From Candidatus Kapaibacterium sp. (GTDB lineage Bacteria; Bacteroidota; Ignavibacteria; Kapaibacteriales; HRBIN21): 37,136 bases of DNA. The stretch is taken from assembly GCA_938084565.1 (NCBI GenBank), contig CALKEU010000010.1, positions 1-37,136 on the forward strand. The letters run 5' to 3'. Shown here in pieces: positions 1 through 37,136 of the stretch. The notes under the pieces were generated by a model. That model was not told the DNA's origin. It saw nothing but the letters and a program-made list of their open reading frames with translations, and did no database searches. A program made the position numbers and the translations under genes. Numbering within the stretch: position 1 is the first letter of the stretch; each line of letters begins with the position of its first letter.

Positions 1-338
1 TTAAGGGCACAGGAAGGAGAGCGGTTCTTGAGGATAAACCCCTCCACCTGGCCTAAGGAGGCAAGAAACCCCTGGCTGAAGGCCTGCATTCTCCCGGTGA
101 GGTCCTCCCCGGTAAGGGGCTGCACCATGCGCACCCCCTCCTCCCCTTGCACCAGCCGCACCGTGGGCCTGGGCACCCCTAGGCCAATCTCCACCTCCGG
201 GCACACGGGAATGAAGTCCACATGCTCCCGCAAGGCGGCCACAATCCGATCCGGTATCAGCTCCCCCGAATAGCGCACGGCGGCAAAGCCCAAGCAGGCG
301 CTCACCACCACCCGGGGCTTGGGCCATTGCTCCGTCAT
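1..338 (-). CDS. DUF523 family protein (3' end outside window)
   Basis: The first 112 codons of a leftward gene are present; the C-terminus lies beyond the left edge. Translation from the ATG at 338 gives VVVSACLGFAAVRYSGELIP near residues 10-29, CPEVEIGLGVPRP near 45-57 and FILKNRSPSCAL at the cut end. These are the three conserved blocks of the DUF523 family (YbbK-like, sometimes fused to DUF1722). Family members usually have a second cysteine in the first block (CLGxxxCRYxG); here it is Val. The cysteines in the CPE and SPSC blocks are kept. DUF523 function is not established. No clear Shine-Dalgarno sequence precedes the start. Whether a DUF1722 domain follows cannot be seen. The family assignment is fairly secure and the biochemical role is unknown. 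Confidence 0.8.
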   Translation of the reverse strand, partial: MTEQWPKPRVVVSACLGFAAVRYSGELIPDRIVAALREHVDFIPVCPEVEIGLGVPRPTVRLVQGEEGVRMVQPLTGEDLTGRMQAFSQGFLASLGQVEGFILKNRSPSCAL

Positions 339-731
339 ATGAGACACCGGTAGCCTAATGGACTGGTCACAGCCCAACGCCACAACCTCCCCCACGGAGG
401 GCATGGATCGGAACACACTTGCAAAGGCATCCGAACTCCTGCGTGTGCGAATACCGACAAGATGCAGCTGGACCCACCCTCCTCGGGCAGACACCGCACT
501 ACAAGCATTGGCTCATCGCAGAAGTTGCCCGCAAGGATGCTCTTGTGAAGGCACAATCGATCTGCATCCATGGCGCATTGCCAGTGCGCTGCCACATGGA
601 TAAGACGCCAAACTACTGGGGTGCGTACATAGGGGCTGTTTGCTGCTTCTACGGCCCTGAGTTCCGCTGCCGATTGCGTATATTGTCCATGCAAAGCTGT
701 CGGCACACGGCACGAATCCGAAAGTTCGAGA
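339..731. other. Divergent intergenic spacer, no gene recognised
   Basis: This 393-bp spacer separates the divergent DUF523 and SBBP-protein genes. Open frames run through it on both strands, but none has recognisable protein character or a convincing ribosome binding site. A TATATTG at 679-685 lies about 47 nt before the start at 732 and resembles a degenerate TAnnTTTG -7 box for the rightward gene; this is weak. No tRNA, long inverted repeat or terminator was seen. Confidence 0.4.
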
Positions 732-3700
732 ATGCTACCGACATGGGGGGTGCGTCTGGGTGTCTGGAGCTGTGCCACCGTCGTCGGGTGGGCTGCTGCC
801 TTTTGGCCCAATGTGGGGCAACTCCGTGACACCGACGGGCGTCCGTGCCCGGAGGTACTCTTCGTGGCAGAACTGCCCGACTTCCTTCTCTTCGTACGTA
901 CGCAGGGGCTCAGCTATGTCTTCGTCCAGCCTTTGCCCGGCCCGGATCGCTACCGTCGGCACCTCGTGCTGCGCCGAGTAGACGTGGAGTGGCTCGGGAC
1001 CACTGGATTTTTCCAATGGCAGGCAGAAGAGCCGCTCGAGCTTGTCCGCACTTTCTACCGGCCGGAGGGGACCGTGACAGGCCTACGAGCTTTTCGGCGG
1101 CTGCTCCTGCGGGGGGTCTTCCCCGAGGTAGATGTGCAGCTGTCGTGGTCGGGCGATAGGTTTAAATACGACCTGATCGCTCATCGGGCCGAAGCGCTTG
1201 CCGATGTCCGCTTCCGCTATGTGGGAACCGAACAGCTGCGCTGCGAGGCTGATGGCTCACTGCTTGTGGGCACAGCCGTGGGGCAGGTGCGCGAACTTCC
1301 CCCGAGGGTCTTCCAACACCAGCGAGTGCTCGCTGGGCACTATGTGTTGAACGGCGACACCCTCTCCTTTGCCGTTCCCGAAGCCATGCCTGGGCTTGGA
1401 GTGGTCTTCGACCCAGGGGTAGTGTGGGCTACCTACTACGGCGGCAGTCAGGTGGAGGAGTTTCTCAGCGTGGCCACAGATCGGCAGAGCAATGTCTACG
1501 CTGCCGGCTGGAGCATAAGCCCGGACTTCCCCGTTCGTGACGCTCTCCAATCGGCGCTTGCCACAACGGTTGCTTCGGATGCCGTAGTGGTAAAATTCTC
1601 CGCTGCCGGACAGCCACTCTGGGCTACATATTACGGCGGGGACAGCATCGAGGTTGCCTACGGGATTGCCTGTGATGCTGGAGGGAATGTCGTCATTGTC
1701 GGCACAACGAGCAGTCCCAACTTCCCGACGCAGAATGCCTTCCAGTCCTCGCTGATGGGGCTTTCGGACGCTTTCGTGCTCCGCTTGACCGCGTCGGGAC
1801 AGCGCCTCTGGGCTACCTACTACGGCGGTTCCGGGACAGAGATCGCCTACGGGGTGGCGTATACCCCAACAGGGGACCTCGTCGTCGGCGGCTCCACCAG
1901 TAGCACAGATTTCCCCGTGGCCAATGCCCTCCAGAGTACGCATGGCGGTGGGACGCTCGATGGCTTCCTCCTCCGCTTCACGGCTGCTGGACAGCGCCTC
2001 TGGGCTACCTACTACGGAGGCTCCGGGGAGGAGGATCTCCGTGCTGTTGCTGTCGACAGCACAGGGGCAATCGTCGCTGTTGGACAGACCTCGAGCCAGA
2101 ATTTCCCGGTCCAGAACGCCCTACAGCCCACCTTCGCCGGTGGCTTCTCGGACGGATTTGTGGTCAAACTGACCGGTAGCGGGCAGCGCCTCTGGGCTAC
2201 TTACTACGGGGGCAATCGGCAAGACGCTATCAATGCCGTGGCCATCCTCAGGCCCAATCGTATTGTGGTAGGAGGTTCCTCCCTGAGCGACACCATTCCA
2301 CTGCTGAATGCCGTACAGCCTCGGCGCTCAGCTGCGCTCGATGCCTTTGTGACGTGTCTGGACAGCGCCGGGGGCCTCCTCTGGGGCACCTTCTACGGAG
2401 GTAGTGCAATGGAGGAGGTACGGGGCTTGACTGTCTTGAGCAATCGCTCCGTGCTGGCCTGCGGCTACACGTACAGCTCAAATTTCCCCCGCTGGCTCTC
2501 TCTGCAATCCTACGCCGGCAGTGGAGATGCCTTCCTGGTGATGTTCCACTACGCCGGTACTCTGCAGTGGTCTACACCTCTTGGGGGAAGCGGATACGAC
2601 ATCTTCCACAGCGTTGCTGCCGACACGGGGATCGGCTTCTATGCCTGCGGGTCGACAACGAGCACAAATTATCCCATCCGGGATGCGGCACAGAACCAGC
2701 TGCTGGGTTCATCGGACGCTGTCCTTGTGCGCTTCGAACGTGAGAGCATTCGCTGCCGTGTGCTGCGGCAGCCGCTCTGTGCAGGGGATACGGTGACGGT
2801 TGAATTCACCGTCACTGGCGGCTTCTTCGCCGACAACGCCTTCACAGCCGTGCTCTCGGATTCAAATGGCGATTTCGCTACTTCCACCCTCCTGGGGGAG
2901 CTCCGCGGGCAGACTTCCGGACGCATTCTGGCGCGCATTCCCGATACGATCCCGGCCGGTAGACGATACCGCATCCGTGTTCTGGCCTCTAGTCCGGTCA
3001 CGGTTGGCGAGCCAAGCGATACGGTATTGATCCTGCATCCGCCGAGGCCATCCCGTATTACCGTGACGCCCGACACTGTCCTCTGCCCCGGGGATAGCAT
3101 CGTACTGGAGATAGCAGCACAAGAGTTTGTGACCTACACGTGGTATCGGAACAATGTGCCGATTGCTGGCACTGATGCGCCGCGACTCGTCGTGCGGCAA
3201 GCAGGCCGATACACGGTGGAGGTGCGGAATCCCTGTGGCAGCATTCGGGCCAACGAAGTGATTATCACTCCCGGCACTCCCCCGGCTCGGCCGGCAATTA
3301 CGGCGTCTGGGCCGACGCGTCTGTGTCGCGGCGATAGTGTCGTGCTCTCCACTACCCCAATGCCAGAGTACTCCTACCACTGGTATCGCAATGGGGAGCC
3401 CTATGGAGCTGATACCTCGGCCATCATCGTCCGGGAAGCGGGGGCGTATACGCTCGCTGTCCGGAACCGCTGCGGAATTGCGTGGTCTCGAGACACCGTA
3501 CGAGTCATCCTGGACGAGCCGCTGCAGACACCCGTGATTACCGTCGTTGGCAGCAATCGCTTCTGTGAGGGGGACAGCGTCCAGCTGCAGACCCAGCCAC
3601 AAGCGACAGCCCATGAGTACCGCTGGTACCGCAATGGGAGGCTCGTGCTCCGCCATCCGCTGGCGTGGACGTACACCGTACGCTCACCCGGATGGTACAG

Positions 3701-5363
3701 CGTCGAAATAACCAACACCTGTGGGAGCGTCCGCTCTGATAGTATTGCTATCGAAGTGCTGCCACGTCCACTGCCACCCCGCATCACCGTGCAGGGCGGT
3801 GTCATACTCTGCAGCGGAGATAGCACCGTGCTGGCCACTTCGGAACAGCCTAACGCCCGGTACTACTGGTACCGCAATGGGCAACTCGTCGATACGACGG
3901 CTCCACGCTACGTCGTGCGTCGCGAGGGAACGTATACGGTAGAGATCCTCACCCCTTGCGGGAGGGCGCGTTCACTCGACAGTGTCACGGTGACGGTCTT
4001 CGACACGCTCCCGCATCCGCAATTGCACGTGGATGGCTCACCGACACTCTGCGACGGGGATAGCCTCCGGCTCTGGCTCGATCCCATCGGGGGCGCCCAG
4101 TATACGTGGTACCGCGATGGCACCCCACTTGCAGCAAGAGGGCCAGAGCTCATCGTGCGCTCTGCCGGAACATACTGGGTCCAGCTCTCGAGCCCGTGTG
4201 GAGAGCGTATTTCGGATTCTATCACCGTGACCCTCCTATCCCGCCCGGAACCCCCGCAGGTGCACGCCGATGGCCCAACGGTACTCTGCGAAGGGGATTC
4301 TGTCCGCCTCTCCCTCGTACCGCAGGCAGATGTGCACTATGCATGGTACCGGAACGACACCCTCCTGGCCCGCGACCGCGAGAGCATCACGGTCTCCCTG
4401 CCCGGCACGTACTGGGTTAGTGCCTCCAACCGTTGTGGGGAAAGCCGTTCTGCGGGTATTACCATCACCGTGCTCCCCCGTCCCCCGAAGCCCGTGATTA
4501 CCCAGGAAGGAGATACACTGGTTTCGAGCTCCCCCACTGGGAACCAGTGGCTAGACAGCGCTGGGACGCCCATTCCTGGGGCAACGGAGCAGCGCTTCGT
4601 GCCTTCGCAGAGTGGGTACTACCGCGTGCGGGTGACCCGTGATGGCTGCTCTGCGGAGTCGGAGCCCTATTGGTACACCCGCACACAGCCTCTGGAGTCT
4701 GTCTGGCTCTCCCTACGTGGCGGGAGTGCTCAGCCTGGAGATGTGGTAGAGCTCCCGCTACTGCTGCGCATTCCACCAAAGGGCCTGGCTGCAACGGGGA
4801 TATCCTTACAGCTCCGCTACTGGGCACGGCTTCTGGAGCCGCTGCCACCGACCCCGCTTGGAACGATCCAGGAGGGATGGCGCATCCTCCCGCTGCGCTT
4901 CTCCACGACAGGTTTGGCACCGGGAGAGGTGGTCCTCGAACGGCTGCGCTTCCACGTCCTGCTCGGCGATCGAGACCGCACTCCGCTCTTCCTCGAACAG
5001 CTCTCCTGGGAGGGGGACGCACCCCCGACAACGGTGTCGGTAGACACCTTCATTGTGGCTATCTGCCGTGAAGGAGGCGACAGACTCTTCGTACCGACGG
5101 AGAGTGCGGCATTCGTAGAAGTAGTGCCAAACCCAGCTTCGGCAGTAGCTGTTCTGCGCTACGGCACTCCCGAGAGAGGTACCCTGCGGCTCTCTGTCTG
5201 CAACAGCTACGGCCAGGAGGTAGCCAATCTCGGGGAGCGCTTCGTAACCCCTGGAGTATACGAGGAACCGCTGTACTTGACCGGGCTATCTGCTGGCACG
5301 TACGCTGTGCTCCTCCAGCTGCCCTCGCAGCGTCTCTATGTCCTCTTCCAGCTCGTCCCATGA
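732..5363 (+). CDS. Giant secreted SBBP beta-propeller / Ig-like repeat protein with T9SS sorting domain
   Basis: A 1543-residue predicted surface or secreted protein. A signal-peptide-like N-terminus (about residues 1-24) is followed by FWPNVGQL, typical of the SBBP-repeat protein start. Seven SBBP-type repeats, most reading WATYYGGS with a downstream SS.NFP motif, span about residues 230-680. Next is an Ig-like domain beginning LCAGD near 682, then six Ig-like repeats with xCxGDS near the start, YxWYRNG in the middle and a second Cys in xPCG/RCG, then a degenerate seventh lacking the first Cys (about 1255-1310). A cohesin-like beta domain covers about 1320-1450. The C-terminus (about 1462-1543; VVPNPAS, LSAGTYAVLL) matches a T9SS type A sorting domain. 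It is probably an adhesin or surface-layer scaffold; the ligand is unknown. The start at 732 gives the best signal peptide. Confidence 0.85.
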   Translation: MLPTWGVRLGVWSCATVVGWAAAFWPNVGQLRDTDGRPCPEVLFVAELPDFLLFVRTQGLSYVFVQPLPGPDRYRRHLVLRRVDVEWLGTTGFFQWQAEEPLELVRTFYRPEGTVTGLRAFRRLLLRGVFPEVDVQLSWSGDRFKYDLIAHRAEALADVRFRYVGTEQLRCEADGSLLVGTAVGQVRELPPRVFQHQRVLAGHYVLNGDTLSFAVPEAMPGLGVVFDPGVVWATYYGGSQVEEFLSVATDRQSNVYAAGWSISPDFPVRDALQSALATTVASDAVVVKFSAAGQPLWATYYGGDSIEVAYGIACDAGGNVVIVGTTSSPNFPTQNAFQSSLMGLSDAFVLRLTASGQRLWATYYGGSGTEIAYGVAYTPTGDLVVGGSTSSTDFPVANALQSTHGGGTLDGFLLRFTAAGQRLWATYYGGSGEEDLRAVAVDSTGAIVAVGQTSSQNFPVQNALQPTFAGGFSDGFVVKLTGSGQRLWATYYGGNRQDAINAVAILRPNRIVVGGSSLSDTIPLLNAVQPRRSAALDAFVTCLDSAGGLLWGTFYGGSAMEEVRGLTVLSNRSVLACGYTYSSNFPRWLSLQSYAGSGDAFLVMFHYAGTLQWSTPLGGSGYDIFHSVAADTGIGFYACGSTTSTNYPIRDAAQNQLLGSSDAVLVRFERESIRCRVLRQPLCAGDTVTVEFTVTGGFFADNAFTAVLSDSNGDFATSTLLGELRGQTSGRILARIPDTIPAGRRYRIRVLASSPVTVGEPSDTVLILHPPRPSRITVTPDTVLCPGDSIVLEIAAQEFVTYTWYRNNVPIAGTDAPRLVVRQAGRYTVEVRNPCGSIRANEVIITPGTPPARPAITASGPTRLCRGDSVVLSTTPMPEYSYHWYRNGEPYGADTSAIIVREAGAYTLAVRNRCGIAWSRDTVRVILDEPLQTPVITVVGSNRFCEGDSVQLQTQPQATAHEYRWYRNGRLVLRHPLAWTYTVRSPGWYSVEITNTCGSVRSDSIAIEVLPRPLPPRITVQGGVILCSGDSTVLATSEQPNARYYWYRNGQLVDTTAPRYVVRREGTYTVEILTPCGRARSLDSVTVTVFDTLPHPQLHVDGSPTLCDGDSLRLWLDPIGGAQYTWYRDGTPLAARGPELIVRSAGTYWVQLSSPCGERISDSITVTLLSRPEPPQVHADGPTVLCEGDSVRLSLVPQADVHYAWYRNDTLLARDRESITVSLPGTYWVSASNRCGESRSAGITITVLPRPPKPVITQEGDTLVSSSPTGNQWLDSAGTPIPGATEQRFVPSQSGYYRVRVTRDGCSAESEPYWYTRTQPLESVWLSLRGGSAQPGDVVELPLLLRIPPKGLAATGISLQLRYWARLLEPLPPTPLGTIQEGWRILPLRFSTTGLAPGEVVLERLRFHVLLGDRDRTPLFLEQLSWEGDAPPTTVSVDTFIVAICREGGDRLFVPTESAAFVEVVPNPASAVAVLRYGTPERGTLRLSVCNSYGQEVANLGERFVTPGVYEEPLYLTGLSAGTYAVLLQLPSQRLYVLFQLVP
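1420..2735 (+). repeat. Seven tandem SBBP (beta-propeller) repeats
   Basis: Tandem coding repeats about 190-200 bp apart, each encoding a variant of (L/R)WATYYGG followed by an acidic stretch and an SSxxFPxxNAxQ tail. Copies begin near 1423, 1618, 1807, 2005, 2191, 2380 and 2566. The central copies are close at DNA level (the codons for RLWATYYGG are almost identical in copies 3-5), while copies 6 and 7 have drifted (WGTFYGG, WSTPLGG). They would form blades of an extracellular propeller. Confidence 0.85.
3045..4640 (+). repeat. Tandem Ig-like repeats of the SBBP protein
   Basis: Coding repeats of about 240-250 bp. Copies with the (L/F)CxGDS signature fall near 3080, 3330, 3561, 3810, 4050 and 4287; a last copy near 4500-4640 has lost the first Cys and the WYRNG motif. 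Each intact copy keeps a W flanked by YRN/YRD and a second Cys about 60 residues after the first, suggesting one disulfide per Ig fold. The periodic GGGATAGC/GGGGACAGC coding for GDS is visible in the DNA. Confidence 0.8.
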
Positions 5364-5373
5364 TGCGGCAGAG

Positions 5374-6159
5374 ATGCCGTCGATGAGGTGGCTGACTGTA
5401 CACGTGGTCATATGGCTCTCCCTGCTTCCGGCACAAGCTCAGTATAGTGTCGGGGGTGGGTTTGGTATGGCGCTCGCAAGTCATACGGCGCATTTCCGCT
5501 CGCTCTCCCCCGACATACCCACCTGTTGCCCCGGATTCGAGAAGGCCACAGGTATAGAGTGGGAGCTTGCTGCAACGTATGACGGCTTTCCATTGGGAAC
5601 ACGCCTGCGCCTCCTGCTGGAGGCCGGCTACCAACGGCAGGATGCTACATTCCGACAATACGAACCCACAACGGTGGCATCCCCATCTGGCCAAGGGGTT
5701 CCGGGAACGTTCGAGCATGAGCTCCGTACGATACGGCAGCTCCTCACAACGCGACTCCTCCTCGGCTACACACCCGTGGTAGAGCTGCCGCAGTGGCAAC
5801 TGCGCGCAGGGTTTCAGGTGGGCTGGACCTTCGCTACTGCTTTCTGGCAGCGTGAACGGCTTGTCGAACCAGACTATGGGTACTTTGCCGACACGGGGAC
5901 GCGCACGCGTAACGAACGGTCAGGGCGTATTCCCGGGGCGCTCCCTGTTTCCCTTGCCTTCGGAATAGGAACACGCTACCTGCTCCCCATATTCCCAGAA
6001 CAGCACATAGCCCTTCAGCCTTCGCTTATGGGCTGGCTGGGGCTGACACGGTTCGTGCGCGATCGTACTTGGCAGGCACACGCTCTCGCCTTCTCACTCG
6101 GCTTAGTCTATGCTCCGCTAGAGCTCCCCTCACCACTCCAGCCCGGGACCCGCCCATGA
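5374..6159 (+). CDS. Predicted outer-membrane beta-barrel protein
   Basis: A 261-residue protein. The N-terminus MPSMRWLTVHVVIWLSLLPAQAQ reads as a signal peptide, and the mature part starts YSVGGGFGMALAS. The rest has alternating hydrophobic and polar strands with long polar loops (for example RLRLLLEAGYQRQ, LRAGFQVGWTF, VSLAFGIGTRYLL) and a late strand ALAFSLGLVYAPL. These are general features of small porin-like barrels of Bacteroidota/Chlorobiota. No specific family signature was recognised. The ATG at 5374 is preferred over a frame-open position at 5338 because it sits just before the signal peptide and after the preceding stop at 5363. It may be co-transcribed with the giant SBBP gene, whose stop lies 10 bp upstream, and could assist surface display of that protein; that role is inference. 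Confidence 0.55.
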   Translation: MPSMRWLTVHVVIWLSLLPAQAQYSVGGGFGMALASHTAHFRSLSPDIPTCCPGFEKATGIEWELAATYDGFPLGTRLRLLLEAGYQRQDATFRQYEPTTVASPSGQGVPGTFEHELRTIRQLLTTRLLLGYTPVVELPQWQLRAGFQVGWTFATAFWQRERLVEPDYGYFADTGTRTRNERSGRIPGALPVSLAFGIGTRYLLPIFPEQHIALQPSLMGWLGLTRFVRDRTWQAHALAFSLGLVYAPLELPSPLQPGTRP

Positions 6160-6182
6160 GCCGCAGTTCCTGAGGTCCCCCG

Positions 6183-6205
6183 GCTGAGAGCCATAGCCTC
6201 TCAGC
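6183..6205. promoter_or_regulatory. Inverted repeat overlapping the -33 region of the DUF389 gene
   Basis: GCTGAGAG (6183-6190) and CTCTCAGC (6198-6205) form a perfect 8-bp inverted repeat with a 7-nt spacer. It ends six bases before the TATCTTTG box and so covers the expected -33 region. No T-run follows, which argues against an intrinsic terminator for the upstream gene. An operator for a dimeric regulator is a reasonable alternative. Confidence 0.4.
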
Positions 6206-6211
6206 GCAGAC

Positions 6212-6219
6212 TATCTTTG
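6212..6219 (+). promoter_or_regulatory. Bacteroidota-type -7 box (TATCTTTG) for the DUF389 gene
   Basis: TATCTTTG matches the TAnnTTTG -7 consensus exactly. It predicts a transcription start near 6226, about 27 nt before the ATG at 6253, which favours that ATG over the upstream in-frame TTG at 6217. No clear TTG -33 box is present. Confidence 0.5.
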
Positions 6220-6252
6220 CGCTCGATTCCATGGACAGTTAACCCGGTACGG

Positions 6253-7620
6253 ATGAGATCTCCCTTTTGGTGGCTCCGACGCCTGCGGAACCTTCTCGAC
6301 CGCTTGAGCCTGCGCCATGAGATGGATGATCCGCAGAAGGTGCTGCAGGACGTCTACCGAGATGCGGCCTTCCGCGGCATCAATCTCTGGGTGCTCGTAA
6401 CAGCCACCGTGGTGGCCTCCATCGGCTTGAACGTCAACTCTACCCCTGTGATTATCGGGGCCATGCTCATCTCCCCTCTCATGGGCCCGATCAACGCCGT
6501 AGGCATCAGCTTAGCCATCTACGATATCGAGCTTTTGCGGAAGGCCCTGCGCAACCTCGTGGTAGCCATCATCTTTAGTGTCCTCAGCAGTGCCCTCTAC
6601 TTCGTGCTGACTCCACTAAAGGAAGCGGGCTCCGAACTCTGGGCCCGCACGACCCCGACCTTCTGGGACGTCCTCATCGCCTTCTTCGGAGGACTGTCTG
6701 GGGTCATCGCTGCATTGGGCCGAGAACGGCGTGTCAATGTCATTGCCGGCGTAGCAATTGCTACCGCACTTATGCCCCCTCTCTGTACAGCCGGCTACGG
6801 TCTGGGAACGCTGCAACCGCGCTTTTTCTTCGGTGCCCTCTACCTGTTCCTTATCAACTCGGTCTTCATCAGCGCCTCCGCTTACCTGACTTTCCAGCTC
6901 ATTCGCTTTCCAAACATCGAGCTTGCAGACCGCGCCCAACAGCTGCGCCTACGCCGTACCTTCTTGGCTATTATCCTCTTGACCCTCCTACCCAGCCTCT
7001 ATGTGGCCTACTCCGTCGTTGAGGAAGCCTTCCAAGAAGCCCAGGTGCGCCGCTTTGTGGAGAATGCTTTCCAAGTCTTTTCCACAACCAGTGTCGTCGA
7101 GTACAAACGTCTGCCCGAAGGGGATTCCGTCATTCTCCGCCTGGTGCTCTTTGGAGAGCCACTCGAGGAAGAGCAGCAACGTTACCTCCAACATGAACTG
7201 CGCACCACTTACGGGCTCAGTCGCTACAAACTCGACATCATCCAGGGGAGTAGCACACCGCGGCTCCTCCCAGAGGCAGCACGCCTTTTGGAAGCCACCG
7301 AACGCTCGTACTCGGAAATCCGCCGCCTCACAGATAGCCTACACACCCTCCACCGTCGCCTCCACGAATACGAGGCTCAACAGCACAGGAAAACACGCAT
7401 TGCCCGGGAAATCGCCACCCTTTTCCCTGACATTGCTAGGCTGGGGCTTCAGGAACTCATCCTCACTGGGCCTGAGCCTCCACCCGACACCCTTCTCCTT
7501 GTCTTACTAGAGCTTCCTCGAGGCACCCGCTTCAAGGATGAACGCCGTCTTGCAGAGTGGCTCCGGGAACGCACGGGCTATACTCGCATTCATGTCCTCC
7601 AACTTCCCTCTGGCCCATGA
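6253..7620 (+). CDS. DUF389 family multi-spanning membrane protein
   Basis: A 455-residue protein. The N-terminal half has several hydrophobic segments with the DUF389 hallmarks GLNVNSTPVIIGAMLISPLMGP (about residues 58-80), VIAALGRERRVNVIAGVAIATALMPPLCTAGYGL (about 155-190) and a following FFGALYLFLINSVFI. The C-terminal half is soluble and probably helical (about 250-455). DUF389 proteins are inner-membrane proteins of unsettled function, sometimes linked to TIGR00341/TIGR00271. The ATG at 6253 is chosen because the TATCTTTG box at 6212-6219 lies over the upstream TTG alternative. Its stop overlaps the ATG of the next gene (ATGA), so translation is probably coupled to the T9SS plug-like gene. 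Confidence 0.8.
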   Translation: MRSPFWWLRRLRNLLDRLSLRHEMDDPQKVLQDVYRDAAFRGINLWVLVTATVVASIGLNVNSTPVIIGAMLISPLMGPINAVGISLAIYDIELLRKALRNLVVAIIFSVLSSALYFVLTPLKEAGSELWARTTPTFWDVLIAFFGGLSGVIAALGRERRVNVIAGVAIATALMPPLCTAGYGLGTLQPRFFFGALYLFLINSVFISASAYLTFQLIRFPNIELADRAQQLRLRRTFLAIILLTLLPSLYVAYSVVEEAFQEAQVRRFVENAFQVFSTTSVVEYKRLPEGDSVILRLVLFGEPLEEEQQRYLQHELRTTYGLSRYKLDIIQGSSTPRLLPEAARLLEATERSYSEIRRLTDSLHTLHRRLHEYEAQQHRKTRIAREIATLFPDIARLGLQELILTGPEPPPDTLLLVLLELPRGTRFKDERRLAEWLRERTGYTRIHVLQLPSGP

Positions 7621-8915
7621 GTCTGCAGACCCTGGCAGCGCTGCTGTGCTGTTCAGCACTAACTATAGCACAGACTCCGTGGGTACTGCGCAGCATTCGC
7701 ATCTACGGGGCAGATGATGAAACTGCTCCTCCAATTCTCCTCCTCGGGGGGGATCGCTCTTCTGCTCCGGGATACCCCTTCGTGACGCTGGAGATAGAAC
7801 TCGATGCAGCTGTGCCACCCGCTCTGATTGTACGCTTTGAGCACTGTCGGCCCGATTGGAGTGCGAGCGAGAATATCTTCCTCACCATTGGCATGCTCGG
7901 TACGAGCTTGTTCTCCTGGGAACCAGGGCCTGCTGGCTCACGCTACTACACCTATCGCGGACGGCTCCGCATCCCCAACCCCCAAGTCACCATTAGCATT
8001 GCTGGCAACTGGAAGCTGAAGGTATACGAGCACACCTCCGACCACCCTATTGCCGAGGCGCGCTTTTTCGCCGTACGCCCTGAGGGAAGCTGCCGCGTCG
8101 TAGCCTACGGAGATCTCTACGCCGCTAGCCCCGGGGTCAGCCCAGCGGCTGTGACGCTGGAAGCGTGGGTACAGCTATCCCCGAGGTTCAACATCGATGA
8201 GCGGTTGCACACCGTCGTCTTTTACCGCAACCATCGCTGGTTCGAGCCCTACATCGTCTCTCAGGATCCTCGGCTCCGGACCGCAACCGATCGCCTCTAT
8301 CGACACCCCTACAGCACGAGCATTGCCGGAATAACGCCCGGGACGAAGATCTTTCGCGCTGAACGGCTGCCGGCACAGAATGAATATCGAGTACTCGATC
8401 TGCGCAACCCCACCATATTTCCCCCAAACACGCCGCTGCCGATTCGTCTTCCGCTGGCTGACTTGCGGCGCAATGGGAGCTTTACCGAGTGGGCCGATGA
8501 CGGCGCTGCCCAGACAGCTTCGCTCGCCCCCTACCTGCAAGACTACGTTCCGCTCGAGTTCATTCTCGACCCGGAGGGAGCACCGGCACTGCCGCAAGAG
8601 GTCTTCGTCGTAGGCTCTTTTAACAACTGGCTTCCCACAGCGCAGTGGCGCTTAAGCTACGACGCCGACGAACGCCTCTACCGACTTCGCCAGCTCGTCC
8701 GCCGTGGACGACACAACTACCTCTATGCTACTGGACGCCTCAATGCCGATACCGGCGCTATTGAGGAGCTCTCCTTCGAGGAGTGGGAAGGTAATACCAC
8801 GGCGACCCGCTCTTCGTTCTGGGCCTTCGTCTACTACCGCCTCCCCGATTTCGGCGGCTACGATACGCTCATTGCCGTGGGAGCTGCCACCCTCCAAGGG
8901 CCCCTGCGCTATTAG
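7617..8915 (+). CDS. T9SS plug-like protein (DUF5103 family)
   Basis: A 432-residue exported protein. MSLQTLAALLCCSALTIAQ is a signal peptide. The body matches the DUF5103 pattern known from the T9SS plug protein: an early RSIRIYG strand, PPILLLGG, an RFEHCRPDWSASE motif near residues 80-92, then YTYRGRLRIPNPQVT and GNWKLKVYEH near 125-140. A later segment (VFVVGSFNNWLP, about residues 335-346) resembles an E-set/CBM48 Ig-like domain. In characterised systems the plug closes the periplasmic side of the SprA translocon; this role is carried over by family. The start overlaps the preceding stop (ATGA). The stop codon TAG shares bases with the TAA of convergent flgE in the sequence TTAG. Confidence 0.7.
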   Translation: MSLQTLAALLCCSALTIAQTPWVLRSIRIYGADDETAPPILLLGGDRSSAPGYPFVTLEIELDAAVPPALIVRFEHCRPDWSASENIFLTIGMLGTSLFSWEPGPAGSRYYTYRGRLRIPNPQVTISIAGNWKLKVYEHTSDHPIAEARFFAVRPEGSCRVVAYGDLYAASPGVSPAAVTLEAWVQLSPRFNIDERLHTVVFYRNHRWFEPYIVSQDPRLRTATDRLYRHPYSTSIAGITPGTKIFRAERLPAQNEYRVLDLRNPTIFPPNTPLPIRLPLADLRRNGSFTEWADDGAAQTASLAPYLQDYVPLEFILDPEGAPALPQEVFVVGSFNNWLPTAQWRLSYDADERLYRLRQLVRRGRHNYLYATGRLNADTGAIEELSFEEWEGNTTATRSSFWAFVYYRLPDFGGYDTLIAVGAATLQGPLRY

Positions 8916-10228
8916 CGCTTCAGGGCGTTGAGCTCGGCCAGGATTTGGTCACTCACCGCTACCATGCGTGCGGCTGCCTCGAAGGCACGCTGGGTTGTGA
9001 TGAGCTCGGTAAACTCTGTGCCTAAATCCACATTCGCTTCCTCCAGTGCCCCACCGAGGATGCGCGTACTCGGGAAGAGCTCTCCAGCTGTCCCTAGAAT
9101 CGGGGCACCGCTGGCCGGAGAAGGAGTGAAGAGAGCGTCCCCCTCACGGAGCAACCCCTCCGGATTGGGAAACTTCGCAATCACAAGCTGCCCGAGTACC
9201 TCAGTCCTCCCATTGGTGAAGGTCCCCAGAAGCTTGCCCGTTGAGTCAATCCGCAGATCCACCAGTTCCCCCATCCCATATCCATCTTGCTCGACGATGG
9301 CCAGCGTACTCTGCCCGGCAACATTGGTAATTCCCGCCAGGAGATTCCCCTCGGGAGCCAGCTCGAGGGTCAGCGACTTGGTAGGCTCAAACACGGGAGA
9401 AGCTGCCCCGAGCGCAGTATTGAGCTCAGCCGCAGAGATGCTCACCGAGGGCGGGGACTCCAGTGTCCCATCACTACGGAAGCGGACGATGGAAGCTCCT
9501 GCCGGCAGCGCTACCGCTTGACCGTCCAGAGTGAGCCGCAGCGTGAACTCACCCGGGGTTGCCGTCTTCTGAAACTCCAGCTGCAGGACGTGCGTGACAC
9601 CACGAGCGTCGTAGATAAGGATGCTCGTTGCTAGAGTCTCCCCTTCGGCCATGGCAGCACTGAGATTGCCAGCCACGCGCACGCGCTCGGTCTGATGAGC
9701 CGGCGAGCGCAACTGGGGCGGGATCCGAAGTGCCTCAACACGACGTGCCAACACTAAATTGCCCGCGCTATCCCGCACAGGCCGTCCAGTCATATCCAAC
9801 AGCAAGGGATAGCCCTGGACGAGCGCTCCCGTAGCCGTATCGACCAGCCTGCCGAGGGCATCCACCGTAAATGATCCAGCCCGAGTATAGCGCGGCTGCC
9901 CATTGAGCTGCACGACGAAAAATCCCTCACCTTGCAAGGCTACATCCAGCGGGCGCTCGGTCACCGTGAGCGTCCCCTGTGACATATCGGTTACGATAGC
10001 CGCCAGGCGAACCCCCGAGCCGATTTGCAGCGGATTCACCCCCCCGAGAGTAGCTGCTCCCATCGCCCCGAAGCTCAAACGCTGAGAGAAGTAGTCAGCG
10101 AAGCGGGCACGGCTGGCTTTGTAGCCAATAGTGTTAACGTTGGCAACGTTGTGGGCTATCACGTCAAGCCGCTGTTGGTGAGCTCGCAACGAACTCTGTG
10201 CCGTGCTCAACGACCTCATCAGCCCCAT
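8912..10228 (-). CDS. flgE: Flagellar hook protein FlgE
   Basis: A 438-residue hook protein. The N-terminus (MRSLSTAQSSLRAHQQRLDVIAHNVANVNTIGYKASR) has the flagellar rod/hook motif: a helix followed by NVANVNTxGYK. GEGFFVV near residue 105 and RAGSF near 117 are standard FlgE/F/G features. The C-terminus (VDLGTEFTELITTQRAFEAAARMVAVSDQILAELN) is the matching coiled-coil D0 segment. The length and its place directly after fliK and flgD favour the hook protein over FlgF/FlgG, which are usually about 250-270 residues. The upstream flgD stop is 24 bp away. The 3' end overlaps the plug-like gene by four bases. Confidence 0.92.
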   Translation of the reverse strand: MGLMRSLSTAQSSLRAHQQRLDVIAHNVANVNTIGYKASRARFADYFSQRLSFGAMGAATLGGVNPLQIGSGVRLAAIVTDMSQGTLTVTERPLDVALQGEGFFVVQLNGQPRYTRAGSFTVDALGRLVDTATGALVQGYPLLLDMTGRPVRDSAGNLVLARRVEALRIPPQLRSPAHQTERVRVAGNLSAAMAEGETLATSILIYDARGVTHVLQLEFQKTATPGEFTLRLTLDGQAVALPAGASIVRFRSDGTLESPPSVSISAAELNTALGAASPVFEPTKSLTLELAPEGNLLAGITNVAGQSTLAIVEQDGYGMGELVDLRIDSTGKLLGTFTNGRTEVLGQLVIAKFPNPEGLLREGDALFTPSPASGAPILGTAGELFPSTRILGGALEEANVDLGTEFTELITTQRAFEAAARMVAVSDQILAELNALKR

Positions 10229-10252
10229 GAGGGTCTTCCCTGTTTGTGGAAC

Positions 10253-10927
10253 TCATCCTCGCTTGCGTACCTCCAGAAGGCTCATCAAGGGCACCTCTAC
10301 CCCATTGATGAGCACGAGTGCACCACGATCGGTAAAGCGCACTGCTTCAACCGTCCCTTCCACGAAGGGGATAGGTGCCTGCTGCGCCCTCCCTACTGCG
10401 GTAATCCGCACGTTGTACCGTCCCGCCGGGAGCCGCTGACCCGAAGCTGACCGACCATCCCACTCGACCCAGTGCGTGCCAGCTCTAACCTGCCGGAACT
10501 CCAACGTGCGGACGAGTTCCCCAGCAGGAGTGCGAATCTCTACTTGCACCTCCTCGGCTGCCTCTGACAGCTCATAGCCGAAGCGGACTACCCCCTCCTC
10601 CGACAACCAGATTGTGGAACTCTCTGCTCGGGCTAGGGTCCCTATCAGGGCTGGAGCAGCGGCATTGCCAATTGCTGCCATAAGACCCGAAAACTGCTCA
10701 AGTTGTAGCCCCAGCAACTGCCGCATGCTCAAGAGCTGCTCCAACTGCGAGAAGATCGCCAGCTGTACGGCAAACTCCTGTCCATCGTATGGCCGAATTG
10801 GGGTCTGCGACCGCATCTGCGTGATGAGGAGGCGCAGGAAGTCCTCCCGGCCCGATAGAGCCCGATCCCCGACCCGCCGGGCAAATTGCCCTGTCAGCGC
10901 CACTGGTGCTCCAATGGGTTCTGCCAT
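10253..10927 (-). CDS. flgD: Flagellar hook capping protein FlgD
   Basis: A 224-residue protein. The N-terminal part has FLRLLITQMRSQTPIRPYDGQEFAVQLAIFSQLEQLLSMR, the FlgD scaffold motif (family consensus FLxLLxxQLxxQDPxxPxDxxEFxxQLAxFSxxEQ). A FlgD Ig-like domain (about residues 115-190) contains WDGRSASGQRLPAGRYNVRI. FlgD caps the growing hook and is needed for FlgE assembly. The ATG at 10927 is preceded by a strong GGAGGGG Shine-Dalgarno sequence, which favours it over the in-frame TTG at 10960. The gene overlaps the end of the fliK-like gene by about 34 bp, giving the common order fliK-flgD-flgE. Confidence 0.92.
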   Translation of the reverse strand: MAEPIGAPVALTGQFARRVGDRALSGREDFLRLLITQMRSQTPIRPYDGQEFAVQLAIFSQLEQLLSMRQLLGLQLEQFSGLMAAIGNAAAPALIGTLARAESSTIWLSEEGVVRFGYELSEAAEEVQVEIRTPAGELVRTLEFRQVRAGTHWVEWDGRSASGQRLPAGRYNVRITAVGRAQQAPIPFVEGTVEAVRFTDRGALVLINGVEVPLMSLLEVRKRG

Positions 10928-11904
10928 AGCCCCTCCGACTTGAATCGCAACTTGTGCCAACGGAACGAGCGCACAAACTGCTCGCGCTCGCGATAGCTTT
11001 CTTTCTCGCTCTGCTGCTGCCGTGCGTTCCCAGCCGTAGGAGAGAATGTCCCTTCAGGGGCGCGGACGGTAACCTCCATTAACCGCAATTGACGCGCACT
11101 GAGCAGCTGCTGAAGCTCTTCCGTGCCCCCCATGAGCTGGCGTCCCAGCTCGGCAGAAGAAGTCCTGGCCCAGACGTGGACTTGCTCGCCGTGCACGGCA
11201 ACCATCAGCACTACCCACCCCCCGTTGGGAACTTCCAGCCGCAGGTGAGCCGTTGTCAGCTCCTGGCGAGCGCTCCGGAGAGCCTGCTCGATAGCCTGCA
11301 CGAAGAGCACGCGAAGCTGCTGTGCCTCCATGCTACTCGTCCGAAGCTGCTCATGGAGCTGCGGAACCTCCCCCCGTGCTCCCTCTTGCGCTCTTCCTAC
11401 GCCCCCGAGGGAGAATTCCAGAAGGCTAGCTTCTACGGTGAGACTCCCCTGTGGCGAGAGAGCCATCCGCTCAGCCTTCTGGTTCACCTCGGCCGGTGGG
11501 GACGCAGTCGGCCCCCCTTCTCCATGGGGCTCTTCAACTGTCAGTAGCTGCGGAGAGAGAAGCTCCCCGCCAGCCCCCCAACCGCCAGACGCAGGAGCAC
11601 CCTCCTGCACATGCCCTCCCTCCCCTCGCAGTAACTCAACCGACGACAGCAGCGGAGGACGGATGCAGAAAATCCTCGCCTCCTTCTCTGGGGAATCCAC
11701 CTCTTCTGATGCTCCTGGCCTTGCAGGGAAAACGGGATGTGTTTCAGGAGTCGGTACAACGAGGGATGCAATTTGCTCGCAGACTGCCCCTGCCACCAAC
11801 GCAGCAAAGAGGGATTCATCCCCTACGCTCCCCCTACGTCCAGCCGGAATAGCAGGAAGGCGCTCTGCGCATTCTCCCACTTGGGCAGCCATACTGATGG
11901 GCAT
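10894..11904 (-). CDS. fliK: Flagellar hook-length control protein FliK-like
   Basis: A 336-residue protein with a long low-complexity region rich in Gly, Pro, Glu and Ala (about 1-190), then a compact C-terminal domain (about 200-285). That domain contains TTAHLRLEVPNGGWVVLMVAVHG, HVWARTSSAELGRQL and LSARQLRLMEVTV. This matches the FliK C-terminal layout LRLxPxxLGxVxVxI...A...VRxxL....L.xxGLxxxxVxV, though the usual PxxLG is altered. FliK acts as a molecular ruler and switches export from hook to filament substrates. Placement directly upstream of flgD and flgE strongly supports the call. AGGG six bases before the ATG at 11904 supports the start. The last ~50 residues are basic and tail-like. 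Confidence 0.75.
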   Translation of the reverse strand: MPISMAAQVGECAERLPAIPAGRRGSVGDESLFAALVAGAVCEQIASLVVPTPETHPVFPARPGASEEVDSPEKEARIFCIRPPLLSSVELLRGEGGHVQEGAPASGGWGAGGELLSPQLLTVEEPHGEGGPTASPPAEVNQKAERMALSPQGSLTVEASLLEFSLGGVGRAQEGARGEVPQLHEQLRTSSMEAQQLRVLFVQAIEQALRSARQELTTAHLRLEVPNGGWVVLMVAVHGEQVHVWARTSSAELGRQLMGGTEELQQLLSARQLRLMEVTVRAPEGTFSPTAGNARQQQSEKESYREREQFVRSFRWHKLRFKSEGLWQNPLEHQWR

Positions 11905-11976
11905 CCTGTACCCTGGTCACCCGTCCTGGCTGCTGGATATATCGGCACTCTCGGAGGGAACTGAAATGCCGGCAGT

Positions 11977-12408
11977 TTACTCTTCCCCTCCCTTGCGACG
12001 CATCTCGTTCTGCAGCCGCCGCAACCACGAGAGATCATGTGCAAGGTCAATGAGGTTGCGCACAGCACCTTCTGCCAGCCGGAGGTAAGTCTCCCGGAAG
12101 CGGTATTGTACCTCTTCGGGAGCGTCCTGGGAAAGGCGCGCCAAGAGCTCCCGCACTGCTGTGACGCTCCCCGCAAAGGTTTCCGCAACCCTGCGGTACC
12201 CCTCGCTATCAGGCGAAAGCCGCTTCCAGAGGCGGTAGACACGCCAGAGGGCAGCACCAGCAAAGATAATCTCATTAGCCAGTTCCGCCGCCTGGTGCTG
12301 GATAGCTACTTCCAGGATAAGCCCCACATCATGCGGCTTGCGCAGCGTATTGCCTGCGTATGCTTCCAGGTAGGCCACCACTGCTTCGGTATCAGGCGAA
12401 AGCTCCAT
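11977..12408 (-). CDS. Uncharacterised helical protein in the flagellar cluster
   Basis: A 143-residue protein, not recognised. It has no signal peptide or membrane segment and looks almost entirely alpha-helical, with regular Leu/Ala spacing and many Arg/Glu (for example EYRFRETYLRL-like stretches near residues 105-120 and LSWLRRLQNEMRRKGGEE at the end). It sits 12 bp downstream of a predicted lipoprotein gene and 72 bp upstream of fliK, on the same strand. Size and fold would suit a flagellar chaperone or export accessory, but there is no sequence signature for FlgN, FliJ or FliS. It is almost certainly a real gene: spacing is tight and the codon usage matches its neighbours. Function is unknown. 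Confidence 0.65.
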   Translation of the reverse strand: MELSPDTEAVVAYLEAYAGNTLRKPHDVGLILEVAIQHQAAELANEIIFAGAALWRVYRLWKRLSPDSEGYRRVAETFAGSVTAVRELLARLSQDAPEEVQYRFRETYLRLAEGAVRNLIDLAHDLSWLRRLQNEMRRKGGEE

Positions 12409-12420
12409 CGATGCCCTCCA

Positions 12421-13032
12421 TTAGAACTGTACTGCTCGGAGAACTCCCTCGAAGATGCGTTCACACTCCTCTTCCCCTGGAGGATCTATTGGCCGCACAG
12501 AGAGAGGAACGAGCGCTACCTCATAGACGCTACCAATGGAGGAGACGAAGAGGGCCACCCGTACATGCCGGGGCCCCCGTCCGAAGCGGTAGACAGCAAA
12601 GCTCCTCGCACCTACGCGGATGATGGAGAGGTCGCTGACTAGGCGAACCGCACCAGCCGTACGGGCCTGACGCCGGGCAAAGCTCTGCCGCGCTAGCTCC
12701 AGTAGATCATACTGACCAGCTGTGTCCCCCGAAGCACGCTGCAGGAGCACAAGCGTCAGAGCAAGTGTGTAGTCCGGGTTGACTGCTACAGCAACCATCC
12801 CGCTAGGGATTCGCTCCCCAAGATCGGCCAAGAACCACCCTCGCGGGATGAAAAACAACACATCCCCTAGTGCTGAACGCACCGGCTCAGCCGCAAGGGG
12901 TATTTCCGGTAACACAATCTCCTGCACCCTGACTCCTCCGACCTCTGGGGCACGCCAGATCGCGCACCCGGCACCCAGTAGCCCCCAGCATATCACTATT
13001 GCCCACAGACACCGTCCCCATGCTGCCCGCAT
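12421..13032 (-). CDS. Predicted lipoprotein of unknown function
   Basis: A 203-residue protein. The N-terminus MRAAWGRCLWAIVICWGLLGAGC is a lipoprotein signal with an LGAGC lipobox. The mature part holds FFIPRGWFLADLGE, VAVNPDYTLALTLVLL and FVSSIGSVYEVALVPL, a mixed alpha/beta pattern that resembles PsbP/Mog1-like folds (DcrB-type lipoproteins). That fold guess is inference. The ATG at 13032 is chosen because it begins the signal sequence; the frame is open for another 64 codons upstream, but that stretch overlaps the DnaA-box-like cluster and has no protein character. Its promoter must therefore lie inside or beside that cluster. It precedes the flagellar genes and may be in their operon. 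Confidence 0.6.
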   Translation of the reverse strand: MRAAWGRCLWAIVICWGLLGAGCAIWRAPEVGGVRVQEIVLPEIPLAAEPVRSALGDVLFFIPRGWFLADLGERIPSGMVAVAVNPDYTLALTLVLLQRASGDTAGQYDLLELARQSFARRQARTAGAVRLVSDLSIIRVGARSFAVYRFGRGPRHVRVALFVSSIGSVYEVALVPLSVRPIDPPGEEECERIFEGVLRAVQF

Positions 13033-13080
13033 CCGAGATTTCCCTCCCCGGCGACCACCTCTCAACGCCGCTCCCCAGCC

Positions 13081-13291
13081 CTTTCCACACGTTTTTCCAC
13101 ACTCTGTGGAGAGCTTTCCACACACCTGTGGATATCCCTCGAGGTTTTCCACATCCTCTCCTCCCAGGCCCCCATGATGGGGATACTCGAGCAGACAATC
13201 CACACTCCTACTTGCCCTTTCCACACCCCCGGAAGCCCTGCAATTACAGGAAAATCAGCGCTCTGGAGGCATACTTTTCCACATTTCCACA
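13081..13291. other. Cluster of ten DnaA-box-like nonamers, candidate oriC or DnaA-regulatory locus
   Basis: Within 211 bp of the 294-bp spacer between serS and the lipoprotein gene, the core TCCACA occurs ten times. Forward sites: CTTTCCACA 13081, TTTTCCACA 13093, CTTTCCACA 13114, TTTTCCACA 13145, CAATCCACA 13196, CTTTCCACA 13217, TTTTCCACA 13275, ATTTCCACA 13283. Reverse sites: CTCTCCACA 13105-13113 and ATATCCACA 13127-13135. Random expectation for a hexamer on both strands over this length is about 0.1. Three copies differ from the DnaA consensus TTATCCACA at one base only. The first five are 9-13 bp apart and the last two share one base. No long AT-rich unwinding element is obvious, and dnaA is not in the window. 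Confidence 0.6.
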
Positions 13292-13326
13292 GCCCTCATC
13301 ATTGCCAGGCTCTCTTCCCTGGGGAA

Positions 13327-14598
13327 CTAACTCCGATCGATGATACTGAAGCCGCAGTAGGGCTGCAGAGCTTCTGGCACCCGAACCGTCCCCTCCGGCG
13401 TCTGAAACTGTTCCAGCAAGGCGACCATTAGGCGTGGAGTTGCCAGACCACTGCCATTGAGAGTGTGGACAAACTCTGGCTTCGAACCAGCCTTGGGCCG
13501 GTAGCGGATATTCGCCCGCCGTGCCTGGAAGGCCTCAAAATTTGAGCAACTTGAAACTTCCAGCCACCGCTGCTGACACGGCGACCACACCTCAAGGTCG
13601 TACGTCTTAGCACTTGCAAAGCCCATATCTCCAGCACACAGCAAGACGACTCGGTACACAACCCCGAGCGCTTGGAGCACTGCCTCTACCTCAGCCACCA
13701 GAGATTCAAGCTCCTCGTACGAGCTTTCCGGAGAGCAGAATTTGACCAGCTCAACCTTGTTGAACTGGTGCATTCGGATGAGCCCACGAGTTTCTCGTCC
13801 GTAGCTTCCAGCCTCGCGACGGAAGCACGCCGAGTAGCCGCAGAGCTTCAGTGGTAAGCTCTCTGCCGGGAGGATCTCGTCTGCGAAGTAATTGGTCAGA
13901 GGAACCTCAGCCGTTGGTATCAGGAAGAGCTCGTCCCGACCGATGTAGTACATGTCCTCCTCTAGCTTTGGCAGCTGTCCGGTTCCCTCCATGGCTTTCG
14001 GCAGAACGAGGAAGGGGGGAAAGATCTCCCGATAGCCATGGTGGCGGATGTGGAAATCGAGCATGAAGTTGATGAGTGCCCGTTCCAACTGGGCTCCCTT
14101 TCCGGTGTAGAAAACGAAGCCGCTCCCGCTGACTTTGGCGGCTCGGCTGAAGTCAAGGAGGCCGAGTTCTCGAGCGATCTGGAGGTGGTCTTTACGGAAT
14201 TCCACTGGTTGAGGCTGGCCCCAGCGCCGGATCTCGCGATTGTCGGCAGCCGTCGTACCGTCGGGAACGCTCGGGTGGGGGATATTAGGCAAGGAGAGCA
14301 AGCGGAGACGCAGCTGATTTTCCACCTCGCGGAGCTCATCTTCCAGTGTGCGGGCTTGTTCAGCAAGCATGCGGAGTTGCTCGAGGAGCTCCGAGGGATC
14401 ATCGCCGCGATGCTTCGCCGCTGCTAGCTCCTCCTGCGCTCTTTTCCGGCGGTGTTGCAGGGTATCCAGAGAACGGATGAGCTCACGGCGCTGGGCGTCT
14501 AGCTGGAGGAGGCTATCGAGACAGATGTGATTGCCGCGACGGCGAAGCTGGGCCTCTACCAGAGCAGGATTTTCCCGGATGTAGCGGAGATCGAGCAT
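13327..14598 (-). CDS. serS: Serine--tRNA ligase
   Basis: A 423-residue class II aminoacyl-tRNA synthetase. MLDLRYIRENPALVEAQLRRRG opens the N-terminal tRNA-binding arm, a long coiled coil to about residue 105. The catalytic core contains FVFYTGKGAQLERALINFMLD, GTGQLPK, FLIPTAEVPLTN (motif near 235), CFRREAGSYGRETRGLIRMHQF (motif 2) and LNGSGLATPRLMVALLE (motif 3). Length matches the family (about 420-430). The enzyme charges tRNA-Ser and also serves tRNA-Sec where present. The ATG at 14598 is the standard N-terminus; the frame extends upstream without homology. A TATTTTTG box at 14633-14640 on this strand gives a short leader of about 28 nt. Confidence 0.95.
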   Translation of the reverse strand: MLDLRYIRENPALVEAQLRRRGNHICLDSLLQLDAQRRELIRSLDTLQHRRKRAQEELAAAKHRGDDPSELLEQLRMLAEQARTLEDELREVENQLRLRLLSLPNIPHPSVPDGTTAADNREIRRWGQPQPVEFRKDHLQIARELGLLDFSRAAKVSGSGFVFYTGKGAQLERALINFMLDFHIRHHGYREIFPPFLVLPKAMEGTGQLPKLEEDMYYIGRDELFLIPTAEVPLTNYFADEILPAESLPLKLCGYSACFRREAGSYGRETRGLIRMHQFNKVELVKFCSPESSYEELESLVAEVEAVLQALGVVYRVVLLCAGDMGFASAKTYDLEVWSPCQQRWLEVSSCSNFEAFQARRANIRYRPKAGSKPEFVHTLNGSGLATPRLMVALLEQFQTPEGTVRVPEALQPYCGFSIIDRS

Positions 14599-14632
14599 AG
14601 GAAATATCGGGGTGGACAGCTGCAGCAGGAGC

Positions 14633-14640
14633 CAAAAATA
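14633..14640 (-). promoter_or_regulatory. Bacteroidota-type -7 box (TATTTTTG) for serS
   Basis: TATTTTTG on the minus strand matches TAnnTTTG exactly. The predicted start near 14626 is about 28 nt upstream of the serS ATG. A TTG lies only 12 bp further upstream, closer than the usual -33 spacing. Confidence 0.5.
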
Positions 14641-14697
14641 CCAAAAACGAGCCAAGTTTGGGAACTCGCTCTTTAGAATCCCCGGAGGCGAAGTGCG

Positions 14698-14705
14698 TAT
14701 TTTTG
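14698..14705 (+). promoter_or_regulatory. Bacteroidota-type -7 box (TATTTTTG) for pyk
   Basis: A second exact TATTTTTG, on the plus strand, 57 bp from the serS box and pointing the other way. It predicts a start near 14712 and a pyk leader of about 115 nt. A TTTAG at 14672-14676 lies near the -33 position. The leader contains a GGGAGCTCCC-type palindrome near 14801-14814, too tight to form a normal hairpin loop. Confidence 0.5.
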
Positions 14706-14827
14706 CCTTGCTGGAACGTGTACCTCTGTGGATGCCGGCTGGTGGGGGATGCATCCTGCTGTAGTCCTGGTAAGAGAAGCGTGGGCGTCATCGCACTCGA
14801 GGGGAGCTCCCTCCTGGGGCAGGCATC

Positions 14828-16303
14828 ATGGGTAAACACCGCAGGGTTCGGGTGAGCCACCATCGGACCAAGATTCTGTGTACGGTGGGTCCAGCGGTGG
14901 CCAGTGCGGAGAAGCTCCGCCAACTTCTGATAGCTGGGGCAGACGCCTTTCGTTTGAATTTCTCCCACGGTTCCGAGGAGACTCATGCCACTTACGTCCA
15001 GTGGATCCGGGAGGCAGAGGAACACATCGGGCGCTTCATTCCGGTTGTGGTGGACTTACCCGGCCCGAAGCTCCGCATAGGGGTTCTACCCGAGGGGGTT
15101 GTGGAGCTCCGTGCCGGTGAAAGAGTCCTGCTGGTTGATGCAGCCCAGCAGAGAGAGGTCGAGCGCTATGGAAGGAAGGGGATCGTCATACCGGTTGAGT
15201 ACCCCACGATTGCCCAGGATCTAAAGCCGGGTGATGCCGTGCTCCTGGACGATGGGAAAATGCGGCTGCAGGTGACTGCCCGCGTTGGCAAAGCCGTGGA
15301 AGCTGTTGTCACAGTCGGTGGAATTCTACACTCCCGCAAGGGCATCAATCTCCCTGGGGTTCGGGTATCGCTCCCGAGTCTGACCGAGCGCGATCGTGCA
15401 GGTATCCGTTTTGCGATCCAGCACGGGTGTGACTATGTTGCTGTCTCCTTTGTGCGCTCGGCCGAGGATGTCCTGGCTGTTCGGGAACTTCTGCGCCAGG
15501 CCGGTAGCAATGCGTGGGTGATAGCCAAGATCGAAAAACCAGAGGCATTGGCTAACATCGAGGCCATCATTGCAGCCGCCGATGGTATCATGATTGCCCG
15601 GGGTGATTTGGGGGTAGAGATTCCCGCTGTTCAGGTTCCTCTTGTACAGAAGCGCCTGATCAATCTGGCTAACGCTCGGGCCAAGCTCGTCATCACGGCG
15701 ACTCAGATGCTCGAGAGCATGGTGCAGAACCCCATGCCTACGCGCGCGGAGGCCAGCGATGTAGCCAATGCAGTCTTAGACGGCACCGATGTAGTCATGC
15801 TCAGTGCTGAGACCTCGGTGGGGGCCTATCCGGTCGAGGCGGTCATGTACATGCGCTCAATCTGTCAGGAGGCTGAGCAGGCGCTTGCGGTGCATCCGGA
15901 GATTGTACGCCCGTTGGTTGAGGACAGAGCCACGCCTGAGCAACTGACGACCGATGCCATTGCAGCAGCAGCGGCGGCCATCGCTGCCGAGCGCCGAGTC
16001 CAGGGAATTGTCTCGCTTACCCTCTCTGGAGAGACGGTCCGGCTGATTTCGAAGCGCAGGCCTCCGACGCCAATTCTAGCTGTCACGCAGAGCCTGATTG
16101 TTGCTCGCAGCATCAGCCTCCTGTGGGGAACCACAGGGGTGTTGCTGGAGCGAGTAGGATCCACGGATGAGACCATTGAGGAGATCAAGCAATTGCTGCG
16201 TCGGAAGGGATACTTTCTTCCCGGCGACCGCATCATCGTGACCATTGGTCGCCCGCTGGTTGCGCGATCGCGCACAAACATGCTCTCCATTGAGACCATC
16301 TGA
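14828..16303 (+). CDS. pyk: Pyruvate kinase
   Basis: A 491-residue cytosolic glycolytic enzyme converting phosphoenolpyruvate and ADP to pyruvate and ATP. Visible landmarks: TKILCTVGPA at 14-23, FRLNFSHG at 41-48, VDLPGPKLRIG at 75-85, a B domain at about 85-175, NLPGVRVSLPSLTERD (174-189), IAKIEKPEAL (232-241; catalytic Lys region), MIARGDLGVEI (255-265, metal-binding Glu/Asp and the MxARGDLG signature), ITATQMLESM (289-298) and DGTDVVMLSAETS (318-330). The C-terminal allosteric domain (about 370-491) is complete. Length is normal. It is divergent from serS and followed 26 bp later by the DJ-1/PfpI gene. Confidence 0.96.
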   Translation: MGKHRRVRVSHHRTKILCTVGPAVASAEKLRQLLIAGADAFRLNFSHGSEETHATYVQWIREAEEHIGRFIPVVVDLPGPKLRIGVLPEGVVELRAGERVLLVDAAQQREVERYGRKGIVIPVEYPTIAQDLKPGDAVLLDDGKMRLQVTARVGKAVEAVVTVGGILHSRKGINLPGVRVSLPSLTERDRAGIRFAIQHGCDYVAVSFVRSAEDVLAVRELLRQAGSNAWVIAKIEKPEALANIEAIIAAADGIMIARGDLGVEIPAVQVPLVQKRLINLANARAKLVITATQMLESMVQNPMPTRAEASDVANAVLDGTDVVMLSAETSVGAYPVEAVMYMRSICQEAEQALAVHPEIVRPLVEDRATPEQLTTDAIAAAAAAIAAERRVQGIVSLTLSGETVRLISKRRPPTPILAVTQSLIVARSISLLWGTTGVLLERVGSTDETIEEIKQLLRRKGYFLPGDRIIVTIGRPLVARSRTNMLSIETI

Positions 16304-16329
16304 GGTTTGTCTGGCCAGCCGGCTCGGGG

Positions 16330-16881
16330 ATGGAAGAACGAGTGCTGGTGCCGGTTGCTCATGGGACAGAAGAGGCGGAGGCTGTTGTGGTCATTGATCT
16401 GCTTCGGCGGGCGGGAATTCCAGTGGTAGTGGCCGGAGAGAGTCCACTGGTGGTGTGCTCCCGTGGAGTGCGGATTGTCCCCGATGTTCTGCTGGAGGAG
16501 GTGTCCGAAGAGGAGCCCTTTGCTGCCATTGTACTTCCCGGGGGCATGCGGGGCACAGAGGCATTGGCTCGGAACGAACACGTGCGGCGGTTGCTCCAGG
16601 CGCAGAAGCAGCGGCATGGCTACATTGCTGCTATCTGTGCTGCCCCGACCATCTTGGCGCAGCACCGATTGCTCGAGCCAGAAGCTCCGGTGACGAGCCA
16701 TCCGAGCGTAGCTCCTCAGCTTTCGGCCTACCTCTACCGCACGGAGCCGGTGGTTATTGCCGGTCGCATTGTCACCAGCCGTGGTGTAGGGACAGCGATC
16801 GCCTTTGCTCTAGAACTGGTGCGCCTCCTACGGGGCGAAGAGGCTGCCGCAGAGGTGGCTCGGCAGATCGTGCTGAGCTAA
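16330..16881 (+). CDS. DJ-1/PfpI family protein
   Basis: A 183-residue DJ-1/ThiJ/PfpI superfamily protein. MEERVLVPVAHGTEEAEAVVVIDLLRRAG carries the conserved Glu after the first strand (GTEEAE). AIVLPGGMRG is the next block. YIAAICAAPTILA carries the nucleophile-elbow Cys with the DJ-1-like AICAAP context, and VTSRGVGTAIAFALELVRLL is the usual C-terminal block. The pattern is nearer DJ-1/YajL than the PfpI proteases. Members act as glyoxalase- or deglycase-type stress proteins, but the activity is debated. It follows pyk by 26 bp and is probably co-transcribed. Its stop TAA overlaps the TAG of the convergent propeller lipoprotein gene (CTAA). Confidence 0.88.
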   Translation: MEERVLVPVAHGTEEAEAVVVIDLLRRAGIPVVVAGESPLVVCSRGVRIVPDVLLEEVSEEEPFAAIVLPGGMRGTEALARNEHVRRLLQAQKQRHGYIAAICAAPTILAQHRLLEPEAPVTSHPSVAPQLSAYLYRTEPVVIAGRIVTSRGVGTAIAFALELVRLLRGEEAAAEVARQIVLS

Positions 16882-18095
16882 AAGAAGAGCCAACGCCAGG
16901 GATGTTCCCCGAAGCGGAGGAGCCCAAGGCGGGAGCTCCACCCCAGCAGGAGACTGCCATCAGGGGTGACAGCTGGCTGAAGGAGCAGCGGAGGAGCCTC
17001 CTCGAGGGAGATGGCCTCCTTGAGGCTTCCATCGTGCAGCGAGAAGATATAGGCCCCTAGGGCACCATTCCCTTCCAGAGCAAAGGCAAGGGCTGCTGTG
17101 CGAAAGAGCAAGAGGGGTCCAGCGATGGAAGCCCGCAGGTACATGTGCCACCGCTGGTGGCCATGAGCGTTGAAGCAGAGCACGCCACTGATGGGTTCCC
17201 CAACCCCAGGGCTGTGGACGACAACGTAGACGTTGTTGGAATCGTCGAGCGAAATCCACCGGGGTGGAGCTGGGAGGACTCGAGACCACAGCAGATCACC
17301 CGTCTTAGAGAAGGTGTGGAGCACGGGGACGGGATCGTTGGCCGGCGAGAGATGGAGGCCGCCGACAGCGAGAAAGCGTTTCCCCACGCTCATGGGGCAG
17401 CTCAGCTGGGTCTGTATGAGTGGCCGGGCCCAGCGTTGATGCCCGGTAGATTCGAGGAAGATGACTGTATCGCCATCCAATTCCCCCTGCCCCTTGGCTC
17501 CTACGACGATGGAGCCATCGGAGTCGGCCACCGGGTAGCGCTCGAGGGTTGTTCTCCGGTGCTGTTCCCAGAGGAGAGCGCCGGAAGAGGAGAGGCGGTA
17601 GAGACGGCCGGTGGCGTCGCCAATGAGGACTCCATCGGTGAAGGGGAGTGGCTGTAGGTAAGGACCGCCACCGCTGGAGAAGGCCTCCAGAAGAAGCTTC
17701 TGCCAGCGGAGCCGCCCTTCGAAGGAGAGAGCGTAGAGCGTCCCATCAGTACCTAAGGCGTAGAGGGTTGCCGTGTCCGCAGCCAAGGCTGCTCCGGCTG
17801 TGACCCCCTGGGGGAAGCGAAAGGACCACGCCACCTCAGCCCCTGAGATGGCCACGAGAGAGCCCTGAGTCGTCGCTACGATTGTCAAGCGCGAGGATAA
17901 GGGCAGTGGAGGCTGGAGACATCCGCTGCTGTCGCTATGGGAAAGCGGTATGAGGAAGAGGAGCCGCGGTGGCTCGGGGGCAGTGGAAGCATAATTGTGC
18001 GTGCGAGCGGGGCTTCCCCCAAGCGTGGTTGGTACATTCCACCGCTCCTGTTGGCAACCCCAGAGGAAGAAGGCGAGGAGAAGTATGCCACTCAT
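16878..18095 (-). CDS. PQQ-like beta-propeller lipoprotein
   Basis: A 405-residue protein. MSGILLLAFFLWGCQQ is a lipoprotein signal with an LWGC lipobox. The mature part shows repeated blade motifs of the PQQ/quinoprotein type: GSLVAISGAEVAWSFRFP, DGTLYALSFEGRLRWQKLL, TGRLYRLSSSGALLWEQH, FLESTGHQRWARPL, LHTFSKTGDLLWSRVL and LCFNAHGHQRWHMYL, about 45-55 residues apart. BamB has a similar lipoprotein-propeller layout, but homology to BamB cannot be decided by eye and other repeat proteins share it. No catalytic residues are expected. The ATG overlaps the cca stop by four bases (ATGA). This is the last gene of the leftward run. Confidence 0.75.
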   Translation of the reverse strand: MSGILLLAFFLWGCQQERWNVPTTLGGSPARTHNYASTAPEPPRLLFLIPLSHSDSSGCLQPPLPLSSRLTIVATTQGSLVAISGAEVAWSFRFPQGVTAGAALAADTATLYALGTDGTLYALSFEGRLRWQKLLLEAFSSGGGPYLQPLPFTDGVLIGDATGRLYRLSSSGALLWEQHRRTTLERYPVADSDGSIVVGAKGQGELDGDTVIFLESTGHQRWARPLIQTQLSCPMSVGKRFLAVGGLHLSPANDPVPVLHTFSKTGDLLWSRVLPAPPRWISLDDSNNVYVVVHSPGVGEPISGVLCFNAHGHQRWHMYLRASIAGPLLLFRTAALAFALEGNGALGAYIFSLHDGSLKEAISLEEAPPLLLQPAVTPDGSLLLGWSSRLGLLRFGEHPWRWLFF

Positions 18096-19612
18096 GAGGC
18101 TGGGGGGTCTGGGTTTGAGATGGGATGTCTCTGCTGACGGCGGAAGCGCTGCTCCTGGTAAGCGAGGGCCTCGGCCAGGAGCTGGTCTTTGTGGGCGAGG
18201 AAGTATGCCTTGACGGCCTCATAGTCGTTCGGTACCAAGCCGTCCAGGATAGCTTCCTCGAGCTTCTTCTTGATGTACCCCACCGCCGGGGAGGGTGGGA
18301 GGTTGCACAAGGCCATGATCTCCTCTCCGCGCACGGGGGATTGGAAGGCCCGGAGGCGGTCTCGCTCTTGGACCTCCTCGATGCGTTTCTGGAGGACATC
18401 GTAGTTGCTCATGTAGCGGCGTGCCAAGACGGGGTTGCGTGTGGTGATGTCGGCTCGGCACAGCAGGAAGAGATCTTCTAGAGCTTCCCCTGCCTGGACG
18501 ATGAGGCGTCGGATGGCCGAGTCGGTTACTCCTTCGTCCACGAGAGCTTGCGGCCGCTGGTGGAGGCGGACGAGCGTCTGCACATAAGGCAAGTGCTGCA
18601 GGGGGAGTTTGAGCCGCCGGAAGAGGCGTTCCACCATTCGAGCCCCGACCTCTTCATGGCCGTGGAAGGTCCACCCAACCCCTTCGACGAAGCGTTTGGT
18701 TTTCAGCTTGCCGATGTCATGCAGAAGTGCCGCCAGCCGGAGCCAGAGGCTGTCGCTGTGTTGGGCGACATTGTCGACAACCTGCAGCGTGTGGCGCAGG
18801 ACATCCTTATGCCCATACGCCTGCTTGCCCACTTGGAGCAGTTCAACCCCGGCAAGGTGGTGGAGTTCCGGCAGGATGTACTGCAGGAGCCCTGTCTCGT
18901 AGAGGATTATAAAGCCTCGGCTCGGGCGGGGAGTGGAGAGGAGTTTCAGCAGCTCCTCGGTGATGCGCTCTTGGGAGACGATTTGGATGCGCGCGGCTAA
19001 CTCCGTCATGGCTTGGCGGGCATCGTCGGCGAGTGTGCCCTCCAGCAGGGCTACGAAGCGGGCAGCTCGAAGCATGCGGAGTGGGTCTTCGTTAAAGGTG
19101 ATGGCCGGATCGAGCGGCGTTCGGATGAAGCGCCGGTTTAAGTCCTGGAGCCCACCGAAGAGATCGACAAGCGCCCCCCAGTAGGGCTCATTGAGAGCGA
19201 TAGCCATGGCATTGATGGTGAAGTCCCGGCGCCGCAAATCATCCCAAAAGGTGCCCTCCTGGACGATCGGTTTGCGCGACTCGGCTGTGTAGATCTCCCG
19301 CCGCGTTCCCACAAGCTCGCACCGATATTCCCCGATGGGTACCAGGGCTGTGTGGAAGCGTTCGTAGAGGACGGCTTTAGAGCGGAAGCGGCGTGCCAGC
19401 AGGCGAGCAAAGGCCAGCGCATCCCCAATGACGGTCAGATCGATCTCGGTGCGCTGCTTCCCAAGGAAGAGGTCCCGGACGAATCCCCCGACGACGAACA
19501 AGCCGACTCCCTGCTGGTCAGCAATTTGGCCCAGACGGCGTAAGAGGGGATCGGACAGCTCTACGCGCGGGGCGCTGTCGAGATACTGGTGGACGTCCTC
19601 TGGCACTATCAT
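18092..19612 (-). CDS. cca: CCA tRNA nucleotidyltransferase / poly(A) polymerase family protein with HD domain
   Basis: A 506-residue class II nucleotidyltransferase. VGGFVRDLFLGKQRTEIDLTVIGD (about residues 41-64) is the active-site block. The usual DxD metal pair reads E56-I-D58, a Glu for the first Asp. The downstream motifs RRRDFTINAMAI (near 128), DLFGGLQDL, and EDPLRMLRAARFVA (near 176) are intact. An HD domain follows (LLHDIGKLKTKRF near 300, HGHEEVGARM). The C-terminal ~100 residues are helical. It would add or repair the 3' CCA of tRNAs; the tRNA-Val gene in this window lacks an encoded CCA, so such an activity is needed. The start overlaps the antiporter stop (ATGA). Confidence 0.9.
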   Translation of the reverse strand: MIVPEDVHQYLDSAPRVELSDPLLRRLGQIADQQGVGLFVVGGFVRDLFLGKQRTEIDLTVIGDALAFARLLARRFRSKAVLYERFHTALVPIGEYRCELVGTRREIYTAESRKPIVQEGTFWDDLRRRDFTINAMAIALNEPYWGALVDLFGGLQDLNRRFIRTPLDPAITFNEDPLRMLRAARFVALLEGTLADDARQAMTELAARIQIVSQERITEELLKLLSTPRPSRGFIILYETGLLQYILPELHHLAGVELLQVGKQAYGHKDVLRHTLQVVDNVAQHSDSLWLRLAALLHDIGKLKTKRFVEGVGWTFHGHEEVGARMVERLFRRLKLPLQHLPYVQTLVRLHQRPQALVDEGVTDSAIRRLIVQAGEALEDLFLLCRADITTRNPVLARRYMSNYDVLQKRIEEVQERDRLRAFQSPVRGEEIMALCNLPPSPAVGYIKKKLEEAILDGLVPNDYEAVKAYFLAHKDQLLAEALAYQEQRFRRQQRHPISNPDPPAS

Positions 19613-21306
19613 TGCTGGTCCGGCTGTTCGGCTTGGGAGAGTTGCCGTTGGAGCAGAGAGTAGTGTTCAGCACGGAAGCGCTCACTGAGCGCTGCAATGT
19701 CTTCCACTGGCACTTGCAAATGACGCAGCAACAGCGTCAGGAGGTATAGCGAAGCTTCGAGCTCTTCAGCCACCACCACGGAAGCCCCAGCAGCGTAGAG
19801 GGGTTCGATGTAGGCGACAAAGCGCGTGCGTGCAGCAATGAAGGCTTCCGCATTCAGGCTGCGGATGAGTCCGATGGCGTGGGGAACCATGCGCGTGTCG
19901 GAGATAGCTACTACGATGGCGCGGGCGCGATCGGCTCCAGCGCGTCGCAGACTCGTCTCGTCAGTACAGTCGCCCAAATACACGGGCTCCCCAGCAGCTT
20001 GGAGCCGAGCCACGGTGAACGGGTTGAGTTCCAGGATCGCGTAGGGGATTCCTGCCGTCTTGAGGAGTGCATGCACCGTAGAGCCCGTGATGCCGTAGCC
20101 GATAATGAGGACATGCCCTCTCGGCCCTTCCTGCTGGGTGATTCTCGCAGGGGGACTTGGCATCCACCGGTGAGCCGTCAGGTAGAGTAGGGATACTAGG
20201 AGAACGCTCCCGATGAAGGCAGCTCGGAGGAGGCGCTCCGTTTCCACGTCGAACAGTCCAGTTTGTAGCCCGACGGTCAGCCCAACGATGGTAAATTCCC
20301 CAAGCGAAGCCAGTAAGATCCCGCTCAGAGTGGCCGTCCGGATTGGATATCCGGCAAGGCGAGCCGGGATGACAGTAGCGGCAAACTTACCTCCGAAGAG
20401 GAGCAGGGTCAGCGGGATGAGCCACTTCACGGGCGGCAGGACGTCCAGCAGAAGCCCAACCGAGAGGAAAAACAGACTGGTGAAGGCATCCTTGAAGGGA
20501 GTTATGACGCCAATGAGACGGTGGCGTTCCTGAAAATCGGCAAAGAGCAATCCTGCCACGAAGGCGCCTAGGGCGGAGGAGAGGCCCCAGGAATCGCTCA
20601 ATAGTGCGGCCCCAATGCCGATCGTGAGGCCTAAGAGGACGAAGGCCTCACGCGCAGAGGTTAGCCGCAGCAGTCGGATGGAGGCACGGATGGAGAAGCG
20701 CAGCAGGATGAAGAGTACTGTGCCAGCTGCTAGAATGAGGATGAGCTCCCGGAAGAAAAGCCAGACCGAGAGAGTCTGCCCCCCGGCGAGGAAGCCTAAG
20801 AGGCGTACGGATACAATGAGCGGAGCCACGGCCACATCTTGCGCCAGGAGAATGGTGAAAGCCAGCCGCCCGTGGGGAGCTTCCATTTCTCCGCGTTGGA
20901 GCAGGAATCCCAAACCGACGGCCGTGCTGCTCAGCGAGACAAGCATCCCAACGGCGAGCGCCTCCGCGAAGCTCTCCCGCTGCCACAGAAACCAGAGGGC
21001 CGTCCCGACGAGCGTCGACAGCCCCATCTGCAGCAGGCCACCGATGAGAGCAATGCGCCGTAGCTGCCAGAGGCGCTGGAAGGAGAACTCCAGCCCAACA
21101 GTAAAGAGCAGCAGGGCAACGCCAATATTGGCCACCAGCTCAACGGCTGCTGACGGGCTTATCACATTCAGTCCGGCCGGGCTCAGGAGAACACCCCCGA
21201 GGATGAGGCTCAGCACTGAAGGGATGCGGAAGCGATCGGATACAGCTGTCAGCACAAATGCTACCCCCACCAGCAGGAGGAGCTCTTGCAAGAAGGCGAG
21301 CTCCAT
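19609..21306 (-). CDS. Kef-type monovalent cation:proton antiporter (CPA2) with TrkA-N domain
   Basis: A 565-residue protein. The first ~385 residues form about 12-13 membrane segments with CPA2 features: RIPSVLSLILGGVLLSPAGLN, GVALLLFTVGLEFSF, VSLSSTAVGLGFLL, ILLAQDVAVAPLIV (the QD pair typical of KefB/C) and GAFVAGLLFAD. After a short linker comes a cytoplasmic RCK/TrkA-N domain: HVLIIGYGITGSTVHALL (Rossmann GxGxxG, near 398), AILELNP, GDCTDETSLRRAGADRARAIVVA. It likely exports K+ or Na+ in exchange for H+ under nucleotide control. No C-terminal TrkA-C domain is obvious, only about 60 residues follow. It lies 3 bp from the transketolase C-terminal subunit stop. Confidence 0.9.
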   Translation of the reverse strand: MELAFLQELLLLVGVAFVLTAVSDRFRIPSVLSLILGGVLLSPAGLNVISPSAAVELVANIGVALLLFTVGLEFSFQRLWQLRRIALIGGLLQMGLSTLVGTALWFLWQRESFAEALAVGMLVSLSSTAVGLGFLLQRGEMEAPHGRLAFTILLAQDVAVAPLIVSVRLLGFLAGGQTLSVWLFFRELILILAAGTVLFILLRFSIRASIRLLRLTSAREAFVLLGLTIGIGAALLSDSWGLSSALGAFVAGLLFADFQERHRLIGVITPFKDAFTSLFFLSVGLLLDVLPPVKWLIPLTLLLFGGKFAATVIPARLAGYPIRTATLSGILLASLGEFTIVGLTVGLQTGLFDVETERLLRAAFIGSVLLVSLLYLTAHRWMPSPPARITQQEGPRGHVLIIGYGITGSTVHALLKTAGIPYAILELNPFTVARLQAAGEPVYLGDCTDETSLRRAGADRARAIVVAISDTRMVPHAIGLIRSLNAEAFIAARTRFVAYIEPLYAAGASVVVAEELEASLYLLTLLLRHLQVPVEDIAALSERFRAEHYSLLQRQLSQAEQPDQQ

Positions 21307-21309
21307 CGA

Positions 21310-22335
21310 TTAGCCACCGTGGTCCTCCGAAAGGTCAAGACGCGGCAGATCCGTAACGCGGCGAATACCTATCTGACCGGCATCGCGGCGTTGCATAGCC
21401 ACGAGAGCCGCTGTATAGATGTCTTTCCACGTCAGCCCGAACTTCTCCAGCAGCTCCTCCGGTTCTCCACTGCCACCGAAGGTGTCACGGATGCCCACAA
21501 ACTCGATGGGCACGGGGTAGTTTTTAGCGAGCACTTCTGCCACAGCGCTGCCCATGCCGCCATGGATCTGGTGCTCTTCGGCGGTGACAACAGCTCCGCA
21601 CTCCCGGGCAGCTGTAACGATGGTCTCCACATCCATTGGCTTGATCGTGTGGTTGTTGATGACGCGGGCACGAATCCCGCGCCGGGCTAGCATATCGGCC
21701 GCTAGCAGAGCCTGCCAGACCATGGCGCCGCACGCGATGATGGCCACGTCGGATCCATCTCGAAAAACTTCAGCCCGCCCGAGCTGGAAGGGGGTATCCT
21801 CAGTGGTAAACCACGGGACGCTGGCACGCCCGAAGCGGACGTAAGCAGGGCCCCAGATTTCGCCAATGGCGATGGTGGCCTTCTTTGTCTCCATGTAGTC
21901 GCAGGGGACTACCAACGTCATGTTCGGCAGCGAGCGGATGACAGCAATGTCCTCCAGCGCCTGGTGTGTTGCCCCATCAGGGCCGACGCTAATGCCAGCA
22001 TGCCCCCCACCGATTTTGACGTTGACGTAGTTATAGCACACGGAGATGCGCAGCTGGTCTGCATTCCGGAAAGCGCAGAAGGTCCCATAGCTGGCAAAGA
22101 AGGGGATCTTGCCCGACAGAGCTAGTCCAACGGCAATGGTCGTAGCGTTCTGCTCTGCCACCCCGATAGAGAAGAAGCGGTCGGGGAAGCGATCGCGGAA
22201 GAAGGAAGTCATGACCGACTCGGTGATATCGCCCCCGAGCACGACGACATTATCGTAGCGTTCGCCCAGGACGACGAGGCCCTCCCCGAAGCCTTGGCGT
22301 GTTGGTTTATGGCCGAGAAGAGGAAACTCTGGCAT
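21310..22335 (-). CDS. Transketolase, C-terminal subunit
   Basis: A 341-residue protein carrying the pyrimidine-binding and C-terminal domains of transketolase. FFSIGVAEQNATTIAVGLALSGKIPFFASYGTF (about residues 54-86) contains the Glu that activates thiamine diphosphate. GGGHAGISVGPDGATHQALEDIAVIRSLPNMTLVVPCD is the next conserved block, and GCGAMVWQ-type and EEHQIHGGMGSAVAEVL blocks follow. This half-length form pairs with the N-terminal subunit gene about 600 bp upstream on the same strand. The heterodimer would perform pentose phosphate carbon shuffling or a related ThDP reaction. A lipoprotein gene lies between the two halves, ending 5 bp before this start. Confidence 0.92.
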   Translation of the reverse strand: MPEFPLLGHKPTRQGFGEGLVVLGERYDNVVVLGGDITESVMTSFFRDRFPDRFFSIGVAEQNATTIAVGLALSGKIPFFASYGTFCAFRNADQLRISVCYNYVNVKIGGGHAGISVGPDGATHQALEDIAVIRSLPNMTLVVPCDYMETKKATIAIGEIWGPAYVRFGRASVPWFTTEDTPFQLGRAEVFRDGSDVAIIACGAMVWQALLAADMLARRGIRARVINNHTIKPMDVETIVTAARECGAVVTAEEHQIHGGMGSAVAEVLAKNYPVPIEFVGIRDTFGGSGEPEELLEKFGLTWKDIYTAALVAMQRRDAGQIGIRRVTDLPRLDLSEDHGG

Positions 22336-22340
22336 GCCTT

Positions 22341-22946
22341 TCAGCGCTGCTGGGAGACGAGCTGTTGGTACTGCGGCAGAGGGAAGAGCTCAAGGAGGCG
22401 GGCCCACACAAGAGAGGCTGGCACATCCCCGCCTTCGGCCTGGATCAGGAAGCGTCGGGCTACAACGGCCCGCAGGCGCCCGTTCCGGCTCAGTGGATCC
22501 CACACTACATAGCCGATCCCTTCAGGCCGGTGGAGCAGCTCCAGCTGCTGGCTCGGATAGTCTTTAGCAGGGTTGCGGATGCGATCCAACTCGGCGTAGA
22601 GCTGGGACGGCGCTGCACCGTAATCGCTGACCATCATCCAGAGATAGCCGCCGTTGCGGAACCGGACCTCCTGTGAGACGCTCAGGACAACGCTTCCCTC
22701 CCCCAGCACTTTGCGTCCAGAACTCGGGGGCAAGACCTCCGCGACCTCAGGAATGGTGCTCGAGGGGGGGAGAAGAGCAAGGAGCGTTTCGGCGGGCACT
22801 GGGGTCTGCCGAACGGGAGGGGCCTCAACTGCAGGAGTTGCCGGCGGGGTTTGCTCTGCCGTAGGCACGCCGGCGCTATTGGGTGGTGTAGATCGGGTGC
22901 AGCTGTACAGGAAGCAGGTAGCAACCAGAAGACCTAGCCCTCGCAT
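22341..22946 (-). CDS. Predicted lipoprotein between the transketolase subunit genes
   Basis: A 201-residue protein. MRGLGLLVATCFLYSCTRS is a lipoprotein signal with a YSC lipobox, followed by a Pro/Thr/Ala-rich linker (about 20-60). The C-terminal ~130 residues are a compact domain (SVVLSVSQEVRFRNGGYLWMMVSDYG, LHRPEGIGYVVWDPLSRNGRLRAVVARRFLIQAEGG). I do not recognise the family; some blocks recall small envelope proteins that sense or bind a ligand, but nothing specific. The ATG at 22946 lies 7 bp after the transketolase N-subunit stop and its own stop is 5 bp before the C-subunit start. Co-transcription is therefore nearly certain. The frame is open 70 codons upstream inside the transketolase gene, but the lipobox fixes the start. 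Confidence 0.65.
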   Translation of the reverse strand: MRGLGLLVATCFLYSCTRSTPPNSAGVPTAEQTPPATPAVEAPPVRQTPVPAETLLALLPPSSTIPEVAEVLPPSSGRKVLGEGSVVLSVSQEVRFRNGGYLWMMVSDYGAAPSQLYAELDRIRNPAKDYPSQQLELLHRPEGIGYVVWDPLSRNGRLRAVVARRFLIQAEGGDVPASLVWARLLELFPLPQYQQLVSQQR

Positions 22947-22953
22947 GGGGTTG

Positions 22954-23889
22954 TCACGTTTCAGCGGCTTCCACAACGGCAATGTAAGGGTCTTCCAACT
23001 CCTGCAGTGCTCGGAGTGCCTGCTCAGGGGTTGGTGGTTTACCGTGCCAGCGGTAGTCGTCCTCCATGAAGGAGACACCGCGCCCCATCTTGGTGTGCGC
23101 GATAATGACGGTCGGCCGGCCAATTCGGCGGCGGTGATTTTCCAGGAATTGGTCAAAACAGGCCATGAGCTCAGCGTAATTGTGTCCGTCGCACTCTAGG
23201 ACAGTGCAGCCGAAGGCCTCGAACTTTTTGTCGAGGGGATAGATGCTCATTACCTGATGGACGCGCCCGTCGATTTGGCAGTCGTTGTTGTCCACAATCC
23301 AGCAGAGGTTGTCCAGCCCATAGTGGGCTGCTGCCATGGCGGCTTCCCAGACGGACCCCTCTTGCAGTTCGCCATCGCCGGTGAGGGCAAAGACACGACG
23401 GTCATTTTTGTCGAGCCATTTGTCGCTCAGTGCCATTCCTACGGCGATAGAGATACCCTGTCCGAGCGATGCCGTGGAGGTTTCGATTCCGGGCAGCCCC
23501 ATGTCGCGTCCTGGATGGCCTTGGAGGCGGCTGCCATACTTGCGCAGGGTACGGAGTTCCTCAATGGGGAAGAACCCGGCCCGTGCCAGAGTCGAGTAGA
23601 GCACTGGGCAGAGGTGGCCGGCACTGAGCACGTAGCGGTCCCGTTCGGGCCACCAGGGGTCCTTTGGACGGTAACGGAGGTAGCCCCCGAAGAAGAGCAC
23701 GGCGTGGATGTCGGCGGTTCCCAGCGGGCCACCGCTATGGCCGGAGCCCGCTAGCACGAGCATTTTGATGATGTCGCGCCGGATCTCACGGGCAATTTCG
23801 GCAAACTCTTCCGGGCGACGGCGGCGGTTTTCGTATACGGTTGGGCTAAAGACAATGCGCAGCTTGTCAAGCGTCATGGCATCGGGCAT
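22954..23889 (-). CDS. Transketolase, N-terminal subunit
   Basis: A 311-residue protein with the ThDP pyrophosphate-binding half of transketolase. AGSGHSGGPLGTADIHAVLFF (about 47-67), SAGHLCPVLYSTLARAGFF, LPGIETSTASLGQGISIAVGMAL and LTGDGELQEGSVWEAAMAA with WIVDNNDCQ (GDG...NN cofactor motif, about 165-200) are all present. It pairs with the C-terminal subunit at 21310-22335. The start at 23889 (MPDAMTLDK) is preferred over the frame-open position at 23907, because a TAAGTTTG box lies at 23905-23912; the internal Met at 23877 is also possible. No strong Shine-Dalgarno sequence is seen. It heads the six-gene leftward run to 16878. Confidence 0.92.
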   Translation of the reverse strand: MPDAMTLDKLRIVFSPTVYENRRRRPEEFAEIAREIRRDIIKMLVLAGSGHSGGPLGTADIHAVLFFGGYLRYRPKDPWWPERDRYVLSAGHLCPVLYSTLARAGFFPIEELRTLRKYGSRLQGHPGRDMGLPGIETSTASLGQGISIAVGMALSDKWLDKNDRRVFALTGDGELQEGSVWEAAMAAAHYGLDNLCWIVDNNDCQIDGRVHQVMSIYPLDKKFEAFGCTVLECDGHNYAELMACFDQFLENHRRRIGRPTVIIAHTKMGRGVSFMEDDYRWHGKPPTPEQALRALQELEDPYIAVVEAAET

Positions 23890-23904
23890 GCGTGGATGGA
23901 GGCA

Positions 23905-23912
23905 CAAACTTA
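23905..23912 (-). promoter_or_regulatory. Bacteroidota-type -7 box (TAAGTTTG) for the transketolase run
   Basis: TAAGTTTG on the minus strand fits TAnnTTTG. The predicted start near 23898 would leave a leader of only 9-21 nt, depending on which ATG (23889 or 23877) is used. No clear -33 TTG at the standard distance. Confidence 0.4.
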
Positions 23913-23957
23913 CAAAAGTCCGTTAGCACGTTGAGCGAAGGGTTGTCTGGCGGGGTG

Positions 23958-23965
23958 TAATTTTG
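23958..23965 (+). promoter_or_regulatory. Bacteroidota-type -7 box (TAATTTTG) for gcvPA
   Basis: TAATTTTG fits TAnnTTTG. It lies 37 bp before the gcvPA ATG at 24003 and is divergent from the transketolase box 45 bp away. TTG triplets at 23931 and 23943 lie 24 and 12 bp upstream, bracketing rather than matching the usual 19-bp spacing. Confidence 0.45.
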
Positions 23966-24002
23966 CAGCCGTCGGCAAGTCCTCTAGCATTTCTACTCTC
24001 TC

Positions 24003-25358
24003 ATGCCATCGCATCCCTTCCTGCCCCTGACCGATGAGGATCGGCGGGAGATGCTCTCCGCCATTGGTGTTCGGGACGAAGAGGAGCTCTTGAGTGCTAT
24101 TCCGGAGAGTCTGCGCATACGAGAGCTGCTGCCGCTGCCGCCGGCCTTGTCAGAGGCCGAGCTCTACGACTACTGCCGCCGTTTAGCGGCTCGCAACGCT
24201 GGAGCGCATACGCACATCTGCTTCATGGGGGCGGGGGCCTACGATCACTATGTGCCGGCAGTGGTGGAGTGGGTCCTCAACCGTTCGGAGTTTCAAACGG
24301 CGTATACGCCGTACCAGGCGGAGGTCTCCCAGGGGACGCTCCAGAGTATCTACGAGTTTCAGACGATGATCTGCCGCCTGACGGGGATGGAGGTGGCCAA
24401 TGCGTCCCTCTATGATGGCGCAAGTGCGGTGGCCGAGGCATGTCTGATGGCGCAGGCCATCACGCGTCGGTCTCGCATTCTCATGGCTGGGACCCTCCAT
24501 CCGCACTATCGCCAAGTAGCCCAAACGGTGAGCGCCGGTCGCGGGCTCCTCTTCCAGGAGCTCATCGCTGCCGATGGGACGGCCGATGTCGATCGGTTGG
24601 CCGAGGAGCTCGACGAGACCGTAGCGGCCGTTGTTGTACAGCAGCCCAACTTTTACGGAACGATTGAGGATGCTGCCCCTACCGTTGGTCAGTTAGCGCA
24701 CCAGTGTGGAGCGCTCTTCATCGTTGTGGCCGATCCTGTCAGCCTTGGGCTCCTCGAGGCGCCAGGGGCTTATGGGGCCGATATCGTTGTGGGCGAGGGG
24801 CAGTCGCTTGGGATTCCTCTGAGCTTCGGTGGGCCGTATGTCGGCTTTTTCGCCACGCGCCGGCAGTATGTCCGCTTCCTCCCGGGGCGCCTGGTTGCCA
24901 TCACGCACGATACGGAAGGCAAGCGCGGTTTTGTGCTTACCTTGCAGACGCGAGAGCAGCAGATCAAGCGCGAGCGGGCTACCTCGAACATTTGCACAAA
25001 CCATGGGCTCATGATGCTTGCGGCAACCGTTGCCCTGTCCTGGTTAGGCAAGGAAGGGTTGCGGGAGCTTGCGCGTCAGTGCTTCTATCGGGCCCGATAT
25101 CTGGCAGAGCGTGTTGCGGCGCTCCCTGGGTACGAGTTAGCCATTGAGAAGCCCTTCTTCCGGGAGTTTCTCGTCCGCACCCCTGTGCCAGCGGAGCAGA
25201 TCGTTGCCGCTGGGCTCGAGCGGGGATTTCTGCCAGGTGTCCCAACCCACTGGCTTGGGGCACAGCTGCCGGGCTTGCTCATTGCGGTGACAGAGCAGCG
25301 GACGCGGCAGCAGATGGATGCATTCGTGAGCTTCTTGGCCGAATTTTCCCCCAGATGA
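24003..25358 (+). CDS. gcvPA: Glycine dehydrogenase (decarboxylating) subunit 1 (P-protein N-terminal half)
   Basis: A 451-residue protein, the usual length of the split P-protein subunit 1. FLPLTDEDRREMLSAIGVRDEEELL opens the family. FMGAGAYDHYVPAVVEWVLNRSEFQTAYTPYQAEVSQGTLQSIYEFQTMICRLTGMEVANASLYDGASA (about residues 75-145) is highly characteristic. GEGQSLGIPLSFGGPYVGFFATRRQYVRFLPGRLV and SNICTNHGLMML follow. It acts with subunit 2 in the glycine cleavage system to decarboxylate glycine; the PLP lysine lies in subunit 2, which is not in this window. Its TGA overlaps the ATG of the next gene (ATGA). Confidence 0.95.
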   Translation: MPSHPFLPLTDEDRREMLSAIGVRDEEELLSAIPESLRIRELLPLPPALSEAELYDYCRRLAARNAGAHTHICFMGAGAYDHYVPAVVEWVLNRSEFQTAYTPYQAEVSQGTLQSIYEFQTMICRLTGMEVANASLYDGASAVAEACLMAQAITRRSRILMAGTLHPHYRQVAQTVSAGRGLLFQELIAADGTADVDRLAEELDETVAAVVVQQPNFYGTIEDAAPTVGQLAHQCGALFIVVADPVSLGLLEAPGAYGADIVVGEGQSLGIPLSFGGPYVGFFATRRQYVRFLPGRLVAITHDTEGKRGFVLTLQTREQQIKRERATSNICTNHGLMMLAATVALSWLGKEGLRELARQCFYRARYLAERVAALPGYELAIEKPFFREFLVRTPVPAEQIVAAGLERGFLPGVPTHWLGAQLPGLLIAVTEQRTRQQMDAFVSFLAEFSPR

Positions 25359-25672
25359 CCAGAGCTCGTCCTGCGCAGAGCCGTGTGCGTCGATGGGTGT
25401 GGACGAGCGTACTCGTAGGACTCGTCGTGCTCCTGGTACTCCTCTTCTCACGCTATGGGGTGCTGACGCGCTGGCGTGTGGAGAGCCAATACCAGGAGGT
25501 GCGTTCGCGCTACGAGCGTCTGCGGTGGCAGGCCGATTCCCTCCAGCGCCGGATTGAGCGGCTCCGCTCGGACGAGCGTGAGCTCGAGCGCCTCGCACGG
25601 GAGCAGTACGGTATGGCACGTCCGGGCGAGACGGTCTATGTCATCCCGGGGGGGCATGGTGTTGGGCGTTGA
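25355..25672 (+). CDS. FtsB/DivIC-like septum formation initiator protein
   Basis: A 105-residue bitopic protein: a basic N-terminus, one membrane segment (about residues 16-36, WVWTSVLVGLVVLLVLLFSRYGV), then a coiled coil (about 42-80, rich in Arg, Glu and Leu heptads) and a short tail with LAREQYGMARPGETVYVIP. The QYGMARPGE tail matches the FtsB/DivIC family (typically EYGMxxPGExxxxI). These proteins join FtsL and FtsQ/DivIB at the division septum. Its start overlaps the gcvPA stop and its end overlaps the ROK kinase start by 17 bp, so translation of the three genes is likely coupled. FtsB and DivIC cannot be told apart from sequence alone. Confidence 0.8.
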   Translation: MTRARPAQSRVRRWVWTSVLVGLVVLLVLLFSRYGVLTRWRVESQYQEVRSRYERLRWQADSLQRRIERLRSDERELERLAREQYGMARPGETVYVIPGGHGVGR

Positions 25673-26609
25673 CATTGGGGCCACCCGAACCAAGCTCGGG
25701 CTTGTCCGTCTGCAGGATGCTCAGCTTGTGTGGCGGCAGATAGTGCCCACTCCACGCGAGGCTACAGCGGAGGCGTTCCTTGCATGGTTGCAGCGCACGA
25801 TTCGGGAAGCTCTCCAGGGAGCCGCCGTCGAGGGGATTGGGATCGGAATTGCGGGCTTCGTGGATCCGGAGGGAACTCTTGTGCACTCGCCGAACATGCC
25901 TCAACTGCAGCAACTCCCGCTGCAGAGGTGGCTCGGCGAACACTTTCCCTTCCCGGTGGTTGTGGACAACGATGCCAATGTTGCCGCCTGGGCCGAGTAT
26001 CGCCTGGGGGCAGCACAGGATGTGTCGGAGTGCTTGTATGTGACTGTGGGGACAGGGGTAGGCGGAGCACTCATCCTGGGTGGGCGGCTCTGGCGCGGGG
26101 TGCATGGTGGGGCGGGCGAGATCGGCCACGTAGTTGTCGATCTGACTGCATCGGAACATGCGGGGGTGCCCCCATTCCGCATCGGGGTTCTGGAGGAGTA
26201 TGTCGGACAGGCGGCTCTCCTACGGTGTGCACAGGGCATGGTAGCTCGCTACCCCGATTCCGTGCTGGCCTCGCGTCCGATCACGCTGGAGGCGCTGGCG
26301 GAGGCATACGGCGCCGGCGATGAGGCAGCTCGGGAATGCCTTGCCTGGGCAGCGTGGGTGCTGGGGCTCGGGCTTGTCTCAGCGTTGGCTCTCGTGGATG
26401 TTGAGGTGGCTGTGCTCGGAGGAGGAATCGTGGAGGCGTTTCCTGGCTTTGTCCCAGCAGTTCATGCGACAGTCCGGCATCGTGCCCTGCCTGCTCTGGC
26501 CAACCGTGTGCAACTCCGCAGTGCGCAGTTTGGCGTGTGGGCAGGAGTTCTCGGTGCAGCCTTGCTTGTAGGGGAATGTCCTACCAGTGGCGATACGCAC
26601 CATGCGTGA
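25656..26609 (+). CDS. ROK family sugar kinase (glucokinase-like)
   Basis: A 317-residue ROK protein. MVLGVDIGATRTKLGLV is the phosphate-1 loop. GIGIAGFVDPEGTLVHSPNMPQL, PFPVVVDNDANVAAWAEYRLGAAQDVSECLYVTVGTGVGGALILGGRLWRGVHGGAGEIGHVVVD contain the catalytic Asp (DNDAN) and the ROK signature with the GEIGH glycine/histidine. The usual zinc-binding CxCGxxGCxE motif after GEIGHVVVD is absent: the sequence continues LTASEHAGVPPFRIGVLEEYVG with no Cys, so zinc may not be bound. Substrate (glucose, mannose or other) cannot be fixed. The ATG at 25656 overlaps the FtsB-like gene; the frame is open 60 codons upstream but without ROK sequence. Confidence 0.85.
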   Translation: MVLGVDIGATRTKLGLVRLQDAQLVWRQIVPTPREATAEAFLAWLQRTIREALQGAAVEGIGIGIAGFVDPEGTLVHSPNMPQLQQLPLQRWLGEHFPFPVVVDNDANVAAWAEYRLGAAQDVSECLYVTVGTGVGGALILGGRLWRGVHGGAGEIGHVVVDLTASEHAGVPPFRIGVLEEYVGQAALLRCAQGMVARYPDSVLASRPITLEALAEAYGAGDEAARECLAWAAWVLGLGLVSALALVDVEVAVLGGGIVEAFPGFVPAVHATVRHRALPALANRVQLRSAQFGVWAGVLGAALLVGECPTSGDTHHA

Positions 26610-26982
26610 AGTGCTCTCCACGTCCAGAGCCCCTGCCCCAATTGGCCCGTATGTGCAGGGGATACGCGCTACAGGTACGCTCGTGTTTGTCTCCGGTCAG
26701 CTGGGTCTGACGCCCGATGGAGCCATGGCAGGAGAGGATATCCGGGCGCAGACACGCCAGGCGCTGCAGAATCTGGAGGCCATTCTCCAGAGCGCTGGCG
26801 CTCGTCTGGAGCACGTGGTCAAGACGACAATCTTCCTGCGCTCCCTGCAGGATTTTGCTGCCATGAATGAGGTGTACGCTGAGTTCTTCGGTGCCCACCC
26901 ACCTGCCAGGACGACCGTGGAGGTATCGGCGCTGCCGCGGGGAGCGCTGGTGGAGATTGAGGCCATCGCTGTGGTGCCGTAG
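26602..26982 (+). CDS. ridA: RidA family enamine/imine deaminase
   Basis: A 126-residue YjgF/YER057c/UK114 protein. MREVLSTSRAPAPIGPYVQGIRATGTLVFVSGQLGLTPDG, then LQNLEAILQSAGARLEHVVKTTIFLRSLQDFAAMNEVYAEFF and PPARTTVEVSALPRGALVEIEAIA. The catalytic Arg (PPARTTV) and the C-terminal Glu (EIEAIA) are present. RidA hydrolyses reactive enamine/imine intermediates from PLP enzymes such as serine/threonine dehydratases. An in-frame GTG at 26587 would add five residues; the ATG at 26602 gives the family's usual start, and both overlap the ROK kinase end. It ends 5 bp before the convergent M14 gene. Confidence 0.93.
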   Translation: MREVLSTSRAPAPIGPYVQGIRATGTLVFVSGQLGLTPDGAMAGEDIRAQTRQALQNLEAILQSAGARLEHVVKTTIFLRSLQDFAAMNEVYAEFFGAHPPARTTVEVSALPRGALVEIEAIAVVP

Positions 26983-26987
26983 AGCTG

Positions 26988-29354
26988 CTAAGGGAGGACG
27001 AGGCAAGCCCGGTGCCACTGCCGGTTCCCGTGGCGCAGCACGAGCTGGTAGGCTCCAGCACTGATGTGTGGCGGTATCGTCAGCGCCCCTATGCCCCCTG
27101 CTATGTGGAGCAGTGAGCGCAGAGAGCTCTGCCCGAGCACAGAGGTGAGCTCAAGTGTGCAGGGCCCGTCGAGAGGCTCTGGGAGTTGGAGGTAGAGCGT
27201 CTGTCCGGGCTTGATGGGCTGTGGGAAGAGCTGCAAGGGGACCCTCTCCTGCCGGGTGCTTACGCTGGATGGCTGGCGGGGCTGGAAGGTGAGCAGCCGT
27301 AGCTGTGCTACCGAAATTCCGGCAAAGTGGAGGGCAGGGTCGCTCAGGAGACCGATGCGGAGTCGTATGGACTGACCCGCAAAGGGGCTTACATCGCACC
27401 GCTGGGGATGCCAGAGAGGGAAATGCCCATCCCAGCCCCACAGACCCGCTTCTTGGCGGCTGCCGGGCAAGCCCAGACCCTGTTTCATCCGATCGGCCCT
27501 GAGCCGCTGCCAGGATGCGCCGCCGTCGGTGGAAATTTCTAAGGTGGCTACGTCATAGTTGGCCTCCACACTCCACCGGGCCCAGAAGTCCAGCACGGCT
27601 GAGCTTCCAGCCGGCAGAAGCAGTGGCGCCCGTAGTGTGGCATAGAGGGAGGCCGAATCGCGATATGTCCCCGCAGGGGCGCTGCTGAGGGTCCAGGCCA
27701 TGAGAGCAGAGTCGTAGACCACTCCCCAGCCGTCGAGCTCCCAGCGATGGGCATCCTCAGCTGAAACGAACAGGGGCAGAATGCTTGGGCGGCCCCAGCG
27801 GAGGGCACAGGTATCGCGATGGGTAACGCCGTCGTGGGTGATGAGGACTTCAAGCCGTAAGCTGTCCCCCTCCCGCCAAGAGGCCTGGGGTGGAAGCGCC
27901 CATAGGAGGCGGCGACACTCAGCTGGCCCGAGCGAGGGCAAGGAGAGCGTGAATTCCTCTGGAGGGCTGACCCCGTCGGAGAGGGGCTGTATGGAGACCG
28001 TGGCTGGACTTGAGGGGGCAGTCCCAATGTTGCAGCACTGTAGCCAGAAGGAGGGTGTGCTCTCCCACTGGGCACCGAAAAACAGTGGTCGGATATTGGC
28101 TCCGGCGCTCCAGGCTGCTTGCCGATTCAGCCAGAGGTTTTCCCGGGCCTGCGGGAGCAGGCGCTCTCGCGGTGGCCAGAAGCCGTCGACAATTGTCCCG
28201 ACCTCGGGAGTCATGGCGAGCACCTTTGGCTTCCCACCGTCGGTGGTGTCGTAGAACCAATCGTCGGAGACACCGCGGGCGGCGTAGCCCACCGTCTGCA
28301 GGTCACGGCCGGCCGAGTAGAGGTTCTCTCGCGTTGCAACGGCGGCAAAGAGCCGGTAGAGGAGGGAATCAGGCGTCTCCCTCTCGAGCGCTGAGAAGGG
28401 GTAGATGAGCAGATTGCTGTAGGTATGGTAGTGGAGTGCCAGGCGGAACCGATAGCGCTGGCACAGCGCTCGTATGGCCTGGAGTTCGGGCTCAGAGAAG
28501 GGGGCTGGTCCGCGGTACGTCTCTGCTTGTGGATTGAGAGAAGAGCCGTTGTTCGGGGCATCCCAGAAGGCCAGCGGCCCGTAGTTCCGATTGAGGTCTA
28601 CCCCGAAACTCCCATCGGGGTTGGGACGGCGGTTCTTCCGCCACATGCCGCCTCCGTTGGGGCGGCGGCTCTCGTTGAAGGCATAGCCATCGGGATTGAC
28701 AACGGGGACCACGTACAGGAGGCGTTGCTGCAAGAGGGCACGTGCCTCGGGGTGGCCGGCGGCAGCCTGTTCCAGCAGCCACCAGAGGAAGTACACCAGC
28801 ACGGTTACACTGCCGGGCTCCCGTGCGTGGTGGAGTGCCGTATAGAGGACTGCTGGTAAGGTATCCGGGCGGTGCCCCAGCGAGAAGCGGTAGCCCAGGA
28901 GGGGGCGCCCCTCCACGGAGAAGCCCAGCGTGTCGGGGCCGGCCACAGCCTGCGGGAAAAACTGCTGCATGCGGGCAAATTCCTCGTAGATCTCCTCCAG
29001 CCGATAGAACCCACCCATGCTGCCGAAGCGGAAAGAGCGCGGGTCGGAGGCTGTGCGAGGGGGCTCGGAGCTGAGCCGTAGCCGCTCGGCAGCAAAGTCC
29101 TCCATATCGGGGATGAGCACCTCCACGGCCACTCCCCGGGACCGGAGAGAGTCGACGCCCCAGGCCGGTAGAACGGTCTCAACTCCGGAGGGTGTCCACC
29201 GCATGGCGTGGTCATCGGCCCCCATGTCCCAGAGAAGCTGTGGGGCTACCTCCCCAGCAATGCGGACATACGCATATACTGTAGACGGCGGCACAAAGCT
29301 CGGCTGTGCTCGAAGGGCAAAGCCTATCACAAGGATCCCCCAGAGGACGGGCAT
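26988..29354 (-). CDS. Secreted M14 zinc carboxypeptidase with C-terminal T9SS-like sorting domain
   Basis: A 788-residue secreted peptidase. MPVLWGILVIGFALRAQ is a signal peptide. The M14 domain (about 110-410) has the zinc motif HAREPG (about 176-181, HxxE), NPDGYAFNESRRPNGGG and KNRRPN with DLNRNYG, LALHYHTYSNLLIYPFS (the zinc His) and TPEVGTIVDGFWPPRE (catalytic Glu). A beta-rich region (about 440-700) follows. The last ~75 residues (LFPQPIKPGQTLYLQL ... ISAGAYQLVLRHGN) look like a T9SS type A sorting domain with PQP in place of the usual PNP. It would cleave C-terminal residues from peptides outside the cell. The ATG at 29354 has AGGGAGA seven bases before it and overlaps the rsmG TGA (TGATG); an ATG six bases upstream is possible. 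Confidence 0.87.
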   Translation of the reverse strand: MPVLWGILVIGFALRAQPSFVPPSTVYAYVRIAGEVAPQLLWDMGADDHAMRWTPSGVETVLPAWGVDSLRSRGVAVEVLIPDMEDFAAERLRLSSEPPRTASDPRSFRFGSMGGFYRLEEIYEEFARMQQFFPQAVAGPDTLGFSVEGRPLLGYRFSLGHRPDTLPAVLYTALHHAREPGSVTVLVYFLWWLLEQAAAGHPEARALLQQRLLYVVPVVNPDGYAFNESRRPNGGGMWRKNRRPNPDGSFGVDLNRNYGPLAFWDAPNNGSSLNPQAETYRGPAPFSEPELQAIRALCQRYRFRLALHYHTYSNLLIYPFSALERETPDSLLYRLFAAVATRENLYSAGRDLQTVGYAARGVSDDWFYDTTDGGKPKVLAMTPEVGTIVDGFWPPRERLLPQARENLWLNRQAAWSAGANIRPLFFGAQWESTPSFWLQCCNIGTAPSSPATVSIQPLSDGVSPPEEFTLSLPSLGPAECRRLLWALPPQASWREGDSLRLEVLITHDGVTHRDTCALRWGRPSILPLFVSAEDAHRWELDGWGVVYDSALMAWTLSSAPAGTYRDSASLYATLRAPLLLPAGSSAVLDFWARWSVEANYDVATLEISTDGGASWQRLRADRMKQGLGLPGSRQEAGLWGWDGHFPLWHPQRCDVSPFAGQSIRLRIGLLSDPALHFAGISVAQLRLLTFQPRQPSSVSTRQERVPLQLFPQPIKPGQTLYLQLPEPLDGPCTLELTSVLGQSSLRSLLHIAGGIGALTIPPHISAGAYQLVLRHGNRQWHRACLVLP

Positions 29355-30028
29355 CAGCATTCTCCCTGTTCTGTGAGTCGGCATACGACGAGGAGTTTCT
29401 GGTTCTGCTCAAACCACGGCGCACCTTGGAGCTGGAGACGATGGACCGTAGCCTGCAGCGTTGGGAAGAGGGTCGAGGCTGCGTTTAGTTCGCCGGCGAT
29501 ATCCCCGCCCTTATAGGCCACGAGCATACCTGTGGGCTTGAGCAGGGGGCAGGCCCACTGGAGCAGCCTGGGCAGCGGGGCAACGGCTCGGGCGAATGCG
29601 CAGTCGAAAGCGCGCTGGTATGCCGGATCAGTTGCAAGCTCCTCAATGCGGGCACGCTTGACCTGGAGGTGGGGGAGCCCCGTATGGGCCGCAAAGAGGG
29701 CCACCAGCCGGGCTTTCTTCGCCACAGCCTCTACGAGCAGCATGTGCACATCTGGCCGCGCAATGGCCAGAGGAATACCCGGCAATCCCCCGCCGGTGCC
29801 AATATCGATGCAACGGGCCTTCGGCGGGAGCGTAATGTACTTGAGGGCCGCCAGCGCATGCAGGATGTGGCGCTCGTAGAGATGCTCAATGTCCTTGCGT
29901 GAGATTAAGTTGATGCGCTCGTTCCAGTACCGTAGCTCCCGCCCATAGCGCTCGAGCGCCTTCAGCTGCTGGGCTTCGAGCACAATGCCATTGGCTGCGC
30001 AGATGGTCCACAGCTGTGCCAGATCCAT
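29354..30028 (-). CDS. rsmG: 16S rRNA (guanine(527)-N(7))-methyltransferase RsmG
   Basis: A 224-residue SAM-dependent methyltransferase, also called GidB. LKALERYGRELRYWNERINLISRKDIEHLYERHILHALAAL is the family N-terminus; CIDIGTGGGLPGIPLAIARPDVHMLLVEAVAKKARLV holds the SAM-binding motif I (IGTGGGLPG). CAFARAVAPLPRLLQWACPLLKPTGMLVAYKGG completes the core. It methylates G527 of 16S rRNA. The ATG at 30028 gives the family length; the frame is open about 40 codons upstream over a low-complexity Arg/Ala-rich stretch. It follows the FmdB-type gene by 46 bp and overlaps the M14 start by one base. Confidence 0.95.
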   Translation of the reverse strand: MDLAQLWTICAANGIVLEAQQLKALERYGRELRYWNERINLISRKDIEHLYERHILHALAALKYITLPPKARCIDIGTGGGLPGIPLAIARPDVHMLLVEAVAKKARLVALFAAHTGLPHLQVKRARIEELATDPAYQRAFDCAFARAVAPLPRLLQWACPLLKPTGMLVAYKGGDIAGELNAASTLFPTLQATVHRLQLQGAPWFEQNQKLLVVCRLTEQGEC

Positions 30029-30074
30029 AGCGCCCTCGGCCGTGGCACTCGGGCGAGGGCCGCCGGCAGAGGAG

Positions 30075-30347
30075 CTACTCCTGTTCGGAGGCGTTGCTCG
30101 CGCTGCTCGAGCTCGTCTCTGCCTTCTCCGCTGTGGAGCCTTTGCGCGCATAGTCGGTGATATAGAAGCCGCTCCCCGTAAAGATGAAGCCTACATTGCG
30201 GCTCAGGAGACGTCGGACGCGCCCCCTTCCTTTGGTAGGCTGCTCGCATACATCGGCAGGACAGCTCTCCAGCGGAGGCTGTGTCATGGACTGCAGGTAT
30301 TCGAAGCGCTTCCCGCACGTCTGACAGACGTACTCATAGATCGGCAT
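30075..30347 (-). CDS. FmdB-type zinc ribbon protein
   Basis: A 90-residue protein. MPIYEYVCQTCGKRFEYLQSM is the characteristic FmdB/CxxC_CxxC_SSSS start with the first Cys pair (CQTC). The second knuckle reads ESCPADVCEQ near residue 30, with an extra residue relative to the standard CPxC spacing. VRRLLSRNVGFIFTGSGFYITDYA follows, also conserved. The acidic/serine-rich tail (SSSSASNASEQE) is typical. FmdB proteins are putative regulators of unclear function; a DNA-binding role is inferred only from the zinc ribbon. The start lies inside the end of trpS (14-bp overlap), so translation is probably coupled. Confidence 0.88.
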   Translation of the reverse strand: MPIYEYVCQTCGKRFEYLQSMTQPPLESCPADVCEQPTKGRGRVRRLLSRNVGFIFTGSGFYITDYARKGSTAEKAETSSSSASNASEQE

Positions 30348-31389
30348 GGCTCGAGTCCTCCATAGCAATACGGACACCTTCCACGTACGGAGCTTGGGGG
30401 AGGAAGCCCATGCGATCGTAGACGAGCCGGAGGGTCTGCTGAGCCCGAGCTCGGGCACGTTCGGCTCCGTGAGCCAGAAGGCTCAAAAGGTAGCCGCTGT
30501 CGCGCTGCAACCGCTCGAATTCCTCACGAATCGGGCGGAGGAACTCAATGAGCGCCTCGGTCAGCGCTGCTTTGAGCTCAGCATAGCCGGCTCCGGCAAA
30601 TTCCTGTTCGATATCGGCAATACTCTTGCCCGTGGCAATGTGGTAGAGCACCATAAGGTTGCTCAGCCCAGGCCGATTCTGCTCATCGTAGCGCACCTCA
30701 CGCCCGGAGTCCGTGACAGCACGCCGGATCTTCCGCCGGATGGCCTCCGGAGAGTCGGTCAGAAAGAGCACGGCGTTCTCGTTCGGATCCGATTTGGACA
30801 TCTTCTTCCGCGGCTCCTGCAGGCTCATGATCTTGGCCCCAAGGGGTGGAATGTAGGGTTCCGGGACGCGGAAGGTCGTCCCGTAATAGTGGTTGAACCG
30901 TTCAGCAAGATTGCGTGTCAGCTCCAGATGCTGCTTCTGGTCGGCTCCCACGGGGACCAGATCGGCCTGATACAGGAGAATGTCGGCCGCCATGAGAATC
31001 GGGTACGCAAAGAGCCCAACATTGACGTTGTGGCGATGCTGGGCGGATTTCTCCTTGAACTGCGTCATGCGGCTACATTCCCCCATACCCGTCAGGCATG
31101 CCAGCACCCAGCTCAGCTGCGTGTGTTCGGGAACGTGTGATTGGACGAAGAGCACACTCTGCTGCGGATCAATACCGCAGGCCAGGAAGAGCGCAGCTGT
31201 CTCCAATGTCCGCTGCCGCAGCTCGGCCGGATCCTGGCGAACGGTGATCGCATGGAGGTCGGCGATCATGAAGTAGCACTCGTGACTCTGCTGCAGAGAT
31301 ACCCAATTGCGTAGGGCGCCCGTATAGTGCCCGATTGTCAACCGCCCCGAAGGCTGAATCCCGCTGAGGATGACTGGGCGCTGCTCCAT
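30334..31389 (-). CDS. trpS: Tryptophan--tRNA ligase
   Basis: A 351-residue class I aminoacyl-tRNA synthetase of the bacterial TrpRS type. VILSGIQPSGRLTIGHYTGALRNW contains the HIGH-type motif (IGHYTG, about residues 16-21). FAYPILMAADILLYQADLVPVGADQKQHLELTRNLAERFN is the tryptophan-binding region. PRKKMSKSDPNENAVLF gives the KMSKS loop (near 195). Length matches the family (about 330-350). The ATG at 31389 is preceded by AGGAAGGAG, a strong Shine-Dalgarno sequence, so the longer frame to 31449 is not used. A 79-nt nested palindrome (31472-31550) lies between tRNA-Val and this gene. No Trp-codon-rich leader peptide was noticed. Confidence 0.96.
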   Translation of the reverse strand: MEQRPVILSGIQPSGRLTIGHYTGALRNWVSLQQSHECYFMIADLHAITVRQDPAELRQRTLETAALFLACGIDPQQSVLFVQSHVPEHTQLSWVLACLTGMGECSRMTQFKEKSAQHRHNVNVGLFAYPILMAADILLYQADLVPVGADQKQHLELTRNLAERFNHYYGTTFRVPEPYIPPLGAKIMSLQEPRKKMSKSDPNENAVLFLTDSPEAIRRKIRRAVTDSGREVRYDEQNRPGLSNLMVLYHIATGKSIADIEQEFAGAGYAELKAALTEALIEFLRPIREEFERLQRDSGYLLSLLAHGAERARARAQQTLRLVYDRMGFLPQAPYVEGVRIAMEDSSHADL

Positions 31390-31471
31390 GCTGCTCCTTC
31401 CTGAGAGACACACGCCACTGACTGGCAACGTGCTACGGGGACGAACCATTTGCCTGCTCTATTGCGCAAAG

Positions 31472-31550
31472 GGAGCGATAGGGGTGGGGGCAAGAGAAGA
31501 GGGGGATTCGGCGGCGAAAGATCTCTTGGGGGGCAGACCCCTATCGCTCC
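31472..31550. repeat. 79-nt nested inverted repeat with G-runs between tRNA-Val and trpS
   Basis: GGAGCGATAGGGGT (31472-31485) is perfectly inverted as ACCCCTATCGCTCC (31537-31550). Inside lie CAAGAGA (31491-31497) with TCTCTTG (31522-31528), and TTCG-GCGG-CGAA (31507-31518). This forms a long stem-loop in three nested steps, 14, 7 and 4 bp. On the plus strand the unpaired parts are purine-rich with runs of 4-6 G, so a G-quadruplex is a competing structure. The stem starts 4 bases after the tRNA 3' end. Only TTT follows the stem on the minus strand, so it is not a standard intrinsic terminator. It may be a processing or termination signal, a leader element of trpS, or a small mobile repeat. 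Confidence 0.75.
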
Positions 31551-31553
31551 GTG

Positions 31554-31628
31554 TGGTCGCTGGTGGATTCGAACCACCGACCTTCCGCGTGTGAAACGGA
31601 CGCTCTGGACCAACTGAGCTAAGCGACC
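31554..31628 (-). tRNA. tRNA-Val (anticodon CAC)
   Basis: Folds as a complete cloverleaf on the minus strand: acceptor GGTCGCT/AGCGACC (7 bp), D stem GCTC/GAGC, anticodon stem TCCGT/GCGGA (last pair T-G) with loop TTCACAC giving anticodon CAC (codon GUG), variable AGGTC, T stem GGTGG/CCACC with TTCGAAT loop. Discriminator is A. The next bases are CAC, so the 3' CCA is not encoded and must be added by the Cca enzyme. A TATTTTTG box lies 14 bases upstream. Confidence 0.95.
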
Positions 31629-31641
31629 AGCAGAGCGTCCG

Positions 31642-31649
31642 CAAAAATA
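31642..31649 (-). promoter_or_regulatory. Bacteroidota-type -7 box (TATTTTTG) for tRNA-Val
   Basis: TATTTTTG on the minus strand, identical to the serS and pyk boxes, ends 14 bases before the first tRNA base. The predicted start near 31635 leaves a 5' leader of about 7 nt. trpS may be transcribed from here as well, since no other match was seen between them. Confidence 0.55.
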
Positions 31650-31664
31650 CGGATTGGCCACCTT

Positions 31665-32285
31665 TTAGGCGGGCGCAAGGCGGAGTACGCAGGAGAGCCG
31701 CAGGAAGCGCTCCCGCTGCGGTTCGGGGCGCACCAGAATGAGGCGGATACTGAGCAGCCAGCGGGGGCGTGAGCCGGCTCTACTGCGCACCAGTGCACAT
31801 CGCAGGCGGGCGTTGGGCAGAGGAGGCTGCCCACGCTGCCAATGCCACATACGGCGGGCAACGACCCCATTGTTTGCCTCCCAGAGAGTCAGCCGCAGGG
31901 AGCGCACCGCCGCCAGATCTTCGCTCTCCTCCCCGCCGCGCAGCCCATCGAGCACAAGCTCTGCCGTGTCGAGCCATAACCGCCGTTGCGGAGGAGGCTC
32001 TGTCGAGACAATCCGAAGGCGCAGACGGAGTGTCTCCAGCCCCGCTGCCGTGTCCAGCACTGCTTCATCGACCTCAGCAGCATACCCCAACCAGCGGAAT
32101 TCTTCGCCCTCTGGCATCTGCCTGAGCTCTGCATTCAGCTCTACGGTCTCTTCCACGGTCAGCTCAATGGAGCGCTTCCGGGGGACTACCTCTCGCTCCG
32201 TCGGTAATTCGACCGGCGAGACGCAGGAGCCCACGGCCAGCAGCCCCGCACCGAGGACGACTCTACCGACCAAGCGTGATACCAT
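31665..32285 (-). CDS. Predicted lipoprotein of the sigma/anti-sigma operon
   Basis: A 206-residue protein. MVSRLVGRVVLGAGLLAVGSC is a lipoprotein signal with an AVGSC lipobox. The mature part is beta-rich (RSIELTVEETVELNAELRQM, LETLRLRLRIVSTEP, RLWLDTAELVLDGL, LRLTLWEANNGVVARRMW, RPRWLLSIRLILVRPEPQRERFLRLSCVLRL), suggesting a sandwich fold. No family was recognised. Its ATG overlaps the anti-sigma-like gene by 23 bp, so it is the third gene of a sigma, anti-sigma, lipoprotein operon. A partner or sensor role for that system is inferred from context only. Confidence 0.6.
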   Translation of the reverse strand: MVSRLVGRVVLGAGLLAVGSCVSPVELPTEREVVPRKRSIELTVEETVELNAELRQMPEGEEFRWLGYAAEVDEAVLDTAAGLETLRLRLRIVSTEPPPQRRLWLDTAELVLDGLRGGEESEDLAAVRSLRLTLWEANNGVVARRMWHWQRGQPPLPNARLRCALVRSRAGSRPRWLLSIRLILVRPEPQRERFLRLSCVLRLAPA

Positions 32286-33339
32286 AGCTCAGCCCCGCCT
32301 TTCGACTGACGAACCAGGTGCCATCGACCCGATAGCCCAAGAGGCTCCCTTCGAGCCCAACGAGGGCATGAGCGGAAGCCCCCAGCGGCACAGATGTTCC
32401 AAGCCACAGCTTCCCCACCGGGCCGATGAGTGTGGCGGCAACCGTGAAGCGAAGCTCGGCTGTTAGCCCCGAAGGCGTAGAGGCCATGCTCCACCAGTAA
32501 CTCGGCCCCGCCCACAGCAGTGTCGGACGCTGCCGATAGAGGACCCCATCGCGGGTGGAGAATTCCTGTGAGAAGGCCTCACTGCCAATCTCGAGCCCAA
32601 CGGCATGCCCGGGAGCCAGCGGGGTCCAGACCCCAAGGGCTACGTCGCGCAGCCCTATTGGACCCCGACTCGGCAGTGCAACGTCCGGCCAGCTGTACTC
32701 CCATGCGCCGAGCGAGCGCAGAGAGAAGAACAGCGGCGGGCTCTCCCGGTACGGCACAGCGTTTGGCGCCTTCGGCAGCGGCACAGGGCGGCTGTCGGCC
32801 GTGGGAGAAGGCAGCGGGAGCAGACGCGGCTCGGCCAACGTGAGCGCAGGACCGGCAGTGCTCGAGAGCACGGGCTCTGAAGCCACGGCCGTGGGTTGCC
32901 CCTGCGGCTCCGATGACACCCTCGATGGGGCTGCCGGTGGAGTGCTCGGAATGTGGGGCCGTACCTCAGCCGGGGTCGGAGCCGCAAAGGGCTGCTGGAC
33001 GGGCTCCGGCAGATGCGCTCTGCCCAGCAGCAGAAAGCCCACCACGGCAAGCCCAGCCCCGCCGATTGCTCCCAAGAGGGCAGCAACCCAGAGGTAGGGA
33101 TGCCGCCACAGTGGCCGCCGCTGCGTCAAGCCCAGCTGCTCGAGGAGGGCCTCCTGCACGGACGCCGATGGCGGTTCAGGCTCCTGGCGCAGCAGCCGAT
33201 TGAGCACCACAAGCTCCCGAAATGCCGCTCGGAGCTCCTCTTCGGTTGCTAACCGCCAGAAGAGCTCCTCCTCTTGCTCGATCGGCAGCTCCCCCTCGAG
33301 CAGTTCGTGTAATCGCTGTAGGTACTCCTGGCTCTTCAT
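32263..33339 (-). CDS. Anti-sigma-like membrane protein with beta-rich C-terminal domain
   Basis: A 358-residue protein. The N-terminal ~70 residues (YLQRLHELLEGELPIEQEEELFWRLATEEELRAAFRELVVLNRLLR) are helical and resemble the cytoplasmic part of anti-sigma factors (an acidic -LEGEL-x(n)-L/A-x- pattern), but have no HxxxCxxC zinc site and no Cys. A membrane segment spans about 83-105 (LWVAALLGAIGGAGLAVVGFLLL). A Pro/Ala/Ser-rich linker runs to about 195. The remainder (196-358) is beta-rich with barrel-like strands (HAVGLEIGSEAF, GLTAELRFTVAATLI, AHALVGLEGSLLGYRV, AGLSYGITLGR). It directly follows the ECF sigma gene, overlapping or abutting its end. The ATG at 33339 (GAGGG eight bases upstream) is preferred to a GTG at 33354 that overlaps the sigma stop. 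Confidence 0.65.
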   Translation of the reverse strand: MKSQEYLQRLHELLEGELPIEQEEELFWRLATEEELRAAFRELVVLNRLLRQEPEPPSASVQEALLEQLGLTQRRPLWRHPYLWVAALLGAIGGAGLAVVGFLLLGRAHLPEPVQQPFAAPTPAEVRPHIPSTPPAAPSRVSSEPQGQPTAVASEPVLSSTAGPALTLAEPRLLPLPSPTADSRPVPLPKAPNAVPYRESPPLFFSLRSLGAWEYSWPDVALPSRGPIGLRDVALGVWTPLAPGHAVGLEIGSEAFSQEFSTRDGVLYRQRPTLLWAGPSYWWSMASTPSGLTAELRFTVAATLIGPVGKLWLGTSVPLGASAHALVGLEGSLLGYRVDGTWFVSRKAGLSYGITLGR

Positions 33340-33350
33340 GGGAGGATCCC

Positions 33351-33938
33351 TCACCGTTGTGAACTCGAGAGACGCAGCTCCTGTATGTACGGAGCCAATA
33401 TCTGCCGCAGCTTCTCCTTGGCGCGGAAGACCCGCACCTTGGCCGTTGTCTCCGTGATGCCCAGCAGTTCTGCAATCTCAGCATACGCCAGCCCGAGCTG
33501 CTCCCGTAAGACAAGGGCCTCGCGATACTCCAGCGGAAGCTGAGTCATGGCCTGCTGCAGCAGCCCAAAGAGCTCCGCCTGCTCAACCGCTCCAACGGGC
33601 GAGGGGCTTGAACCGTGGAGCTCTTCATCGAACTCGTACGCAGAGCGGTTGTCCCGCTTGAAATTCAGACACACATTGCGCGCAATGCGGAACAAGAAGG
33701 CCGGCACATTGCTCATCCTCCGCTCCTGCTGGGCACTCTGCCAGATGCGGATGAAGGTCTCCTGCAGCACATCGTGGGCATCGTAGCGGTTGCCCATAAT
33801 GCGAGCGCAGTAAGTGTAGAGCCGGTGTGCGTAACGGGCATAGAGCTCCCGAAAGGCCGCCTCCGCTTCCCGACGGTTCCCAGAGCGGAGCTGCTGGAAG
33901 AGCTCCTCATCGGCTGCCGAAGACATAGGGCGGGCCAT
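33351..33938 (-). CDS. ECF-type RNA polymerase sigma-70 factor
   Basis: A 195-residue extracytoplasmic-function sigma factor. Region 2 (about residues 27-95) reads FRELYARYAHRLYTYCARIMGNRYDAHDVLQETFIRIWQ with VPAFLFRIARNVCLNFKR; region 4 (about 125-180) reads LPLEYREALVLREQLGLAYAEIAELLGITETTAKVRVFRAKEKLRQIL with a clear helix-turn-helix. Regions 1.1 and 3 are absent, as expected for ECF factors. It sits at the head of the operon with the anti-sigma-like and lipoprotein genes. It is divergent from mgtE with a 196-bp spacer (33939-34134), which probably holds its promoter; no clear autoregulated consensus was identified. The internal ATG at 33926 is also possible as start. Confidence 0.92.
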   Translation of the reverse strand: MARPMSSAADEELFQQLRSGNRREAEAAFRELYARYAHRLYTYCARIMGNRYDAHDVLQETFIRIWQSAQQERRMSNVPAFLFRIARNVCLNFKRDNRSAYEFDEELHGSSPSPVGAVEQAELFGLLQQAMTQLPLEYREALVLREQLGLAYAEIAELLGITETTAKVRVFRAKEKLRQILAPYIQELRLSSSQR

Positions 33939-34134
33939 GGCACTTGCAATAACCCTCAGCTGGCTCAGCCGTTACGGCATACCCCTACAGGCTGCGCCCG
34001 AGGCGGTAATTTCGCACACTTTGTGCACTACAGCTGCCCATGGTGATGCAGACAGTGTGCGGTCAGGCGGCTCCTCTCATGGGTGGCAGAGATCGTCCCG
34101 ATTGGACTGCCCGTATCACAGCGGCGAGGGAGCC
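33939..34134. other. Divergent intergenic region between the ECF sigma gene and mgtE
   Basis: This 196-bp spacer must hold the promoters of both divergent genes. A TAATTTCG at 34007-34014, one mismatch from TAnnTTTG, lies about 120 nt upstream of mgtE. I could not recognise a Mg2+ riboswitch fold or a terminator here. Confidence 0.35.
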
Positions 34135-35481
34135 ATGCTCAAGGAGCTGCTCAAACCCGAAATCCAAGAACTACTGGAGCAGCGTCGCTGGAATGAGCTA
34201 CGGGAGGCCTTGGCAGAGTGGTCCCCACCGGAGATTGCCGAGCTGCTGCTGGATCTCAGCAAGCACGAGCGCGTCCTCCTCTTCCGGGCTCTGCCCCGAT
34301 GGCTTGCCGCAGAGGTCTTCTCCCACCTGGAGGCCGCCCAGCAAGATGCACTCCTCCAGGAGCTGACCGACCAGGAAACACGTGAGCTCCTCCACCGCCT
34401 CAGCCCCGACGACCGGACGGCCCTGCTGGAGGAGATGCCTGCCACCGTCACGCGCCGCCTCCTGACCCTGCTCGAGCCGGAGGATTTCCGCGAAGCCAGC
34501 TTCCTGCTCGGCTTCCCCGAGCAGAGTGTCGGACGTCTGATGACCCCCGATGTCATCACCCTCCGCCCCTACTGGACGGTCAGGGAGGCCCTGGAACACC
34601 TGCGCCGCTACGGCCGCGATAGCGAAACGCTGAACCAGCTCTACGTCACCGACGACGAAGGCCATCTGCTCGGCGAACTCCCTCTGCGTACCCTCGTCCT
34701 GGCCGATGAAATGGCCGTGGTGGCCGATCTGATGAACTACGCCGTCGTCAGCCTCTCGGCCTTCGAGGATCGGGAGGCAGCCGTCCACGCCATGCAGAAG
34801 TACGATCTGCCTACCCTCCCCGTGGTGGATTCCGATGGGGTGCTGCTGGGCATTGTGACCTTCGACGACGTCATGGATGTGGCCGAGGAAGAGGCAACGG
34901 AGGATTTCCAGAAAATCAGCGCCGTCGCCCCGCTGGAGTTCTCCTACCGCCAGGCCTCCATCCCCCAACTGTGGCGACGCCGCATCGGCTGGCTGCTCCT
35001 GCTGCTGATTTCGGATTTCCTGACAGCTACCGTCATTGCCGCCTATGAGCATGCACTGCAGAGCGTCATCGCCCTCTCCTTCTTCATCCCGATTATCATC
35101 GGCACGGGCGGCAACGTCGCAACGCAGTCTTCTACCCTCATCATTCGGGCCCTGGCACTGCGCGAGATCGGACCCCCGGACTGGTTGCGCGTCTTCCTCA
35201 AGGAGCTGGGCGTCAGTGTTCTGCTCGGGGCTGTGCTGGCTCTGGTGGTCTGGCTGCGGGGCTTCTTCTGGCGCGGCGGCCCAGAGGTTGCAGCCGTGGT
35301 CGGCATGAGCATGTTCTTCATCGTCATCTGGTCCAACTTCATTGCCGCCCTCTTCCCCATCGCCGCAAAGCGCGTCGGAATTGATCCGGCCGTGATCTCG
35401 GGCCCCTTCCTGACGACCTTCATCGACGTGACGGGGCTGCTCATCTACTTCACGATGGCCACCTTCATTTTAGGCCTGTAG
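34135..35481 (+). CDS. mgtE: Magnesium transporter MgtE
   Basis: A 448-residue protein of normal MgtE length. The cytoplasmic MgtE N domain (about 1-130, LSKHERVLLFRALPRWLAAEVFSHLEAAQQDALLQELTDQE) is followed by a CBS pair (about 137-255; SVGRLMTPDVITLRPYWTVREALEHLRR, VVDSDGVLLGIVTFDDVMDV). Five membrane segments follow, including the pore region FFIPIIIGTGGNVATQSSTLIIRALALREI and ISGPFLTTFIDVTGLLIYFTMATFILGL. It exports or imports Mg2+ in a gated manner; the N and CBS domains sense Mg2+. The ATG at 34135 is preceded by GAGGGAG and begins MLKELLKPEIQELL; the frame is open 66 codons further, but without MgtE sequence. It is convergent with the restriction-modification gene (5-bp gap). Confidence 0.94.
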   Translation: MLKELLKPEIQELLEQRRWNELREALAEWSPPEIAELLLDLSKHERVLLFRALPRWLAAEVFSHLEAAQQDALLQELTDQETRELLHRLSPDDRTALLEEMPATVTRRLLTLLEPEDFREASFLLGFPEQSVGRLMTPDVITLRPYWTVREALEHLRRYGRDSETLNQLYVTDDEGHLLGELPLRTLVLADEMAVVADLMNYAVVSLSAFEDREAAVHAMQKYDLPTLPVVDSDGVLLGIVTFDDVMDVAEEEATEDFQKISAVAPLEFSYRQASIPQLWRRRIGWLLLLLISDFLTATVIAAYEHALQSVIALSFFIPIIIGTGGNVATQSSTLIIRALALREIGPPDWLRVFLKELGVSVLLGAVLALVVWLRGFFWRGGPEVAAVVGMSMFFIVIWSNFIAALFPIAAKRVGIDPAVISGPFLTTFIDVTGLLIYFTMATFILGL

Positions 35482-35486
35482 CGCTG

Positions 35487-37136
35487 TTAGGAGTTCCAGT
35501 GTATGCAGTGGGCCTCGGCCGCCTGGTAGAGCGGCTCGAGCTCCCGCTGCAGCTCGATCGTGCGGGCAATGGCCGTGGCAATGCGGAGGTAGTGCCGAAA
35601 ATCCCAGTCCATCTTCCCCTTGCGGTCTTTGAGCCACTTTTCTAACACCCGGTAGCCGCCAATCTGGTACTCCCACATCTCGGGGGTGATGCCCTCGAAG
35701 TACTTGTCTTTATTCACAGCCACGCGGCAGGTGTCGGGGTCATAGCGCACGAACTCAATTTTGTCGCTGCCGGTGCCCTGGTACTTAGCAACAGGGGGGT
35801 CAAGCTCGGGGCTGCGCAGGAGGTGCAGATCAATCAGGCGCTGGCCCAGGGCGGCAAGCTGCCGAAAGAGCGCCCCATCCGCTGTGAAGGGCACCCGGGG
35901 GAAATCCACCCGCAGCGCCTCCGCATACTTCTGGCGGTAGGTGGGGCTGTAGAGGACCGCATAAATATAGGCCAGCACCTCCTCCGGCGTGGGCTCGAAG
36001 CCGTAAGCCTCCGAAAGCTTCGGCAGAAGCCACGGCGCCAGGTTGGGCTCGCGCCCCGAAGGATGCAAGTCCCCTGCCTCGGCAGAAGGGTAAAGGTAGA
36101 GGGGAAAGAGAGACTCGCAGCCCTTGTTATCCGAGCGAATAACGCCATCCGAAATGATGGTATCTGCTACAAAAAAATAGGTGCATTCCCTGTCTGGCAA
36201 TTGTTGCCGTCGTGTTATCAACCCCACATTCTCCCCTGCCAGCATGTGGCGCATGAAACCAGGGTATGCCCACCGAAGGAACCCTTTGTTCTTACCCGTG
36301 TAGTACGTGTAGCGAATGTCAAAGGGTCGGTAGAGGATTGGGACGATTTTATCACGACTGAGGCCGCTTTGCCTTAGATCTTCTTGAGCAGTGCTAATCT
36401 TCCAGTCACGAGCATCCCTACCAAGGTTATAGGTTTGCCGTGCCAGCTCTACATCCATATAGGCAAATACGCGTACGGTACTCCATACCTCCTCTGGGGT
36501 AAAGTGGATTGCAAGCCGATCTCGACCTGCCATAATGCCGGTCTGATTGACTGGGAAAAGCTCTGTGATACGCGGCCAGGAGTGGTACTTTTCCAGGCCC
36601 TCTTTTTTGCGTGGGATGAAGAAGTAGAAGGGAGTCTCTGGGTGGATAGGCTGGTAGCCGGCGGTTCCCAGCGTGTGGGTTTCCAGCCAGTCGTATTTCT
36701 CTTCGCGGCGGCCGTAGAGCTCGGCATGGTAGACCCCTTTCAGCTCGGGGCGCCCGTGCTTGACGAAGATCCCAATCGCCACGCCCTGGCGAATGTCAAA
36801 GACATTCTCATCGGGTTCGCCACCCGGCGCTCGCTCCCGCTTGAGGCTATTGCCATGGAGGTCCAGAAGGAAAATCTCGTCAAAGGTCTTTAGCAGGCTC
36901 TGCCGCATGCCGCGAAAGGTGGGGTTATCCAAGTAGCCGTGGTTGGTAATCATGGCCACGATGCCGCGCCCAGCCTTCTGAACCTTCCACTGGGCAAAGC
37001 GCAGGAACTTTACATAATCGTCTTGCAGCCATTTGGGGTTTTTCTCACCCAACGGCCGGCCGTCCACGGAGTAGTAGCTCTGTGCGCCCTCTACATCGGT
37101 TTTGAGGAGGGAGTCTATCCAGGGATTGCGGTTAGC
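35487..37136 (-). CDS. Type ISP-like restriction-modification enzyme, C-terminal part (5' end outside window)
   Basis: The frame is open from the right edge to the stop at 35487, giving about 549 residues of a longer protein. The visible N-terminal portion (YYSVDGRPLGEKNPKWLQDDYVKFLRFAQWKVQKAGRGIVAMITNHGYLDNPTFRGMRQSLLKTFDEIFLLDLHGN, then ENVFDIRQGVAIGIFVKHG) matches the region after the NPPY motif of type ISP/Eco57I-like N6-adenine methyltransferases. The C-terminal ~300 residues (YIYAVLYSPTYRQKYAEALRVDFPRVPFT, YFEGITPEMWEYQIGGYRVLEKWLKDRKG) match the ISP specificity domain. The methylase NPPY motif and any helicase/nuclease lie beyond the edge. GC falls to about 49 % between 36121 and 36480 (by manual count), compared with 58-68 % in sampled flanking lines. 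Confidence 0.8.
   Translation of the reverse strand, partial: ANRNPWIDSLLKTDVEGAQSYYSVDGRPLGEKNPKWLQDDYVKFLRFAQWKVQKAGRGIVAMITNHGYLDNPTFRGMRQSLLKTFDEIFLLDLHGNSLKRERAPGGEPDENVFDIRQGVAIGIFVKHGRPELKGVYHAELYGRREEKYDWLETHTLGTAGYQPIHPETPFYFFIPRKKEGLEKYHSWPRITELFPVNQTGIMAGRDRLAIHFTPEEVWSTVRVFAYMDVELARQTYNLGRDARDWKISTAQEDLRQSGLSRDKIVPILYRPFDIRYTYYTGKNKGFLRWAYPGFMRHMLAGENVGLITRRQQLPDRECTYFFVADTIISDGVIRSDNKGCESLFPLYLYPSAEAGDLHPSGREPNLAPWLLPKLSEAYGFEPTPEEVLAYIYAVLYSPTYRQKYAEALRVDFPRVPFTADGALFRQLAALGQRLIDLHLLRSPELDPPVAKYQGTGSDKIEFVRYDPDTCRVAVNKDKYFEGITPEMWEYQIGGYRVLEKWLKDRKGKMDWDFRHYLRIATAIARTIELQRELEPLYQAAEAHCIHWNS

Follow-up and report, generated by a model that had tools for sequence, protein, structure and literature searches.

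A predicted chromosomal replication origin beside serS in a Candidatus Kapaibacterium genome

Gene surroundings and DnaA boxes of the serS spacer

The window (the whole stretch of DNA that was analysed, 37,136 nt) is the entire contig C10 of a Candidatus Kapaibacterium sp. genome of 1.87 Mb in 16 contigs (G000). It contains an intergenic spacer between a putative lipoprotein gene and serS (Table 1). To the left of the spacer, the lipoprotein gene, a fliK-like gene, flgD and flgE lie on the minus strand, and to the right serS, also on the minus strand, is followed by a pyruvate kinase gene on the plus strand. The product of the lipoprotein gene matched no Pfam or NCBIfam family; its ATG is at 13032 on the minus strand, 49 bp from the first of the boxes described below. 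The flagellar hook genes adjoin a gene for a Type IX secretion system plug protein (7557-8915, plus strand), which scored above the cut-off of Pfam PF17116 and below the curated cut-off of NF052315. Transketolase is encoded as two ORFs on the minus strand, the C-terminal half at 21310-22335 and the N-terminal half at 22954-23907, each approximately 90 % identical to its genus counterpart, and these were read as a two-subunit transketolase.

Table 1 Features of the predicted origin and its flanks (positions in the window)
Feature	Position	Strand	Evidence
Putative lipoprotein gene, other flank of the spacer, conserved in the genus	12421..13032	-	Signal peptide with LLGAGC lipobox
Intergenic spacer, lipoprotein gene to serS; predicted oriC	13033..13326	.	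Box cluster, skew switch, conservation
Array of ten DnaA-box-like nonamers (NNNTCCACA)	13081..13291	8 on +, 2 on -	Scan; 0.15 expected per 211 bp
Facing boxes CTTTCCACA (13114-13122, +) and ATATCCACA (13127-13135, -)	13114..13135	.	Six-genome alignment
Core tandem box pair TTTTCCACATTTCCACA, oriented towards serS	13275..13291	+	Six-genome alignment; 16-genome search
Predicted unwinding side, core pair to serS 3' end	13292..13326	+	Inference from pair orientation; weak trio-like run
serS, seryl-tRNA synthetase; adjoins the cluster throughout the genus	13327..14754	-	TIGR00414, 499.8 bits; synteny
Cumulative GC skew minimum of the window, inside serS	13815	.	Cumulative skew

A motif scan of the window located ten TCCACA hexamers within the 211 bp of the array, starting at 13084, 13096, 13105 (minus strand), 13117, 13127 (minus strand), 13148, 13199, 13220, 13278 and 13286, so spaced that successive starts are 8-58 bp apart. 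Three of the ten boxes are TTTTCCACA and one, on the minus strand, is ATATCCACA. The expected number of hexamers in Table 1 was calculated from how often they occur in 732 kb of this genome. With a Poisson model, approximately 1e-10 clusters of this kind would be expected genome-wide. Among the approximately 1.03 Mb of the genome that was sampled, no other 211-bp span had more than three TCCACA. The paired pattern TTTCCACA-N(0-30)-TTTCCACA gave four matches in the whole genome, all four of them at the serS spacer, and its reversed control gave none. The spacer is slightly AT-enriched (43.5 % AT), its richest 40-mer (57 %) lying near 13239-13281, and a scan of the window for AT content detected no strong unwinding element rich in AT.

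These results agree in every detail with the sequence-only reading of the locus, which had reported the ten hexamers in 211 bp with their strand split and spacing, the three copies of TTTTCCACA and the one of ATATCCACA, and no obvious AT-rich element. That reading had also considered that the nonamer might be common in the genome. This was true of single boxes, which are not special since the full nonamer TTWTCCACA has 21 copies genome-wide, but not of paired boxes, which were found nowhere else in the genome.

GC skew and the location of dnaA

The GC skew of the window was about -0.14 between 6 and 13.3 kb and +0.085 between 13.3 and 30 kb, and remained positive to the right of serS across genes on both strands. 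Within the window and 1.03 Mb of sampled stretches, which come from every other contig of the genome, a clear switch from minus to plus was seen only at this locus. On contig C7 of the same genome, at about 65-75 kb, the skew goes from plus to minus, which is probably the replication terminus, as expected. At the right end of the window (30000-37136), around and beyond a tRNA-Val gene (31553-31628), the skew was near zero, unlike the positive values from 13.3 to 30 kb.

The genome has a single copy of dnaA, located on contig C16, with no box cluster at its locus and only one loose box nearby. The box-binding signature in domain IV of the encoded DnaA, GGRDHTTVLHA, is present and canonical. In four other members of the genus (G001-G004) dnaA and the box cluster are also found on different contigs. 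Adjacency of oriC to dnaA is common and not required (PMC10225481), and the cluster described here is not adjacent to it.

Conservation of the cluster in the genus and the order

All six genus members studied, the genome of the window and five others, carry the box cluster at the serS 3' end. In their alignment the core pair TTTTCCACATTTCCACA was near-invariant and more conserved than the surrounding spacer, the facing boxes ranked second in conservation among the blocks of the array, and the 14-mer TCCACATTTCCACA was intact in all six genomes, the remaining spacer having diverged. In G000, G002, G003 and G004 the skew minimum was inside serS and 511-527 bp away from the core pair; in G001 the distance was 708 bp. 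On the 590-kb contig C1 of G004, negative skew between 20 and 67.5 kb gave way to positive skew in all stretches sampled to 590 kb, and on the 215-kb contig C7 of G002 negative values up to 107.5 kb were followed by positive ones as far as 200 kb; in the stretches read from these contigs, dense clusters were seen only at 68124 and 106354-106561, respectively. The perfect 12-base parS core TTTCACGTGAAA was absent from the whole genomes of G000 and G003 and present in the other four genus members, lying 50-56 kb from the origin in G002 and G004.

In a SerS tree the order was placed beside Ignavibacteriales/Melioribacter, and Ignavibacteria bacterium RIFOXYC2_FULL_35_21 and Bacteroidetes bacterium clean1621 fell inside it. 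A SerS scan of named genomes found no close relative, the best identity being 57-59 %. The core pair TTTTCCACATTTCCACA was present as one exact copy per genome in all 16 genomes of the order that were searched (reversed control none). Box clusters 3' of serS were also found in members of families f2, f6 and f8, the counts in other families including seven boxes against 0.28 expected in G010, five against 0.23 in G012 and four against 0.20 in G006. In the complete genome G015 (f2) the skew switches at approximately 1.42-1.48 Mb, serS is at 1473793 with three boxes within 500 bp, and parS is at 1477003 and 1477127, so that skew minimum, boxes, serS and the two parS sites coincide within sampling resolution. 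The skew of another complete genome, G008, was too weak for fine placement of the origin. No box cluster was present 3' of serS in Melioribacteraceae and neighbouring outgroup loci, and the link to serS therefore appears to belong to the order of the window.

In two families of the order the exact core pair was found at other addresses, beside rmlD/mnmG in f4, where parS sites flank mnmG, and beside anmK/rpiB in f9, in both cases about 6 kb or less from parS. The pair therefore marks an origin rather than a regulator of serS.

The boxes of the core pair are 8 bp apart and their nonamers overlap by one base. A trio-like run, CTC-ATC-ATT (three NTN triplets), begins 3 bp past the pair, and runs as long were reached in 16 % of shuffles; DnaA-trio repeats were thus not significant in the window, and G002, G003 and G004 have at most two triplets. 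DnaA-trios have been defined by the presence of three or more NAN trios (3'-NAN-5') no further than 16 bp from the boxes (PMC8287927), and by the letter of this definition, without statistical support, the window contains them. In the sister family f2, on the serS side of the pair, G006 has 11 triplets (reached in none of 2000 shuffles) and G029 has six (reached in 1 %). Unwinding is placed on the serS side because the pair points there and f2 carries trio-type runs there, and the skew minima, which lie on the same side, fit this placement without proving it.

Origin model, alternatives and significance

The possibility that the boxes are a DnaA-controlled promoter, regulating the lipoprotein-fliK-flgD-flgE genes, which begin at 13032, and that the locus is not an origin, draws on the closeness of the first box to the lipoprotein gene, on the flagellar genes which come next and on the retention of this order in the genus. 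The gene order around the locus is fully conserved in the genus, and therefore order alone cannot separate an origin from a promoter. The distance from serS to the lipoprotein gene is approximately 840-870 bp in G002-G004 compared with approximately 300 bp in G000, G001 and G005. The extra approximately 550 bp (G002 contig C7, G003 contig C2, G004 contig C1) lies on the lipoprotein side of the box cluster, and the boxes stay against serS even though the lipoprotein gene is that much further away. Regulation of these genes also leaves the skew minimum unexplained, as it does the core pairs of f4 and f9, which have no flagellar genes beside them, and is considered very improbable as the explanation of the locus.

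Slightly less probable again is a DnaA-titration site, similar to datA or a DnaA-reactivating sequence, which would buffer free DnaA while oriC lies elsewhere. Titration sites have many boxes, lack a strong unwinding element and are far from dnaA, all of which can be said of this locus, but titration gives no reason why the cluster should fall at the skew minimum in all the genomes tested, or why it should be the sole one seen in the genome. A datA-like cluster would be separate from the origin, and this one coincides with the skew minimum. Either promoter control or titration could be a secondary role of the locus. Chance, or a repeat artefact of a hexamer common in intergenic DNA, for which the 21 single TTWTCCACA nonamers might speak, was refuted by the counts, i.e. 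ten hexamers where 0.15 were expected, paired boxes unique in the genome and a cluster in all genus relatives.

The spacer is thus very likely the chromosomal oriC of this bacterium, predicted to consist of a DnaA array with opening on the serS side. The sequence-only reading had proposed oriC or a DnaA-controlled promoter, with skew, the site of dnaA, conservation beside serS and a better cluster elsewhere among the points to check. These four favour its first proposal: the skew minimum falls here, at 13815, all genus relatives retain the cluster, dnaA, on another contig, lacks one, and the sampled genome showed no rival. Control of the lipoprotein-flagellar genes is retained from its second proposal as a possible side effect, one that fails to explain the skew.

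In the proposed model DnaA, encoded on another contig, would bind the array of TTTCCACA-type boxes, and the tandem pair would anchor a DnaA filament extending towards serS. The filament would open the duplex in or just beyond 13292-13326, helicases would load at the opened DNA, and two forks would presumably depart in opposite directions. The unwinding site is less certain than the assignment of the origin, because there is no strong AT-rich element and trios are clear in the sister family and not here.

The locus resembles bacterial oriC regions with DnaA-box arrays (Ori-Finder/DoriC) in being an intergenic cluster of near-consensus boxes at the skew minimum, one per chromosome, and differs from them in its flanks, serS and a lipoprotein/flagellar operon, dnaA being the usual indicator gene. 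The basal unwinding system of Bacillus subtilis and others consists of two DnaA boxes and DnaA-trios (PMC8287927). The tandem pair at the edge of the array is similar, as are the trio-type runs that follow it in f2, whereas the window has three loose triplets, no better than shuffled sequence, and boxes 8 bp apart. Origins linked to gidA/mnmG have their likeness in f4 of the same order, where the core pair is by rmlD and mnmG with parS flanking mnmG, and differ from the window's genus, in which the origin is beside serS. No earlier report of a serS-linked origin was found in a literature search of incomplete coverage, most subscription journals being outside it. The locus is almost certainly an oriC linked to serS in a lineage close to Ignavibacteriota, ordinary as an element and unreported at this address.

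A more tentative proposal, regarded as possible but rather doubtful, is that the origin core (the pair and its unwinding side) has been relocated, as a cassette, from one neighbourhood to another within the order, i.e. serS in f1, f2, f6 and f8, rmlD/mnmG-parS in f4 and anmK/rpiB in f9, and that the GC-rich genus of the window opens its DNA with neither an AT-rich element nor recognisable trios. This proposal is based on the positions of the pair and the proximity of parS, with good skew support for the placements in f1 and f2 only.

The assignment fixes a replication origin for a lineage known mostly from assembled genomes, in which the usual marker, dnaA, misleads. Correct orientation of the genomes, estimates of growth rate from read coverage and studies of strand bias become possible. 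The order also provides a natural series in which to follow how origins change neighbours, and what takes the place of trios or AT-rich DNA where the origin is GC-rich.
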